This document shows positions 1 through 64,000 of a DNA stretch of 64,000 nucleotides, in pieces. This stretch comes from Oceanisphaera profunda. GTDB taxonomy: Bacteria; Pseudomonadota; Gammaproteobacteria; Enterobacterales; Aeromonadaceae. The stretch covers positions 2,418,001 to 2,482,000 of the forward strand of contig NZ_CP021377.1 in NCBI RefSeq assembly GCF_002157895.1, given 5' to 3'. A program made the position numbers and the translations under genes. Each line of letters starts with the position of its first letter. Position 1 is the first letter of the stretch. Under the pieces are notes generated by a model. That model made no database searches and was not told where the DNA came from. It worked only from the letters and a program-made list of their open reading frames with translations.

Positions 1-416
1 GGCTGACACGAGGCTCAACATTGACTGGTAATTTTTTGCCAGTCGTTCGTACCTAGTTGCTATACGACGAAATTGCTTCAACTTTTGGAAGAAACGCTCA
101 ACCAAGTTGCGATCTTTATAAACATGACGATCCAACGGCCTTGGCTCCAATCGATTTTTTCTTGAGGGTATAACCGCTTCTGCTCCAACACTTTGAATAC
201 TTTCAACAAACGCATCTGAATCATAACCCTTGTCAGCCAAGACCTGGCTAGGCGTAAAACCATCCAACAATGCCTCTGCTTGATCATATTCTGAGGCCTG
301 CCCTAGGGTTAACAGTAAGCGCACGGGGTTGCCTAAAGCGTCAACGGCAGCATGGATTTTAGTCGTTAGTCCACCTCTAGACTTCCCCATGGCTTCTGCA
401 TCTTGCTCTTTTTTTT
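1..416 (-). CDS. IS5-family transposase, second frame (orfB), partial
   Basis: C-terminal half of the same DDE transposase, read in the -1 frame relative to orfA from the A8 run onward. Translation gives GKSRGGLTTKIHAAVDALG, then a DKGYDSDAFV block carrying the second catalytic Asp, and RNLVERFFQKLKQFRRIATR with the catalytic Glu of the DDE triad. It has no good start codon of its own, which fits production as an orfA-orfB fusion. The frame is still open at base 1, so the last few residues and the stop lie outside the window. Confidence 0.82.
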
Positions 417-734
417 AGCCGCCCCATGTTGATGGACACGAACGATACTACCGTCGATCATGAGTTGCTCAAAATCAGCTTCTTTGGATAACTCCTCCAT
501 TATCGTGAGCCAGACGCCTTTGTGAGACCAACGACTATATCGGACGTAAACGCGGTGCCAATGCCCATAAAAATCAGGTAAATCCCGCCAAGGTGCGCCA
601 GTTCGAGCAATCCAAAGTACCGCTTCAACAAATTTGCGATTATCGAGTGCTGTCACGCCTCTATCGCTAGCTTTACCCGGGAGCAGTTCTTCGATGCACT
701 CCCATTGATCATCTCGTAGCAAGTAATGCCTCAT
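366..734 (-). CDS. IS5-family transposase, first frame (orfA)
   Basis: N-terminal half of a DDE transposase of the IS5 family (IS427-like two-frame type). The 122-residue frame begins MRHYLLRDDQWECIEELLPG and contains the family pattern of a DUF4096-like helix-turn-helix (WIARTGAPWRDLP, residues 41-53) followed by the first catalytic Asp in MIDGSIVRVHQHG (residues 92-104). It continues past an A8 run (minus strand, 416-409) to an early stop. The downstream frame is reached by a -1 shift, so full transposase is probably made by programmed frameshifting at that run. Confidence is high for the family and moderate for the frameshift. Confidence 0.85.
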   Translation of the reverse strand: MRHYLLRDDQWECIEELLPGKASDRGVTALDNRKFVEAVLWIARTGAPWRDLPDFYGHWHRVYVRYSRWSHKGVWLTIMEELSKEADFEQLMIDGSIVRVHQHGAAKKKSKMQKPWGSLEVD

Positions 735-1083
735 AAGTCGTTACCTCACAAGTAGTTACTTCAAATACTATAAAGGTAGCTAATGCAGCCGAAGCGTCAA
801 ATGAGAACGCGCCCTAGTCATTATTACTCCATAATTCCTATATTTCAGTTCTTAAACTTAGCATCAACCCCGCCCAGTGCGGGGTTTTATGGTATGAGTT
901 ACCGACAGTAATTGGGGATGCGATAGAGAGCCGTTAAGCTAACCTTAGATGGCTTTCTCTTTAACTTAGCGCGCTAAGCTGTATTTTCATGGGTTTTATG
1001 CACCATTAAGTATTCAAAATTAATCATTAGCTAAGCTGACATAGGCTATAATCGGCCTCCGTTTATTTTGGATTCGATCCGTT
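735..1083. other. Intergenic region between IS5 element and ABC importer
   Basis: About 350 bases without a credible gene. The first ~80 bases belong to the IS5 end. The middle holds a GC-rich terminator (866-888) whose original upstream gene is no longer visible, presumably lost behind the IS. The remainder is AT-rich and should contain the promoter for the importer operon that starts at 1084; I do not see a clear operator. Confidence 0.5.
866..888 (+). terminator. Intrinsic terminator, orphan
   Basis: Hairpin AACCCCGC-loop-GCGGGG followed by TTTT. No gene ends just upstream on the plus strand, so it is probably left over from a gene displaced by the IS5 insertion. Confidence 0.7.
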
Positions 1084-1971
1084 ATGACTACTTTTATTAC
1101 GGCTTGCACGCGACTGCGTGCCGCTTTGTTCGGCATCTTGTGCCTAGCCGGCAGTGCCGCGGCACAAGCTGAGGCGTTCGTGTTTACCGCGATCCCCGAT
1201 CAAGATGAGCGCCACCTCACCGAGCGCTTTGGTAAAATAGCCGACTACCTGAGTGAAAAACTCGGGGTAGAAGTGCAATATTTACCGGTTAAAAGCTATC
1301 CCGCTGCGGTAAGTGCCTTTCGTAACGACCAAGTACAACTGGCTTGGTTTGGCGGCCTTACCGGCGTACAAGCTCGCGAATTAGTACCTAATAGTGAAGC
1401 TATCGCCCAAGGTAAAGAAGACACCGAATTTGTGAGTTACCTTATTGCGCACACCAGCACCGGCCTTGAAAAAAGTGAGCAGTTACCCGCGGAATTAGCC
1501 GGTAAGCGCTTTACCTTTGGCGATAAGGGCTCTACCTCTGGCCGCTTAATGCCGGAATTTTTCTTGCGTGAGCATTATGGCAAGTCGCCCAATGACTTGT
1601 TCTCGCGGGTGGGCTTTTCTGGCGATCATAACCGTACCTTAAGCTTGGTGCAGTCCGGTGCCTTTGAAGTGGGCGCGCTTAATTACGCGGTGTGGGACGC
1701 AGAGCTGGCCAAGGGCAATATAGATACCAGTAAAGTGCAGGTGATTTGGGCCTCGCCCAGCTATCCGGATTACCAGTGGACCATTCGTGGCGATGTAGAC
1801 GCACGCTTTGGTACAGGTTTCAAAGACAAGGTACAAAAAGCCTTGTTAGAAATGACAGATCCCACCTTATTGGCTGCGTTTCCGCGCTCCGGCTTTGTGC
1901 CTGCCACTAACCAAGATTATGCGCCTATTCGCGACACCGCCGTGGCCATTGGCTTAATGGATGCCGAGTGA
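1084..1971 (+). CDS. PhnD-type ABC transporter substrate-binding protein
   Basis: Periplasmic solute-binding protein of the phosphate/phosphite/phosphonate (PhnD-like) family, 295 residues. A signal peptide of about 28 residues ends in SAAAQAEA. The mature protein begins FVFTAIPDQDERHLTERFG, typical of the family, followed by an LAWFGGLTGVQ block and a KGSTSGRLMPEFFL block that line the oxyanion pocket. The gene overlaps the ATPase gene (TGA inside GTGA), so the three importer genes form one operon. Relatives next to this kind of fused permease have been labelled putative selenate importers; the substrate (phosphonate, phosphite, selenate or other oxyanion) cannot be decided from sequence alone. 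Confidence 0.85.
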   Translation: MTTFITACTRLRAALFGILCLAGSAAAQAEAFVFTAIPDQDERHLTERFGKIADYLSEKLGVEVQYLPVKSYPAAVSAFRNDQVQLAWFGGLTGVQARELVPNSEAIAQGKEDTEFVSYLIAHTSTGLEKSEQLPAELAGKRFTFGDKGSTSGRLMPEFFLREHYGKSPNDLFSRVGFSGDHNRTLSLVQSGAFEVGALNYAVWDAELAKGNIDTSKVQVIWASPSYPDYQWTIRGDVDARFGTGFKDKVQKALLEMTDPTLLAAFPRSGFVPATNQDYAPIRDTAVAIGLMDAE

Positions 1972-2672
1972 GTTTACGCACTACTTGCCCCAGCATAGAA
2001 CTTAACTCAAGCCAGCCGCTGTTTCGCTTGCAGCATCACAGTGTAGGTTATGCAGGCAAAACCATATTGCATGAGCTGAGCTTGGACATTCAGCCCGGCG
2101 AGCGGGTGGCTTTGTTGGGCAAGTCCGGTAGCGGCAAGAGTACCTTGCTGCGCCAACTACGCGCTCAGCAGGCTGATAAAGTAGCCTGGTGCCCTCAGCA
2201 ACCCGGGTTGGTGCCTATGTTGTCGGCCTTTCATAATATTTATATGGGCCGACTGGCGAGCCAGCCGTTCTGGTATAACCTCACCAATTTAGTGCGCCCA
2301 CAAGCTAAGCCTAAAGCCGAAATAACCGAGCTGGTCGCCAGCCTTGGTTTAAGCGAACAGCTTTGGCAGCCGGCGGAGCGCTTATCCGGTGGCCAACAAA
2401 GTCGTGTTAGCTTGGGTCGCGCTTTATATCAACAACGCCCTATCTTTATGGGTGATGAGCCCGTGTCCGCCTTGGATGAACGCCAAGCGGATGCATTATT
2501 ACAGCTATTGTGCGCCCGCCATCACACCCTAGTGCTGGCGCTACACAACGTTGAGCAAGCGCTGGCGCACTGCACTCGCATCATCGGGCTCGCTGGCGGT
2601 CGTGTACTGCTGGACGCGCCGGCTCATACCTTGAATGCCGCCGAGCTTAACGCCTTATACCTCAGCCACTGA
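1968..2672 (+). CDS. ABC transporter ATP-binding protein (PhnC-like)
   Basis: ATPase subunit of the importer, 234 residues. It has Walker A GKSGSGKST (residues 51-59), Q-loop CPQQPG, signature LSGGQQSR, and Walker B/D-loop FMGDEPVSALDE. The start is a GTG that overlaps the preceding stop by three bases, implying translational coupling. It should energise uptake of the ligand delivered by the preceding periplasmic protein through the following permease. Slightly shorter than typical PhnC, with a compact C-terminus. Confidence 0.9.
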   Translation: MSLRTTCPSIELNSSQPLFRLQHHSVGYAGKTILHELSLDIQPGERVALLGKSGSGKSTLLRQLRAQQADKVAWCPQQPGLVPMLSAFHNIYMGRLASQPFWYNLTNLVRPQAKPKAEITELVASLGLSEQLWQPAERLSGGQQSRVSLGRALYQQRPIFMGDEPVSALDERQADALLQLLCARHHTLVLALHNVEQALAHCTRIIGLAGGRVLLDAPAHTLNAAELNALYLSH

Positions 2673-2723
2673 TGCCGAGCCTTAACACCATTCTCGTCAT
2701 GCTAATTCTGTGAGCCATTACCA

Positions 2724-4217
2724 GTGAAGCCTGCCACCGGACCCACGCGCGCCATGCTTAACACCAGCTTACTGTTTGTGCTGCTGGCATTGCTGTGCTT
2801 GCCGTGGGCGGATTTATCCATTCAAGCCTTTGATCCTTGGCAAGAATTGGCACGCCTGGGTGCAGGACTGGCTCAGCCGAGCTGGCCAAGTTTTAGTTTA
2901 CTGGGCACGGCACTGGCCAATACCTTGGCCTTTGCCATACAAGGAGTGGCGCTGGGGGCTGTGGGTGGCTTGTTATTAGCAGCGGGTTATCGGCATGCGG
3001 GTATTCGTCGCTTAGCGGCGGGTTTGCGTGCTGTGCATGAATTATTTTGGGCTTTGCTGTTTATTCAGCTGATCGGCATAGCGCCGCTCACCGGCGTGTT
3101 GGCCATAGCGCTGCCCTATGCGGGCACCTTTGCTAAGGTGTTTGGCGAGCTGTTTGAAGAAGCCGATCCCGCCCCAGAGCAAGCGTTAGGGGCTGATTTA
3201 GACACGAAAAACAAGCTAGGTTGGTGCTCTCGACTCTTTTTTCTACAGTTGCCGCTGTGTTGGCGACCCATGGTCAGCTATTTTGGCTATCGGCTGGAGT
3301 GCGGCATTAGAAGCTCGGCGGTGCTGGGTTTTATTGGCTTGCCGACCTTGGGCTATCACCTAGAGTCTTTGCTGCGCCAAGGTTATTACGCAGAAGCCGC
3401 CAGTTTTTTTTATGCGCTAGTAATCGTGATTGCTACCTTAAAGTGGTGGTTGCGTCCTCGATTATTGCTGGTGTATTTGGGTGCAGCCTTGTGGTGGTTA
3501 CCGCCTCAAGCCAGTCTGAACTGGGCGCTGGCGGTACGCTTTTTTACCCAAGACATAGTGCCTGCACCCTTGCGCCGTGGCGACTGGGCTGAGCTGTGGC
3601 CTTGGCTGCAAGAACTGGCCAGCCAACAAATATTGCCGGGCTTGGTGAATACGCTGGTATTGGCCTTGTTGGCGCTAATCGTGATGGCGGTGTTAGCGCT
3701 ATTGTGGTTCCCCACTATTTCACGCAGCTTTGGTAATGGCGCTACTCGCCTTGGCAGCCACTGGAGCTTAGTGCTGATGCGCGCCTTGCCCGAGTATTTG
3801 CTGGCGTTTATTGGCACGCTATTGTTAGGCCCGAGCATGCTGCCGGCCATAGCGGCGTTGGGCTTACATAATGGCGCCATCGTGGCCCACTTATTGGGCC
3901 AGCAACTGAATAATTTAACCTTTCGTGAAGATGCACCTAACGGATTGAATCTGTATTTTTTTGAGGTGCTGCCGCGCTTGTATCGGTCTTTTATGGCGTA
4001 CAGCCTGTATCGCTTTGAGAATATAGTGCGCGAAACGGCCATCCTCGGCATGTTGGGAATTCCGACGTTGGGCTTTTTTATCGACTCGGCGTTCAGTGAA
4101 TTTCGCCTCGATCGAGCCTTGGTATTACTGCTGGTTTGTGCGGGCTTAAACATAGGCGTAGATGCCATGGCGCGGCGCTTAAGGCGCAGTTTGCATTTAA
4201 GCGAAGCCACTAGGTAA
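2724..4217 (+). CDS. Fused two-domain ABC permease (PhnE-like duplicated)
   Basis: Inner-membrane permease of 497 residues with about twelve hydrophobic segments. It is a tandem duplication of a PhnE-type permease: the ATPase-coupling motif occurs twice, as ECGIRSSAVLGFIGLPTLGY in the first half and ENIVRETAILGMLGIPTLGF in the second. Most phosphonate importers use a homodimer or two separate permeases, so one chain here supplies both halves. The GTG start at 2724 follows the ATPase gene by 51 bases; an in-frame ATG at 2754 is an alternative. Probable inorganic or organic oxyanion importer; substrate unknown. Confidence 0.85.
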   Translation: MKPATGPTRAMLNTSLLFVLLALLCLPWADLSIQAFDPWQELARLGAGLAQPSWPSFSLLGTALANTLAFAIQGVALGAVGGLLLAAGYRHAGIRRLAAGLRAVHELFWALLFIQLIGIAPLTGVLAIALPYAGTFAKVFGELFEEADPAPEQALGADLDTKNKLGWCSRLFFLQLPLCWRPMVSYFGYRLECGIRSSAVLGFIGLPTLGYHLESLLRQGYYAEAASFFYALVIVIATLKWWLRPRLLLVYLGAALWWLPPQASLNWALAVRFFTQDIVPAPLRRGDWAELWPWLQELASQQILPGLVNTLVLALLALIVMAVLALLWFPTISRSFGNGATRLGSHWSLVLMRALPEYLLAFIGTLLLGPSMLPAIAALGLHNGAIVAHLLGQQLNNLTFREDAPNGLNLYFFEVLPRLYRSFMAYSLYRFENIVRETAILGMLGIPTLGFFIDSAFSEFRLDRALVLLLVCAGLNIGVDAMARRLRRSLHLSEATR

Positions 4218-4326
4218 TTGTGGTCTGCATCACGCTGCTTCTTGTTATTTCATTGGTTTTCTGTATAAATATAAGTTTAGAAGAGATGGATTCTCTCTAA
4301 TAAATCAGTGAACCAAGGTGGTAAAA

Positions 4327-4674
4327 ATGAATAATATACTAAAAATAAGTGCGCTTAGTGTTACTGTGTTATTAACGGTTGCTTGTACCGGAACGCCCAC
4401 CAAAGGCGATCAAATGCTGTCTCACAGTGCTTCCGCCAAAGACATTGGCAAGATGTGGAACGACGGCAATAAGCTGGTTAAAAAAGGTGAAAAGCTGCAG
4501 GCCAAAGGTGAGCGTCAGGTCGATGATGGTCAAGATGACCTCAAAAAAGGCCAAGATCTGGTTGATGATGGTAAAGACAACATCAAAGAGGGCAAAAGCA
4601 TGGTCCGTGAAGGCCAGCAGTTGCTAAAGAAAAGTGAAGCCGAATATAGCGCGCACTTTCCTAGCGGGTCTTGA
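4327..4674 (+). CDS. Small lipoprotein with KKG/DDG repeats
   Basis: Predicted 115-residue lipoprotein of unknown role. The lipobox LTVAC places the lipidated Cys at residue 20. The rest is very hydrophilic and built from imperfect ~11-residue repeats (KKGEKLQAKGE, KKGQDLVDDGK, KEGKSMVREGQ), likely a long amphipathic helix or coiled coil in the periplasm. I chose ATG 4327 because AAGGTGG lies about five bases upstream; the GTG at 4318 in the same frame overlaps that ribosome site. A terminator follows. No family name is offered. Confidence 0.75.
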   Translation: MNNILKISALSVTVLLTVACTGTPTKGDQMLSHSASAKDIGKMWNDGNKLVKKGEKLQAKGERQVDDGQDDLKKGQDLVDDGKDNIKEGKSMVREGQQLLKKSEAEYSAHFPSGS

Positions 4675-4710
4675 TAACAGACTGATTAGTTACCGTTACT
4701 AAATTAAAAA

Positions 4711-4743
4711 AAGCGCAGCAGCCAAAGGCTGCTGCGCTTTTTT
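4711..4743. terminator. Bidirectional intrinsic terminator
   Basis: A 13-bp perfect stem, AAGCGCAGCAGCC / GGCTGCTGCGCTT with an AAA loop, flanked by A and T runs. It can end both the lipoprotein gene and the convergent reductase gene. Confidence 0.92.
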
Positions 4744-4765
4744 GCTAAGAGAGGTCGGTATCCTC

Positions 4766-5524
4766 TTACAACACCAAGCCGCCGTCTATTTTCAGCACTT
4801 GGCCGGTAATGTAACGTGCCCGATCACTGGCTAAAAATAACACGCCATCAGCGATATCTTGCGGCTCACCTAAGGCACCGAGGGGAATGCGCGCCGCCAT
4901 TTTTTGCAGCACAGCTTCAGGTACCGCTTGAGTCATTTCGGTATTAATGAAGCCCGGCGCTATGCAGTTAGCACGCACTTGTAAGCCGCCGTGTACCAAC
5001 TCTTTGGCCCAGCCTTTAGTCATGGCAATAATGCCGCCTTTGCTGGCTGCATAGTTACTTTGGCCGATGTTGCCATCTGTGCCTACCACAGAAGAAATGC
5101 TGACGATGCTGCTTTTGCCTTTCGCTTTAAGCAGGGGCAGCATGGCCTGGGTCATCAAGAACACCCCTTTAAGATTCACTTCCAGCACTTGGTCCCACTG
5201 AGGTTCTGTCATCTTGCCTAACAGAGCATCGCGAGTAATACCGGCGTTATTGACCAATACATCCACACAACCTTGCTCATCGGTAATGCGTTGGCGCAAC
5301 ACCGCTAGAGCCTCTGCATTACACACGTCCAAGGTAATGGCGGTGATATTCGGGTAATCACCAATCCAGCTGTCAGCAGGGGCCATATTAATGTCACAGG
5401 CATAAATCCGGCTAGCGCCAGCTTTGGCCAAGGTTTCACTAATAGTGCGGCCTAAGCCGCGAGCGGCACCGGTCACCACACATACTTTTTCTTGCATATC
5501 ATAATAAGTCGGCATCATTGTCAT
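4766..5524 (-). CDS. Short-chain dehydrogenase, FabG-like 3-oxoacyl-ACP reductase
   Basis: NAD(P)H-dependent reductase of the classical SDR family, 252 residues. The cofactor motif TGAARGLG is near residue 18, NNAG follows, and the catalytic Ser and YxxxK appear as SISS and YAASK. The C-terminus ends with IDGGLVL. FabG-type enzymes reduce 3-oxoacyl-ACP in fatty-acid synthesis, but this copy is not in a fab operon and may act on another 3-oxoacyl substrate. The start is uncertain among four clustered ATGs (first at 5524). It is convergent with the lipoprotein gene. Confidence 0.85.
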   Translation of the reverse strand: MTMMPTYYDMQEKVCVVTGAARGLGRTISETLAKAGASRIYACDINMAPADSWIGDYPNITAITLDVCNAEALAVLRQRITDEQGCVDVLVNNAGITRDALLGKMTEPQWDQVLEVNLKGVFLMTQAMLPLLKAKGKSSIVSISSVVGTDGNIGQSNYAASKGGIIAMTKGWAKELVHGGLQVRANCIAPGFINTEMTQAVPEAVLQKMAARIPLGALGEPQDIADGVLFLASDRARYITGQVLKIDGGLVL

Positions 5525-5926
5525 CCAATAGAAATGAAAGGACGGTCTATGACGACCGCGCTAGGTTCGATTGTAACCCTATTTTTGCGCTGCATTGTTA
5601 CCATATTCTTAAATAATCTTAATCATGCTGTTGATATAGAGTTTTTAGCCGAGCATTAGTAGGTTGTTTTTGTGCTGTGCATTATTTGCCTTAAGCGGTA
5701 AAGGCTAGGCTTGGGATTAGGAGAGAGGTTAGACGTGGGATTAAGCGAGTGATACGACTGTGTTCAGCGAGATGCGAACTCATATTAGCGAGCAGCGACA
5801 CATCCCTTAGCCTCTATTAGCACACAAGCATTGCAGGGCAGATGGGAAGGAAGCAGAGAAGGGAATAGGGAAGGCTAAAAATAAAAAGGCCCGCACGAGG
5901 CGGGCCTATTTAATTGCGAGGACTAC
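5525..5926. other. Intergenic region between SDR gene and puuD
   Basis: Some 400 bases with no credible gene. It should hold the promoter of the reductase gene just above 5524. The far end carries the puuD terminator. Between them is a purine-rich stretch with GGGATTAAG/AGGAGAG-like words but no motif I can name. Confidence 0.5.
5881..5906 (-). terminator. Terminator of puuD
   Basis: GGCCCGC-ACGAG-GCGGGCC hairpin with a T run on the minus strand, about 20 bases after the puuD stop. Confidence 0.9.
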
Positions 5927-7240
5927 TTAGCTGCCGCTCCAGGCTGCAACTAGATCACGCTCTTCGTCAGTCATGTGCGTCATGTTGCCCAAAGGCATGT
6001 ACTTATTCGCCACAACTTGCTTTAAGTGCGCCGCTTGCAACAGAATTTCTTTCTGTGAGTCCAGCACTATGCCCAGCGGCGGAGCCGCAAAGCCAAAGCT
6101 TTTATCTGGGTTTACTGCATGGCACTGCACGCAACGGTCGTTCATCACGGCTTCAACTTGTGCCAGAGTCACTTCACCGCTTGCAGCAACAGTGTTGTCT
6201 GCTTCAACAGCAGCTACCACTTCGCCATCTACTACAGCAACGTCGGTACCTGCTTCAGGAGCAACAACGCTGCTCTGAGTCACAGGTGCTGGAGCTTCCA
6301 CGGCTTTCTTAGGAGCTGGTGCGCCAACCCATACTGCAACCAAAATTAACGCTACGCCGGCAATTGGGTAGCCTGGGCGAATTTGACCGCGATGCATCAA
6401 TACAAAGTACTGACGAATCAAAGCACCGGCAAAGATGAACAACACCATGATCACCCAAGATAACGGGTGGCTAAAGGTGAACGAGTAGTGGTTGCTCAGC
6501 ATCAACAATACAACAGGCAGGGTGAAGTAAGTGTTGTGTACTGAACGCTGTCTGCCACGTAACCCGTCGATTGGGTTTGGTTTGTCACCGGCTTTCATGG
6601 CATTAACCATGCGGCGCTGGCCTGGGATAATCCAGAAGAACACGTTAGCAGACATGGCGGTGGCCATTACGGCACCGGTCAGCAAGAAGGCAGCACGGCC
6701 AGAGAAGATGTGCGTGCTTAGGTAAGCAACAACAACCATCATCACGCCAACAGCAACACTCAGGATGCCGTCACGAGTCATGTTAGGGCTAATGCGCTTA
6801 CACAATTCGTTATAGACAACCCAACCTAACAGCAGGAACGCCAAGGCAGCAATGTTTGCCTGGGTGCCAGTCATGTTAGCGGCCCATTCCCACGGGCTGT
6901 TGCGGTTAACCAAGTAAAAACTAGGCTTGGTCAGGTACAACATGGTGAACAAACCAAAGCCAGACAACCAAGTGGTGTAGGCCTTCCAGAATGACCAATG
7001 CAGGTCTTCTGGCAGATCTTCTGGGCTGCTTGCATACTTTTGGTTGTGGTAGAAACCACCGCCGTGTACGGCCCACATTTCGCCGAATACGCCTTTTTTC
7101 TTACAAGCTTCGCCTTTAGGCGGCTTCAAGCCGTTATCCAACATAACGAAATAGATGGACTCACCCAGCCATGCGATGGCTGCGATGACGTGCAGCCATC
7201 TGATTAATAAGTTACCAAAATCCAGCAGATACGCTTCCAT
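5927..7240 (-). CDS. puuD: Urate hydroxylase PuuD, membrane protein with C-terminal cytochrome c
   Basis: A 437-residue membrane protein matching the PuuD family, which oxidises urate to 5-hydroxyisourate and passes electrons to a fused cytochrome c. The N-terminal part has about eight to nine membrane segments, beginning with LIRWLHVIAAIAWLGESIYF (residues 12-31). An Ala/Pro/Val-rich linker (about residues 305-350) leads to a haem-binding CVQCH motif and a distal MPLGNMTHM Met ligand region. No other purine-catabolism gene lies nearby, so downstream enzymes must be elsewhere. A strong terminator follows. Confidence 0.88.
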   Translation of the reverse strand: MEAYLLDFGNLLIRWLHVIAAIAWLGESIYFVMLDNGLKPPKGEACKKKGVFGEMWAVHGGGFYHNQKYASSPEDLPEDLHWSFWKAYTTWLSGFGLFTMLYLTKPSFYLVNRNSPWEWAANMTGTQANIAALAFLLLGWVVYNELCKRISPNMTRDGILSVAVGVMMVVVAYLSTHIFSGRAAFLLTGAVMATAMSANVFFWIIPGQRRMVNAMKAGDKPNPIDGLRGRQRSVHNTYFTLPVVLLMLSNHYSFTFSHPLSWVIMVLFIFAGALIRQYFVLMHRGQIRPGYPIAGVALILVAVWVGAPAPKKAVEAPAPVTQSSVVAPEAGTDVAVVDGEVVAAVEADNTVAASGEVTLAQVEAVMNDRCVQCHAVNPDKSFGFAAPPLGIVLDSQKEILLQAAHLKQVVANKYMPLGNMTHMTDEERDLVAAWSGS

Positions 7241-7718
7241 GGTCTTACCTTCTCTGTTTCAAATTTATTAGTTAGGACCCTAGCGCATCGAAACAGGTGC
7301 CCAGCTAAAAAGCTGAGGGCTGAGACCACATGCGCTGCCTTCGTGTGTGCAAACTGTGTACGATTTCAAAAGCAAAATGTTGACAATTTGTGTGTAGATT
7401 TTTTTCAATTACGTGATGAATGTCAATGCTATTTAACCATTAAATTTTACAAAAAAGGTTGCAAATTTAAAATTGGCATCCAATTGCTATGTAAAGTCAT
7501 TATTTGTCAATGACTTACGTTTTTGTCTTGTTAGTCAGTAAAAACGCAACTAACGAGATAAAAAAACAATCATCTAACATTCAGCGGCAACATCATAACG
7601 GACTTTGTGATCAAATGAGCAGCTATTTTCTAAAATTTGTATCTTAAATGCTAAACACTTGCTGCGGGTTGCCCTCGATTTAAAATATTGTACACAATAT
7701 CAGTGGCTTGGCTCAGTG
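7241..7718. other. AT-rich intergenic region upstream of puuD
   Basis: Nearly 480 bases lying between puuD (leftward) and the 3' end of the DTW gene. Strikingly AT-rich, with runs such as TTTTTTTC and AAAAAAACAATC. It should carry the puuD promoter and perhaps a regulator site. I find no ORF with a ribosome site and no recognisable operator. Confidence 0.5.
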
Positions 7719-8414
7719 CTATTTGGCCCCTGTTTGTGGCGCGCTTCCCTTATGGGCCTGAAATTGCCCGACTCTTACCTGTAATAACGCCAATAATGGC
7801 GCCGGTGAAAACTCAGGATGCAATTTATGCAACACGTGACAGACACTTTCTAGGGTCGACAGCGCTTGGCCGCCCGGCCCTTTGCGAATGGCATAGGCAC
7901 TGGCCGGTGCCTGACTAAAGCTCAGGGTAGGTAAAGCCTTAAGCCAAGGGTTGAGATGTAATAACAGCCGCGTTTTACGCCACGTCCCATCCAACACAAT
8001 TAAACCGCCAATCTGCCTGTTGTTCGTTTGCATCGCTGTCAATGGCATAGTTTCCGTTTGCATTCCTGTAGATAGCTTAGCTGCTGATAATTTATCTGCA
8101 GCTAGCTCACTTGCTGAGCGCTTAACTGCTAATAGAGAGTGTTGCTGGGTATCGATATCCAGCGCCGCCGCATCAGGATAGAGCAACCACCAATCGCCAT
8201 CGGCTAAGGTGGGCGGCGGGGTGAGCGTTTCAGCCACCTCCACGCGAATATCGGGCACGCTTAAACGCAGCAACGGCACCGTGCTTTTGGCGTGTTTGGC
8301 TTCCAACGGATGTTGGTAAATAATCACCGGCATTGGGCAGGGCTGCGGGCGCACATACGCACACAAACAGGCCGCTTGCGGTAGCTGACAAGAACAACAA
8401 TACGTGCGAGACAT
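7719..8414 (-). CDS. tapT: DTW-domain tRNA-uridine aminocarboxypropyltransferase
   Basis: DTW-domain protein of 231 residues related to E. coli TapT (YfiP), which transfers the 3-amino-3-carboxypropyl group of S-adenosylmethionine to uridine 47 in tRNA variable loops. It has the Cys-rich N-terminus CCSCQLPQAACLC, the signature LDGTWRKTR and the downstream RKGPGGQALSTLES block. An insertion of about 30 Ala/Lys/Ser/Thr-rich residues (roughly 80-115) separates the N-terminal part from the DTW core and looks like low-complexity expansion. Monocistronic as far as I can see. Confidence 0.83.
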   Translation of the reverse strand: MSRTYCCSCQLPQAACLCAYVRPQPCPMPVIIYQHPLEAKHAKSTVPLLRLSVPDIRVEVAETLTPPPTLADGDWWLLYPDAAALDIDTQQHSLLAVKRSASELAADKLSAAKLSTGMQTETMPLTAMQTNNRQIGGLIVLDGTWRKTRLLLHLNPWLKALPTLSFSQAPASAYAIRKGPGGQALSTLESVCHVLHKLHPEFSPAPLLALLQVRVGQFQAHKGSAPQTGAK

Positions 8415-8634
8415 TTCTTTAATTCACCTCATAAAATCTTCACTTATGATAACCACAAGGCGGGGGCGGTTGAAGTAAAGCAGGCCGCCGGCCACTTTTA
8501 CTGGCGCAAGTTTTAACTCTTGATTGAGGATCTGCCCCAGATCAGAGACAATAGCCACCGTTTTATTCGTCGCTCCTTGAGTTGGCGCCTGTGATGGCGT
8601 TTGACTCCTTCATTAAAGTAGAAGAAATCCGACC

Positions 8635-10224
8635 ATGTCAGCACAGTCATTCTTGCAGGAAGTCGCCAAGCGCCGCACCTTTGCCATCATTTCGCACCCG
8701 GATGCGGGTAAGACCACCATTACCGAAAAGGTGCTGTTGCACGGCCATGCGATTCAAACGGCCGGTACCGTTAAGGGCCGTGGCTCAAACCAGCATGCTA
8801 AGTCTGACTGGATGGAGATGGAAAAAGAGCGGGGCATTTCAGTTACCACTTCAGTGATGCAGTTTCCTTACAATGACTGCCTGATTAATCTGTTGGATAC
8901 GCCCGGCCACGAAGACTTCTCAGAGGATACCTACCGTACCCTCACCGCCGTCGATTCTTGCTTAATGGTGATTGATGGTGGTAAAGGCGTAGAAGACAGA
9001 ACCCGTAAATTAATGGAAGTGACGCGCCTGCGTACCACGCCCATCGTTACCTTTATCAATAAGCTGGACCGTGATATTCGCGATCCCATGGAGCTGTTGG
9101 ATGAAGTTGAAAACGAGCTCAATATCATGTGCGCGCCCATTACCTGGCCCATTGGTAGCGGCAAGTGGTTTAAAGGCGTGTATCACTTAAAAAATGATGA
9201 GATCACCCTTTATCAGCCAGGTATGGGTCATGCGATTCAAGAGATCCGCGTCATTAAAGGCTTAGATAATCCTGAGCTAGAAACGATTCTGGAAGCCCGA
9301 GAATTAGCCGAGCTGCGCGATGAACTCGAGCTGGTGATGGGGGCCTCTAACGAATTTGATCATGACTTGTTTTTAGCCGGTGAGCTAACGCCTGTTTATT
9401 TTGGTACTGCACTGGGTAACTTTGGTGTGGATCATGTGCTGGACGGTTTTAGCAAATGGGCACCAGCACCCATGCCGCGCACCACTCATGAGCGTGAAGT
9501 AGTAGCCTCAGAAGATAAATTTTCCGGTTTCGTGTTTAAAATTCAAGCCAACATGGATCCGCGCCACCGTGACCGCATCGCCTTTATGCGCATTGTGTCT
9601 GGTACTTATAACCAAGGCATGAAGATGAAACACGTACGCCTTGGTAAAACCGTGAGTATTTCTGATGCGGTAACCTTTATGGCCGGCGATCGTGAACGTG
9701 CTGAAGAAGCCGTCGCTGGCGATATTATCGGCCTGCATAACCACGGCACCATTCAAATTGGCGATACCTTTACCCAAGGCGAAGATCTTAAGTTCTCCGG
9801 TATTCCTAACTTTGCACCGGAATTATTCCGTCGTATTCGCCTGCGTGATCCGCTCAAGCAAAAGCAACTACTGAAAGGCTTAGTGCAATTATCAGAAGAG
9901 GGCGCGGTGCAGTTATTCCGCCCCATCGATAACAACGACCTTATCGTAGGTGCGGTAGGTGTGTTGCAGTTTGATGTAGTGGTATCGCGCTTAAAGTCAG
10001 AATATAACGTGGATGCGCTTTATGAGGCGATTAACGTTTCTACCGCGCGCTGGGTATACTGCGAAGATGAGAAGAAGCTCGACGAGTTTGAACGCAAGAT
10101 GTCACAAAACTTGGCACGAGACGGCGGCGATAACCTCACCTATATTGCCCCGACCATGGTGAACTTGAACCTCACCCAAGAGCGCTACCCTGATTTTGAG
10201 TTCAGCAAAACCCGCGAGCACTAA
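8635..10224 (+). CDS. prfC: Peptide chain release factor 3
   Basis: RF3 is the translational GTPase that removes RF1/RF2 from the ribosome after termination. The 529-residue length equals that of E. coli RF3. The G-domain motifs are all present: G1 SHPDAGKTT (near residue 20), switch [11 protein letters not shown]3 [15 protein letters not shown]4 NKLDRD. Domains II and III follow in order. The ATG follows an AGAAGAAAT purine tract. A terminator follows directly, so it appears monocistronic. Confidence 0.97.
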
Positions 10225-10250
10225 GCTTTACGCGCGTGACTAAATATAAA

Positions 10251-10275
10251 ACGCCGGCAACCAGCCGGCGTTTTT
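10251..10275 (+). terminator. Terminator of prfC
   Basis: ACGCCGGC-AACCA-GCCGGCGT stem followed by TTTT, 27 bases after the prfC stop. Confidence 0.92.
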
Positions 10276-10305
10276 GTTTCTGAAAGTGAGATGTGTTTGG
10301 TTTTT

Positions 10306-10337
10306 GTAGCCGCCAATTTATTCGGCGGTCCTGCGAA
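10306..10337. repeat. Hairpin module related to the MITE
   Basis: GTAGCCGCCAATTTATTCGGCGG followed by TCCTGC-GAA-GCAGGA. The layout (stem around AATTTATTC, then a second short hairpin) is the same as inside the MITE at 39.2 kb, but both stems differ in bases while still pairing. No CCTGATTAC ends are present here, so it is a fragment or a distant relative. Confidence 0.55.
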
Positions 10338-10420
10338 GCAGGATGATTTTCTCGTAGAACTTAACTTACGGCTTATGGTTTACGATTATGCTTATCCCTT
10401 ACCAATTAAATGTTTCAGAT

Positions 10421-10467
10421 CTAATCTCTATTTTTCCGTGTTCTTCCGTGTATTCCGTGGCAAAAAG
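10421..10467 (-). repeat. Dispersed CCACGGAA-type repeat, copy 1
   Basis: The reverse strand reads GCCACGGAATACACGGAAGA, then ACACGGAAAAAT. One of six related copies in the window (also 12.3, 12.5, 13.9, 14.05 and 22.7 kb). This copy is single, just upstream of the tatD ribosome site. Confidence 0.7.
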
Positions 10468-10505
10468 TCTTTAATCGTTAATAAAGTTTCGTATCAGGAG
10501 ATTAC

Positions 10506-11288
10506 ATGCTGCTCACCGACAGCCATTGCCACTTTGATTTTGCCGCATTTGGCCCTGATTCGGGCACAGAGCGCGCCGAGCATTGGCAGTGGGCACAGGC
10601 GGTAGGTGTGCATCGTTTAGTGATCCCAGGCATAGAGGCCGCACAATGGCCGACGCTACCTAAGTTGTGTGCGACCCATAACGGGCTTTATTACGCCTTA
10701 GGCCTGCATCCTTGGTGGTTAGAGGAGGCGCCAGGCGACTGGCCACATCAGTTAGCATTGGCGCTGAAATGCGCTGCAGCGGATGCACTTTGTGTCGCGG
10801 TGGGTGAGATTGGGCTGGATAAGCATTTGCCAGTGGCGTTAGATCTACAAGAAGCGGCATTTATTACTCAGCTAAAACTGGCCATCGAGTATCAAAAGCC
10901 GGTGATAATACACAGTAACGGCACCCACGACCGCGTTTTAAAATGGCTGCGCCGTTACCCCGCCATCGGCGGTGTGGTGCACGGTTTTTCTGGCTCTAGA
11001 CAGCAAGCCGAGGCTTTCTGGCAGCTCGGCATTCATATCGGCGTCGGTGGCACTATTACTTACTCCCGCGCCAATAAAACTCGGCTCGCCATCGCTGCCT
11101 TGCCAGTAGAGGCGCTAGTGTTAGAAACCGATGCCCCTGATATGCCGCTGAGTGGCTTTCAAGGTCAGCCCAATCATCCCACTCAGTTACCCTTGGTACT
11201 GAGCGCCTTAGCTGCACTGCGCCAAACTGATGCAGCAAGCTTGAGCCTACAGCTTGAGCGCAACGTGGATCGCCTATTTGGCTGGTAG
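10506..11288 (+). CDS. TatD-family metal-dependent hydrolase
   Basis: TatD-type deoxyribonuclease/hydrolase of 260 residues. Metal-binding motifs are visible in order: DSHCHFDF (residues 5-12), GEIGLD, a HSNGTHDR block, HGFSGS and the terminal metal Asp in ETDAPDMP. TatD proteins are TIM-barrel hydrolases implicated in DNA repair or 3'-exonuclease activity; this subfamily (YjjV-like) lies near deo genes in enterics, as here. AGGAGATTAC precedes the ATG, so I rejected a longer reading starting further upstream. Confidence 0.9.
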   Translation: MLLTDSHCHFDFAAFGPDSGTERAEHWQWAQAVGVHRLVIPGIEAAQWPTLPKLCATHNGLYYALGLHPWWLEEAPGDWPHQLALALKCAAADALCVAVGEIGLDKHLPVALDLQEAAFITQLKLAIEYQKPVIIHSNGTHDRVLKWLRRYPAIGGVVHGFSGSRQQAEAFWQLGIHIGVGGTITYSRANKTRLAIAALPVEALVLETDAPDMPLSGFQGQPNHPTQLPLVLSALAALRQTDAASLSLQLERNVDRLFGW

Positions 11289-11365
11289 CGCTCGTTTTTG
11301 CACTGGCAGGTAGCTCATGCCTTTCGGCCATTCTGGTATGCTGATAAAAATAATGGGAGTCGTAT

Positions 11366-12256
11366 ATGAAGCCGCCTAATTTACCCTTGGTAGCCGCCCA
11401 GAAAACGCTTTCTTTAGCAGAGAGCCAAGCGCTTTTTTCCGCCGCAAGGCAAGCCTTGGCCATGATGGACTTAACCAGCCTAAATGATGACGATACCGAG
11501 CACAGCATTCAGGCTCTCTGCCAACAAGCGACCACGCCCTTTGGCAATGTGGCGGCTATGTGTGTTTACCCGCAATTTATCAAAACGGTACAAGCTGCCT
11601 TAAATACGCTAGGCCTTAGCGAGCAAGTGGCCATCGCTACTGTGGTTAACTTTCCCCATGGCTTAGATAGCATCAATCAAGTTGAGCAAGATATTCGCGC
11701 CGCTATTACCGCCGGCGCTCAAGAGATAGACCTAGTACTGCCTTATCGACAACTGATGGCGGGTGATAGCGCCTTTGCACTGGCCATGGTGCAAGCCGCC
11801 AAGGCGGTGTGCGTTGAGGCGAGCCCTGAGCCACACCTGGATAAACCAGTGCTTAATAAAACGCAGTTTAATAAATCAGCGTCATTAAAAGTCATTATCG
11901 AAAGTGGTGAGCTGGCCACGGCGGCACTTATTACTCAAGCCAGTGAACTGGCCATTAAAGGCGGCGCGGATTTTATTAAAACCTCCACCGGTAAAGTGGC
12001 GATGAATGCCACCTTAGCTGCGGCCGAGCTGATGCTTCTCGCCATTCGTGATAGCGAGCAAGCTGTCGGCTTTAAAGCCGCAGGGGGCGTGCGTACCGCT
12101 CAAGATGCTCAGCAGTATTTGCAGTTAGCCGCCCGTATTATGGGAAAAGATTGGCTAACGCCGACCCACTTTAGATTTGGCGCTTCAGGTTTGTTAACTC
12201 AGCTGTTACATACCTTGGATGAACAACCTACAGTGCCATCGGCGACAGGCTATTAA
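11366..12256 (+). CDS. deoC: Deoxyribose-phosphate aldolase
   Basis: DeoC cleaves 2-deoxyribose 5-phosphate to glyceraldehyde 3-phosphate and acetaldehyde in deoxynucleoside catabolism. The 296-residue class I aldolase shows MDLTSLNDDDT near the N-terminus, AIATVVNFPHG, EIDLVLPYR, the Schiff-base Lys in DFIKTSTGK and the GFKAAGGVRT phosphate loop. An extra ~22 residues (ASPEPHLDKPVLNKTQFNKS) lie between the usual VCVE and LKVIIE strands, making it longer than the 259-residue E. coli enzyme. GGGAG precedes the ATG. First gene of the deo cluster. Confidence 0.95.
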   Translation: MKPPNLPLVAAQKTLSLAESQALFSAARQALAMMDLTSLNDDDTEHSIQALCQQATTPFGNVAAMCVYPQFIKTVQAALNTLGLSEQVAIATVVNFPHGLDSINQVEQDIRAAITAGAQEIDLVLPYRQLMAGDSAFALAMVQAAKAVCVEASPEPHLDKPVLNKTQFNKSASLKVIIESGELATAALITQASELAIKGGADFIKTSTGKVAMNATLAAAELMLLAIRDSEQAVGFKAAGGVRTAQDAQQYLQLAARIMGKDWLTPTHFRFGASGLLTQLLHTLDEQPTVPSATGY

Positions 12257-12321
12257 GTAATGTTGCATAACTTATGTGGTGGATTCTGTAGATAGCTTCG
12301 GCTTACTTTAAAGTTAAAGAC

Positions 12322-12371
12322 CTTTCGCAACGGAATCCACGGAACCCACGGAAAAATAAAGATAAGATCGG
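12322..12371 (+). repeat. Dispersed CCACGGAA-type repeat, copy 2
   Basis: Reads GCAACGGAATCCACGGAACC, then CACGGAAAAATAAAGATAAGATCG. Forms the left arm of an inverted pair with copy 3. Confidence 0.75.
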
Positions 12372-12440
12372 AAAAATTGATTTGTAAAATCTTAATCAAA
12401 GCCGTGCCAAGCTACCCTGGCTGCTAGACTTTGCTCTTAC

Positions 12441-12518
12441 CTAATAAGATTTTTTGGATTTTTTCGTTCTTATCTCAGCTTAATTCTTCTGTGTTCTTTC
12501 GTGGGTTCCGTTGCAAAA
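12441..12518 (-). repeat. Dispersed CCACGGAA-type repeat, copy 3
   Basis: The reverse strand reads GCAACGGAACCCACGAAAGA, then ACACAGAAGAATTAAGCTGAG. Right arm of the deoC-deoB inverted pair. Confidence 0.75.
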
Positions 12519-12646
12519 AATTATTGGTGTAAGGCTTTTAAGAAGCAGCAGTAAGCCTGACCTATGTTTCCACATCAGTTACGACGAGCTAATTAAGACA
12601 ATTTACTTAAGACTGAGCTAGCGCCTAACTCGTACAAGGAAGCCTT

Positions 12647-13894
12647 ATGAAACGTGCAATGGTATTAGTACTCGACTCTTTTGGTATTGGCGGCGCACCG
12701 GATGCAGCCGAGTTTGGCGATCAAGGTGCCGACACATTGGGCAGCATCGCGCTTGCGTGTGCCGAAGGCCGTGCGGATCTTATTAATGGAGACGTAAGTA
12801 GTACTGGCAATAGCCGCCGAGGTCCACTAATGCTGCCTAACTTAGCTAAATTAGGCTTGTTTCATGCCCACCTTGCCAGCACCGGCCAAGTGGCTGCAGG
12901 GATGAGCTTGCCCGATACCGTTATTGGCAGTTATGGCCATGCTCAAGAAATCTCATCAGGCAAAGACACGCCCTCTGGCCACTGGGAGCTAGCAGGTGTA
13001 CCGGTATTGTTTGATTGGGGTTATTTTTTAGAAACTGAACATAGCTTTCCGTCCTCACTAGTGGCGGATCTCATAGCTCAAGCCAAATTGCCGGGCATAT
13101 TAGGCAACTGCCATGCTTCAGGTACCACCATCTTGGAGCAGTTAGGAGAAGAGCATGTGCGCACTGGCCAGCCGATTTGCTATACCTCCGCCGATTCGGT
13201 GTTTCAGATTGCTGCTCATGAACAGCACTTTGGCCTAGAACGCTTATATGAAGTGTGTGAAGTAGCCCGCGAGCTATTAATGCCCTACAACATAGCACGC
13301 GTGATAGCGCGGCCCTTCCTTGGCCAAACACCAACGGACTTTGCTCGCACCGGCAATCGCCGCGACTACAGCATTACGCCGCCGGCACCCACAGTGCTCG
13401 ATAAATTGGCGACAGAGCGCCAAGGCCAAGTGGTGTCGATTGGTAAAATTGCCGATATTTATGCCCACTCGGGTATTACAAAAAAGGTGAAAGCCACCGG
13501 CACGAATGCCTTGTTTGATGCTTCGTTGGCTGAGCTCGCGTGCGCAGGCGATAACACCTTGATCATGACTAACTTCGTGGATTTCGACTCTAGCTTCGGC
13601 CACAGGCGCGACATAGCCGGTTACGCAGCCGAGCTTGAAGCCTTTGATCGCCGTCTGCCTGAATTATTGAGTGCGCTTAAACCTAACGATCTCTTAATCC
13701 TCACTGCCGATCACGGCTGCGACCCTAGTTGGCCCGGCACCGAGCACACCCGTGAGCAAGTGCCGGTATTGTGTATAGGTGCAGGCTTAACGGCGGGATC
13801 TTTAGGCCAGCGCGATACCTTCGCCGACATCGGCCAAAGCCTAGCTCAATACTTTGGCACCAGCCCCATGGATTACGGCACATCGTTTTTGTAA
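12647..13894 (+). CDS. deoB: Phosphopentomutase
   Basis: DeoB interconverts (deoxy)ribose 1-phosphate and 5-phosphate, linking nucleoside phosphorolysis to DeoC. At 415 residues it is close to the E. coli enzyme. It belongs to the alkaline-phosphatase-like metalloenzyme superfamily: the N-terminal metal site is [12 protein letters not shown], the [12 protein letters not shown] block follows, and the C-terminal metal site is [26 protein letters not shown] precedes the ATG. Confidence 0.96.
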
Positions 13895-13903
13895 TGACTA
13901 AAA

Positions 13904-13965
13904 TATTTTGCCACGGAAGAACACGGAACCCACGGAAAGATTAAGCTGAGATAAGATCGAAACGG
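13904..13965 (+). repeat. Dispersed CCACGGAA-type repeat, copy 4
   Basis: Reads TTTTGCCACGGAAGAACACG, then GAACCCACGGAAAGATTAAGCTGAG. Starts ten bases after the deoB stop and pairs in inverted orientation with copy 5. Confidence 0.75.
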
Positions 13966-14019
13966 ACTAAAAATATTAATGGTAAAAGCTAACCATATGA
14001 CCGACGTTTTTATTAATAG

Positions 14020-14078
14020 AATATTTTTCAGATTTTATTACTATTTTTCCGCGGTTTCCGTGGGTTCCGTTGCTAATA
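14020..14078 (-). repeat. Dispersed CCACGGAA-type repeat, copy 5
   Basis: The reverse strand reads GCAACGGAACCCACGGAAAC, then CGCGGAAAAATAG. Right arm of the deoB-deoD inverted pair, about 50 bases before the deoD start. Confidence 0.75.
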
Positions 14079-14130
14079 TGATATGTCTTTAGCTAGACGT
14101 TGTTTTTATCTTTGAAACAAGGAAAGAGCG

Positions 14131-14847
14131 ATGGCGACTCCTCATATTAATGCCGAGCGGGGCGATTTTGCCGATACCATTTTAATGCCGGGCGATCCGC
14201 TGCGCGCGCAATACATAGCCGACAATTTCTTAACTGACGTTAAACAGGTTAACGAAGTGCGCAATATGTTGGGTTTTACAGGTCGCTATAAAGGCCGTGC
14301 GGTGTCGGTAATGGGCCATGGCATGGGCATACCCTCGGTATCTATCTATGCCAAAGAGTTGATCACCGAATTTGGCGTGCAGACTTTGATCCGCGTCGGA
14401 TCCTGCGGCGCAGTGCGTGACGATGTTCAGTTGCGCGATCTGGTGATCGGTCTAGGCGCCAGTACGGATTCTAAGGTGAACCGCATGCGCTTTATGGGGA
14501 ACGACTTAGCAGCATTAGCAGACTTTGATCTAGTGAGTAATGCAGTAGCCGCAGCCAAAGCCTGCCAAGTACCGTTTAAGGTGGGGAATTTATTTTCTGC
14601 AGATTTGTTTTATTCACCTCAGCCAGAACTGTTCGAGCTAATGAAACAATACGGGATCTTAGGCGTAGAGATGGAAGCCGCGGGTTTATATGGCGTCGCT
14701 GCCCAATACGGCGCCCGCGCCGTGACCTTATGTACGGTATCGGATCATATTTTGCGCAAAGAAGCGCTAAGCTCAATGGATCGACAAAATACCTTCAACG
14801 ATATGATAGAAGTGGGACTGGAGTCGGTGCTGTTGGGGGATGTTTAA
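14131..14847 (+). CDS. deoD: Purine nucleoside phosphorylase
   Basis: DeoD phosphorolyses purine (deoxy)nucleosides to the base plus (deoxy)ribose 1-phosphate, feeding DeoB and DeoC. The hexameric PNP family signature is clear: [30 protein letters not shown], the [12 protein letters not shown] block, VGSCGA and VEMEAAGLY. The 238-residue length matches E. coli. AAGGAAAG precedes the ATG. deoA (thymidine phosphorylase) is absent from the cluster. Confidence 0.97.
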
Positions 14848-15059
14848 CTTCATTACTTGTTCGAAAATCATGAGCTTGTGCATACAGGCAGCAGGATTCT
14901 CTCCGCCAACTCGCTAAGCTGCATCCATGCGACGCTCGGGAAATGCCGTCCATGGCATTTCACGGTTGGCTACGACAATTCCTACTGTCTGTGATCGGAG
15001 AGTAGCTTTTTTTTCTCAGCCTGGCTCTGGTTCACATAAACGCTCTCTTGAAGTGCTTG

Positions 15060-15593
15060 TTATGCAAAGTTTGTTTGATATGTCTCACTTAGCATTTTAT
15101 AGAGATCTTCTCGAAGTTTTTTAATTTGAATTTTTTTCTCTTCGATTTCTTCTTCAGTTAAAGTTTCTTTGTCCACATAACACGAACGTCTAAACTGAAC
15201 GACAGCTTCGCCTAACTCACGAAGTTTACTGTAAGCCTCGTGTTCACCAACAAGCAATAATTTGGACTCAGCATTAGTTAACGAGCCAAAAGTAGAGAAA
15301 AGCTCAGCTTTAACTTCTTCTAATTCATCTTTTCTGCTTTGTGGCCATTCTTTGCCATTTTTATTAAATCTAATCCACTCAACAACCAATGCCCAATATT
15401 TTAGATATACGTGATTCAGTTGCTCAGTTTGCTCTGCAACTTGCTCTAGCAGTGTTCTATGCCTTTTCTCATATTCACGAATAGATTCAGATTTACCTTT
15501 CTGCTTACTATGCCAATGAGTCGCGAATGCAGTAATTACAGCACCAAGACCAATTTTTACTGCTGTATCCAGCACATCAATCAATGTTGTCAA
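15060..15593 (-). CDS. AT-rich orphan protein: N-terminal membrane segment plus coiled coil
   Basis: No family recognised. The 177-residue product has one N-terminal hydrophobic stretch (VKIGLGAVITAFATHW, residues 12-27). A charged, helical region with coiled-coil character follows (about residues 30-65 and 135-170, rich in Glu, Lys and Leu), so it is probably a membrane-anchored cytoplasmic helical protein. The start is TTG, chosen because AAGGA lies seven bases upstream. Base composition is clearly more AT-rich than the neighbouring core genes, and the next features are a MITE and an IS110, so it looks horizontally acquired. Confidence 0.6.
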   Translation of the reverse strand: MTTLIDVLDTAVKIGLGAVITAFATHWHSKQKGKSESIREYEKRHRTLLEQVAEQTEQLNHVYLKYWALVVEWIRFNKNGKEWPQSRKDELEEVKAELFSTFGSLTNAESKLLLVGEHEAYSKLRELGEAVVQFRRSCYVDKETLTEEEIEEKKIQIKKLREDLYKMLSETYQTNFA

Positions 15594-15821
15594 TATTTTT
15601 CCTTACACATAGCACTTTTAATGCTGATCATGATTATATTGATGCTGAGTTATTAGCGATATTTTTTATTAATAATTATACCTGATTACCCACAAAGGTC
15701 AGTCATGTTTCAGTGAGTTTAGCATCAATTAATTCAATAGGTTACAGTGAGGTGCCCGCCTATTCGGTAAGAATATGAGGCTCAGTTTGGTATTTTGACC
15801 TTGTAGATACTCTGTTGGACG

Positions 15822-16814
15822 TCAAGATTTTATATGCTGTTCACTGAACAATAACGTCGAATCAAACGGCGTTTCTGTCTTCATACAGGCCCACAAGCCA
15901 GTGAGATATTTTCTCATTATCGCGCACTGAGCCTGTATCTTTTTCTTGCCACGTGAGACCAACGCCTCTGAAAATGCTTTGGCCCTGACGTCGTGCTGAG
16001 CTGCACACATCGCTGGCATATATAATGCAGAGCGAAGGTACGCATTACCTGCTTTACTGAGCCGTGCAGGTCGGTTAACACTTGTTCCTGACTGCGTGAG
16101 ACGCACATCAAGCCCTGCAAATCGACTAACTTGTGGCGCTTTTAAATCCTTAGGTAGGACGCATAATTCAGCCAACACAATGAGTGCTGTTGCCCTTCCT
16201 ACGCCCTTCGCAGCAGACATACTCTTTAAATGCAGAGAAAGTATTTCTGACTCTGCAATTAACGCGAGGGCGGCCTGCGTCAGACGGTCAATACGCCGGC
16301 TTAGCATATCAATCCCGTCCTCCTCATCCTCGATTATCATCGGCATCGTTGCCTGTTTGGCTTGCAACGCATGCAACCGGTTCTTCGCTTGGGTGCGTGT
16401 ACCAGTGAGGCGGTTAATCTGCCTACCGATGTCCCGCAGGCCAAGGTGGCTCTCGCTTGGTGGTGTCCAGAGTCGAGGCTCCATACGCTCACCGTACTCA
16501 GCCAACAGGGCCGAGTCGATACCATCGGTCTTGCTTCCCGTCAGCTTAAGCGTAGCAAAGTGATGGAAGCTTTTTGGGTTAATAACGGCGACGGGTAATC
16601 CTGCTTTTACCAAGGCGACGGCCAAGTCAAAATAGTAAATTCCCGTCGCTTCCATCACGATAAGAGAAGGCGTTTTAGCCAGGAGTCGTTTGACTGCTTT
16701 GGCGTGCCCTTGGGGTGTTTGTTTGAACTGCTCAACTTTAGATGACCGACCATTACTTCTCATCACGAGGTCAAATGTTTTAGCTGCAATATCAATCCCC
16801 ACAAAGACGTTCAT
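15822..16814 (-). CDS. IS110-family transposase (DEDD recombinase)
   Basis: A 330-residue recombinase of the IS110 family. The RuvC-like N-terminal domain carries the DEDD residues D8 (FVGIDIA), E55 (VMEATG), D97 and D100 (KTDGIDS). A coiled-coil middle follows, and the C-terminal Tnp_20 domain has GVGRATA, FAGLDVRLTQSGTS and a probable catalytic Ser262 in YLRSALYMP. I chose ATG 16814 because AAAGGAAAGG lies just upstream; a TTG at 16832 overlaps it. The long upstream and short downstream noncoding ends fit the IS110 rather than the IS1111 group. Confidence 0.95.
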   Translation of the reverse strand: MNVFVGIDIAAKTFDLVMRSNGRSSKVEQFKQTPQGHAKAVKRLLAKTPSLIVMEATGIYYFDLAVALVKAGLPVAVINPKSFHHFATLKLTGSKTDGIDSALLAEYGERMEPRLWTPPSESHLGLRDIGRQINRLTGTRTQAKNRLHALQAKQATMPMIIEDEEDGIDMLSRRIDRLTQAALALIAESEILSLHLKSMSAAKGVGRATALIVLAELCVLPKDLKAPQVSRFAGLDVRLTQSGTSVNRPARLSKAGNAYLRSALYMPAMCAAQHDVRAKAFSEALVSRGKKKIQAQCAIMRKYLTGLWACMKTETPFDSTLLFSEQHIKS

Positions 16815-16877
16815 GGCCTTTCCTTTAAGCAATGGTTTGTTAGATAATGGTCACTGGTTCCTCGACCTCGTACTTTA

Positions 16878-17011
16878 TGCAATCTCAACCTTGTGATGCG
16901 AAGTCCGATTCTTATCGGCTTCCTGATACTCTTCGAGCTTTGCAATGAGGCGGGGAGCCAATCTACAAACGAGGTCAGTAAATACTGCCTCCAGGTGCCA
17001 ACGGCTTCCCC
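16878..17011 (-). ncRNA. Predicted IS110 bridge RNA with target and donor loops
   Basis: On the transposase strand this region forms two stem-enclosed internal loops. Loop 1 (target): outer stem 17003-17011 with 16952-16959 (GGGGAAGCC/GGCTCCCC, one bulge), a left guide TTGGCACCT (16993-17001), hairpin 16971-16991, right guide GTTTGTAG (16963-16970). Loop 2 (donor): outer stem 16935-16944 with 16878-16886, left guide AGAGTATC (16925-16932), hairpin 16900-16922, right guide GCATCACAAG (16890-16899). The left guides equal the left target and the IS right terminus; the right guides are complementary to the right target and, with one bulge, to the IS left terminus. RNA ends are not determined. Confidence 0.75.
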
Positions 17012-17252
17012 AGTAACTGTTAAATACTCTATCAATTCATCTGACTTAAACATACAAGGTGCCAATTTATTCGGCACGGTTTGGTGTTTTGGTTTAAATC
17101 TAAACCTCAGTAACAGCCAGCAGAGCTGGCCTGCCGAATAAATTGGGCAGCTACAAAGAACAAACCGAAACAGGGTGCATTATGGCTGAGGTTCATACGT
17201 AATCAGGTAATTATAAGCAGTAGCAATAATTAAGCTGTAGTAGGCTTCGAGC

Positions 17253-17942
17253 TTAATTTTTGGTACTTAATGCGCGGCGCTGGCGCCAGTGCTGTATGGC
17301 CATGCCTAATAACAAGCCGAACACTAAGCACAAAGGGAATAACCAACTTAAGTGATGCTCTAGCTGACGCCACAGGCTGTGTTGGGCGAGGGATAAAGGA
17401 TTGCTGGCTAGTTGCAGGCGTAAGAATCCTAACGGTTGATCTTCTTGGTACAAGGGACGCACGTAAGTGAGGGCTGATGTTTTATTCACTATAGGGGCTG
17501 GTTTTTTAGCTTCAGCTGAAGGCTCCTTAACTTCAGCTGAAGGCTCTTTAGCATCGGTATTTGCCTCGTTTTTTTCCTTCAGTTGGGCATCTTCTCCTGC
17601 CACTGATTCTGCTAACAAGTGACCATCGTTGCCGTAGAGTTGTGCGGAGCTGATAAGATCGGCCGCCGCCAGCTCTGTGACTAAGCGCTGGGCTATGGCG
17701 GTGTCTTCGGCCAAGAGGGCGCGAATGGCTTCTGGTGCGGCATAATCTACCAAGGGCTTGGCTAAGGTGCGCTGGGGTAAGGTTTGCCATGCGTGGCCTA
17801 ATTTTGCGACTTGTAACCCTTGCCAAGCGGTGAGCAGCAATAGGCCTAAAACCAGCAGCCAGAGCAGCAGTTTAGGAGGAGAGAAATGAGGGTGGTACAG
17901 TCTTTTCCACATAGGGCGCAATATTGTCTCTTGCTTGGTCAA
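17253..17942 (-). CDS. Smp/YtjB-family membrane protein
   Basis: 229-residue inner-membrane protein of the Smp (YtjB) family, recognised from its topology and position: in enterics ytjB is likewise divergent from serB. One membrane segment near residues 22-42 and a second near 197-217 flank a periplasmic domain with the family motif SAQLYGNDGHLLAES and a YVRPLYQEDQPLGFLRLQL strand. A low-complexity insert of Glu/Lys/Ala/Pro (SAEVKEPSAEAKKP, about residues 130-150) interrupts the domain, encoded by imperfect tandem repeats. Function unknown. Confidence 0.8.
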   Translation of the reverse strand: MTKQETILRPMWKRLYHPHFSPPKLLLWLLVLGLLLLTAWQGLQVAKLGHAWQTLPQRTLAKPLVDYAAPEAIRALLAEDTAIAQRLVTELAAADLISSAQLYGNDGHLLAESVAGEDAQLKEKNEANTDAKEPSAEVKEPSAEAKKPAPIVNKTSALTYVRPLYQEDQPLGFLRLQLASNPLSLAQHSLWRQLEHHLSWLFPLCLVFGLLLGMAIQHWRQRRALSTKN

Positions 17943-17993
17943 AAAGCAATACGCTACCCTGAACCTAGGTCTTAGTGAGTAAGGATAAGTTAA

Positions 17994-18977
17994 GTGACAC
18001 TGTTAATGGATGTTTTGCCCGAGCAGTTAGGGGAATGGACTGACGCATTATCTGGCCAATCTTATGCTTGGCAGGCCGGAACGTTCGTGCCTGGCCAGTT
18101 AGATGCACCAAAAGGGCACTTAGTGCTGCTTGCTGAGCAACTGACTAAGTCTGCGTTACAGCAAAGCTTGCAGATATTGGACGCCGCCGGCGTGCAAGTT
18201 GAAGTGGCTAGCCTCAAGCGTATTGCCGAGCGTGAGGTATTAAATTTGCGTTTATCTGCTTGGTCGCCGGAGTTGAAAGCGCATTTACAAGAAATTGCCA
18301 CCAGCTGGGATATCGCCTGTGTGCCGGCTTTGCCTAATGGCGCACAGCCCGGTTTAGTGCTGATGGATATGGACTCCACCGCTATTCAGATTGAGTGCAT
18401 TGATGAGATAGCGCTGTTGGCTGGCGTGGGCGAAGAAGTGGCGGCGGTAACGCGTGCAGCCATGGAAGGCGCGCTGCCGTTTTCTGAAAGTTTACGTCGT
18501 CGGGTCGGCGCATTAGCCGGTGCCGATGCGGCAATTATCGACCAAGTGATCGCTAACATGCCCTTAATGCCCGGTTTGCTAACGCTGGTGGCAGGCTTAA
18601 AAGCCATGGGCTGGAAAGTGGCTTTGGCGTCTGGCGGCTTTACGCCTTTTACTGGTCACCTTCGTCAAACCTTAGGCTTGGATGCAGATTTTGCTAATAC
18701 CTTAGAAATTAAAGACGGGCGTTTTACCGGTAAGGTGCTGGGCAATATTGTGGACGCCGAAGCCAAAGCGCGCATTTTGTGTGAGTTGGCCGAACGCTAT
18801 GATATCCCGCTTAGCCAGACGGTGGCCGTGGGTGATGGTGCTAACGACTTACTGATGCTGGCTCAAGCCGGATTAGGTGTGGCGCTGCATGCTAAGCCTT
18901 TAGTGCAAGAGCAAGCGCCAGTATGCTTAAACCTGCTTAGCTTGGAAGGGGTGTTGGGCTTAGTACAGACTGCTTAA
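17994..18977 (+). CDS. serB: Phosphoserine phosphatase
   Basis: SerB performs the last step of serine synthesis, dephosphorylating phosphoserine. It is a HAD-family enzyme: motif I is LMDMDSTAIQIECID, motif II LASGGFTPF, and motifs III/IV lie in AVGDGANDLLMLAQAGLG. At 327 residues it has the N-terminal ~105-residue regulatory extension seen in E. coli SerB. The GTG start follows AAGGATAAG. Its last 41 bases overlap the 3' end of the convergent PilZ gene. Confidence 0.96.
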   Translation: MTLLMDVLPEQLGEWTDALSGQSYAWQAGTFVPGQLDAPKGHLVLLAEQLTKSALQQSLQILDAAGVQVEVASLKRIAEREVLNLRLSAWSPELKAHLQEIATSWDIACVPALPNGAQPGLVLMDMDSTAIQIECIDEIALLAGVGEEVAAVTRAAMEGALPFSESLRRRVGALAGADAAIIDQVIANMPLMPGLLTLVAGLKAMGWKVALASGGFTPFTGHLRQTLGLDADFANTLEIKDGRFTGKVLGNIVDAEAKARILCELAERYDIPLSQTVAVGDGANDLLMLAQAGLGVALHAKPLVQEQAPVCLNLLSLEGVLGLVQTA

Positions 18978-21207
18978 CCGTCGCTTTACGACGTACCGCT
19001 TCGGTAATATCAAACACCTGACTCAGAGCGCATAACTCGGCTAACTGTTGTTCCAATTGTTGAGTTTTATACAAAGAAGTCTGAGTCAGGGTATCCCATT
19101 CAGGTACAAAATATTCAAGCTGGCGTAAGTGTAAGCGGTTGATGACTACTAAGCTCACGTTCAGCTGCTGGCTGTGGCGTGGGTTGAGTAAAAAAGCCTG
19201 ACGATTAGGCTCAGGATTGATCAACAACCAGCTTTGTTGGCTAGAGTCTACTGCCTTGGCGGTCCAAATTTCATAGCTGTGATGGCTACGGCCATCGGGG
19301 CGCAGTAATTGGGTATAAATAGATTGCCACTGTTGGCGGGATATCAGGCGGCTAAAATGTGCCTGCTGAAATTCATTCGATAAAAACCCCATCAAGCTTT
19401 GTTGTAATAAGCAGGCGATGGCTCCTTGCACATAAAAACCGCCGTCGTTTCGGCCCAACACAAAGGTGGGCGAGGGCGGCTGCTGCAAGGTTTGACGAGT
19501 CAACCAGGTTAACCAAGCCGGCGTATGATTGGCATCTGGCCGTGCTCTGAGCTTATCTTGGTTTTGTTCGAATAAGGCGCTAAAAAACTGATAGCCCGCG
19601 TGGCTTTCTTCCGCACCTTCAATGCGCAAATGCACCACTTTGCCATTACCACTCAAATTCACCACCCGATAGGGTAGCCCTTTAAGTTTCCATTTACGGC
19701 TGCGTTGATTGAGTTCGGTAAGGTGTACCAGCACCAAGCTGGGAATATCGAGGCGTATCGGCTCGCCTAATACCAGCTTAAGACCGCTATTAGAGAGATC
19801 TTCCGTTTCACCCATCAGTACTTTATTGCCGACGGTCAGCTCCATGGCGCTTTGCAGTCTGAAACGTGTTTCTCGCCGCTTTGATGCTTGACGACCGAAG
19901 GGCGTAACCGTGGCTTGATGCAGACAGGCTGGCACCATAAAAGGCGCCAGTTGTTTAAGCGTGCTGTCGATAGGCCACTGGGACTGCAAAGCGGGAATAG
20001 GCGTTAGCCACAGCTGCCACTTTAATTGCTGTAAACGTCGTACCCCTTGAGCGTCTAGTGCGTCAGTGGCCTGATCATCGTAGTGCAGCTGGCGTATGCT
20101 CAGGTAATAGCAAGTTAAGGTGTTGGCCCGTATACCTTCATTAATAAATGCCGCATAGGTTTGATGCTTAATCAGTTCATCTTGACTGGCGACAAAATAA
20201 TAGGACTGCTGGGCGCCGGAGTGGCGAAAACTGTACAACAGGCTGGGCTTATCGGCCTGATTAGCCAAATGCAGTACCCGCTCGGGTGATAATAAAGTCG
20301 GTAATAAATCCCCTGGCTTGGTTTGTTGCCAAGCACTCAGGGTTTTGGCGCTATGGCGATTGGTTAACAGGTGCTGCAGCTTGCCTTGTTCATCAAAAAA
20401 CAGCGAGCAGCTTAAACTGGTTTCTAATAGCGCCTGCCCCCAACATTGAGACTTGACCGTTGCGTATAAATCTTCGGCGTCTAAGCCATAGCGAGGCCGA
20501 TTCTGCTCAATAAAAGCGGCGATGGCCTGCTGCCAATCGGCGTCCTCTTCTACTCTTTGCATCTTGAGGCGGTTTAGCTCTCCTAGGTCTTGGCGCACCC
20601 GATAACGCTTAGGAGCAACTAAGCATTCCAATCCCGCCTGCTTGGCTAGTTCTGGAAAACTGATCGCCACTTCTTCGGGCAAACGCGGCGCGTTTTGCAA
20701 CTGGACTAATAAGCCGGCGGGGGAAATATCCAAGGTGTTACCTTGCAGAACTTGCCCATTATCTAACTGCAAACACACAGGGGTGACGAAGCGCAGCCGG
20801 CTTTCTTTGCGTTGCAAACCTAAAGAGGGCTGATGCCAATGCACGATATTAAATTGCGCCGGTAATTTGCGTAGTACCGCTAATTCGGCCAGCAAAGATT
20901 CATACAAGCCTCTGGTATATTCGCCACCATAATCTAGTAATAAAGTTTGGAAATGGTTGGCTAGACGCTCGGGTAATTCGTGATCGAGCCCCTGATGACT
21001 AACTCGTCGGCATTGTTCTGGAAATAGGCTGCGTAAATCCAGTACTCGCAGGCAAGGGGAAGTTAAACGACGGACTTCAGCTTTTAACTGAAAACGAATG
21101 TCCTCGTCGGCCTCGGGCAACATAGTGTCGAGTAAGCCAGCAAGGTCGTATTGGTAACTTAGCGGTACCAGTTTATTGAGCAGAGTTTTATATGTGCTGA
21201 GATCCAT
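18937..21207 (-). CDS. Two-PilZ-domain protein (PlzC-like)
   Basis: 756-residue cytoplasmic protein. A PilZ-type segment begins near residue 135 (SRLRF ... DISPAG at 160-165) and a more canonical one at 444-475 (RRETRFR ... DLSNSG), the c-di-GMP-binding signatures RxxxR and D/NxSxxG. The first lacks the full RxxxR pair and may be degenerate. The neighbour arrangement beside serB matches the V. cholerae PilZ protein VC2344 (PlzC), so it is probably a c-di-GMP receptor with an unknown output. It overlaps the serB 3' end by 41 bases, tail to tail, so the two transcripts are antisense at their ends. Confidence 0.82.
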   Translation of the reverse strand: MDLSTYKTLLNKLVPLSYQYDLAGLLDTMLPEADEDIRFQLKAEVRRLTSPCLRVLDLRSLFPEQCRRVSHQGLDHELPERLANHFQTLLLDYGGEYTRGLYESLLAELAVLRKLPAQFNIVHWHQPSLGLQRKESRLRFVTPVCLQLDNGQVLQGNTLDISPAGLLVQLQNAPRLPEEVAISFPELAKQAGLECLVAPKRYRVRQDLGELNRLKMQRVEEDADWQQAIAAFIEQNRPRYGLDAEDLYATVKSQCWGQALLETSLSCSLFFDEQGKLQHLLTNRHSAKTLSAWQQTKPGDLLPTLLSPERVLHLANQADKPSLLYSFRHSGAQQSYYFVASQDELIKHQTYAAFINEGIRANTLTCYYLSIRQLHYDDQATDALDAQGVRRLQQLKWQLWLTPIPALQSQWPIDSTLKQLAPFMVPACLHQATVTPFGRQASKRRETRFRLQSAMELTVGNKVLMGETEDLSNSGLKLVLGEPIRLDIPSLVLVHLTELNQRSRKWKLKGLPYRVVNLSGNGKVVHLRIEGAEESHAGYQFFSALFEQNQDKLRARPDANHTPAWLTWLTRQTLQQPPSPTFVLGRNDGGFYVQGAIACLLQQSLMGFLSNEFQQAHFSRLISRQQWQSIYTQLLRPDGRSHHSYEIWTAKAVDSSQQSWLLINPEPNRQAFLLNPRHSQQLNVSLVVINRLHLRQLEYFVPEWDTLTQTSLYKTQQLEQQLAELCALSQVFDITEAVRRKATVKQSVLSPTPLPS

Positions 21208-21283
21208 CTTGGCCTAGCTTAGGGTTGAGTGGCTTAAAAACTTAGGCCAGTATAGCAGTTCAATATTAAATGGGTGAGTGTGC

Positions 21284-22654
21284 ATGGCCAAGTCTAAAAC
21301 GGCGTTTGTTTGCGGTGAATGTGGGGGAGAATATCCGCGCTGGCAGGGCCAGTGTACGGAGTGTAAAGAGTGGAATACCATCACCGAAATTCGCTTAGCA
21401 CCTGCCACGGCGGCGGCCAGCCGTAATAGCCGTTTTGTCGGTTATGCGGGCACCCAAGACAATAAAGTACAAACACTAGACCAAGTGGCACTCACCGAAT
21501 TGCCGCGCATTCCTAGCGGCTTTAGTGAGCTAGACCGCGTATTAGGCGGCGGCATGGTGCCAGGTTCCGCCATTCTGATTGGCGGCAGCCCAGGTGCGGG
21601 TAAGAGTACGCTGTTATTACAAGTGATGTGTGGCTTGGCCAGCCGCATGAAAACCCTCTATGTGACCGGTGAAGAATCACTGCAACAAGTGGCAATGCGC
21701 GCCCAGCGTTTAGGGCTGCCGCGAGATCAGCTGCGCATGCTGTCGGAAACCAGCGTCGAGCAAATTTGTCATATCGCCCGGGAAGAAAAGCCGGCGGTGA
21801 TCGTTATCGACTCCATTCAGGTGATGCAGGTAGAGGGTATTACCTCGTCGCCAGGCTCGGTCAGCCAAGTGCGCGAGGCGGCGGCCATGCTTACCCGTTA
21901 TGCCAAACAGCACGGCGTGGTGGTGTTGATGGTGGGGCACGTCACCAAAGACGGTGCCTTGGCGGGACCCAAGGTGTTGGAGCATTGCATCGACTGTTCG
22001 CTGATGCTCGATGGCGAGAATGACAGCCGCTTTCGCATGCTGCGCAGCCATAAAAACCGTTTCGGTGCCGTGAATGAGTTGGGCGTGTTTGCCATGACTG
22101 AAACTGGCTTAAAAGAGGTCAGCAACCCGTCAGCCATTTTCTTAAGTCGCGGCGAAGAGCAAACCACCGGCTCAGTGGTGATGATTATTTGGGAAGGCAC
22201 GCGCCCCTTGCTGGTGGAGCTGCAAGCGCTGGTGGATTATTCACAGTTAGGTAATCCGCGTCGCGTCACCGTGGGTTTGGAGCAAAATCGACTGTCGATG
22301 CTGTTGGCGGTGTTGCATCGCCACGGTGGTTTGCAAATGGCGGATCAAGATGTGTTCGTTAACGTGGTGGGCGGGGTGCGGGTAGAAGACACCAGTGCCG
22401 ACTTAGCCTTATTACTGGCCTTAGTGTCGAGCTTTCGCGATAAGGCGCTGCCTAAAGAGCTAGTGGTTTTTGGCGAAGTGGGCTTGTCCGGCGAAATTCG
22501 CCCCGTGCCATCGGGTCAAGAACGACTCATGGAAGCCGCTAAGCACGGCTTTACCCGCGCGATTATTCCTTGGGCGAACCGACCCAAGCATTCGCCACCC
22601 GGCATGGAAGTAATAGCGGTTAAGAAATTAGAAGAAGCCTTAGAGGCGTTGTAA
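21284..22654 (+). CDS. radA: DNA repair protein RadA
   Basis: RadA is a RecA-like ATPase with a Lon-like C-terminal domain that drives branch migration of recombination intermediates. The N-terminal zinc finger is CGECGGEYPRWQGQCTEC; the Walker A GGSPGAGKST, the KNRFGA motif characteristic of RadA, and the Lon-type GEVGLSGEIRPV are all present. I chose ATG 21284 (MAKSKTAFVC) by comparison with the family; a GTG six bases upstream is in frame. 456 residues, close to E. coli. It is followed by a dispersed 3'-end repeat. Confidence 0.97.
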   Translation: MAKSKTAFVCGECGGEYPRWQGQCTECKEWNTITEIRLAPATAAASRNSRFVGYAGTQDNKVQTLDQVALTELPRIPSGFSELDRVLGGGMVPGSAILIGGSPGAGKSTLLLQVMCGLASRMKTLYVTGEESLQQVAMRAQRLGLPRDQLRMLSETSVEQICHIAREEKPAVIVIDSIQVMQVEGITSSPGSVSQVREAAAMLTRYAKQHGVVVLMVGHVTKDGALAGPKVLEHCIDCSLMLDGENDSRFRMLRSHKNRFGAVNELGVFAMTETGLKEVSNPSAIFLSRGEEQTTGSVVMIIWEGTRPLLVELQALVDYSQLGNPRRVTVGLEQNRLSMLLAVLHRHGGLQMADQDVFVNVVGGVRVEDTSADLALLLALVSSFRDKALPKELVVFGEVGLSGEIRPVPSGQERLMEAAKHGFTRAIIPWANRPKHSPPGMEVIAVKKLEEALEAL

Positions 22655-22660
22655 ATACAG

Positions 22661-22690
22661 CGCTAAGCGCCTAGCACCAAGCTAAAGATA
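22661..22690 (+). repeat. 3'-end GCGCC repeat, radA copy
   Basis: CAGCGCTAAGCGCCTAGCAC followed by CAAGCTAAAG, starting seven bases after the radA stop. One of seven members of a dispersed family found at gene 3' ends (see 29820, 30162, 49814, 53692, 53787, 22991). Confidence 0.7.
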
Positions 22691-22693
22691 TTT

Positions 22694-22750
22694 TTGCCAC
22701 GACTCTCTGATTAAGATAAGCACAGAAGGCACGGAGAAATAAAGATAAAA
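22694..22750 (+). repeat. Dispersed CCACGGAA-type repeat, degenerate copy 6
   Basis: TTTTGCCACG ... GATTAAGATAAGCACAGAAG ... GGCACGGAGAAATAAAGATA. Shares the word set of copies 2-5 but in altered order. Confidence 0.5.
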
Positions 22751-22990
22751 GCCGAGAGTGAGGGGCGAGGTGTGAGGAATGAATGGTGAGGATAGAATGA
22801 GCGGCGACAGGAAGCACGGATGTAGGCACCGCTTAAGCTGTGCAGTGGCGCAAGGCGCCATCTCCGCTCCGAGGTTTCATGTGCCACCGTTTTATCACAT
22901 CTAAACGCCGATTCGGGTAGTAGCAGCACACCAAAATCTACGGCCAAGGTTTGCACCTAGGGTAAAGCTGCCTGCAGGGCTTGGCTTTGG

Positions 22991-23028
22991 TTTAGCTCGG
23001 CGCTTGATGCTGGGCGCTTGGCGCTGCA
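22991..23028 (-). repeat. 3'-end GCGCC repeat inside the PilZ gene end
   Basis: Sense strand reads CAGCGCCAAGCGCCCAGCAT followed by CAAGCGCCGAGCTAAA; it encodes the last ten or so residues and the TAA stop of the PilZ gene. Confidence 0.75.
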
Positions 23029-23387
23029 CAATCAAGCAGCTCTTCAAATTGGCGCCGCAACAGCGCTTCATCGCCGAGGTTTAACTCCACTAGGCGGCGT
23101 AACAGGCTGGCGCTATTAATGTCGAGCTGTTGGCATTCGATGCCGATGCAACCGTCTTTATGATAACGCTGTCGCGCCTGCATAATAATTACCTTGTCGT
23201 GCCCGTCTAAGGACAGACGCAGCTGCAAGGGTGTGCCTGACTCTGCAGACCAAGGCTCTGTAACGCTTAAGAGCGCCCCATGCATTGAAATATCTTGCAG
23301 CTGAGTGGGTAGCTGATGGCCGTCGGGAGTAACCAGCCATGCGGGCAGATTAAACCCGATGCGTGTAAATGCTCTGCGCTCGGCCAT
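22992..23387 (-). CDS. Single-domain PilZ protein
   Basis: 131-residue PilZ-domain protein with both c-di-GMP signatures: RRAFTR at residues 4-9 and DISMHG at 32-37. It starts 13 bases after the rsd homologue ends, on the same strand, so the pair is probably one transcript. The C-terminal residues APSAQHQAPS are encoded by a dispersed repeat and are shared with the unrelated uracil-DNA glycosylase gene at 30.2 kb, so the natural end of the domain is probably ten or so residues earlier. Output unknown. Confidence 0.82.
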   Translation of the reverse strand: MAERRAFTRIGFNLPAWLVTPDGHQLPTQLQDISMHGALLSVTEPWSAESGTPLQLRLSLDGHDKVIIMQARQRYHKDGCIGIECQQLDINSASLLRRLVELNLGDEALLRRQFEELLDCAAPSAQHQAPS

Positions 23388-23400
23388 ATCGCTCTCCTGA

Positions 23401-23871
23401 TCAAGCAGGTTCGTTAATACTCAAATGATTAAGCAGTGAGACGGCAAATACCAATCGGTCTTCAAGGCTAAATCGCTCTTCTAACATTTCGCCTAGCATG
23501 CTGAGATCTTGATCTAACTCTAGCAGTACTTCGTCGTTGTCAACTTGGGCGTATTTATCGTGAAAGTCGAGCGCCAGTACCGAGCTTTTCTTTAAGCGCA
23601 CATAAATACGCTCCGCTAAGGTACGGCCATTGCCGCGTGCTGCCTCATAGGCCGCCATCACATAGTCATAAATTTCAAAGTGAGCGGCGCTGACGTAGTC
23701 CACCAATTGACTGCAAAAGTCGGTGAGCTCTTTAGGCTCGGGCAGCACTTTTCTATTAGTCGATAAGCGGATGTATTCCACCAGCAGGGCTTGGCGCGCA
23801 TCCATAAAGGTGTCTAGCGCCTGGTGTTTACCGGCGAGTTTAGCTTTGCTTTGTGCCATTTTCCTGAGCAT
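23401..23871 (-). CDS. rsd: Rsd/AlgQ-family anti-sigma-70 factor
   Basis: 156 residues, all-helical, matching Rsd, which binds region 4 of sigma-70 and shifts RNA polymerase toward alternative sigma factors. Diagnostic blocks are LTDFCSQLVDYVSAAHFEIY and LGEMLEERFSLEDRLV. It is divergent from hemE as in E. coli, although nudC is missing from between them here. The start is either 23871 or an internal ATG four codons later. Downstream it is coupled to a PilZ gene, an unusual partnership. Confidence 0.83.
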   Translation of the reverse strand: MLRKMAQSKAKLAGKHQALDTFMDARQALLVEYIRLSTNRKVLPEPKELTDFCSQLVDYVSAAHFEIYDYVMAAYEAARGNGRTLAERIYVRLKKSSVLALDFHDKYAQVDNDEVLLELDQDLSMLGEMLEERFSLEDRLVFAVSLLNHLSINEPA

Positions 23872-24286
23872 GATTCCCTCCTTGGGATGACCTGAGCAGG
23901 TTGAGAGCTCTACCTTTAACGTAAGTTAACGTTTCCATCGTTAAAGAACATTCGACGACTCCATCATTAAAGAAAAGCGGGCGCTGGGTCAATCGTTTTA
24001 CAACTAACTTGGGCGCAAGCTCGCGCTAAAAATAAGTTTGTAAGACAGAAATTACTCTAATGCTTACCTTACCTAAAACTAACTTAATAGCCCATTTACG
24101 TTAACTTTATACCTGTAAAAATTAAACTTTCAATACGTTAATTTAACTAAAATCTTACTCTGTTATGACGTTAAGTACCAGAGTGATTAAAAAGCGTCCA
24201 AAGTAAGCGTGTGTAACGTCTGATTGGGGCTTTAAGCTATGTGGTGGTACAATAGCGGCATTTGCCACCTGTTTTGGGACGATAGA
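23872..24286. other. Divergent rsd-hemE control region
   Basis: About 415 bases of AT-rich sequence with many TTAACTT/GTTAAC words, containing the opposed promoters of rsd and hemE. GTTAACGTTTCCATCGTTAA and similar near-palindromes (23920-23945) stand out, but I cannot assign a regulator. E. coli has nudC upstream of hemE; nothing like it remains here. Confidence 0.5.
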
Positions 24287-25354
24287 ATGCAACCTTTGAA
24301 AAATGATCGTTACTTACGTGCGCTAGCCCGCCAGCCCGTAGATTACACCCCTGTTTGGATGATGCGTCAGGCCGGTCGTTATTTGCCTGAATACAAGGCA
24401 ACGCGTGCCGAAGCGGGCGATTTTATGGCGTTGTGTAAAAACGCAGAATTGGCGTGTGAGGTGACCTTACAACCCTTGCGTCGCTTCCCGTTAGATGCGG
24501 CGATTCTGTTCTCTGATATTTTGACCATTCCCGATGCTATGGGCTTAGGCTTGTACTTTGAAGCCGGTGAAGGTCCTAAATTTCAGCGTCCTATTAGCTC
24601 AATGGCTGATGTGCAAAAACTGGGTATTCCTGATCCAGAAGGCGAATTGCAATATGTAATGAATGCGGTGCGCACCATTCGTCGTGAACTAAAAGGCGAA
24701 GTGCCGCTGATTGGTTTCTCTGGCAGCCCTTGGACGCTGGCCACCTATATGGTGGAAGGCAGTGGTTCTAAGACCTTCATGAAAACCAAAGGCATGATGT
24801 TTTCTGATCCGAAAGCCATGCACTTGTTGCTAGATAAATTAGCAGACAGCGTGACCAGCTATTTGAACGCGCAAATTGCCGCTGGTGCTCAGTCGTTGAT
24901 GATCTTCGATACGTGGGGCGGCATTTTAAGCACCCGCGATTACAACGAGTTTTCACTGCAATATATGGCGAAAATCGTGGACGGTTTAGTGCGTGAAAGT
25001 GACGGTCGTCGCGTGCCTGTTACCCTGTTTACCAAAAATGGTGGTCAGTGGTTAGAAGCGATTGCCGCTACCGGTTGTGACGGTATTGGTTTGGATTGGA
25101 CCATCGACATGGCAGACGCTAAGCGTCGCGTCGGTGATAAGGTTGCACTGCAAGGCAACATGGACCCATCCATGCTGTATGCGCCTATTCCGCGCATCGA
25201 GCAGGAAGTTGCTTCTATCCTAGAGAGCTTTGGTGAAGGTCCAGGTCATGTCTTTAACTTAGGTCATGGCATTCACTTGGACGTAGATCCTGAGCATGCG
25301 GGCGCCTTTATCGATGCAGTGCATCGCATCTCTCGCCCGTACCACGCGAAGTAA
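24287..25354 (+). CDS. hemE: Uroporphyrinogen decarboxylase
   Basis: HemE decarboxylates the four acetate side chains of uroporphyrinogen III to give coproporphyrinogen III in haem synthesis. 355 residues from ATG 24287 ([13 protein letters not shown]), which matches the family N-terminus; an upstream in-frame ATG at 24239 would add a 16-residue tail not found in homologues. Signatures: [42 protein letters not shown] and [16 protein letters not shown] terminator follows. Confidence 0.97.
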
Positions 25355-25389
25355 GTCGGGCCTCGTTCGCTAACATAGAACGCAGCCAA

Positions 25390-25418
25390 TAAAAAAAGCG
25401 CCTTACGGCGCTTTTTTT
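25390..25418. terminator. Terminator of hemE
   Basis: AAAAAAAGCGCC-TTAC-GGCGCTTTTTTT, symmetrical so it can act in both directions. Confidence 0.92.
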
Positions 25419-25524
25419 ATGGAAAATATAAGGTGTAAATAGTGGGGGAGAGGAGCAAACAGAACATCGAATTTTCAGACTCGTGTTTGCGCCTCATACA
25501 CTTTACTCTTTACGTTAATCCTAT

Positions 25525-26871
25525 TTATCCCAATTCTTTCTGATACTTGTCTATGGTCGCCAAAAAGGTTCGTTTGCTTTGGCCAGATAAACCTTCAGCC
25601 ATGGGCAGCTTCACTTGCATGGCATCCACGGCACGGTTATTGACATGGAACTCATAATGCAAGTGCGGGCCAGTAGAGCGACCGGTATTGCCGGATAAAC
25701 CAATGCGCTGGCCACGGCGTACCGTATCACCCTGTTTGACCAAAAACTTACTCAAGTGCAAGAAGCGTGTGGTGTACTGGCGGCCATGGCGGATTACGAT
25801 GTAGTTGCCCGCTAATCGGTGATACACGGCTTTGACTACCACGCCGTCGCCTGGGGCTACGACAGGGGTGCCCGTTGGCACGGCAAAGTCGGTGCCTTTG
25901 TGGGCCGTAACTCGGCCGGTGATCGGATGCTTGCGATTTAAGTTAAAGGTGGAGCTAATGCGCGGCGTGCGCTCCAACGGAATACGAATAAAACCCCGCT
26001 CTAAGCTTTCGCCTTTACTGTCGTAAAACTTACCGTCTTCATGGCGAAAGGCGTAAAAAGTACGGCCTTTATTGGTAATCTCTACCGCTTGTAGCTCAGA
26101 CTTACCGGTACTTTTTCCTTGAACAAATTCCCGCTGGACCAAGACTTTAAAGCTGTCTCCTTGGCGCAAGTCGCGAGCAAAGTTGAGTTGCCATTGGAAT
26201 AAGTTAGCAACATGCTGAATTTGTGAGGCAGATAAACCTGCATCGCGGGCACTTAAATAAAAGCTGCCTTTGATCACGCCTTTTAAAGCACGACTTTCCC
26301 AATTGCTGGTTTCGGTTTTAACTCGGCTGTTATAGCCATCACCATCACGAGTAAAAGTGCGGGTATGCAGTAAGTCTTGTTTGATCTTAAATTCAAGCAG
26401 CAAGTTCTCAGAGTCGATCAACATGCTTAAATTTTGGCCGGGCTTTAGGCCGTCTAGTACACGTTCTCTATCGGCTTCGAGCAATTTATACATAGTGGCT
26501 AACGGCAAGCCTAAACCATTAAAAATGGTACTTAAAGTATCGCCATTTTGTACCGAGTATTGCTGCCATTCGGGTTCGATTGACGCTAATTCATCCAAGG
26601 CATCGACCGGGTCAACAGGGCCTAAATCATCATCGGGCAGGGTATAGAACTCAGTGTTATCGACTTGAGTTTTAATGGCGGCAGAAGAGATCGTTAAGTT
26701 GTTGGGCAAACTAAGTCTACTTGGCTGCTCTAATATATTCTGCGCAGAGGGCAGCATAATGGCCGTCGTCAGCGTTAAGGTACTCAATAATACGATGCCA
26801 TACAGGTGCTTTTTCGGCAGTTGTGTGGGCATACCTTGCAGTTTTGTTTGTATCGGGCGGAGAAAATTCAT
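25525..26871 (-). CDS. mepM: Murein DD-endopeptidase MepM-like (M23 family)
   Basis: Periplasmic peptidoglycan endopeptidase that cuts D-Ala-mDAP crosslinks to allow wall expansion. 448 residues: N-terminal membrane anchor (about residues 22-40), an OapA/LysM-type domain (YSVQNGDTLSTIFNGLGLP), a second linking domain, then the M23 domain with zinc ligands in HKGTDFA and HLHYEFH. As in E. coli (yebA), it lies downstream of and on the same strand as znuA. Confidence 0.93.
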   Translation of the reverse strand: MNFLRPIQTKLQGMPTQLPKKHLYGIVLLSTLTLTTAIMLPSAQNILEQPSRLSLPNNLTISSAAIKTQVDNTEFYTLPDDDLGPVDPVDALDELASIEPEWQQYSVQNGDTLSTIFNGLGLPLATMYKLLEADRERVLDGLKPGQNLSMLIDSENLLLEFKIKQDLLHTRTFTRDGDGYNSRVKTETSNWESRALKGVIKGSFYLSARDAGLSASQIQHVANLFQWQLNFARDLRQGDSFKVLVQREFVQGKSTGKSELQAVEITNKGRTFYAFRHEDGKFYDSKGESLERGFIRIPLERTPRISSTFNLNRKHPITGRVTAHKGTDFAVPTGTPVVAPGDGVVVKAVYHRLAGNYIVIRHGRQYTTRFLHLSKFLVKQGDTVRRGQRIGLSGNTGRSTGPHLHYEFHVNNRAVDAMQVKLPMAEGLSGQSKRTFLATIDKYQKELG

Positions 26872-27192
26872 CCGGATTACCTGTGCCTGAGTGGCTAAAA
26901 TAATGAATGCAAAAACCGCTTTAGCTATCCAAGCATCATCTCAAGGACGGTAAAGCGGTTCATCTTATGACAAAAATGTTCCTAGGCGGTATCCAGTACT
27001 TCTTTTGGTATCAATAGCTTGAATACCCACACTGCCTGTTTGGACACCTGCACTTCTTTCTTTGGACAGAGAGTATGAACAAGTTCGTACAATTAAGTTC
27101 CCTATTCTATCGGATTTAATTGTAAAAAATGAGTGTTTATTGATAGCGGTTGATCTTACGAGATGAGATTTCTCATCAAAAAACGGCAAAAA
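26872..27192. other. znuA-mepM intergenic region
   Basis: About 320 bases. An inverted repeat AACCGCTTTA (26914-26923) / TAAAGCGGTT (26951-26960) lies upstream of mepM, with a 27-base loop, and could be an operator or weak hairpin. A 74-codon minus-strand frame (26965-27189) has no ribosome site or recognisable sequence, so I do not call it a gene. Confidence 0.5.
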
Positions 27193-28215
27193 TCAGCGCG
27201 CAGGATCCGCAGATCCGAGTAAGCATCCGGTCATGGCATCAGCGAGCTGCTGCATAAACACAAAGTAGCTGTCTGGGCTTGGCGTAATATCCGTCGCCAA
27301 GGGATCCAAGATGCCACTGCGGGCTTGGGTATTACGCAACACCGCATTCACCACCGCAGGTTGAAACTGCGGTTCTGCAAACACACACACCGCCTGCGAC
27401 TGCTTTAGTGCCTGATGAATACTGGCCACGGTTTTTGCGCCCGGCGCGCGCGCCGGATTCACCGTAAAGTGACCCAGTGACGACAGCTGATAATGACGTT
27501 CCCAGTGGCCGTAGGCATCATGAAACACGAAATAGCCAATGCCTTTTGCGGGTGCTAATTGCGCGGTTATCTTCTGGTCTGCTTTTTTTAATCTTGCCTG
27601 AAAGGTGGCTAAATTTTCTTGATATCGATCAATACTGTTTGGATCCAACTCGATTAAACGTGCTGCCAGCAGCTCGGCGATGTTGTTTGCTTGATGGGGA
27701 TCCAGCCAAATATGGGCGTCTTGGCCGGAGTGATCGTGACTTTCCGCTTCATCTGGGTTGGCGACAACTATTTTATCGGTATTATGTGCATCGCTTATTT
27801 CATGGCTGTGATGCGCATCTTCATGTTGATCCGCATCTTTGTGGTTATGAGCAGAGTCATGCTTATGCTCAGAATCATGATCATGGTCATGCTCAGTATT
27901 TAATACGTTCACATTGAATTCAGACAAGAGCGCCAAACTGTTAGCTTGATCCTCGAGCAAGCGAGTTAAAAATACCTCTAACTCAGGCCCTACCCAGAGC
28001 ACTAAGTCGGCTTTTTTTACTTTACGCACATCCGAGGGGCGCAGCGCATAATCGTGAGGCGAGCTACCCGGCGGCAGCAATAGTTGCGGCTCAGGGCCCC
28101 CTTGGGTAATGGCGCTGGCAATCAGCTGTAAGGGTTTAATGGAGGTTAAGACTTCCACGGCGCGCGCTTGGCTACTGAGTAGCAAAGGAACGAACAGTAG
28201 TAAAAGAGCTTTCAT
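27193..28215 (-). CDS. znuA: Zinc ABC transporter substrate-binding protein
   Basis: Periplasmic zinc-binding protein of the ZnuABC importer, 340 residues. The signal peptide ends at SQARA. Zinc ligands include the His in GSSPHDYALRP, the His in DAHIWLDPH and the His in VFHDAYGHWE. Between helices lies a very His/Asp-rich loop (about residues 110-150, HDHDHDSEHKHDSAHNHKDA), longer than in E. coli ZnuA, thought to gather zinc. Divergent from znuCB across a Zur-type operator. Confidence 0.95.
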   Translation of the reverse strand: MKALLLLFVPLLLSSQARAVEVLTSIKPLQLIASAITQGGPEPQLLLPPGSSPHDYALRPSDVRKVKKADLVLWVGPELEVFLTRLLEDQANSLALLSEFNVNVLNTEHDHDHDSEHKHDSAHNHKDADQHEDAHHSHEISDAHNTDKIVVANPDEAESHDHSGQDAHIWLDPHQANNIAELLAARLIELDPNSIDRYQENLATFQARLKKADQKITAQLAPAKGIGYFVFHDAYGHWERHYQLSSLGHFTVNPARAPGAKTVASIHQALKQSQAVCVFAEPQFQPAVVNAVLRNTQARSGILDPLATDITPSPDSYFVFMQQLADAMTGCLLGSADPAR

Positions 28216-28258
28216 GAGCGCTAGATCCCAATGGATAATAGAGTTTAGTGGATAAGCA

Positions 28259-28275
28259 ATGTTATAATATTACAA
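28259..28275. promoter_or_regulatory. Zur operator between znuA and znuC
   Basis: AATGTTATAATATTACA closely resembles the enteric Zur box core (TGTTATAATATAACA) in the znuA-znuC divergent region, so both transcripts are probably repressed by zinc-loaded Zur. Confidence 0.85.
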
Positions 28276-28300
28276 ATTAAGAAGTAAAGGCATAAAACGC

Positions 28301-29038
28301 ATGACTAGGCTGGTGGAATTAACAAACGTGGGGCTGAATATAGGCGGCAATGTCATTCTAGAAAGGGTGTCATTAACGCTACAGCGAGGGGAGATTCTTA
28401 CCATAGTAGGCCCTAATGGTGCCGGAAAAAGCTCCTTGATCAAGCTAGTGCTGGGCCTGATTCCTGGGCACACCGGCACTTTGTGGCAAAAGCCTAATCT
28501 TCGCGTGGGCTATGTGCCGCAAAAATTACACTTAGACTCGGTATTGCCACTGACGGTGGCGCGCTTTATGAGTTTATCTCATGGCCGGCGGCTAACCGTG
28601 GCCCAAGCCTTGGCTAAAGTAGGTGCCGAGCGGTTAGCGGATCGTGCCATGCAGGCGTTATCCGGTGGCGAAATGCAGCGCATTTTATTGGCGCGCGCCC
28701 TGATGATGCAGCCAGAATTATTGATCCTCGATGAGCCCGCCCAAGGGGTGGATGTGCACGGCCAAACCGAGCTATACGGCTTGATCAAATTGCTGGCCGA
28801 TGAATTGCAATGCGGCGTGTTGATGGTGTCTCACGACTTGCATTTGGTGATGGCGAGTACTCACCGGGTGATTTGCTTAAACCAGCATATTTGTTGCCAC
28901 GGGGAGCCAGAAGATGTGGCTCGCCATCCTGAGTTTGCCCGTTTATTTGGCCGCCCTGAGCTCGCGCAGCTAGCGGTATATACCCATCATCATGACTGTG
29001 ACGATGAACATCACGGAGACGTACGTCATGTGGGATAG
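28301..29038 (+). CDS. znuC: Zinc ABC transporter ATP-binding protein
   Basis: ATPase of the ZnuABC zinc importer, 245 residues. Walker [10 protein letters not shown], signature [16 protein letters not shown] and Walker [13 protein letters not shown] are present. The C-terminus is His/Asp-rich ([12 protein letters not shown]), a metal-binding tail not typical of ABC ATPases in general but known in ZnuC. It overlaps znuB by eleven bases if znuB starts at 29028. Confidence 0.95.
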
Positions 29039-29816
29039 TTTTTTATTGTATGCACTGTTGGCTGGCTTAGGTATTGCCATTTTAGCGGGCCCTTTGGGTA
29101 GCTTTGTGGTGTGGCGGCGCATGGCCTATTTTGGCGACACCTTGGCCCATTCTTCCTTGCTGGGGGTGGCCTTTGGTTTACTGCTACAAATTGATTTAAC
29201 GCTGGCCGTTTTAGTGGCCTGTTTATGTTTAGGCATAGTGCTGGCGGCCTTGCAGCGTGCCAGCTGGTTGGCCACGGATACGCTACTGGGTATTTTAGCG
29301 CACACCTCTTTATCGTTAGGTCTAGTGGCACTGGCCTTTATGGATAACGTGCGCGTGGATTTAATGGCGTATTTATTTGGCGATCTGTTGGCAATCCAAT
29401 TGGTGGATTTGTATTGGATCTTCGGTGGCGGTTTGGTGCTGTTAGTGGTGTTGCGCCATTACTGGAGTCAATTGTTGTCGATCACCGTCAGTGAAGAATT
29501 GGCCCGCGTGGAGGGCATTAAGGTAGAGCGCTTAAAGCTACTGTTGTTATTGATGATCAGTGTCTTGATTGCAGTGGCCATGAAGTTTGTGGGGGCCTTA
29601 ATTATTACCTCACTGCTGATTATTCCTGCCGCCACCGCGCGCCGCTTTAGTCGCTCCCCTGAGCAAATGGCCTTTTACGCCATGGGCCTCGGCATGGTGG
29701 CCGTGGTCGGTGGCTTGCAGTTATCGGTGAGTTACGACACTCCCGCCGGCCCTTCCGTAGTGGTGATCGCCGCCGCCTTATTCTTATTGTCCCACTTGGT
29801 GCCCAAGCGTGGGTAA
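29028..29816 (+). CDS. znuB: Zinc ABC transporter permease
   Basis: Inner-membrane permease of the zinc importer, 262 residues from ATG 29028, the length of E. coli ZnuB. Family blocks [20 protein letters not shown] and [20 protein letters not shown] are present, with about eight membrane segments. An in-frame ATG at 28992 would add 12 residues inside the znuC coding end; GGAG about nine bases before 29028 favours the shorter form. A 3'-end repeat starts just after the stop. Confidence 0.94.
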
Positions 29817-29819
29817 ATA

Positions 29820-29855
29820 GCAGCGCCGAGCACCAAGCGCCCGGCGCCCAGCTAG
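29820..29855 (+). repeat. 3'-end GCGCC repeat, znuB copy
   Basis: CAGCGCCGAGCACCAAGCGC followed by CCGGCGCCCAGCTAGA, starting four bases after the znuB stop; same family as the radA, fxsA and MATE copies. Confidence 0.75.
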
Positions 29856-29884
29856 ACACTAAGTCCACAAACTTAGTGCATTTA

Positions 29885-30137
29885 TGCCGTCTTACCGGGT
29901 TCGCCCCGGTATCTCGCACATAGGCACTAAAGCCTAAAGTGAGATCCTGACGTGCGTCAGGAAGACGGCTAAAGAGCAGCGCTGAGCACTTGCCGTCTTA
30001 TCGGATTCGCCCCGGTATCTCGGACTTAGGCACATAGGCACTTAGGCACTTAGGCACTAAAGCCTAAAACGAGATCCTGATTTTCATCAGGATGACGGCA
30101 TAAGTGCGAGATCCTGATGTGCATCAGGAAGACGGCA
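29885..30137. repeat. Tandem palindrome-rich repeat (TGCCGTCTTA...AAGACGGCA)
   Basis: Copy A 29885-29970 and copy B 29991-30100 begin TGCCGTCTTA, run through CGCCCCGGTATCTCG and GGCACTAAAGCCTAAA to GAGATCCTGA ... TCAGGA(A/T)GACGGC; copy C (30101-30137) is the last third only. Unit ends are complementary, so each can fold as a long hairpin. Copy B carries an extra run of CTTAGGCA 8-mers (30025-30058). Confidence 0.8.
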
Positions 30138-30161
30138 TAAATTCCAAACACAGCTCCTTCT

Positions 30162-30197
30162 CTAGCTCGGCGCTTGGTGCTGGGCGCTTGACGCTGC
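30162..30197 (-). repeat. 3'-end GCGCC repeat inside the UDG gene end
   Basis: Sense strand reads CAGCGTCAAGCGCCCAGCAC followed by CAAGCGCCGAGCTAGA. It encodes the final SSAQHQAPS and the TAG stop of the glycosylase gene. Confidence 0.78.
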
Positions 30198-30773
30198 CAA
30201 CACCTGATGCACTCGTTCGCGCAGCGCGGGCAGCTCTTCTGCTTCAAACCAAGGGTTTTTAGTGAGCCAATAACGGTTACGGGGCGAAGGGTGGGGCAGG
30301 GGTAATTGGCTGGGCGCAAATTCTTGCCAATTACGTACGGTTTCGGTGAGGGTTTTGTAACGCTTGCCAAGGTAATAACGCTGGGCATACTGACCAATCA
30401 AGAGCGTGAGTTCAATGTTTGGTAACACATTAAGTAGCTGTTGATGCCAAGCGGGCGCGCATTCGGGGCGCGGCGGCAGATCACCGCTTTTGCCTTTTCC
30501 CGGATAACAAAAGCCCATGGGCATGATGGCCACTAACTGTGGATCGTAAAACTGCTCACGGCTGAGCTCTAACCAACGGCGTAGCGTATCGCCGCTGGGG
30601 TCGTTCCAGGGAATACCGGTTTGATGTACTTTTAAGCCCGGCGCTTGGCCGATGATTAAAATACGCGCCTCAGGCGCCATTTGTAATACCGGCCGCGGGC
30701 CCAGTGGTAGATTGGCTTCGCAAATACGGCAAGCTCTGGCCTGCATCAGTAACTGCTCAAACTCACGACTCAT
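30162..30773 (-). CDS. Uracil-DNA glycosylase family protein, Fe-S type
   Basis: 203-residue uracil-DNA-glycosylase-fold protein. Motif 1 is IIGQAPGLKVHQTGIPW and motif 2 LPHPSPRNRYW. Four Cys at residues 15, 18, 89 and 105 (C-X2-C ... C-X15-C) have the spacing of the [4Fe-4S] cluster in family-4 enzymes, so it probably removes deaminated or damaged bases. The last nine residues come from a dispersed repeat and are shared with the PilZ protein at 23 kb. GAPG/GQAPG variation makes the exact substrate uncertain. Confidence 0.82.
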   Translation of the reverse strand: MSREFEQLLMQARACRICEANLPLGPRPVLQMAPEARILIIGQAPGLKVHQTGIPWNDPSGDTLRRWLELSREQFYDPQLVAIMPMGFCYPGKGKSGDLPPRPECAPAWHQQLLNVLPNIELTLLIGQYAQRYYLGKRYKTLTETVRNWQEFAPSQLPLPHPSPRNRYWLTKNPWFEAEELPALRERVHQVLAASSAQHQAPS

Positions 30774-30844
30774 GCTGGCTTCCTTCTCTCACAACCCACA
30801 CCTCACGCCTTTCACTAGTCACTCTGTATTTAGTACCCCTGATT

Positions 30845-31789
30845 TTAGTAACCTAGGTTAAAGTCCACTAAGCCTTCCATGGTTTTTCCAGACGTATACT
30901 TTAAATAGTTACGGCTAAAACGGGTCACTATTTGTGCTGGGAAGCTATAACCCGAGTTGTGCGGTGTGATAACCACATTGGGCATGTCCCATAAGGGGCT
31001 GGCGACCGGCAATGGCTCGCTGGCAAACACATCTAATACCGCAGCACCTATATTGCCATGGCGCAGCGCTTGAATAAGCGCGCCTTCATCAACGGCATCA
31101 CCTCGGCCCACGTTAAAGAAAATAGTGCCGGGTTTAAAATGTTCGAATCGGGCGGCGTTAAATAGGCCACGAGTTTGCGGCGTGGACGGCATAACACTAA
31201 CCACCACATCGGCTCGAGACAACACGTTATTAAGCGCCGGTAGCTGATAAGTATTATCAAAGCCTGCCGCTTCTCGACCTGAACGACTGATGCCTAATAC
31301 CGTCATGCCAAAGTGCTTGGCGGTGTGTGCTATATGCTGGCCAATGCTACCGGTGCCCATAATCAGCATAGTTTTACCGTGAATGCTTTCATAGGGAATA
31401 GGCTGCCAGTTATGCAGCCGCTGCTGCGCCTTGTAATGGCGCAGGTGGCGGGTGAGCGCCAACAAGTGACCAAACACATATTCGCTCACTAGAGGGCCAA
31501 AAATACCCCGAATATTGGTGAGCAGATAATCTTGGCGGCAATCGCCGCGCAACAATACGTCCACCCCCGCATAGGTCGACTGCGCCCATTTGAGTGCTTT
31601 CGCTTCATTCAGGCGCGCGCGCAGTCTAGCGGGCTCGCCCAGTAAAATATCGGCTTTAGCGAGTGCTGCGCGAATGTCGGCTTCGCCTTCTGGCGCTAAA
31701 ATCGTCAGCCCGGGCAGGTAGGCCTGTTTTAATAATGCCTGATATTCAGCATTATCTTGGCTGAGCAATAACAGGGTATGATTGGCCAT
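30845..31789 (-). CDS. D-2-hydroxyacid dehydrogenase
   Basis: NAD-dependent 2-hydroxyacid dehydrogenase, 314 residues. Rossmann motif GTGSIGQHIA near residue 145, catalytic Arg in NVGRGDAVDE, the Glu in DVFASEPLP and the catalytic His in ITPHNSGYS. Related to GhrA/phosphoglycerate-dehydrogenase-like enzymes that reduce glyoxylate or hydroxypyruvate, but the substrate is not fixed by sequence. Ends with a GTGAGG-type tract downstream. Confidence 0.88.
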   Translation of the reverse strand: MANHTLLLLSQDNAEYQALLKQAYLPGLTILAPEGEADIRAALAKADILLGEPARLRARLNEAKALKWAQSTYAGVDVLLRGDCRQDYLLTNIRGIFGPLVSEYVFGHLLALTRHLRHYKAQQRLHNWQPIPYESIHGKTMLIMGTGSIGQHIAHTAKHFGMTVLGISRSGREAAGFDNTYQLPALNNVLSRADVVVSVMPSTPQTRGLFNAARFEHFKPGTIFFNVGRGDAVDEGALIQALRHGNIGAAVLDVFASEPLPVASPLWDMPNVVITPHNSGYSFPAQIVTRFSRNYLKYTSGKTMEGLVDFNLGY

Positions 31790-31904
31790 ACCTTCTCTCC
31801 TTATTATGCTTTTTGTAAGGGCGTTCTATGAGACAATGGCACACGCATAAACTTATACCAACGTTTGCGGCCTAAAATGTGAGCCTTAGCAATAAAGACG
31901 CACA

Positions 31905-32522
31905 ATGGCAAAAAAACGGCCATGTAACCACAAGGAAATATCCGTGTTTGGCGATAAATTTTACAAAAAAATCAACAAGCTAGCTCCCTGGCAGCAAACT
32001 GTATTTGCCCTGGCGTTAGCCGAGCGGATGTATCCTAATTATCAGCTATTTAGCGAAACTAGCGACTTTGGCAATAGCCAGCGCTGTAGAGAAACGCTGA
32101 ATACCTTGTGGACTTACCTGACGGTAAAAGGCTCGAAGGTCGATTTAAGCGCCGAGCTTGAGTCTTTTGAAGCCTTTATCCCTGATCCTTCACAGTTTGA
32201 AAGTTACGGTGCCTACCCAGCACTAGACGTCTGTGTGGCCTTGGGGTGCGCTTACAATTCGGTAATTTGTCGGGTGGGCGAAGAAGCCACCGAAGCCAGC
32301 CATGCCTCTTTGGGTACGGTGGCGGGTTTTGTCGAGTTATTGGCAGAGCGCGAGCTGAGTGAAGAAGAGTTGTATGACGATGAGCTATTGATGGCGGAAA
32401 TGGAGTTTCAAGTTGAGTTGCTAGATCGCGTCAATCAGCCCAGAGATGCCGCCACTATACTGGCCATTCGTGACTTCGCCGCTCAAGGTGGAGTTTCTAA
32501 TATCGGTATCAGCTTAGATTAG
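31905..32522 (+). CDS. YjaG-family (DUF416) protein
   Basis: 205 residues, matching E. coli YjaG: LAPWQQTVFALALAERMYPN, YGAYPALDVCVALG and the terminal GVSNIGIS are conserved. YjaG lies in the hemE-nfi-yjaG region in enterics; here it is also in the hemE half of the window. Function unknown; all-helical and acidic. The N-terminal extension MAKKRPCNHKE is longer than in E. coli, so a later start is possible. Confidence 0.82.
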   Translation: MAKKRPCNHKEISVFGDKFYKKINKLAPWQQTVFALALAERMYPNYQLFSETSDFGNSQRCRETLNTLWTYLTVKGSKVDLSAELESFEAFIPDPSQFESYGAYPALDVCVALGCAYNSVICRVGEEATEASHASLGTVAGFVELLAERELSEEELYDDELLMAEMEFQVELLDRVNQPRDAATILAIRDFAAQGGVSNIGISLD

Positions 32523-32564
32523 TCCGCGTTAGTTTTGCCTGATACTGGCATTCGACGATTATCG

Positions 32565-32607
32565 CCCCATAAAAAAACAGACCTTAAGGGTCTGTTTTTT
32601 TATGGGG
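32565..32607. terminator. Strong bidirectional terminator after yjaG
   Basis: CCCCATAAAAAAACAGACC pairs with GGTCTGTTTTTTTATGGGG around a TTAAG loop; nearly perfect 19-bp arms. Confidence 0.93.
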
Positions 32608-32637
32608 TTTTCTAGCATCCTGCTTATTAACCTGCAC

Positions 32638-33106
32638 TCAATCTAGAACAGGGCTTTTCATTACCAGTGGCAAACCTGCGGCGGTAAATATTACCCGCTC
32701 GCAGCGCGTCGCGACCGCTTGATGCAAGAAACCACTTTCATCTACAAAACGGCGGCTTAACTCACCTAAAGGCACTATGCCCATGCCCACTTCATTGCTC
32801 ACTATAATTAGCTGACCATTAAAGTTTTCTCAGACGGTTAAGAAAATTTGGCGCTGTTGTGGCCCGTTTTCCAGATGCAGGCAGTTGCTGAGCCACAGCG
32901 TGAGGCAGTCGATCATAACCGCATCATAATCCTGCAATGTTGCCAGTGTTTGGCCAAGTTCAGTCGGTCCTTCAAGGGTATGCCAGTGCTGATGGCGCTG
33001 TGCTTGATGTTGACTAATACGCGACCTTATTACCTAAGTCGGTGTATAGCTGTTCTGCGAGGCGACTCTTACCTGAACGGGCGCCACCCAAAATAAATTA
33101 TTTCAT
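32638..33106 (-). pseudogene. cobU: Decayed adenosylcobinamide kinase/guanylyltransferase gene
   Basis: Remnant of CobU, the bifunctional enzyme that phosphorylates adenosylcobinamide and adds GMP. Reading from ATG 33106: stop at codon 3 (ATG AAA TAA), then FILGGARSGKSRLAEQLY (P-loop). A break follows: the YIATA...DDEM segment is missing and the frame shifts to RISQHQAQRHQHW. Then come DCLTLWLSN, an in-frame TGA, and VSNEVGMGIVPLG through to the natural end. At least two stops and one deletion/frameshift, so non-functional. No other cobalamin genes are nearby. Confidence 0.88.
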
Positions 33107-33309
33107 GGTGTTACCTTGGCTGCTTAATAACTGTTAATCGCGAATAAGTGAACGACAGGTAAGTAATGCAGTGAGTAGGCTGGCAGAGTGATGAGAGAGT
33201 AGTAAGAGTGACGGGACAGTGGGACTATTTCTAAATATAACGAGCAGCCCTAACGCTTGATTAATGTATAACCGATAGTTGAGCGAGGGCATGCTCGTTA
33301 AAGTCATTG

Positions 33310-33783
33310 TTACTCGTGCAGTAAGCTGCCTACTTGCAGTAGCGGAGCTACGTCAAGATCGTTGGCATTCATCATTAATGAAATGCGCTGCACCGAGGAT
33401 AACAATAAGTTTTGCTCCCACTCGGCGAGTCCTTGAAAGCGCTGAATAAAGCTTTCTTGCAAGGGGCGAGGGGCTGTTTTAAGTTTATCTTTACCTTCAT
33501 CCGTTAGCACCGCATAAACTTTACGCTTATCGGTTTGGCTGCGTTCGCGGCGCACTAACAGTTTTTGTTCGAGTCTATCTATGATGGTGGTGGCGGTTGC
33601 TTGACTCATATGAGTTGCTTGCGCCAACTTACGCATCGTAATGTCGCCGTGCTCGCTGATCGATTGCAGTAACAGGAGTTGCGGGCCAGTGAGGCCGGAC
33701 TCTTTACTGAGTTGACGGGAGTGCAGGTCAATTGCGCGAATAATCTGGCGCAGAGCCACCAGCATATCTTCATGTTTTTCCAA
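33310..33783 (-). CDS. MarR-family transcriptional regulator
   Basis: 157-residue winged-helix regulator. The HTH region is TMRKLAQATHMSQATATTII followed by the wing DRLEQKLLVRRERSQTDKRK, the classic MarR signature with D...R...D.R. Flanking helices give the dimer. The pattern resembles EctR-like regulators, but no ectoine genes are present. No target operator identified; autogenous repression is typical of the family. Confidence 0.88.
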   Translation of the reverse strand: MEKHEDMLVALRQIIRAIDLHSRQLSKESGLTGPQLLLLQSISEHGDITMRKLAQATHMSQATATTIIDRLEQKLLVRRERSQTDKRKVYAVLTDEGKDKLKTAPRPLQESFIQRFQGLAEWEQNLLLSSVQRISLMMNANDLDVAPLLQVGSLLHE

Positions 33784-33941
33784 GGTCTTACGGCCGCCGA
33801 TGGTTATCTGAATTTGGCCGCACCATAGCGCAAAATCACGCTTTTTTAAAGTCCAACCAGATAAAGCCTTAGGTTATGTGTGGTAGGCCTTAGATATGTT
33901 TTGCGAAGGCGGTGTATTTTTCTTTAACGGACCCGCACGCC

Positions 33942-34478
33942 CTAGCGCCACTTCTCAAGCTGCAGGTCTAGGCTGTGCTCGCCATCGGTAAGCTGTAGGT
34001 CGGTTTCTTGTAAGGTGGCAAATAAGTCGATGCTGCGCTGACATAAGGCTGCCAAGGCGGCGGGCTGGGGCTCGGTTAAATGATAAATAGCCAGCCGAGG
34101 AAGTGCTGTTAACTCGGACTTATGCTTCTCCCACCACAGCTCGGCGCTGCGGCCACCATAGCTGTATACTAAGACTTGCTCAGCGCGCGACAACGCTTGT
34201 TTGATGCGCTTTACGCTGGGCTCACCCAGCTCAATCCAGCTTAAGATACGGCCATCGGGTGATTTGAGCCACAGCTCGGGCTCGTCGTCTGTGCTTAAGC
34301 CCTTAGTAAAGCTCAAGTCTGGGTCTGCATGGCGAATAAACGCCAATAAACGCACCATGAGTCGGGTATTGGTTTCCGACGGGTGCTGTGCCACGGTTAG
34401 GCTGTGCTCTTGGTAATAATGGCGATGTAAATCGCTGATATTCAGACGAACTTTATGCAGGGTGGCAGACAGAGCCAT
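33942..34478 (-). CDS. YaeQ family protein
   Basis: 178 residues matching the YaeQ family: ATLHKVRLNISDLHRHYY at the start, HPSETNTRLMVRLLAFI, ELWLKSPDGRILSWIELGEP and VLVYSYGGRSAELWW. YaeQ has a restriction-endonuclease-like fold (PD-(D/E)XK) of unclear function. Appears monocistronic. Confidence 0.9.
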   Translation of the reverse strand: MALSATLHKVRLNISDLHRHYYQEHSLTVAQHPSETNTRLMVRLLAFIRHADPDLSFTKGLSTDDEPELWLKSPDGRILSWIELGEPSVKRIKQALSRAEQVLVYSYGGRSAELWWEKHKSELTALPRLAIYHLTEPQPAALAALCQRSIDLFATLQETDLQLTDGEHSLDLQLEKWR

Positions 34479-34691
34479 GGAGTTTACTCATATAAAAAGC
34501 GCTATGTTAACGGCAAGCTTCAAGTAAAGCCACGCCCTTTGGGTCGCTAAAGAGTGAGGCGTGAAGGGTAAGGAGTGAAGAGTGAGACGTACTATGTAAG
34601 GCAGAGAGCCGTATCTTATCGTATGAGTCCTGTTTTTTTATCCAGTACTGGCTGTTACACTTTGCGCCCTTTATTCGCCTGGAAATTGGTG

Positions 34692-35366
34692 ATGGCTGAT
34701 TTTAAAACCCATGTACAAGTCGCCTCTGTAGTGTCCGGCGTGATGGCCGGTGCCTTAGCTTGGACGGAGCTAGTGAGCCTTCCCGAGGCCTGTTTATTAT
34801 GGTTAACCGGCTCTTTGGGCGGCATTATGCCGGATATCGACTCCGATACTTCGCGCTCGATCCAAATCATTTTTCGTTTGTTTGGCATGCTCTCCGGTGC
34901 GCTGATGTTGTTATATGGCCGCCAGTATTTACCCTTGCTCGATACCTTGCTGTTGGCGGCGGCGGCGTATTTTTTGGTGCGTTATCCGTTTTGCTGGGCG
35001 TTTGCCAAGCTCACCGTGCACCGTGCCAGTTTGCATTCCTTATTGGCCAACATGGTGTTTGCGGTAGCGGCCGTGGTGCTCAGCCATCATCTGTTCCATT
35101 TAAGTGTTGAGCAGTCTTGGCTGATGGGGCTGTTTATGTTTATTGGTGCGTTAATTCATCTGTTGCTCGATGAGATGTACAGCATAGATTTGGAAGGGCG
35201 ACGACTTAAAAAATCCTTTGGCACTGCCCTAAAAGTCATGCAGTGGCCTGCCCATTTACCTAACTTAGGCTTATTGGCGCTCTTGTGGCTGGGATTGTGG
35301 CTGGCGCCGTCGCCCGCACCCTTATTAGTCGTGTTAAGGCAACTTTTGCCGCTGTCTCTTAGCTGA
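34692..35366 (+). CDS. YdjM-like inner-membrane metal-dependent hydrolase family protein
   Basis: 224-residue membrane protein of the YdjM/DUF457 family. The N-terminal motif MADFKTHVQVA, then GSLGGIMPDIDSDTS, HRASLHSLLANM and LIHLLLDEMYSID give the His/Asp pattern of the family. About six membrane segments. Start at ATG 34692 is preferred: an upstream in-frame ATG (34575) would add 39 unrelated residues reading through a GTGAGG-type tract. Function unknown. Confidence 0.8.
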   Translation: MADFKTHVQVASVVSGVMAGALAWTELVSLPEACLLWLTGSLGGIMPDIDSDTSRSIQIIFRLFGMLSGALMLLYGRQYLPLLDTLLLAAAAYFLVRYPFCWAFAKLTVHRASLHSLLANMVFAVAAVVLSHHLFHLSVEQSWLMGLFMFIGALIHLLLDEMYSIDLEGRRLKKSFGTALKVMQWPAHLPNLGLLALLWLGLWLAPSPAPLLVVLRQLLPLSLS

Positions 35367-35465
35367 TAAGATAATGCGGCTGGCATGACTCGCTACCCCT
35401 CACTTAATACTAATAATGAGTAGCGGCACCGGCGCTTCCCCCATACCACACACAGGACACAACAG

Positions 35466-36569
35466 ATGAGCCTTGCAGACCAGGTGTTGGCCGTAAATAA
35501 CGACCTACCGATCCGTACCCAGCAAGCTGTACACAGCGGCAAGGTGCGCTCCGTTTACTGGCTAACCGCCGCTGACAGTCGCCGTTTGATAAAAGAGAAA
35601 GGCTACAATGTGGCTGCCGGTGCGCCCTTGGCCATCATGGTGATCAGCGACCGTATCTCGGCGTTTGATTGCATTTGGCACGGTGAAGAGGGCATGCAAG
35701 GCGTGCCCGGCAAAGGGGCGGCCTTAAACGCCATTTCTAACCATTGGTTTAAGCTGTTTCAAGAACAAGGCTTAGCTGATAGCCATATTTTGGATATTCC
35801 CCATCCGTTCGTGTGGATAGTACAAAAAGCCACACCGGTAAAAATTGAGGCCATCTGTCGTCAATATATTACTGGCTCAATGTGGCGCAGCTATGTCAAA
35901 GGCGAGCGGGAGTTCTGTGGTATTCGCCTGCCTGATGGTCTGCAAAAAGATCAAAAGCTGCCAGAGTTGCTGATGACGCCGTCCACTAAAGGCATCTTAA
36001 CCGGTATTCCTGGAGTGCCCGAGGCCGATGACGTTAATATTACCCGTCAAAATATCGAAGATAACTTCGCCGCCTTTAACTTTAAGCAGGCGGGCGATAT
36101 TGGTCAGTATGAGCGGTTATTGCGTGAAGGTTTTGAAGTAATTAGCACGGAATTGGCCAAGCTTAACCAAATATTTGTCGATACCAAGTTTGAATTTGGT
36201 TACGTGACCGATGCCCAAGGCCAAGAAAAACTGATCTACATGGATGAAGTGGGTACGCCGGACTCGTCGCGTATCTGGGATGGTGCCGCTTATGCTCAAG
36301 GTCAGATTATCGAAAATTCAAAAGAAGATTTTCGCCAAATGTTACTGACGCACTTTCCAGATCCAGATATTTTACTTAATAAAGAGCGCATGCTAGAGCG
36401 CGAAGCACTGGCGCGCGATAATGCCCTGCCGGTGAGCGCACTCATGGCTATCTCGCGGACTTATATTGGTATGGCTGAAAAGATCACCGGCCAAAAACTG
36501 GTGTTATCGGATAATCCCAAAGCCGATATTATTAACATCTTGCGTGAGCAATACGCCTTGATTGATTAA
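35466..36569 (+). CDS. purC: Phosphoribosylaminoimidazole-succinocarboxamide synthase, long form
   Basis: PurC (SAICAR synthetase) joins aspartate to CAIR in purine synthesis. This is the 367-residue long form typical of Vibrio/Shewanella-like bacteria rather than the ~237-residue E. coli form. Motifs: [55 protein letters not shown] and [14 protein letters not shown] terminator follows, so monocistronic. Confidence 0.96.
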
Positions 36570-36597
36570 TCAGGCCGAGTCGTTTGCTAAACAAAAT

Positions 36598-36627
36598 AAA
36601 AAACCCGAGGCCAGCTCGGGTTTTTTT
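36598..36627 (+). terminator. Terminator of purC
   Basis: AAACCCGAG-GCCAG-CTCGGGTTTTTTT about 30 bases after the stop; the A run on the left may also serve crp on the other strand. Confidence 0.93.
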
Positions 36628-36666
36628 ATACTTGGTACTTTACTAGCAGGTGTTAAAGCTCGCTAT

Positions 36667-37305
36667 TTATCGAGTACCAAATACTACGATAGTTTTGCCA
36701 TGAGCAGAAATAAGCTCTTGTTCTTCAAGCATCTTTAAGATGCGGCCCACGGTTTCCCGTGAACAACCCACTATCTGGCCAATCTCTTGGCGGGTGATCT
36801 TAATCTGCATGCCATCTGGGTGCGTCATGGCATCGGGCTGGCGCGCTAGGCTAAGCAGAGTCTCGGCGATACGACCGGTTACATCCAAAAAGGCCAAGTC
36901 GCCTACTTTTTGGCTGGTGGTTTGTAGGCGTTCAGCCATTTGCGCGGACACTCGCATCAGTATTTCTGGGTTCACCTGGATTAATTGGCGAAACTTTTTA
37001 TACGAAATTTCGGCGACTTCACACGGAGACTTAGCACGCACCCAGGCGGTACGCAGCGGGTTATCTGTGTTTTCAAATAGCCCCAACTCACCAATAAAGT
37101 CACCCTTATTCAGATAAGACAGGATCATTTCTTTCCCGTCTTCATCTTTGATCAGCACCGAGACTGAGCCTTTGACGATGTAATATAAGGTTTCTGCTTT
37201 TTCACCCGCATGGATCAATGAGCTCTTCGCTGGGTATTTATGAATATGGCAATGCGACAGAAACCACTCTAAGGTGGGGTCACTTTGGGGCTTGCTAATA
37301 ATCAT
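36667..37305 (-). CDS. crp: cAMP receptor protein
   Basis: Global transcription factor CRP, 212 residues. The cAMP-binding beta-barrel includes [11 protein letters not shown] and [19 protein letters not shown]; the C-helix has [20 protein letters not shown]; the helix-turn-helix is [20 protein letters not shown], virtually the E. coli recognition helix. Divergent from yhfA as in E. coli. It will presumably control deo and other sugar genes in this window. Confidence 0.97.
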
Positions 37306-37486
37306 CTCTTACCTCTTAATTATTTTAATTAGCTCGGGGCTTAAGCCTAGCAAGCTATCTGCGATCAGTATTCCTAGTGGGCTAGCATAAAAGGCTTAAC
37401 TCATATCATCAAGTGGCTTAGGCTTTTATCCTGCTCGTCGTTCCTAATCCAATAGGATAATATAGCTGTTTTTATGGGAGATTATG

Positions 37487-37891
37487 ATGAAAGCGACAGT
37501 TACCTGGTTAGAAGGCATGTGTTTTGAAGGCTTATCTGAGTCTGGTCATAAAATCTTGTTAGATGGCACTAACCCAGGCAAAGGTGCTAGCCCCATGGAA
37601 GCTGTATTGCTGGGCGCCGGTGGCTGCAGTGCTATAGATGTGGTTTCTATCTTAGAAAAAGGCCGCCAGCAAGTGACCGGCTGCGTGGTAGAGCTAGATG
37701 CAGACCGCGCCGAGCAACCACCACGGGTGTTTACCACTCTTAACATGCACTTTATCGTCACCGGCCACGAGTTATCGGAAAAGCAGGTCGCGCGCGCGGT
37801 GAGCTTATCGATGGAAAAATACTGCTCGGTCATGAAGATGCTGGATAAAGCACTGGGCGCCTCTTCGTCTTTTGAAATACGCCAAGCATAG
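37487..37891 (+). CDS. OsmC-family protein YhfA
   Basis: 134-residue OsmC/Ohr-fold protein matching E. coli YhfA: GHKILLDGTNPGKGASPMEA, GAGGCSAIDVVSILEKGRQ and SLSMEKYCSVMKMLD. The two Cys (GGCSA and YCSV) are the conserved pair of the fold, which reduces organic hydroperoxides in characterised members; YhfA's own role is unknown. ATG 37487 is preferred over 37484 because GGAG sits six bases before it. Confidence 0.9.
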   Translation: MKATVTWLEGMCFEGLSESGHKILLDGTNPGKGASPMEAVLLGAGGCSAIDVVSILEKGRQQVTGCVVELDADRAEQPPRVFTTLNMHFIVTGHELSEKQVARAVSLSMEKYCSVMKMLDKALGASSSFEIRQA

Positions 37892-37963
37892 ACAGTGAGG
37901 TGTGAGGGGATAAGCGTAAGGCGGAAAGCGCCTTCTGCTCTTACGCCTCACTTGTCTCGGTGC

Positions 37964-37977
37964 GTGATCCACATCAA
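37964..37977 (+). promoter_or_regulatory. FNR/CRP-like site upstream of the peroxidase gene
   Basis: GTGATCCACATCAA differs from the FNR consensus TTGAT-N4-ATCAA at one base, and also resembles a CRP half-site. It lies about 78 bases before the peroxidase ATG, a good position for activation. Confidence 0.65.
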
Positions 37978-38054
37978 TGCCCTTTGTTTGTATAAGGCTT
38001 ACATTGCTGCTTATAGAGTCATATAGAGCTCTAACTTGAGCAGAGGTAAGCCCT

Positions 38055-39056
38055 ATGAAAATAAGCACTATCACAGTTAGCGCCGCTCTGGCACTGATAC
38101 TGACTAACCAAGCGATAGCGGGAACGCCGCGTACCGAGCCGGTACAGCCGATACCAGCAGTAGAAGTGACGAATCCGGCCATGGTCGAGCTGGGTAAAAA
38201 GTTATTTTTTGATCCTCGGCTTTCTAAGTCGGGATTTATCTCCTGTAATTCTTGCCATAATCTGTCGATGGGCGGCACGGATAACATTAAAACTTCTATT
38301 GGCCATAATTGGCAGCAAGGGCCCATTAACTCGCCAACCGTGCTTAACTCCAGCCTGAACTTGGCGCAGTTTTGGGATGGTCGTGCGGCTAACCTAAAAG
38401 AACAAGCCGGTGGCCCCATTGCCAACCCCGGTGAAATGGCGTTTACCCATGAGCTTGCCGTGGATGTATTGCAGTCTATTCCCGGTTATGTAAATGAATT
38501 TGCCGTGGTGTTTGGCAACGATGCACTGAATATCGACATGGTGACGGACGCCATCGCTGCTTTTGAAGAAACCTTAGTCACGCCCAATGGGGAGTTTGAT
38601 CAATGGCTGCAAGGTGATGATAAGGCATTAACGGCAGAGGCTTTAGCGGGTTACCAGCTGTTTAAACAAAGCGGTTGCGTGGCTTGCCATAACGGACCTA
38701 ACTTAGGCGGCACTTCTTATCAGAAGATGGGGGTGATTGAACCCTATACCTCCGCATCTGCTGAAGTAGGCCGAGCGGCGGTGACCGGGAAGGATGCCGA
38801 CCGATTCTTATTTAAAGTGCCCACACTGCGCAACGTAGAGCTGACGTATCCCTACTTCCACGATGGCGAAGCCGCCACTCTTGAAGAAGCCGTGGATATT
38901 ATGGGCCGGTTACAGCTAGGCCGAGTTTACTCCGAGCAAGAGATAGGCCAAATAGTGGCATTCTTAAAGTCACTCACCGGCGAGCAGCCTAGATTTGAGC
39001 TACCCATATTGCCACCCTCTACTAATGCTACGCCCAAACCCGTGCCTTTTGGTTAA
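38055..39056 (+). CDS. ccp: Di-haem cytochrome c peroxidase
   Basis: Periplasmic bacterial cytochrome c peroxidase, 333 residues, which reduces hydrogen peroxide using electrons from cytochrome c. The signal peptide ends near ANQAIAG (about residue 23). Two haem-binding motifs, CNSCH and CVACH, mark the peroxidatic and electron-transfer haems; FDPRLSKSGFISCNSCH and RNVELTYPYFHDGEA are family blocks. An FNR-like site upstream suggests induction under low oxygen, as for CcpR in other proteobacteria. Confidence 0.93.
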   Translation: MKISTITVSAALALILTNQAIAGTPRTEPVQPIPAVEVTNPAMVELGKKLFFDPRLSKSGFISCNSCHNLSMGGTDNIKTSIGHNWQQGPINSPTVLNSSLNLAQFWDGRAANLKEQAGGPIANPGEMAFTHELAVDVLQSIPGYVNEFAVVFGNDALNIDMVTDAIAAFEETLVTPNGEFDQWLQGDDKALTAEALAGYQLFKQSGCVACHNGPNLGGTSYQKMGVIEPYTSASAEVGRAAVTGKDADRFLFKVPTLRNVELTYPYFHDGEAATLEEAVDIMGRLQLGRVYSEQEIGQIVAFLKSLTGEQPRFELPILPPSTNATPKPVPFG

Positions 39057-39110
39057 GGGAGATCGTGAGGTGTAAATGGTGAGGAGTGCAGAGTAAACAC
39101 AACGCTCTGC

Positions 39111-39146
39111 AATAAAAAGCCCAGCATATAAGCTGGGCTTTTTATT
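39111..39146. terminator. Terminator of ccp
   Basis: AATAAAAAGCCCAGC-ATATAA-GCTGGGCTTTTTATT, symmetrical 15-bp arms. Its right edge touches the target duplication of the MITE, so the MITE inserted beside it. Confidence 0.93.
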
Positions 39147-39150
39147 GGTA

Positions 39151-39342
39151 CCTGATTACGTATGAGCCTCAGCCATAATGCACCCTGCTTCGGTTTGTTC
39201 TTTGTAGCTGCCCAATTTATTCGGCAGGCCAGCTCTGCTGGCTGTTACTGAGGTTTAGATTTAAATAAAAATACCAAACCGGGCCGAATAAATTGGCCCC
39301 TACAAGGTCAAAATACCAAACTGAGCCTTGTGGGTAATCAGG
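39151..39342 (+). mobile_element. Intact 192-bp MITE with 8-bp target duplication
   Basis: Ends CCTGATTACG and GGGTAATCAGG (9-bp terminal inverted repeat CCTGATTAC). Flanking TATTGGTA at 39143-39150 and 39343-39350 is a perfect 8-bp direct repeat. Inside are hairpin modules around AATTTATTCGGC / GCCGAATAAATT and GCCAGC-TCT-GCTGGC. It encodes no protein, so it must be moved by a transposase elsewhere. 8-bp duplications are known for ISL3, IS66 and IS6-type elements; the parent is not identified. Confidence 0.88.
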
Positions 39343-39377
39343 TATTGGTATTAGTATCTAGCGTGACGATAATAACC

Positions 39378-39412
39378 GCCTCACGCCTCACGCCTCACGC
39401 CTCACGCCTCAC
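39378..39412 (-). repeat. Five perfect 7-bp tandem repeats (GCCTCAC)
   Basis: Five uninterrupted GCCTCAC units, ending four bases from the prkB stop codon. The reverse strand (GTGAGGC) is the commonest word of degenerate tracts elsewhere in the window. Confidence 0.9.
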
Positions 39413-39416
39413 GCTC

Positions 39417-40286
39417 TTAACGTATCTTACCCGTCTCCAGCAGGCGCTCTAGCATGGGGCGTAGGATTAGCTCCATCACGAAGCCGACTTTGCCGCCCGG
39501 TACTACTATGGTGTTGCGCCGAGACATAAAAGAGCCGTCGATCATGGCCAGCAAATAGGGATAATCCACGTCCTTAATGCCACGAAAGCGGATCACCATC
39601 ATGCTTTCATCGGCACTGGGGATCACCTTGGCACTAAAAGGGTTCGAGGTGTCGACGGTCGGAATGCGCTGAAAGTTAATATGCGTGCGCGAGAACTGCG
39701 GCGTAATGAAGTTAATGTAATCTTCCATGGAGCGCACGATAGAGTCGGTGACTGCCTCTCGTGAATGGCCGCGCTCGGCGGTGTCGCGGATCAGTTTTTG
39801 GATCCACTCCAGATTCACGATCGGCACCATGCCGATCAACAGATCCACATGTTGCGCCACATTGTGCTCATCGGTGACTACGCCGCCGTGCAAGCCTTCA
39901 TAAAACAGCAAATTAGTGTCGTCGGGTAATTGCTGCGAAGGGGTAAAGGTGCCGGGCATTTGATTAAAAGGCACGGCTTCATCAAAGGTATGTAAATAAC
40001 GACGAAACTGGCCGGTGCCGGTGTTGCCATATTCTTTGAAAAAGTGCTCAAGAAGCTCGAAGTCGTTGGCTTCTGGGCCAAAATAGCTGATATGTCTGCC
40101 TTGTTCGCGAGCGCGCCGAATGGCCACGTCCATTTCGGGCCTTGTATAGCGGTGAAAGCTGTCACCCTCCAGCATGGCGGCTTTCACCCCCAGCTGGGCA
40201 AACATGGACTGAAACACCTCGGTAGAGGTTGAGGTGCCGGCACCCGAGGAACCGGTCACCGCAATGATGGGGTGCTTGGCAGACAT
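39417..40286 (-). CDS. prkB: Phosphoribulokinase-family protein PrkB
   Basis: 289 residues, same as E. coli PrkB, located as there between crp/yhfA and yheU-yheT. Walker A GSSGAGTSTST and the Walker-B-like LLFYEGLHGGVV, plus FGPEANDFELLEHFFKEY, are present. Phosphoribulokinase phosphorylates ribulose 5-phosphate, but this organism-type lacks a visible Calvin cycle here; the enterobacterial homologue's physiological role is unclear. It ends next to the GCCTCAC array. Confidence 0.92.
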   Translation of the reverse strand: MSAKHPIIAVTGSSGAGTSTSTEVFQSMFAQLGVKAAMLEGDSFHRYTRPEMDVAIRRAREQGRHISYFGPEANDFELLEHFFKEYGNTGTGQFRRYLHTFDEAVPFNQMPGTFTPSQQLPDDTNLLFYEGLHGGVVTDEHNVAQHVDLLIGMVPIVNLEWIQKLIRDTAERGHSREAVTDSIVRSMEDYINFITPQFSRTHINFQRIPTVDTSNPFSAKVIPSADESMMVIRFRGIKDVDYPYLLAMIDGSFMSRRNTIVVPGGKVGFVMELILRPMLERLLETGKIR

Positions 40287-40344
40287 AAAAAACCCTAAAA
40301 ATGAGTAAACTGTGAATGTTTATACGCAGTGCGCTGGGGTTAGG

Positions 40345-40569
40345 TCAAGGCTTGTTACGCAGTTGAGCCGCCGGCACTATGTTCACACTCTCGTGTAATT
40401 CACTGTAGACTATGACCGCTTCGCCTACTTTAAGTTGTTGTTTAACTTGAATTACTTTCTCTGATAACGAGATATCGTGCTCGCCATATTCAGTGCCTTC
40501 TTGCAGCACAAATTGTTCGATTAAGTTATCTAGTGTTTCGCTGCTTAAGTCAGTAAAAGGAATAATCAT
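40345..40569 (-). CDS. YheU family protein
   Basis: 74 residues matching E. coli Yhe[51 protein letters not shown]. Starts at ATG 40569, whose ATGA overlaps the yheT stop, implying coupling. Function unknown. An upstream reading start would be inside yheT. Confidence 0.9.
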
Positions 40570-41546
40570 GCGTTCTCCAAGTAGGGCGGCCATTGCTGTG
40601 CCAACCAGTGCGGCACTCTGTATTCTAACCAATAAAGCGGTGCCCAAGGGGTACCTTGTATAAAACCCACATGGCCGCCGCTGCGGCTTAACTCATAGGT
40701 GATGGCGGGCGCTAAGTCGCTGGCATCGGGGATCACGCTATCATCCATAAAAGGATCGTCCGCCGCGTGTATGATCAAGGTCGGGGTGCTGATTTTATCT
40801 AACAAATACAGACCGGAGCAACGCTGATAATAATCCTCTGCATCATGAAAACCATGAGTAGGGGCGGTGATTTTATCATCAAACTGGCGCAGGCTCTTGA
40901 TCTGGTAAGCCTTAACTTGGCTTTGGTGTTGCGGATGACGCTGCAGCCGTTGCTGCCAATTAAACAGCATACGCTTGAGTAAATAGTGCTGATAACCACG
41001 AGACAAGCCTGAGTCTATGCGATCCGCAGCGGCTGAGAGTTGCAGCGGCGCTGAAATAACCACGGCCGCACATAAGGTATTACGCGGGTACTTAGCTAAA
41101 TAATTGACCAGCATATTGCCGCCCAACGAATAACCCATGGCGGCAATGGGGCGCTCGGGATAGCGCTGGCGCAATAAGTCCAATACATAATGCGGGTCTT
41201 CAGTAGCGCCGGAATGATATGACTGCAAATAGCGATTGGGCTCGCCGCTACAACCTCTAAAGTGCATCAGTACCGCCTGCCAGCCTTGTTGGTGCAGGGC
41301 GGCCATCATGCCTTGAATATAATGGGATTCAATATTGCCTTCTAGCCCGTGAAATAACACCACTAGCGGCTTGTTATCATGCTGCACAGGCAAGCCCCAC
41401 GCTAAGTCTACAAAGTCGCCGTCGGGCAGTTCAAGTCGCTCTTTGCGATAGCTGATGCGGGTACGATGCAGTACTTTGGCCAATATGGTTTGGATATGGG
41501 GATTGCGGGCCCACCAAGGAGGCTGAAATTTGCTGGGATGGATCAT
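40566..41546 (-). CDS. yheT: YheT-family alpha/beta hydrolase
   Basis: 326 residues from ATG 41546 ([12 protein letters not shown]). Alpha/beta-hydrolase fold: nucleophile elbow GYSLGGNM, oxyanion region [17 protein letters not shown], acid Asp in [12 protein letters not shown] and catalytic His in SGGHVGFI. Matches YheT including [13 protein letters not shown] and [12 protein letters not shown]. Ester-lipid hydrolase likely, substrate unknown. Overlaps yheU by four bases. Confidence 0.9.
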
Positions 41547-41722
41547 GATTGCTGCTTTACCCTTTAACCGAATTGATCTAACAGGCATAAACCGCCAGCC
41601 CTAAAAGAGCGCGCTGACCGTTAGACGCGATAATTAACCCTTAATAAACAGATAAAGTACTGGGCGCTGCACGCAAAATCGAGTAAAAGAATGCTTTTGC
41701 TACATTATTTATTGAGTGACTC

Positions 41723-42316
41723 ATGGATTTTACTTTACTGGTGTCGGTGGCGGGCTTTGCCTTTGCCGCTTGCGGCACGCCAGGCCCCAATAATATGCTA
41801 TTAACCCATTCGGCCACCCGCTTTGGTTATCGACCCACATTGAAGCTGTTATTGGGCATTATGCTGGGCTTACAATTATTATTGCTGTTTAGCGCGCTCG
41901 GCTTAGGCCAGCTGTTTTTACGTTGGCCGGTGCTGCAATGGACGCTAAAAATACTGGGCAGTGGTTATTTATTGTGGCTGGCGTGGCAAATTAGTCGTGC
42001 CGCGCCGCCCAAGGCTTATACCGTTGAGAGCAGTATGAACTGGCGCCAAGGCGCGCTGTTTCAAGTGTTTAACCCCAAGGCTTGGCTGATGGCCGTCTCG
42101 GCGATGAGCGGCTTTACCTTAGTGGGTGAACAATACTGGTCTTCGGCGTGGATAGTATTGGCAGTATTTTTAGTGTTAGGCATAATTACCGGTCATTTGT
42201 GGACCTTGTTTGGTTTGAATTTGCGCACTTGGTTACGTTCGGCACGGGATTGGCGACGTTTTAATCAAGGCATGGCATTATTAACCGCTGCTAGCGTAGT
42301 CATGATCTGGTATTAA
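41723..42316 (+). CDS. LysE/RhtB-family amino-acid exporter
   Basis: 197-residue inner-membrane protein with about six membrane segments. The family signature is near the N-terminus: FAACGTPGPNNMLLTHSATR (G-x-PGPNxL), plus FQVFNPKAWLMAVSAM. LysE-type transporters export lysine, homoserine, threonine or related amino acids; the substrate here is unknown. Monocistronic. Confidence 0.9.
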   Translation: MDFTLLVSVAGFAFAACGTPGPNNMLLTHSATRFGYRPTLKLLLGIMLGLQLLLLFSALGLGQLFLRWPVLQWTLKILGSGYLLWLAWQISRAAPPKAYTVESSMNWRQGALFQVFNPKAWLMAVSAMSGFTLVGEQYWSSAWIVLAVFLVLGIITGHLWTLFGLNLRTWLRSARDWRRFNQGMALLTAASVVMIWY

Positions 42317-42415
42317 CCGATTTTACGCTTTTTCGTGTCAGTTTAACGCTAAAGCAGGTAAAATCTCGGCGTTTTTCGTACTTATACCTTTTAGTCCCTA
42401 CACCGTAAGGTTGTC

Positions 42416-43543
42416 ATGGTTTCAGACACTGATTTATTTAAAGATATTCGCCCTTATCGGGATGACGAAGTCGCGGGCGCGATTCAGCGCCTGATCCACG
42501 ACGATGAGTTTGTGGGTGCCATTGCTAAATACCGTTTCTCGACGTTGTCCGGTATTGGCGGCCCTGTTATCAAAGCCTTGATCCGTCTGTATTTGAGCTG
42601 GCGCTGGCGCAAGCTCAAGAGTGTGCGCCACATTCAGCTTGAAGTGGCCAGCTACATGGAAAAAATGATCGCCCGCACCACCTCAGGCGTCACCTATTCT
42701 GGACTGGAGCACATAGACCCTAGCCAAGGCTATGTGTTTATCTCTAATCACAGAGATATTGCCATGGATCCTGCGTTTGTGAACTGGGGTCTGCACAGTC
42801 ACGGGTTGGATACGGTACGCATCGCCATTGGTGATAACTTATTGCGCAAGCCCTGTGCCGCCGAGCTAATGAAGCTAAATAAAAGCTTCGTGGTAAAGCG
42901 CTCAGTTAAAGGGCCGCGAGAAATGATGAAGGCCTTTAGCGAGCTGTCGGCATATGTGCGCCACTCCATTGATGAGCAACAATCAGTCTGGATTGCCCAA
43001 AAAGAAGGGCGCGCGAAAGACGGTTTTGATAAAACCGATCCGGCTATTCTCAAGATGTTTTACATGGAAGGTAAGCGGGAAAAAATCCCCTTTAGCGATT
43101 ACATCAAAACCTTAAATCTGGTGCCGGTGTCGATTTCTTATGAGTATGATCCGGGCGATCAGGCCAAGGCGCGCGAGCTATATGCCAAGGCTGAGCAGGG
43201 CGCTTATGAGAAACGCGAATTTGAAGATGTAGAGAGCATAGTGCAGGGCATAGTCGGTCAAAAAGGCCGAGTACACGTGGCCTTTGGTCAGCCGGTACAA
43301 GGTGACTTTGAAACGGCGGATCAACTCGCCGAGGCCATAGATAAGCAGATTTACGCTAACTATCATTTGTTTCCCAGCAACTTAGCGGCCGCCGGTGATA
43401 CGACTGCTGCTCAGCAAAGTGCAGACAATGGCAAAGCGTTGCAGCTGTTTGAGCAACATATGGCACAAATACCCGCCGAGTTAAAAGCCTTGGTCTTGGC
43501 CATGTATGCGCAGCCGGTATTTAACAAAAACAAAGTGTTATAA
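42416..43543 (+). CDS. PlsC-like acyltransferase
   Basis: 375-residue acyltransferase of the glycerol-3-phosphate/lysophosphatidate acyltransferase (PlsC) type. The catalytic block is FISNHRDIAMDPAFVNW; note that His and Asp are separated by five residues instead of the usual four. FVVKRSVKGPREMMKAF and the substrate motif IAQKEGRAKDG follow, then LVPVSISYEYDP. The N-terminal ~85 residues and the C-terminal 100 are outside the catalytic domain. Probably phospholipid synthesis or remodelling. Confidence 0.82.
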   Translation: MVSDTDLFKDIRPYRDDEVAGAIQRLIHDDEFVGAIAKYRFSTLSGIGGPVIKALIRLYLSWRWRKLKSVRHIQLEVASYMEKMIARTTSGVTYSGLEHIDPSQGYVFISNHRDIAMDPAFVNWGLHSHGLDTVRIAIGDNLLRKPCAAELMKLNKSFVVKRSVKGPREMMKAFSELSAYVRHSIDEQQSVWIAQKEGRAKDGFDKTDPAILKMFYMEGKREKIPFSDYIKTLNLVPVSISYEYDPGDQAKARELYAKAEQGAYEKREFEDVESIVQGIVGQKGRVHVAFGQPVQGDFETADQLAEAIDKQIYANYHLFPSNLAAAGDTTAAQQSADNGKALQLFEQHMAQIPAELKALVLAMYAQPVFNKNKVL

Positions 43544-43600
43544 GACCTGCACTGAAAAAAGCTAACGCCGAGCCCGCAACGCCCAAGGTTCAAAAAGCAT

Positions 43601-43642
43601 AAAAAGAGCCGCTTACTGTGATATACAGTTGGCGGCTTTTTT
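43601..43642. terminator. Terminator after acyltransferase gene
   Basis: AAAAAGAGCCGC ... ACTGT / ACAGT ... GCGGCTTTTTT, a two-segment stem followed by a T run. Confidence 0.88.
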
Positions 43643-43699
43643 GCATCTACTTTGCATCTAATAGGGCTAAATAGTGACAGCCTAATAGCAATAAAAACG

Positions 43700-44584
43700 C
43701 TAGCGCTTGGGGACTTTTAGCGCGGGCGTGGCTTGTAAATTGCCTTCCGCGGCCACTAATTGCTTGAGTTCGCAACGCATTAAAAAGCTGACCGGGCGGG
43801 CGCTCTCTGTTTGCACGATCAGTTCCAGTAAGTCGCCACTGAGTAAGGCACTTTTTAACTGGGCTACTTCGCCGTTCAGCCAAGCCTTGCCGGTGACTTC
43901 TTGGTATTTTTGCTTGAGTTCAACACGATAAGTTTCCCCCTTACTGGTTTGCCACTCCCAATTGCCGGCTACTTTAGCGGGAATAATCCACTTATAGAGA
44001 TTGATGCTGCCACAGCGTTGCTGCTGATCTGGCTTCCAATCCCCCATATTAAAGGCATGGGAAACAACACGCGTGCCAGGTTGCAGTTCATCAAGCAAAC
44101 GTGGGCGCAGCTTAATATTCACGATATCAAGCAGGTAAAGCGTGACGACGGTAGCCGCACTGATATCCACTTCCATTAAGTCCGCTTCAGCGAAGTGCAC
44201 TAAATGCTCAACACCGGTGTGGCCGGCGTATTCAATGGCCTCATTGATGCGCATGGGGTCTATATCAATCCCCACGCCATGAGCATTGCGCTCTAATGCA
44301 GCCGCCACCAAGATGCGGCCATCACCACAACCCAAATCGTATAAGGTGTCTTCGTTAGTAACTTCGGCTAAATCGAGCAAGCTATGGACTATTTTTTCAT
44401 CGGAGGGCACATAAGGCACATCGAGGATCATGCCGGAGTCTTCTGTAGAGTAACCATCAAAATCAAGATCTCTAAAGTCTGAGTCTGACAGGGAATAATC
44501 ATTAAGTTCATAGCCTAAGTCTCTAAGCTCATCGATCATCTCATCATCAATATTAAAATCTGATTGGTTATACAAGATAGGCAC
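43700..44584 (-). CDS. Class I SAM-dependent methyltransferase
   Basis: 294 residues. Rossmann-type methyltransferase with motif I LYDLGCGDGRILVAAAL near residue 83, motif II VGIDIDPMRINEA and a FAEADLMEVDI acidic loop. The first ~60 residues are very acidic (NIDDEMIDELRDLGYELNDY) and probably disordered. The catalytic core resembles small Dot1/PrmA-like enzymes, but the substrate is unknown. Precedes rlmJ on the same strand with a 57-base gap. Confidence 0.82.
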   Translation of the reverse strand: MPILYNQSDFNIDDEMIDELRDLGYELNDYSLSDSDFRDLDFDGYSTEDSGMILDVPYVPSDEKIVHSLLDLAEVTNEDTLYDLGCGDGRILVAAALERNAHGVGIDIDPMRINEAIEYAGHTGVEHLVHFAEADLMEVDISAATVVTLYLLDIVNIKLRPRLLDELQPGTRVVSHAFNMGDWKPDQQQRCGSINLYKWIIPAKVAGNWEWQTSKGETYRVELKQKYQEVTGKAWLNGEVAQLKSALLSGDLLELIVQTESARPVSFLMRCELKQLVAAEGNLQATPALKVPKR

Positions 44585-44641
44585 CTAAGGTTATAAAGTT
44601 AAATAATTAACAGCATATTTATTAGCTTACAACGCTAACAA

Positions 44642-45589
44642 TTAATCCGCTTTTTTTAGCCACTCTAAATTCCAGGCTGCAGCATGTTTTGTTGCTAGCT
44701 CTTGCTCTAATGTAGCTTGGCCTAAGGTTTCAGCCAGCCTTGGTAGCAATTGCTTAAGCTGTTCATCTAGCTTCCACGGTGGATTTAAAATCATCATGCC
44801 GGAGCCGTACATGCCAAAGTCTTGGGCTTGTTCGCTTACGCTAAGCTCGGCACACAGAATGTCCTTAAAGCCGCTGTTGGTTAAGGCGCTTTTAAGTGCG
44901 CCACTGCGGTCTACGTCTTTGGCGAGTAGCGGATACCAGATGGCATAAATACCAATCGGCCAGCGCTTATGCGCTTGGGCCATGGTCTCTACTACGGTCT
45001 GATAATCTTCTTTAAGCTCATAAGGCGGATCGATTAATACCAAGCCGCGCTTGAGCGTGGGCGGTAACAAGCCAATTAAGCCGGCAAAACCATCTTGATG
45101 GTGGATGGTCGGGCCCTTGCTTCTCGCAGAATAGTGCTCCCTTGCGCGCCGGCCTTGGGGGGCCATATTCTCACGCAATAGCTCCACTTCGTTATTGTGC
45201 AGCTCCATCAGCGTCATGCTGTCTTGGGGGCGCTTAAAGTATTCGGCAACCTTGGGCGAGCCTGGGTAAAAGTCGAGCTGCTCTGGGCTGTCATCTGTAC
45301 TCATGGCACTGTTCATCGCACTATTCATGGCAGAGATAGCAGCAAAGTAGCCGGCCAGTTCTGGCCACTGCTCACGGGCTTGCCATAAAGGCGCGATACC
45401 GGTCAGGTATTCCGACTTCTTTTGCGTCCACTCATGATCCAAGGCATAACCACCGGCACCGGAGTGGGTGTCGATATAGCTAAAGCCTTTATCCTTAACG
45501 GTTAACGACGCTAAGATCAAAGACTGTACCGCGTGTTTAAGCACATCTGCATGATTGCCTGCATGAAAAGCATGACGATAACTGAGCAT
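44642..45589 (-). CDS. rlmJ: 23S rRNA (adenine2030-N6)-methyltransferase RlmJ
   Basis: RlmJ methylates A2030 of 23S rRNA. 315 residues: starts MLSYRHAFHAGNHADVLKH as in the family, SYIDTHSGAGGYAL, catalytic LIDPPYELKEDY and the terminal GSGMMILNPPW. It is about 35 residues longer than E. coli RlmJ because of an insert with the repeat AMNSAMNSAMS (about residues 90-102), a tandem 12-base repeat in DNA. Confidence 0.94.
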   Translation of the reverse strand: MLSYRHAFHAGNHADVLKHAVQSLILASLTVKDKGFSYIDTHSGAGGYALDHEWTQKKSEYLTGIAPLWQAREQWPELAGYFAAISAMNSAMNSAMSTDDSPEQLDFYPGSPKVAEYFKRPQDSMTLMELHNNEVELLRENMAPQGRRAREHYSARSKGPTIHHQDGFAGLIGLLPPTLKRGLVLIDPPYELKEDYQTVVETMAQAHKRWPIGIYAIWYPLLAKDVDRSGALKSALTNSGFKDILCAELSVSEQAQDFGMYGSGMMILNPPWKLDEQLKQLLPRLAETLGQATLEQELATKHAAAWNLEWLKKAD

Positions 45590-45637
45590 GAGAATTCCAT
45601 ATTTAAATTAGGTAAAAAAATAAGATAAATGAACCGC

Positions 45638-46072
45638 TTATGCAGCTAACTTAAGTTGCCAGAGCGGTGCATCAGGCACCTGTAATAAACTTAAGTAGGC
45701 AAGCAAACCGCTGCCGCCGTCTGTGCTGAGCGGTATTTGGCCGAGCACCTGTATGAGCTCTTGTTGTTGCCAGCACTCCAGCTCTAATTCGTGGCGCAAT
45801 AAGGCCAAGTAATCATCGGTGCTGAGTTTAGCTTTAAGCTGGCGGCGCAGTAGCCGCCATTGGTTAAATAATCCAGCGCGCTGGCGCAGTATCGGCAAGA
45901 AATGAGTAGGGTCTAAGGTCAAACCGCGCTCCTCCAACATCACCAACAGTAATAATAAATTCACGTTGGCGCCGTAATCATCTTGCAGTTGCAAGCAAGC
46001 GTCAGCCACGCCGGCGCGCGCATAATGCTGCTCACTAAATTGCCAAAATTGCTCGGCGCTCGGAATACTCAT
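45638..46072 (-). CDS. TIGR02444-like small protein
   Basis: 144 residues, matching the uncharacterised TIGR02444 (DUF2390) family usually encoded beside yheS-type ABC-F genes. N-terminal FWQFSEQHYARAGVADACLQ, then LQDDYGANVNLLLLLVMLEE and a helix-rich C-terminus. It starts about 40 bases after the yheS end on the same strand, so probably cotranscribed. No function known. Confidence 0.8.
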   Translation of the reverse strand: MSIPSAEQFWQFSEQHYARAGVADACLQLQDDYGANVNLLLLLVMLEERGLTLDPTHFLPILRQRAGLFNQWRLLRRQLKAKLSTDDYLALLRHELELECWQQQELIQVLGQIPLSTDGGSGLLAYLSLLQVPDAPLWQLKLAA

Positions 46073-46112
46073 TACGTCCCCTCACTGCATCTGCGGTTGT
46101 CTATTGAGCGTG

Positions 46113-48017
46113 TTATTCGCTTTCGGCTTCTAGGGCTTCCAGCTGTTCTTGTAACTCTAACCACTCGGCTTCAGCAGCGGCTAATTGCTGTTGCAGAGGC
46201 GCTTGGGCTTGTAGCAATTGCTGTAGCTGTGCTTTTTGCTCGCTGCTGTATAGCTCAGGATCCGCCATGGCGGTTTCAATGTCTGTTAATTGCTGCTGAG
46301 CCGACTCCATCTGCTGCTCAAGCTTAGTAATGGCTTTGCGCATCGGTTGGGTGAGTTGGCGTAATTCTGCTTGGCGGCGTTTTTCGGCCTTACGATTATT
46401 GGCCGAGTGCTCGCCTATGGTGGCGGTGCTCTCGGGCTGTTCGGCTTTATCTTGAGTGACTAACCACTGGTGATAATCTTCTAAGTCACCGTCAAAAGGC
46501 TCGACTTTGCCGTCATCTACCAGATAAAACTCATCTGTGGTGGCGCGCAATAAATGGCGATCGTGGGATACAATCACCATGGCGCCTTCGAAAAACTGCA
46601 AAGCCATGGTCAGCGCTTCACGCATATCCAAGTCTAAGTGGTTGGTCGGCTCATCCATTAACAGCAAGTTGGGCTTTTGATAGACGATTAACGCCAACAC
46701 TAAGCGCGCTTTCTCACCACCGGAAAAGGGGCCCACCGGCTCTTTTACCTTGTCGCCTTTAAAATCAAAGCCGCCTAAGTAATCGCGCAGGCTTTGCTCG
46801 GTGGCTTTGGGATCTAGGCGTCCTAAATGGGTAAGTGCCGACTCGTCCAGATCTAGGCTTTCTAGTTGATGCTGAGCAAAGTAGCCCAAGGCGATGCCGC
46901 TATTGGCCACTAACTTGCCGGATAAGGGCGTTAATTCGCCGGATAGGAGCTTTATCAGCGTCGATTTACCGGCACCGTTACGGCCCAGTAAACCAATGCG
47001 CGAACCCGGTACTAGATTGAGCTTAATGTTGGACAAAATCACCTTGTCGCCGTAACCGGCAGACAATTTTTCCATGGTGATCAGTGGGATCGGCAAGCTG
47101 CTGGGGGCGAGAAACTTAAAGTTAAACGGCGAGTCGGCGTGGGCCGGCAAAATGCGCTCCATGCGCTCCATGGCTTTTAAGCGGCTCTGGGCTTGCTTGG
47201 CCTTACTGGCCTTGTAGCGAAAGCGATCCACGTATTCTTGCATATGGGTCAGCTCGCGCTGCTGCTTGGCAAACATCGATTGTTGCAAGGCCAATTGCTC
47301 GGCGCGCAAGCGTTCAAAGTCTGAGTAGTTGCCGGTGTATTCATTGAGCTGCTGGTTATCTATATGGATCACCCGATTCACCACAGCATCGAGAAAGTCG
47401 CGGTCGTGAGAGATCAGGATCAAGGTGCCAGGGTAGCTTTTTAACCAGCGCTCCAGCCAAATCACCGCATCTAAGTCGAGGTGGTTGGTAGGTTCATCGA
47501 GCAGCAGTAAGTCTGAGCGACAAATCAGTGCTTGAGCCAAGTTAAGGCGCATCCGCCAACCACCAGAAAAAGCACTCACTGGGCGACTTTGGGTTTCATT
47601 AGCAAAGCCTAAGCCGTGCAGTAACTCGGCGGCGCGAGCATGAATATGATAACCGCCGTGGGTGTCGAGCTTGCCGTGTAATTCGGCAATGGCGATGCCA
47701 TCACCGCGCTCTTCGGCCAAAACTAGCTCGCTGCACAAACGGCGATATTCTTGGTCACCGTCAATCACATAATCCAGCGCCGAGCATTCGAGCGCCGGCG
47801 TTTCTTGGGCCACGCTGGCCAATTGCCAGTCGGCAGGTAAATAAAACTGGCCATTATCTAAGCTCAGCTCGCCTTTAAATAAGGAAAACAAGGTGGACTT
47901 ACCACAGCCATTTTTCCCTACCAGGCCCACTTTTTTACCGGTGTGAATGGTGGCGCTGGTGTCTTTTAACAGGGGGCGGCCGCCCCTGAGTAGTTCAATC
48001 TGGCTGAGGGTAATCAT
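46113..48017 (-). CDS. yheS: ABC-F family ATPase YheS
   Basis: 634-residue ABC-F protein with two ATPase domains and no membrane segment. Walker A GKNGCGKST and GRNGAGKST; signatures FSGGWRMRL and FSGGEKARL; Walker B LLLLDEPTNHLDL and LLLMDEPTNHLDL. A C-terminal coiled coil (about residues 560-634, ALEAESE end) is typical of YheS. ABC-F proteins act on ribosomes, resolving stalls or antibiotic inhibition. Followed by the TIGR02444 gene. Confidence 0.95.
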   Translation of the reverse strand: MITLSQIELLRGGRPLLKDTSATIHTGKKVGLVGKNGCGKSTLFSLFKGELSLDNGQFYLPADWQLASVAQETPALECSALDYVIDGDQEYRRLCSELVLAEERGDGIAIAELHGKLDTHGGYHIHARAAELLHGLGFANETQSRPVSAFSGGWRMRLNLAQALICRSDLLLLDEPTNHLDLDAVIWLERWLKSYPGTLILISHDRDFLDAVVNRVIHIDNQQLNEYTGNYSDFERLRAEQLALQQSMFAKQQRELTHMQEYVDRFRYKASKAKQAQSRLKAMERMERILPAHADSPFNFKFLAPSSLPIPLITMEKLSAGYGDKVILSNIKLNLVPGSRIGLLGRNGAGKSTLIKLLSGELTPLSGKLVANSGIALGYFAQHQLESLDLDESALTHLGRLDPKATEQSLRDYLGGFDFKGDKVKEPVGPFSGGEKARLVLALIVYQKPNLLLMDEPTNHLDLDMREALTMALQFFEGAMVIVSHDRHLLRATTDEFYLVDDGKVEPFDGDLEDYHQWLVTQDKAEQPESTATIGEHSANNRKAEKRRQAELRQLTQPMRKAITKLEQQMESAQQQLTDIETAMADPELYSSEQKAQLQQLLQAQAPLQQQLAAAEAEWLELQEQLEALEAESE

Positions 48018-48098
48018 AGAATCTCAAACATGTGAATGATAAGAAGGCATTTTATCGTTTATTAAGCGGTTTTTCGCCGCTCTTGGCGAGCTAATGGG

Positions 48099-48803
48099 CT
48101 AACTGGCGAGCCAGTGGGCGCACGCTTGCTCAAATTCAGCGACCGAGCTAAAACCATAACTTTGCACTAACTGCGCCAAGTCGGCGGTTTTAGCCAGCTC
48201 TCGTAATATGGTGAGCAAGGCGGCTTGGCGTTTAAAATCAGCGGGCGCCATATTAAAGCGCGCCTGAAACTCTGCTTCTTGGGGCTTAGTTAAGGCAAAG
48301 TTGACCAAGTTAGCACTCATAATCTGTTGCAACTTGGTCAAGGAGGCCGCTTTTGAAGAGGCGGTCAGCGGCTGCGGCGTAAGGTGCTGCAATTCATCAT
48401 GTAACACGCGGCACAATCGACCGTAGGCACCTTGCCAATCTAACTCATGCCCAGCATTAGCTGGGTGAGTGCTTGGCCAATTTGCCAGTCTGGCGGCACC
48501 AGCTAATAACAGCGGGGCAGCCGTTAATAAGCCCGCTTGGCGTGGCTGCACTAAGCGCGGCGAAAAGGCCAAACGACTAATGCGGCTGTGGGCCACCGTG
48601 TGCCAAGTAAACAAGGTGTCGGCGGGTAAAAACACCGCGTCATCTTTGCCTAACACATAAAAGTGTGGGCCGAGCTGCAGCAAGCCAGCCCCTTGGTGCA
48701 CAATAAAGAGCAAACCTTTGAGGTAGCGATGACGTTTGCCAGGAATTAAGTGCGCTGGCTCAAGAAGCTGGTAGTGAATACTGTGTTGGGCGGCTGTGGT
48801 CAT
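48099..48803 (-). CDS. AraC-family-like transcriptional regulator
   Basis: 234 residues. The N-terminal part (about 1-85) looks like a cupin sensor (GAGLLQLGPHFYVLGKDDAV). The C-terminal part has a helix-turn-helix pair of the AraC/XylS type (ANLVNFALTKPQEAEFQARF ... KTADLAQLVQSYGFSSVAEF), with the second recognition helix ending QACAHWL. The conserved FSxxSYFxRxF motif of AraC is weak, so the family call is moderate. Target and ligand unknown. Confidence 0.68.
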   Translation of the reverse strand: MTTAAQHSIHYQLLEPAHLIPGKRHRYLKGLLFIVHQGAGLLQLGPHFYVLGKDDAVFLPADTLFTWHTVAHSRISRLAFSPRLVQPRQAGLLTAAPLLLAGAARLANWPSTHPANAGHELDWQGAYGRLCRVLHDELQHLTPQPLTASSKAASLTKLQQIMSANLVNFALTKPQEAEFQARFNMAPADFKRQAALLTILRELAKTADLAQLVQSYGFSSVAEFEQACAHWLAS

Positions 48804-48865
48804 TGTGATCAGTTCATTTTTGGCGGAGAATTTGAGACAAGGTTTATTGTTCAGGATGTAAAGCC

Positions 48866-49066
48866 ATGGTAACCCGTCGTAAAAAACGTTTTATAGCTGG
48901 AGCTGCGTGCCCCAAGTGTCAGGAAATAGATACCATGATGCTGTATCTGGAGCAGGGTGTCGAGAAAGTCGAATGCGTGAGCTGCGGCCACACTCAAAGC
49001 CAAACCGCCGAGCAAGTGGCCAAGGCGGGGCAAGGCGAGGTAATTGGACTTTTTAAGCCCGATTAA
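48866..49066 (+). CDS. YheV-like zinc-ribbon protein
   Basis: 66 residues. A zinc ribbon is made by CPKC (residues 15-18) and CVSC (38-41). Matches E. coli YheV, which sits in the same neighbourhood. Small, basic, probably cytoplasmic; function unknown. It is divergent from the AraC-like gene and lies before slyD. Confidence 0.85.
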   Translation: MVTRRKKRFIAGAACPKCQEIDTMMLYLEQGVEKVECVSCGHTQSQTAEQVAKAGQGEVIGLFKPD

Positions 49067-49204
49067 TCGCTCGATTTATGACTCAGTGAGTCCGTGACCA
49101 CTGATGCTCAAACCTGATAAAAGCGCTGCCTTTGTGCGCCCCGCGCATTTAAACCGTCTTGGCCATCCTGTATGCTATTACAAAATTCATTAGCAGGTTC
49201 TCTT

Positions 49205-49726
49205 ATGAGCATTTCTGAAAACAGCGTAGTAACTCTCGACTTCACAGTGACCAACATTGACGGTGAAATCCTCGATACCACAGAAGACAAGCAGCCCTTA
49301 GAGTACTTGCACGGTACCGGTTATTTAGTATCGGGCTTAGAAGCCGTGCTCGAAGGCAAAGTCGAAGGTGAAGACTTCGACGTAACTTTAAGCCCAGAGC
49401 AGGCTTACGGCGAGCGCGACGACAGCTTAATTCAAGCCGTACCCGGTGAGTTGTTCGATGGCATGGAAGTGTCAGAAGGCGATACTTTTGTGGCTGAGAC
49501 CGACGATGGCCATCGCCCCGTGACCATTATCGAAGTGTCTGAAGAGTCAGTGACGGTAGACGGCAACCACCCGTTAGCCGGCATGACGCTGACTTTTAAA
49601 GGTGTAGTACGTGCTATACGTGCAGCTACCGAAGAAGAGCTGGAGCATGGTCATGTGCACGGCGAGCATGATCACGACCATGATGATCACGAGCATTCAG
49701 ATGGCTGCTGCGGTCACCAACACTAA
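49205..49726 (+). CDS. slyD: FKBP-type peptidyl-prolyl isomerase SlyD
   Basis: SlyD is a metal-binding prolyl isomerase and chaperone that helps nickel delivery to hydrogenase. 173 residues from ATG 49205 (MSISENSVVTLDF); an upstream in-frame ATG at 49172 is not supported by homology. FKBP core: PLEYLHGTGYLVSGLEAVLE, YGERDDSLIQAVP; the insert-in-flap domain follows. The C-terminus is a His-rich metal tail (HGHVHGEHDHDHDDHEHSDG with a Cys pair). Terminator follows. Confidence 0.95.
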   Translation: MSISENSVVTLDFTVTNIDGEILDTTEDKQPLEYLHGTGYLVSGLEAVLEGKVEGEDFDVTLSPEQAYGERDDSLIQAVPGELFDGMEVSEGDTFVAETDDGHRPVTIIEVSEESVTVDGNHPLAGMTLTFKGVVRAIRAATEEELEHGHVHGEHDHDHDDHEHSDGCCGHQH

Positions 49727-49749
49727 GAGTCATTTAGTGAACCGTAAAT

Positions 49750-49776
49750 AAAAAAGGCGCCGAGGCGCCTTTTTTG
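49750..49776 (+). terminator. Terminator of slyD
   Basis: AAAAAGGCGCC-GA-GGCGCCTTTTTT, 11-bp arms. Confidence 0.93.
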
Positions 49777-49813
49777 TTGCCCGTTTTTGAGCAGTAGGGC
49801 GCATGTTTATCCG

Positions 49814-49845
49814 TTGCTGAGCGCTTGGTGCTGGGCGCTGCTCTT
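49814..49845 (-). repeat. 3'-end GCGCC repeat, slyX copy
   Basis: Minus strand reads GCAGCGCCCAGCACCAAGCG followed by CTCAGCAACGG, starting about five bases after the slyX stop. Same family as the copies at 22.66, 29.82 and 53.79 kb. Confidence 0.7.
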
Positions 49846-49849
49846 CGCA

Positions 49850-50065
49850 TCAATAATGCGGCGGGGGTGGCTCATCGGCTTGGCTGCCAATATTGCTGGG
49901 CTGCAGGTCTTTAAGCCGCTGCGCCATCATGCTGAGTTGGGCTTGCAAGCGTGCGCTCAGGGCCCCTTGGGCAGTAATCTCTTGGTTGAGCTGCTCTATG
50001 GTGTCATCTTGAAACGCGAGTCGTGTTTCAAGTTGCTCTAAGCGCGCCAGAATATCGTTAGTCAT
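49850..50065 (-). CDS. slyX: SlyX protein
   Basis: 71 residues. A heptad-repeat coiled coil (ARLEQLETRLAFQDDTIEQL) followed by LKDLQPSN and a C-terminal PPPPHY, diagnostic for SlyX. Function unknown. It overlaps the preceding WD-repeat gene by eight bases on the same strand, so they form one transcript. slyX beside slyD is the classical arrangement. Confidence 0.93.
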   Translation of the reverse strand: MTNDILARLEQLETRLAFQDDTIEQLNQEITAQGALSARLQAQLSMMAQRLKDLQPSNIGSQADEPPPPHY

Positions 50066-51107
50066 TGATTTGATTCTCTAGATTTTTTTGATTCACGTTA
50101 GATAAGGCCCAGCGCTCGCCTAAGCCAGACGAGCTAACGCTGTAAATTTCTTTGTCGCCAATAAATGCCACGTCGTAAACCATAGCACTGGCGGGGCGCA
50201 GTTTGGTGTGCGTGCCCACCTGCCACTCTTGCAGCAGTTGACCGCTATCGAGTTGCCATAATTCTAAGCGTCGGGCGGTGCTGCCGGTTAGTAGTCTATT
50301 GTGCGCGGCGTCTAGCCTGGCACTGACAAACGTTTGGCCGCGGTAAGGTACTTGCAACTTTGATAGCAACTCACCCGAGGGCAGTTGATGTAATTGACCT
50401 TGGCCTTGGGCATCGGCGCTAAAGGCCGTTTGGCCTTGGGCGTCTAAGCGCACCACGGTAATACTGTTCTCTTGTTGCCATTGGCTCAGCACGCGGGCAT
50501 CTGTGGTTTGCCAGAGTAAAACTTGGCCATCCAAGCTGCCACTTAAGGCATAACGGCCATTAGCGGAGAGATCGACGGTGTTGATGCGATTATTGCCTTC
50601 GGGCCTTTGGTGGCCCATAAATAGCAGCCGTCGCCCGGTTTGTAAGTCCACAAACTCTACCGTGCCATCTTGATAGCCCAGCAGCATGCTGCGTGCCGCG
50701 TCACTGATGGCTAAAGTACGCAGAGATTGGGTGAGCTCATAAAAGCCGAGGTTTTGACCCTCTTGCAGCGACCACAGGGCCACGGTTTTTTCAGTGGCCG
50801 TGGCGGCCGTTTGGCTATCTGGCGAGCTGGCTAATAGTATGATGCTCTCACTCGATGTCCCTTGATACCAGTGATAAATAGGCGCAGATTCGCCCGCTTT
50901 CCACACTTGCACCGGACTGGGGCCCGTGGCAACAAAAGTGAAGCGGCCATCAGAGGTGGTTTGCGCGGCCAGCACAGAGCCGTTAGCAAAACGGCGTTGC
51001 TCAAGAGGTGAATCGGTGGCATCACAGCCCGTAAGCTGCAAAAAAGTGACGCATAGCATCAAGCTAAGTAGGTAAGCAGGCATTTTTATCAGTTTGGGCT
51101 TTCGCAT
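50058..51107 (-). CDS. WD40-repeat lipoprotein
   Basis: About 349 residues. A signal peptide with lipobox LQLTGC lipidates Cys 28 (from ATG 51107; a TTG six bases upstream is an alternative). The rest reads as seven beta-propeller blades with WD-like ends, e.g. VALWSLQEG, LLWQTTDARVL, LELWQLDSGQ. Presumably attached to the inner or outer membrane facing the periplasm, acting as a protein-binding scaffold. It overlaps slyX by eight bases. Unknown function; such proteins occur next to slyX in related marine species (inference). Confidence 0.8.
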   Translation of the reverse strand: MRKPKLIKMPAYLLSLMLCVTFLQLTGCDATDSPLEQRRFANGSVLAAQTTSDGRFTFVATGPSPVQVWKAGESAPIYHWYQGTSSESIILLASSPDSQTAATATEKTVALWSLQEGQNLGFYELTQSLRTLAISDAARSMLLGYQDGTVEFVDLQTGRRLLFMGHQRPEGNNRINTVDLSANGRYALSGSLDGQVLLWQTTDARVLSQWQQENSITVVRLDAQGQTAFSADAQGQGQLHQLPSGELLSKLQVPYRGQTFVSARLDAAHNRLLTGSTARRLELWQLDSGQLLQEWQVGTHTKLRPASAMVYDVAFIGDKEIYSVSSSGLGERWALSNVNQKNLENQIND

Positions 51108-51190
51108 CGGCAAGAGGACACGTTAGTATAGGTTCGGATTTATAAGCATCTCATTTTCCATGGGAATTTTCCCCTATTCTGGAGCTAATA

Positions 51191-52072
51191 ATGAAAAAAT
51201 TGTTACAAGTCAGTTTACTTGCCTCTGCGGTATTAGTGGGCCTGAGTGGTTGTAATGACGACAAGGCGACCACCTCTGCCCCTGCGGCTGAGCAGAAAGC
51301 GCCTGCTACTCAAGAAACGGCTGCGAATGAATTCACCAGCTTTGAAGCTAAGTCTGCGTATGCCATTGGTTTATCTATGGGTCGCTACATTGGCTCTACG
51401 CTAGAGAAACAAGAAGAGCTGGGTGTGAACTTGGACAATGACACCATTCTTAAAGGCGTTCAGGATGGCTTTACCGATAATGGCAAGATGAGCGATGAAG
51501 AAATTCAGACCGCATTAACCGCCTACGATGAGCACATCAATGAGCTTATCGAAACCCAAGCCAAAGAGCAGTCGACTAAGAGCTTGGAAGAAGGTAAGAA
51601 ATTCTTAGCTGAAAATGCCAAGCGTGACGGCGTTAAGGTGACTGAGTCTGGCTTACAGTACGAAGTGCTGACTGAAGGAAAAGGCGATAAGCCTAAAGCC
51701 GAAGACATGGTTACCGTGCACTATGTGGGCACACTCACCGATGGCACCGAGTTTGATAGCTCAATTAAACGTGGCGAGCCGACCAGCTTCCCGTTGAACC
51801 AAGTGATCCCAGGTTGGACCGAAGGCGTGCAGTTAATGCCAGTGGGCGCTAAGTACAAGTTTGTGATCCCCTCCGATTTGGCCTACGGCGAAACCGGTGC
51901 TAATACCATTCCGGGTAATGCGGTACTGATCTTTGAAGTTGAGCTGTTAGATATCGAATCAGACGAGCCAGCCGCTGAGGTTACAGAAGAAACTAAAGCT
52001 GAAGTAGCCGAAGTTAAAGAAGAAGCTAAAGCCGAAGTAGCTGAAGTTAAAGAAGACGCTAAAGCGGAATAA
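51191..52072 (+). CDS. fkpA: FKBP-type peptidyl-prolyl isomerase, FkpA-like lipoprotein
   Basis: 293 residues. Lipobox LSGC lipidates Cys 21, so it is a lipoprotein, unlike soluble periplasmic E. coli FkpA. N-terminal dimerisation helices ([20 protein letters not shown]), then the FKBP domain: [37 protein letters not shown] and [20 protein letters not shown]. An unusual C-terminal Glu/Lys/Ala/Val tail repeats ([11 protein letters not shown])x2. It assists folding of exported proteins. Terminator follows. Confidence 0.93.
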
Positions 52073-52096
52073 GCTTGAACTGAATTGATGATGTTG

Positions 52097-52120
52097 ACGG
52101 CGCCTTAGGGCGCCGTTTTT
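52097..52120 (+). terminator. Terminator of fkpA
   Basis: ACGGCGCC-TTAG-GGCGCCGT followed by TTTT. Confidence 0.9.
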
Positions 52121-52493
52121 ATTTGTGCCTTATTTGTGCCAATAGTGCCTGCCAGCCGTTATCTTGCAGTAATAACTGTTCTTTTTTTACCTTAGTTAAG
52201 CGCTTAAGCCGCAGCTCTAATTTGAGGGCTTGGGATTGGTCCGCGACTTCGCGCTGCCACACCAAGTGCGCCGGACGCCGCGCCCACACATAACGTGAGG
52301 CACGGGAGCGCTGTTGATTGTGCTCCATGCAGCGCCGCTCTGGATCTAAGCTAATGCCTGCATACAGGCTGCCATCCACGCAACGTACTAAGTAAAGATA
52401 CCAAGGGGCAGGTGTATTTTCGGGCTGTATGCTCTCAGGCTGAATGTGCTCGGGCAAAACTTTTGACAAAGAGTCGGCTAAACAAGTGGTCAT
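52119..52493 (-). CDS. GIY-YIG nuclease family protein (UPF0213-like)
   Basis: 124 residues. The GIY-YIG-type motif appears as WYLYLVRCVDGSLYAGISLD with a downstream ARRPAHLVW and the Glu-containing ALKLELRLKRLTKVKKEQLL helix, matching the YhbQ/UPF0213 family of single-domain nuclease-like proteins. It overlaps the upstream DsbD-N gene by four bases (ATGA), so the two are translated from one transcript. Function unknown. Confidence 0.85.
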   Translation of the reverse strand: MTTCLADSLSKVLPEHIQPESIQPENTPAPWYLYLVRCVDGSLYAGISLDPERRCMEHNQQRSRASRYVWARRPAHLVWQREVADQSQALKLELRLKRLTKVKKEQLLLQDNGWQALLAQIRHK

Positions 52494-52990
52494 AAAGCCA
52501 GTGGGCTCAGTGGCACTTGCACGGTTTGTGGCGCATAACAGAGATCGGTGGTGCAGCCTTGATACTGCACCGTCACATACGCCTGCTCCGCTACATGCTG
52601 CAAGGGCACGTTTAACGTGAAGGGCTGCTTATATACTTGGCTCTTGCCAAAATATTCGTCCTCATGGGGCTCGCCTGCGGGCAACTGCCAGTCTCCGAAA
52701 GTGGCCAGTTTAGGTGCCAGGGTGAGCTGGTGACGATAGAGATAATAGCCAGGCGCTATATCAAAACTGAGCTGCAGTGAGTCCGTGGTTTGGTTTGAGC
52801 TCAATATAAAAGCTTGGTCGGCGGTTAAAAAGTCGCTCTGGTTACTGGTGGCTTTATCGTTAATGCCTAGCCAATCTAGCAGGCCCGCGTGGGCTAAGCT
52901 TGGAGCCAGCGAAGTGCTCAATAAACTCAATAAAAACAGATGAGTATAGTTTTTTTTCTTTAGCTTGAGCGTAGAAATAAGCACAGGCAT
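52490..52990 (-). CDS. Stand-alone DsbD N-terminal (DsbD-alpha) domain protein
   Basis: 166 residues. A signal peptide is likely but long (hydrophobic LFLLSLLSTSLAPSLAHA, residues about 18-35). The rest is the immunoglobulin-like N-domain of DsbD: SFDIAPGYYLYRHQLTLAP, YFGKSQVYKQP and the redox pair CTTDLCYAPQTV. The transmembrane and C-terminal thioredoxin domains are absent; the gene ends by overlapping a GIY-YIG gene. In E. coli dsbD lies in the same cutA-fxsA-groES neighbourhood, so this is probably a reduced descendant or a natural single-domain form. Confidence 0.83.
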   Translation of the reverse strand: MPVLISTLKLKKKNYTHLFLLSLLSTSLAPSLAHAGLLDWLGINDKATSNQSDFLTADQAFILSSNQTTDSLQLSFDIAPGYYLYRHQLTLAPKLATFGDWQLPAGEPHEDEYFGKSQVYKQPFTLNVPLQHVAEQAYVTVQYQGCTTDLCYAPQTVQVPLSPLAL

Positions 52991-53147
52991 GGGCTGCTAA
53001 CCTCATCAATAATGGCGGGAAGACGCCACTATATCGCGGCTCTTAGCTAAAAGCATCGGGCGTTGTTTATTGAAAATGGCACGCTTTGTCCCCATTATCA
53101 TGTTTTAACCCCAATTAAGCGCGGTTTAAGCGCAAGACGAGGCATGA

Positions 53148-53687
53148 GTGGGTAAGGTGTTTCTATTGTTCGTGGCAGCAACGCTGTTAGAAATATTTGT
53201 GTTTATCGAAGTGGGCTCCGCCATCGGTGCGATGAGCACCATAGTATTAATTTTACTCAGTGCCATAGTGGGCTTGAGCTTGGTGCGGATCCAAGGGTTT
53301 CAAACGCTAATGGAGGCGCAGCGTAAGGTTAGCTTAGGTGAACCACCGGCCCGTGAAATGCTCGGTGGCATTATGCTGGCGCTTAGTGGCATCTTGTTGG
53401 TATTGCCGGGTTTTGTGTCGGATATGCTGGGCTTGTTGCTGTTGTTGCCGCCAGTGCGCGAAGCGCTAGTGGCGCGTTTGCTAAGCAAGGTGAAAATGCA
53501 GACTCGACAGCAAGGACATACCTTCAGTGGTGAATTTCATCACACCGATGGTAGCGATCAGCAAGCGCGATTAGATGAGTTCCTTAAGTCTCATCAAAAT
53601 AACCCTCAGCAAGACGGCGCTCAGTCAAATAAGCAGGACTCAGGTACCACCTTCGAAGGTGACTTTGAGCGTAAAGACGATAAGTAA
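53148..53687 (+). CDS. fxsA: FxsA family membrane protein
   Basis: 179 residues with about three to four membrane segments. N-terminal VFLLFVAATLLEIFVFIEVG and EPPAREMLGGIMLALSGILL are family blocks; overexpression of E. coli FxsA relieves F-factor exclusion of phage T7. GTG start with CGAGG upstream. Its place just before groESL matches E. coli, although a MATE gene intervenes here. Followed by a 3'-end repeat. Confidence 0.9.
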   Translation: MGKVFLLFVAATLLEIFVFIEVGSAIGAMSTIVLILLSAIVGLSLVRIQGFQTLMEAQRKVSLGEPPAREMLGGIMLALSGILLVLPGFVSDMLGLLLLLPPVREALVARLLSKVKMQTRQQGHTFSGEFHHTDGSDQQARLDEFLKSHQNNPQQDGAQSNKQDSGTTFEGDFERKDDK

Positions 53688-53691
53688 TTTA

Positions 53692-53714
53692 TAGCACCAA
53701 GCACCAAGCTAAAC
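53692..53714 (+). repeat. 3'-end GCGCC repeat, fxsA copy
   Basis: ATAGCACCAAGCACCAAGCTAAAC beginning five bases after the fxsA stop; a shortened member of the family. Confidence 0.6.
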
Positions 53715-53724
53715 AAAAAATCCC

Positions 53725-53757
53725 ACACCTCCACGCTCTGGCGTGGAGGTGTTTTTT
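53725..53757. terminator. Terminator of fxsA
   Basis: ACACCTCCACGC-TCT-GGCGTGGAGGTGT followed by TTTTT, twelve-bp arms. Confidence 0.92.
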
Positions 53758-53786
53758 GAGCGGGTGAGACTCGATGGTCGGGTGTT

Positions 53787-53814
53787 TTAGCTTGGTGCTC
53801 GGCGCTTAGCGCTG
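53787..53814 (-). repeat. 3'-end GCGCC repeat, MATE copy
   Basis: Minus strand reads CAGCGCTAAGCGCCGAGCAC followed by CAAGCTAAAA, directly after the MATE stop. Confidence 0.7.
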
Positions 53815-55191
53815 TTACATAGGTCTCTTGATTTTCCACGGGAAGCGCCACCAAGCGAAGAGTCCGGCGATAATGCCGGCCAGGATATTGGCTACTAAAA
53901 TGCCGATAAACACTCCTTGCTCACCGCGCCACAGGTTGCCCAGCCACGCCAAGGGCAACAAGATGCCAAATAGTCGTAGGCTGTTTAAGCCCAACGAGAT
54001 ACTCGACACTCTTAGGCCATTTAAGGCTGAGGCCAGCAGCATAAAGCAGCCTTGTAAGCCGTAGCCCAGCGGCACTAATCGCAGGTAAAACGTCAGGTGT
54101 GCACTGACCTCTTCATTATCAGTAAAGCGCTGGGCCAGCCAAGGCGCGCTTAGCCACAGCAAGCCAAATAAGGCTAACTGAAATAACAAGGCGAAGCGCA
54201 TCGACTGCAAGAGGGCGCTGCGACTGCGCTGGTGTAAACCGGCACCGGTATTTTGCGAAATAAAGGGTGCGAGCACAGAACCGAGCGCCATAATGCCAAT
54301 CAGCAACATGGCTTCGATACGTGAGGCAGCACCATAGGCGGCCACCACTTCGGTGCCTAAACCGGCCAAGATCATCATTAATACGGCGGTGCTTAATGGA
54401 TTCAGCAAGTTAGTAAAACAAGCAGGCAAGGCCACGTGTAATAGCTGGCGCCAATGGGCAAACATACGACGAGTCTGCTGCAAGGGCCACACTAATAATC
54501 GCTCGCGGCGCCACAATAACCACAAGCCCACGCTGCAGGCCATTAACCAAGAGCACGCTGAGGCAATGGCCGCACCCTTAATACCTAATTCGGGGAAAGG
54601 GCCTAAGCCAAAGATCAGCAGCGGATCCAAGATACCGTTTACCAAGCCCGCTACTATCATCACTAGGCTTGGGGTGCGGGTGTCACCAGTGGCGCGAATG
54701 GCCGAGTTGGCCACCATGGGCAACACCAACAGCGGCACCGTCATATACCAAATCCACATATAGTCGTGCAGTAGCAATAGCAGCGCCTCTGTGGCGCCTA
54801 ATAGCCGAAACAGCGGGTCTATGGTGAGCGTACCCAACACCGACAATAAACAAATTAAGCCCAAGGTTAATAACAAGCTGTGGCTGGTAAACAGCGCCGC
54901 CTGTTGGTGATTTCCGGCACCGAGTGCTTGGCCCATGCACGCCGAGAGGCCGGCACCTAAGCCCATGGCCAGTGAAATCACTACAAAGGTCACCGGAAAG
55001 GTAAAGCTAATGGCGGCCAGTGCATCTGTGCCCAATAAACCGATAAAAAAGATATCGACCAGATTAAAGGCCTGAATGGCCATAATGCCCAGCGCCATGG
55101 GGCCGGCCATCTTGGTCAGTTGCCGGCCAATGGGCGCGGTGAGCAATAAGTTTGGTGAACCCACAAATGATCTCTTGGGATGGTGCGGCAC
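53815..55191 (-). CDS. MATE family efflux transporter
   Basis: 458 residues, about twelve membrane segments. Family blocks: KMAGPMALGIMAIQAFNLVD, FIGLLGTDALAAISFTFPV, and SLAMGLGAGLSACMGQALGA (residues 71-96) contain the early Pro/Gly pattern of MATE. Drug/sodium or drug/proton antiporters export cationic toxins. It lies convergent to fxsA and divergent from groESL. Confidence 0.92.
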   Translation of the reverse strand: MPHHPKRSFVGSPNLLLTAPIGRQLTKMAGPMALGIMAIQAFNLVDIFFIGLLGTDALAAISFTFPVTFVVISLAMGLGAGLSACMGQALGAGNHQQAALFTSHSLLLTLGLICLLSVLGTLTIDPLFRLLGATEALLLLLHDYMWIWYMTVPLLVLPMVANSAIRATGDTRTPSLVMIVAGLVNGILDPLLIFGLGPFPELGIKGAAIASACSWLMACSVGLWLLWRRERLLVWPLQQTRRMFAHWRQLLHVALPACFTNLLNPLSTAVLMMILAGLGTEVVAAYGAASRIEAMLLIGIMALGSVLAPFISQNTGAGLHQRSRSALLQSMRFALLFQLALFGLLWLSAPWLAQRFTDNEEVSAHLTFYLRLVPLGYGLQGCFMLLASALNGLRVSSISLGLNSLRLFGILLPLAWLGNLWRGEQGVFIGILVANILAGIIAGLFAWWRFPWKIKRPM

Positions 55192-55253
55192 TCTCTTTGG
55201 GCAAAATTAGCCCTGAGTGCGCGCGTCATGAATGAAAATTTTATGCCTAAACC

Positions 55254-55281
55254 CTTGAAGCAGAAAAAATTGCTCCCATAT
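55254..55281 (+). promoter_or_regulatory. Sigma-32 promoter of groESL
   Basis: -35 CTTGAA (55254-55259) and -10 TCCCATAT (55274-55281) with a 14-bp spacer match the heat-shock sigma-32 consensus. The groES ATG lies about 77 bases downstream. No CIRCE element is seen. Confidence 0.92.
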
Positions 55282-55357
55282 AGTAAGACAGTCTAACAGT
55301 TTGCGGCCGTCGGCCGTTTATGTCACTAAGTAACACCACTCATCAGGAGAGTTATTG

Positions 55358-55648
55358 ATGAAAATTCGTCCATTACATGATCGCGTTATTATTAAACGTA
55401 CCGAAGCCGAGTCAAAATCTGCCGGAGGCATAGTGCTGACTGGGTCTGCCGCCGAGAAATCTACCCGCGGCGAAGTGCTGGCAGTAGGTAACGGCCGCGT
55501 ACTGGACAGCGGTGAAGTGAAAGCCATGTCCGTTAAAGTGGGTGATCAGGTTATTTTCAACGAAGGCTACGGCGTAAAAACCGAAAAGCTGGACGGCCAA
55601 GAAGTGCTGATCCTGTCTGAAAATGACATTCTCGCGATCGTTGAGTAA
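55358..55648 (+). CDS. groES: Co-chaperonin GroES
   Basis: 96 residues. GroES caps the GroEL folding chamber. [34 protein letters not shown] (mobile loop), [11 protein letters not shown] are typical. The true start is ATG 55358, after AGGAGA; a TTG three bases earlier is in frame. Followed after 46 bases by groEL. Confidence 0.98.
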
Positions 55649-55691
55649 TTCTCACCTTTCCCCATTTTAATTTACACGCTAAGGAATATAA

Positions 55692-57332
<1,641 letters not shown>

Positions 57333-57377
57333 TTTAAATTACCTCATGCGGCGGGGTTTAATCCCTTAGCCATATAA

Positions 57378-57402
57378 AAACCGGGCCTTGTGCCCGGTTT
57401 TT
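57378..57402 (+). terminator. Terminator of groESL
   Basis: AAACCGGGC-CTTGT-GCCCGGTTTTTT. Confidence 0.93.
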
Positions 57403-57589
57403 TGATCTGGGCGATGGGTATTCGCTCGAATGCGCAAGACTGATATTGAATTTAATAAGATTTAGACGCGCAGGTTAAAATGCTATAGTCGTCGTATCAT
57501 GTGCACATTATAATATGTGACATAAAGCATTGTTTTTGAAATAAATATTACCTAATGTGCTAGTTTGCGCGGTCGTATAAGGAGAGTGC

Positions 57590-58090
57590 ATGAGGTTGCT
57601 AGCGGGAATACTGCTGTTGTTGCTCGCCCAAGTTACTCAGGCCGGCACTGAGCCGGTGATACTGAGTGTCTACGGCGATATTCAATTGGATGAAAACCAT
57701 TACCAAAGACTCGACTTTACCTTAAGTGAATTACAAGCACTGACTCAAGCCGAGGTCACCACCTCTCACCCTTGGAATACGAAGGCGCAACACTATCGCG
57801 GTGTTGATCTGAATGCATTATTCCAGCAGCTGTTTGCCCAAAAACATATCACCAGCTTAAACCTAGAAGCGCTGAACGGCTTTAGCGTGATGCTGGATTG
57901 GTCGAAAATTAACGAGTTCTCTCCTATTTTGGCGTGGCAAGAGGATGGCCAATTGATGAGTCGGCGTAATAAAGGGCCTTTATGGCTGGTCTTGCCTTTT
58001 GATCAAATGTCTAAAGTGAAGCAAGCCGAGTTCATGCATTACATGGCGTGGCAGCTGAAAGTTATAAGGGTGTACTCGGAGCCTGAATGA
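57590..58090 (+). CDS. Periplasmic protein with molybdopterin-oxidoreductase-like fold
   Basis: 166 residues with a signal peptide ending near QVTQA. The mature part resembles the small sulfite-oxidase/molybdopterin-like domain often found as a secreted partner of signalling proteins (YGDIQLD, WNTKAQHYRGVDLNALFQQL, KGPLWLVLPFDQM). It lacks the Cys that ligates molybdenum in sulfite-oxidase-type enzymes, so it probably binds no molybdenum and acts as a periplasmic ligand sensor. It ends in ATGA, overlapping the next gene by four bases. Confidence 0.6.
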   Translation: MRLLAGILLLLLAQVTQAGTEPVILSVYGDIQLDENHYQRLDFTLSELQALTQAEVTTSHPWNTKAQHYRGVDLNALFQQLFAQKHITSLNLEALNGFSVMLDWSKINEFSPILAWQEDGQLMSRRNKGPLWLVLPFDQMSKVKQAEFMHYMAWQLKVIRVYSEPE

Positions 58091-60177
58091 AACGCTTCTT
58101 TGCCTCTTACCCTCGACTTGACGGCCAATATGGTCGTGTTTCTGCCATTAAATTTTTATTGGGCGGCGGTTTACTGTTGGTGATGCTGTATTTTGGCAGT
58201 GGTGCCAGTCAGACGCTGGGTAAGATCCGCGAGCATAACACCTTGCTTGAGCAGCGCACCTATGAGGTGCCTTGGTCGCTGATGCAATTACAGCTGGAAA
58301 TGGGCCGCTTTTTAGATGCGGTACGACTGCGCCATGCGGCAGCCATCAGCCAAGATGATTTTATGCTGCGCTACGATATTCTGTGGAGCCGAACCCCCCT
58401 TTTGTTGAGCAGTCAGTTTAAAAGTGGCCTTGGCGAACGCCCCGAGCTGGGTCTGCTGATCCGCCAAATTGATGCCCGCATTCATGAACTGGAGCCTACA
58501 GTTGAAGGCTTGCAGCCTCACTCTCCTGATTATCTGATTATTTTAACCGCGCTAAGCCCTTATCTTGAGCCCTTATCGCGCACTGTGAGTGCGCTCATGC
58601 ATGATAACGTGCGCTTTTATGCGGAGTATGACCTTGCCTATCGCCAATTAGGCAAACAGCTTTATCGGTCGATAGAGGGCTTTTTTGTTGCCTTACTGCT
58701 GCTGCTCGTGCTGTTGTTTCGTGAACTGCATCGTTATTGGCGCTTACAGCAACAAGACCCCTTAACTGGACTGCCAAACCGTTTGGCATTGCAACGCCAC
58801 ATCAGCACGCTGATTGAACAAGACCAACCTTTTAGTCTGACTTTATTAGAGCTTAAAGATCTGAATAGTCACTATCAGCACTTTGGTTTTAAGGTGATAG
58901 ATCAGCTGTTGCAAGTGTGCTGTGAGCGGTTACAAGGCAGCCTATTAGGCTATGAATACCTGGCTCAACCTAGTGAAGGTAAAATAGTGGTGGTGGGCAA
59001 AGGAGTGGTGGAGTTGGCGGATATTCGCGCCCAACTCTCCAGATTCAGCCACGTCTTGAACGAGAAAGCGTCCGTCGCGGGCTATGACTTTTACATGGAA
59101 CCCTTAATGGGTGTGGTGTTATATCCGTTTGATGCAGATAACCTCGTCGATCTGCAAGCGCGGTGCGAGCTGGCTTTGGAGTTGTGCAAGCAGCAGCAAA
59201 AAAACTATGTGTTCTTTGACCCTTCGTTATTAAAAGAAATGTCACGCCGCCAGCAATTGGCCAAAGATTTACCGGCCGCCATCACCAGTAATAGCCTAAC
59301 GCTGCAGTTACAGCCACTGCTCACTTGGCCTGCCCAGCAGTGTGTGGGCTTACAAGTCTTAACCAGCTGGCATCACCCCAGCTTTGGCGTGATAGCGCCG
59401 GCGGAGTTGCAGCGCATGACTGAGCAGTATCAGTGTGCAGAAGGCGTGATGCTGTGGAGTTTGCAGGCTATGTGCAGCCAGTTGCGCGTGTGGCAGCGCC
59501 ATGCTTATCAGGATTATTTACCTAATTCCCTGCCTAACTCTCTACCTAATTCTCTACCTAATTCTCTACCTAACTCTCAGCAGGATCCTCAGCCACCCTT
59601 ATTTATTAGCGTGACGCTGCCTGCGCCGTTATTTCGCTTAGGCATAGAAGTGAGCTTATTGGCGGTGTTGCAACAGTATTCCATTACGCCCGCCAGTCTG
59701 GTGTTAGAGATCAATGAAGAGATAGTCGCCACAGATATGCCGACGGCTAACCTGATACTGGCGCGCATGAGAGCCGTGGGCATTCGTATTATGTTGACTG
59801 AGTTTGGCAGTGGCAGCGCGCCCTTAGGGCCATTGTCACAGTTACCTTTGGATTGGCTAAAGCTTAATGCCACCCAGTGTACTGGTATTGAACATCAAGG
59901 TGATGCTCGTCGCCAGCTCACCGCCTTATTGGCCATGGCCGAGGTGTTGACGGTGCCGGTGGTATGTTGCGGGGTGGATCATGTGAGTGAGTTAACGGCA
60001 CTGGAAAGCTTAGTGCTAGACAGCTCCGCATCAGCAAGACCAGAACGAACAAGGCCAGAGTCAAACAACCATAACGCCGCCTTGTTAGTACAAGGTGACG
60101 CCGTAGGTGAGCCGCTGCTAGTGACAGAGGTAGGAGAGTGGCTTAAACGTAGCGCTCAGTTAAAAATAAACAGTTAA
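58087..60177 (+). CDS. Membrane protein with degenerate GGDEF and EAL domains
   Basis: 696 residues: two membrane segments (about 20-40 and 195-215) flank a ~150-residue periplasmic sensor. The GGDEF domain (about 225-380, starting QDPLTGLPNRLALQ) has SEGKI where GGDEF should be. The EAL domain (about 400-675) lacks ExLxR (LQLQPLL at that place). It is thus probably a non-catalytic c-di-GMP binding or signalling relay protein. A PNSL tandem repeat (residues 479-498) lies in the EAL domain. Translationally coupled to the preceding periplasmic protein, likely its sensory partner. Confidence 0.8.
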   Translation: MKRFFASYPRLDGQYGRVSAIKFLLGGGLLLVMLYFGSGASQTLGKIREHNTLLEQRTYEVPWSLMQLQLEMGRFLDAVRLRHAAAISQDDFMLRYDILWSRTPLLLSSQFKSGLGERPELGLLIRQIDARIHELEPTVEGLQPHSPDYLIILTALSPYLEPLSRTVSALMHDNVRFYAEYDLAYRQLGKQLYRSIEGFFVALLLLLVLLFRELHRYWRLQQQDPLTGLPNRLALQRHISTLIEQDQPFSLTLLELKDLNSHYQHFGFKVIDQLLQVCCERLQGSLLGYEYLAQPSEGKIVVVGKGVVELADIRAQLSRFSHVLNEKASVAGYDFYMEPLMGVVLYPFDADNLVDLQARCELALELCKQQQKNYVFFDPSLLKEMSRRQQLAKDLPAAITSNSLTLQLQPLLTWPAQQCVGLQVLTSWHHPSFGVIAPAELQRMTEQYQCAEGVMLWSLQAMCSQLRVWQRHAYQDYLPNSLPNSLPNSLPNSLPNSQQDPQPPLFISVTLPAPLFRLGIEVSLLAVLQQYSITPASLVLEINEEIVATDMPTANLILARMRAVGIRIMLTEFGSGSAPLGPLSQLPLDWLKLNATQCTGIEHQGDARRQLTALLAMAEVLTVPVVCCGVDHVSELTALESLVLDSSASARPERTRPESNNHNAALLVQGDAVGEPLLVTEVGEWLKRSAQLKINS
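59521..59580 (+). repeat. In-frame 12-bp tandem repeat (CCTAAYTCYCTR)
   Basis: Five 12-base units (59521-59580) encode PNSL four times and PNSQ once inside the EAL domain. Units differ at third positions only. Copy number could vary by slippage without shifting frame. Confidence 0.92.
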
Positions 60178-60249
60178 GCGCAGCTAAAGATAAACAGTCA
60201 GTTAGAGAGAAACATGAGCCATGCTAGGCAAAGGTATTTTCCTCACGCC

Positions 60250-60564
60250 TCACGCCGAGGGCAGGCGCATAAATTGCTGCAGCGTTTCGGCCAGTAACTG
60301 AATTTTATGCACCATGCGCGAAAGCAGTGCTTGATACTCTTGCTCACTCACAGTGATCAGTATTTCCAACTCTTCTACCAGCTCGGCCACGTAGGGTAAA
60401 AAATGGTCGGCTTTGGTAATAAACTGGCTGTCTTCACGCAACACGGCATTGAACTTGGCCTGACCTTTAGTACGCAGCTCGGCCAGCTTTTTATCTGCAT
60501 CAATCGCCATGTGATACAGCTCTTTTAGGGTGTCATTTAACTTAGTAGTAACGGCGTCGTGCAT
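60250..60564 (-). CDS. Helical protein of unknown family
   Basis: 104 residues, almost wholly helical and acidic/basic heptad-like (LKELYHMAIDADKKLAELRT; YVAELVEELEILITVSEQEY). I do not recognise it. Its last codons and TGA stop (P-S-A-stop) are made by a GTGAGGC-type tract (GCGTGAGG), so the natural end may have been altered. It lies convergent with the GGDEF/EAL gene. Confidence 0.6.
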   Translation of the reverse strand: MHDAVTTKLNDTLKELYHMAIDADKKLAELRTKGQAKFNAVLREDSQFITKADHFLPYVAELVEELEILITVSEQEYQALLSRMVHKIQLLAETLQQFMRLPSA

Positions 60565-60634
60565 AGGGTTTCCTTTAACGGCTAAGCCGCATCAATTAAT
60601 GATAAAAATTTCTAAAGATTAAGTCCGCTAGTCT

Positions 60635-61669
60635 TTAGCTCTGTGTTGGCTCTAGCCCTAAATCAATGGGCGTTTTATTAGCTTCGCCGCCAATTTCGCG
60701 CACCAATTTAGGCACTAAAAATCCCGGTAATTCAGCGAGCAGCTCAGCCATCAGTGCTTTGGCCTTAGCGTCACTTACGGCAAAGTGTGCAGCTCCCGCC
60801 ACCTTATCTAACTGATGCAGATAATAGGGCAAGATGCCGGCGCTAAACAGTCGCTCCGACAATGCGCATAAAGTGTCAGCGTCATCATTTACGCCCGCCA
60901 GCAGTACGCTTTGATTGAGCAGGGTAATGCCCGCTTGACGCCAACTGTTGAGCCGCTGGCTCAAGTCATCATCTAGCTCATTGGCATGATTGATGTGCAA
61001 CACCATAACCGCTTGCAGGCGACTATTGCTTAGAAGCTCACGTAATCCATCGGTGAGGCGCGCGGGTATTACCACGGGTAAACGCGTATGAATGCGCAGC
61101 CGCTTCAGGTGCGGGATAGCAGAGAGCTCTGCAAATAAGTGGGCTAGGTGGTTATCTTTGGCCATTAATGGATCGCCACCGGAGAGGATCACTTCGTTAA
61201 TCTCTGGGTGCGCGGCTATGTAGGCTAATGCCGCCTGCCAACCCGCTTGATCTGGGCTGTTTTCTGCATAGGGAAAGTGGCGGCGAAAACAATAGCGGCA
61301 ATTTATAGCACAGCCGCCCCGCACCACGAGCAACACCCGCGAGCGATATTTGTGCAATAAGCCGGGCAGAGCGCTGTCGTGCTCATCAAGCGGATCGGTC
61401 ACAAAACCCGGCACGTCAGCAAATTCATCACCTAAGGGCAGCACTTGGCGCAGTAGCGGATCATTTGCATCGCCTTTAACCATTTTATCGGCAAAGGGGC
61501 GCGGTACGCGCATGGGAAACAAGCGCCGCGCGGCAAAGCCTGCTTGCCAAGGTGCGGCGTCTATTTTTAAGTAGCCCAACAGCTGCTCGGGAGAAGTAAA
61601 GGCCTGGCCCAGTTCTTTTTGCCAGTTAATATGTAAATTTCCCTGTTTTAGGGGTATGATTGCCGGCAT
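60635..61669 (-). CDS. epmB: EF-P-lysine 2,3-aminomutase EpmB
   Basis: EpmB converts (S)-alpha-lysine to (R)-beta-lysine for attachment to EF-P. It is a radical-SAM enzyme with [17 protein letters not shown] (CxxxCxxC) and PLP-binding blocks ([11 protein letters not shown]). 344 residues from ATG 61669; a GTG at 61693 would give 352 and would leave only 9 bases before efp, so I prefer the former. Divergent from efp, a natural partnership. Confidence 0.93.
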
Positions 61670-61702
61670 TTTCTGCAACTCTGTCAAACTCACGAGGGTA
61701 AC

Positions 61703-62269
61703 ATGGCCTCTTATAATACCAATGATTTCCGCGCTGGCCTAAAAATTATGTTGGACGGTGAGCCTTGCGCTATCGTTGAAAACGAATTTGTTAAGCCAGG
61801 TAAAGGTCAAGCATTTAACCGCGTTAAATTACGTCGTCTACTTAACGGTAAACAGCTGGAAAAAACCTTTAAGTCCGGCGAAACCTTTGATGCGGCCGAT
61901 GTGATCGATATGGAAATGGCGTATCTGTATAACGATGGTGAGTTTTACCACTTTATGGATAACACCACCTTTGAGCAGTTGGCTGCCGATGAGAAAGCGG
62001 TAGGCGATACTAAGCTGTGGCTCAAAGAACAAGACGTATGCACACTCACATTGTGGAATGGCTCGACCATTTCAGTCACAGCGCCTAACTTCGTTGAGTT
62101 AGAAGTGGCTGAAACTGATCCCGGCCTAAAAGGTGACACTGCCGGTACCGGTGGTAAGCCTGCAACCTTGGTGACCGGTGCTGTAGTACGAGTACCGTTG
62201 TTTATTCAAATCGGCGAAGTGTTGAAAGTAGACACCCGCTCAGGTGAATACGTATCACGCGTAAAGTAA
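61703..62269 (+). CDS. efp: Elongation factor P
   Basis: EF-P relieves ribosome stalling at proline runs. 188 residues, same as E. coli. The modified Lys is in VKPGKGQAF (residue 34); the C-terminus ends [13 protein letters not shown]. The ribosome site is CGAGGGTAAC. The presence of epmB next door suggests the beta-lysylated form. Terminator follows. Confidence 0.98.
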
Positions 62270-62288
62270 GTATCAAGCCTTGCGAATA

Positions 62289-62318
62289 AAAACGGCACCC
62301 CTGGGTGCCGTTTTTTAT
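62289..62318. terminator. Terminator of efp
   Basis: AAAACGGCACCC-CT-GGGTGCCGTTTTTT, nearly symmetrical. Confidence 0.93.
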
Positions 62319-62374
62319 TGCGTGCGGAGTGAGGCGTAGAGGATGAGGAGAAAAATCCCCTCACGCCTCACGCC

Positions 62375-63418
62375 TTACTCTTTACCGTAGACGTTATTTT
62401 CTTGCTCACGTACACGGATAAAAGTAGTGCGCTTGGTCAGCTCTTTTAAACGGGCTGCACCCACATAAGTACAAGTAGAGCGTACGCCACCCAAGATATC
62501 TTGAATGGTGTCTTCTACTGGGCCACGATAAGCCAACTGCACGGTTTTACCTTCTGCGGCGCGATACTTGGCCACACCACCTGAGTGCTTGTCCATGGCG
62601 CTTGATGAGCTCATGCCATAGAAGTTCATGTAGGTTTTACCGTCGCGCTCAACCAGCTCGCCACCACACTCTTCGTGAGCGGCTAACATGCCACCTAACA
62701 TCACAAAGTCTGCACCGCCACCAAAGGCTTTGGCTACGTCACCTGGGCAAGTACAACCGCCGTCACCGATGATCTGGCCACCTAAACCGTGAGCTGCATC
62801 AGCACACTCGATAATGGCAGACAGCTGCGGATAACCCACACCGGTTTTCACGCGGGTGGTGCACACAGAGCCTGGGCCTATGCCCACTTTAACGATGTCG
62901 GCACCGGATAAAATCAGCTCTTCTACCATTTCACCGGTGACGACGTTACCGGCAATAATGGTGTGCTTTGGAAATTCTTTGCGCGCGCGGCTAACAAAAG
63001 ACGCGAAGTGCTCGCTGTAGCCGTTGGCCACGTCGATGCAGATAAAGTTTAGCTCATCAGACAGCGCTAAAATCTGCTGCAACTTCTCAAAATCTTTGTC
63101 AGAAATACCACTAGAAACGATCACATGTTGCAATGTTTCGGTCGTTTCGCCTTCAACAAAGGCCTGCCACTCGGCGACTGAGTAGTGTTTGTGCACGGCG
63201 GTAAGAATATCGTGCTTTGCCAGTGCTCGGGTCATAGAGAAAGTCGCGACCGTGTCCATGTTAGCGGCAATAAGTGGCACACCAGACCAGCTGCGACCAG
63301 AATGCTTAAACATAAACTCGCGGTTGAGCTCTACTTGAGAACGGCTGTTAAGGGTTGAGCGCTTAGGACGGAACAATACATCGCTAAAGCCCAGTTTCAA
63401 GTCTTCTTCAATACGCAT
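62375..63418 (-). CDS. guaC: GMP reductase
   Basis: GuaC converts GMP to IMP (NADPH). 347 residues. TIM-barrel of the IMPDH/GMPR family: [33 protein letters not shown], catalytic Cys in [40 protein letters not shown]. Follows efp tail to tail. A GTGAGGC tract adjoins the stop. An unusual leader hairpin lies upstream (63450-63484). Confidence 0.97.
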
Positions 63419-63449
63419 TGGGATATTCCCTTAAAAAGTGACAGGCACA

Positions 63450-63484
63450 AAAAAACCGGGAGTTTCTTAGGCCCCCGGTTTTCA
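63450..63484 (-). promoter_or_regulatory. Terminator-like hairpin in guaC leader
   Basis: On the minus strand: AAAACCGGGGG-CCTAAGAAACT-CCCGGTTTTTTT, about 32 bases before the guaC ATG. No minus-strand gene ends just upstream, so it could attenuate guaC. A second small palindrome GGGAATATCCC lies between it and the ATG. Confidence 0.55.
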
Positions 63485-63661
63485 GCATTCTAGGTTTCTG
63501 AAAATATTTTGCAACACTCTTGACCGAATAATCAGGAATTAAATTGCGCGTTTTGGCCAAGCAATGCAATGAAAGCCAGTAACCGTCTATGATTGAAGGT
63601 GTCTGCTGTTATTTTAACCAATGTTGACGTTGTGCGATGCAGAGCGGGTGAGGAATGCATT

Positions 63662-64000
63662 ATGACTAAGGCGATGTTTGAAGTGTTGGGGCTAGACCAC
63701 TTGGCGCTAAGAGTCAGGCAGCCCATGCGGATGCTGGATTTTTATTGCCGAGTCTTGGGGTGCAAGCTGGAGCGAGAAGTAGCGGATTTGGGCTTGTATC
63801 AGTTGCGAGCCGGTAATCATCTGGTTGATTTAATTGATATTCAAGGCCCGTTAGGGCGCGACGGTGGCCCTGCGGATCAATGCAGGGCGAATATGGACCA
63901 TTTTTGCTTGCTGGTGTCGCCCTTTGAAGTGTCCTCCTTGTGTGCGCATTTAAAAAGAAACGGCGTGATTCATGAACAACCCGTGTTGCGCGTTGGGGCA
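63662..64000 (+). CDS. Glyoxalase/VOC-superfamily protein, partial
   Basis: First 113 residues of a VOC-fold metalloenzyme, still open at the window end. LDHLALRVRQPMRMLDFYCR and MDHFCLLVSPFEVSSLCAHL are the paired beta-alpha-beta modules; His in DHLAL and DHFCL are probable metal ligands. Could be a glyoxalase I-like, dioxygenase or resistance protein. Start ATG 63662; GAGG lies about 12 bases upstream. Confidence 0.8.
   Translation, partial: MTKAMFEVLGLDHLALRVRQPMRMLDFYCRVLGCKLEREVADLGLYQLRAGNHLVDLIDIQGPLGRDGGPADQCRANMDHFCLLVSPFEVSSLCAHLKRNGVIHEQPVLRVGA

Follow-up and report, generated by a model that had tools for sequence, protein, structure and literature searches.

A probable bridge RNA-guided insertion sequence of the IS110 group within a MITE copy of Oceanisphaera profunda

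In a 64,000-nt stretch of the Oceanisphaera profunda genome (GCF_002157895.1, NZ_CP021377.1, positions 2,418,001-2,482,000 of the forward strand; hereafter the window), I identified what is, with a probability of about 0.94, a complete IS110-group insertion sequence using a bridge RNA, the transposition cycle proposed below included. The bridge-RNA mechanism and the IS110 family are already known, and the element is a well-supported further member. On the minus strand it reads AATAAATTGGCAC-CT-(TGTATG...GAGTAT)-CT-ACAAGGTC; its features are collected in Table 1.

Table 1. Features of the element, its bridge RNA and its host site (window coordinates).
Feature	Position	Strand	Basis or remark
Interrupted MITE copy, ~278 bp without the IS, host target	15681..17209	-	Joined flanks match other MITE copies across the join
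IS110-group insertion sequence, 1250 bp	15807..17056	-	Left end TGTATG, right end GAGTAT; ends recur in four G059 copies
Left CT core	17057..17058	-	Also core of empty MITE sites
Right CT core	15805..15806	-	Read from sequence
Left target TTGGCAC, host MITE DNA	17059..17065	-	Sequence and MITE comparison
Right target ACAAGG, host MITE DNA	15799..15804	-	Sequence and MITE comparison
Transposase/recombinase CDS, 330 aa	15822..16814	-	PF01548 and PF02371 above cut-off; PDB 9t56 and 8wt6 matches
-10 box TATGTT, left end	17049..17054	-	Would be joined to the -35 box only in the circle; 17-bp spacing over the RE-CT-LE junction
-35 box TTGACG, right end	15820..15825	-	Overlaps transposase stop codon
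Bridge RNA, structured part, 172 nt as modelled	16848..17019	-	Covariance models R2 and R1
Left target guide (LTG) TTGGCACCT	16993..17001	-	9/9 with left target and core; covariation in relatives
Target-loop (TBL) hairpin	16971..16991	-	Folds
Right target guide (RTG) GTTTGTAG	16963..16970	-	Pairs CTACAA, then one G-U wobble, then mismatch
Left donor guide (LDG) AGAGTATC	16925..16932	-	8/8 with right end and first core base
Donor-loop (DBL) hairpin	16900..16922	-	Folds
Right donor guide (RDG) CATCACAAG	16890..16898	-	Pairs CTTGTATG: CTTGT, one base skipped, then ATG
Outer closing helix, 5' arm GTTACTGG	17010..17017	-	8 pairs, covariation
Outer closing helix, 3' arm CCAGTGAC	16850..16857	-	Same covariation test
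Alternative target-loop stem, 5' side GGGG-A-AGCC	17003..17011	-	3' side GGCTCCCC at 16952-16959

An earlier note, made from the letters alone, had placed an IS110 element between two CT cores at this position, and its coordinates and ends are borne out by the sequence and by the two Pfam domains. The protein combines a DEDD RuvC-like domain with a Transposase_20 domain carrying the catalytic serine, and in alignment all five catalytic residues (D8, E55, D97, D100 and S242) correspond to those of IS621 (D11, E60, D102, D105 and S241). Its best relatives of solved structure are ISCro4 (PDB 9t56, E 6e-42) and then IS621. The non-coding ends measure 242 nt on the left, upstream of the transposase gene, and 15 nt on the right, after the stop codon, which is the layout of the IS110 group. 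The CT dinucleotide is common to both ends of the element and to all 48 empty MITE sites fetched (see below).

The left end contains two loops. On the 5' side these repeat the left target and the left donor sequence, and on the 3' side they pair with the right target and the right donor sequence, the core being included. The earlier note had drawn the four guides and both loop hairpins as they stand in Table 1, and each of these readings was reproduced, with the mismatch in the RTG coming after its single wobble. When the 242-nt left end was dinucleotide-shuffled 20,000 times, an exact LTG arose 13 times and an exact LDG 133 times, an LTG followed by TTGTAG within 5-60 nt once, and an LTG together with an LDG not at all. 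The single-sequence fold has only moderate stability, with a z of -1.76 and a fold as good in 13 of 200 shuffles, and an Rfam scan of the window gave no match at gathering thresholds. In the window's leader no 5' stem-loop can be made out ahead of the target loop (-1.0 kcal/mol, vs -1.4 for shuffled sequence); such a stem-loop is clear in L045, L048 and L050 among the 11 leaders folded.

Joined through one CT, the right and left ends rebuild the promoter TTGACG-17-TATGTT in the window's element. A pattern TTGANN-17-TATNNT is present at the junction in 12 of 13 elements, with a spacer of 18 in the remaining one, counts that stand without a positive control as the scan gave no row for IS621 (L057). 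From the -10 box, the bridge RNA probably starts near 17042. Since the -35 box overlaps the stop codon of the transposase, the promoter and the coding end are constrained together. For the cycle itself, I infer excision, RNA binding and chemistry from IS621. The element would be excised as a circle, whose joined ends would form a sigma-70-type promoter from which the RNA would be transcribed out of the left end. The transposase would bind this bridge RNA, the LTG and RTG would pair with the two strands of the REP-like hairpin foot TTGGCAC-CT-ACAA in the host MITE family, the LDG and RDG would pair with the circle junction, and strand exchange at the CT core would insert the element.

Two covariance models of the RNA were used, R1 including the window's RNA and R2 built from 12 relatives with the window's RNA left out. 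R2 scores 167.9 bits at 17019-16848, its sole match in the 64-kb window at E≤1, and R1 scores 183.0 bits; the covariance-model check that had been proposed for this region recovers the RNA from a model that has not seen it. Among 369 genomes of the class, a transposase relative was found at E≤1e-45 in seven, all of which have an RNA match. Five of the seven supplied sequences to the RNA model, so only G119 and G323 count as new evidence of co-occurrence. The RNA search also matched an eighth genome, G224, whose element breaks off behind the target loop. The RNA models gave nothing new in the families of G336, G383 and G321 (7, 20 and 5 genomes), and matched the own genome alone among 398 genomes of the phylum. 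No relative of the element was found in E. coli genomes by blastn, in viral contigs by peptide patterns or a bridge-RNA pattern, or in phages with the L044 bridge RNA as query. A related element, with 56% amino acid identity, was found on a Vibrio alginolyticus IncC plasmid (L047, NZ_MH113855.1), the sole plasmid record matched; this conjugative plasmid is a possible vehicle for the spread of the subgroup.

Guide and target covary across the relatives for the LTG. Over 14 elements with one site each (the first listed, which for the window's element is a best-fitting one), 77 of 98 pre-core bases of the LTG match the left flank, against a mean of 46.9 (sd 4.7) for shuffled pairings of guides and flanks, and none of 20,000 shuffles reached 77. 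The four positions nearest the core match in 13, 14, 13 and 14 of the 14 elements; the last of these is C in every guide, so position -1 is without covariation. Over all 25 sites the matches amount to 140/175, vs 81.2 when shuffled. This set leaves out L056, where a CTTGTATG left end could not be located, L065, which is cut off behind the target loop, L061 and L067-L070 (overlapping listed elements), L012 and L060 (the window's own copy) and the 3' fragments of G054. For the RTG the result is weaker: counted strictly over 11 elements (L046, L037 outer, L037 inner, L063 and L064 had no RTG entry), 42 of 66 bases match vs 35.4 shuffled (value reached by 296 of 20,000 shuffles), and with wobble allowed the covariation is not significant (5,177 of 20,000). 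L050-type elements have a mismatch at right-target position +3 in all six sites.

On the donor side, the LDG agrees exactly with the element's own right end in 7 of 13 elements and is one base off in the other six, five of which have G where the end has A. The donor ends are nearly invariant; L064 shares a T-to-C change, and L048 and L050 an A-to-G change, between right end and LDG, and in L044, L045, L051, L063 and L064 the LDG carries G although the right end lacks the A-to-G change.

In a survey of 75 genomes of the family, full copies of the element were found in one other, G059, of the same genus and another species (n=4); G054 has 3' fragments only. The four copies sit at different sites and each carries the same five base differences from the window, which indicates that this type of element has moved recently. 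The earlier note had proposed that flanks of homologous copies be compared with the guide, and the outcome is mixed. The pre-core LTG matches are 7/7 in the window and L035, and 6/7 in L033 and L039. At the nested locus L037 they fall to 5/7 for the outer fragment and 3/7 for the inner copy, whose flank is TTTGACCT. The inner copy, the one misfit among six sites compared for this element, is a result against strict guidance, and is one case of what the note had named as speaking against its reading. In L037 (G059, 970-2508) the IS interrupts a second copy at about position 290, early in the transposase gene of that copy. Of this outer copy the first ~290 bp remain, with a whole second bridge-RNA gene; the rest is missing and a CTACAAGG flank follows. 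Self-insertion followed by homologous recombination would give this arrangement.

The host repeat belongs to a MITE family of ~278 bp with ends ACCTGATTAC/GTAATCAGGT, internal REP-like hairpins and several length variants. When the IS and one CT are removed, the resulting 600 bp align without a break at the join to other MITE copies in the own genome (for instance 96% over query 148-424), which confirms the IS boundaries and the pre-insertion site. The MITE copy at 39.15 kb, which had been taken as intact and as the pre-insertion site, matches the joined flanks at query 148-327 and 402-438 only, with ~75 bp missing. The boundaries drawn from it hold, but its site reads TTGGCCC, one base off the guide, where the occupied site has TTGGCAC. 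The family is seen in the window at 39148-39344, the copy with the internal deletion, and in 52 matches in G000.

The base in question is position -2. All rows spanning the join were fetched, 22 in G000 and 26 in G059, leaving out the 39.15-kb copy, and -2 is C in every one of these 48 empty MITE sites, as it is in the 39.15-kb copy. Among the pre-core bases, -2 is the sole difference from the LTG in 26 of these sites, and the other 22 differ at more positions, the MITE form of the target being TTGGCCCCTACAA vs the guide-matching TTGGCACCTACAA. At the occupied sites, -2 is A in the window, L035 and L037 outer, and T in L033 and L039; the guide has A. The own genome holds 23 TTGGCNCCTACAA sites, diverged copies included, all of them empty, with 13 C, 5 A, 4 T and 1 G at -2, and five perfect TTGGCACCTACAA sites, likewise all empty. 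The nested copy aside, a base other than C in 5/5 occupied sites is suggestive, though short of proof (p 0.016 if drawn from the 23 TTGGCNCCTACAA sites). With its many near-identical target repeats, the host puts guide specificity to a natural test, and the single MITE copy seen to be occupied in this genome is among those with the base that the guide calls for.

The uniform C of the fetched empty sites would also fit an A that was written at -2 by the insertion itself, through guide-templated repair, rather than one that was there before. However, both hairpin arms of the window's MITE carry the variant (GTGCC/GGCAC, vs GGGCC/GGCCC at 39.15 kb), so that it probably predates the insertion, two of the occupied sites in G059 have T instead, and the perfect target exists empty at five places in the own genome; I regard templated repair as very unlikely. 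A less remote alternative, though still an unlikely one, is that the element is correctly read and is a relic, no longer mobile in this host. Its single copy in the own genome, a C-A mismatch in the CCCCGCCUC/GAGGUCGAGG helix and the 23 TTGGCNCCTACAA sites that remain empty are in line with this, whereas its ORF and ends are intact and the copies in G059, with no differences from the window beyond the five they share, point to recent movement of the type.

It is scarcely credible that the transposase alone recognises the hairpin foot, with the upstream structure serving as a 5' UTR or regulatory RNA and the guide matches incidental. For ISPpu9, small RNAs and a structured 5' UTR are reported to regulate the transposase, as far as the available text on it goes, and the sites of the relatives have CT-AC in common to the right of the core. 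Yet in 14 elements the LTG and the flank change together, the transposases, as far as they were measured, having ~35-79% identity to that of the window, and the order and polarity of the guides are those of IS621. A bridge RNA that guides the element to its target is the reading that I prefer.

The RNA of this subgroup may have a further level of structure. In a plain MAFFT alignment of 14 RNAs (A3), an outer helix GUUACUGG/CCAGUGAC is paired in 94.6% of cells, with changes on both sides in 4 of 8 pairs (7 cells); its covariation score was reached by 0 of 500 shuffles and its number of both-side pairs by 4 of 500, in a test that somewhat favours the helix, which was first proposed from a consensus fold of 11 of the A3 sequences. 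Slid versions of the helix drop to 18-59% pairing. The outer helix is supported by covariation, and its role is putative. The IS621-like target-loop stem, GGGG-A-AGCC/GGCU-CCCC, is paired in 99.1% of cells with both-side changes in 3 of 8 pairs, and a donor-side helix CCCCGCCUC/GAGGUCGGGG in 95.2%, with two both-side pairs (reached by 25 of 500 shuffles). These two use one and the same CCCC strand, which nearly all relatives retain. When the pairs are enforced, the energy of the clamped form lies below that of the 8-bp target stem in 12/12 A2 sequences, by 1.7 to 7.4 kcal/mol, and that of the unconstrained optimum lies below both (A2; bare structures without L047).

It is conceivable, if doubtful, that the outer helix closes the bridge RNA of the subgroup into a three-way junction, in which the CCCC strand would close either the target loop, by pairing with the 5' GGGG as in IS621, or the donor loop, by pairing with the 3' GGGG. 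Such an RNA could switch between target-ready and donor-ready forms, or tie both loops in one molecule. If the outer helix and the shared CCCC do matter, the subgroup would offer bridge-RNA recombination another, compact scaffold, and would help to study the coordination of the target and donor loops.

Among known systems, the closest described likeness is to IS621, as the earlier note had proposed: guide order, polarity, CT in the guides, the discontinuous RDG, the junction promoter and DEDD+S all agree. As far as the text of PMC11208160 and PMC11208158 describes it, IS621 likewise encodes its RNA in the left end, with LTG-hairpin-RTG followed by LDG-hairpin-RDG and a CT core, has a promoter over the RE-LE junction, and inserts at the base of a REP-like hairpin, where CTAC follows on the right. 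The window's transposase is 32% identical to that of IS621. Where the window's RDG skips one base, the IS621 RDG has two bases flipped out at the same place, by the description in PMC11208158. Unlike the IS621 bridge RNA as described in the text, the window's RNA is extended on the 3' side and closes with an outer helix around the two loops; the IS621 RNA scores 12.6 and 9.3 bits with the two models and aligns around the donor loop only. Diverse bridge-RNA structures are reported for other IS110 elements in the text of PMC11208160. In the IS621 synaptic complex, in the published text concerned, the two loops come from different RNAs, unlike the single-molecule tie suggested above. The IS621 bridge-RNA gene itself contains a copy of the left target and CT core, and in L057 1485-1557 (E. 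coli NZ_CP063349.1), as also in L132 and L133, IS621 sits immediately behind its own LTG sequence. Among 5,426 E. coli genomes, 10 have this self-guide junction, at 11 places in all; it adjoins ybiT in L057 and L133 and rhlE in L132.

ISCro4 (PDB 9t56), compared by protein alone, resembles the window's element through the transposase sequence match given above. Within the IS110/IS1111 seekRNA elements, as set out in the text of PMC11187229, the window's element is of the IS110 type, with a non-coding region upstream of tnp, unlike IS1111, for which that text gives a downstream non-coding region. The same text describes subterminal inverted repeats for IS1111. REP-targeting IS110 elements such as ISPpu10, likened by description only, insert like the window's element into a repeated extragenic palindrome.
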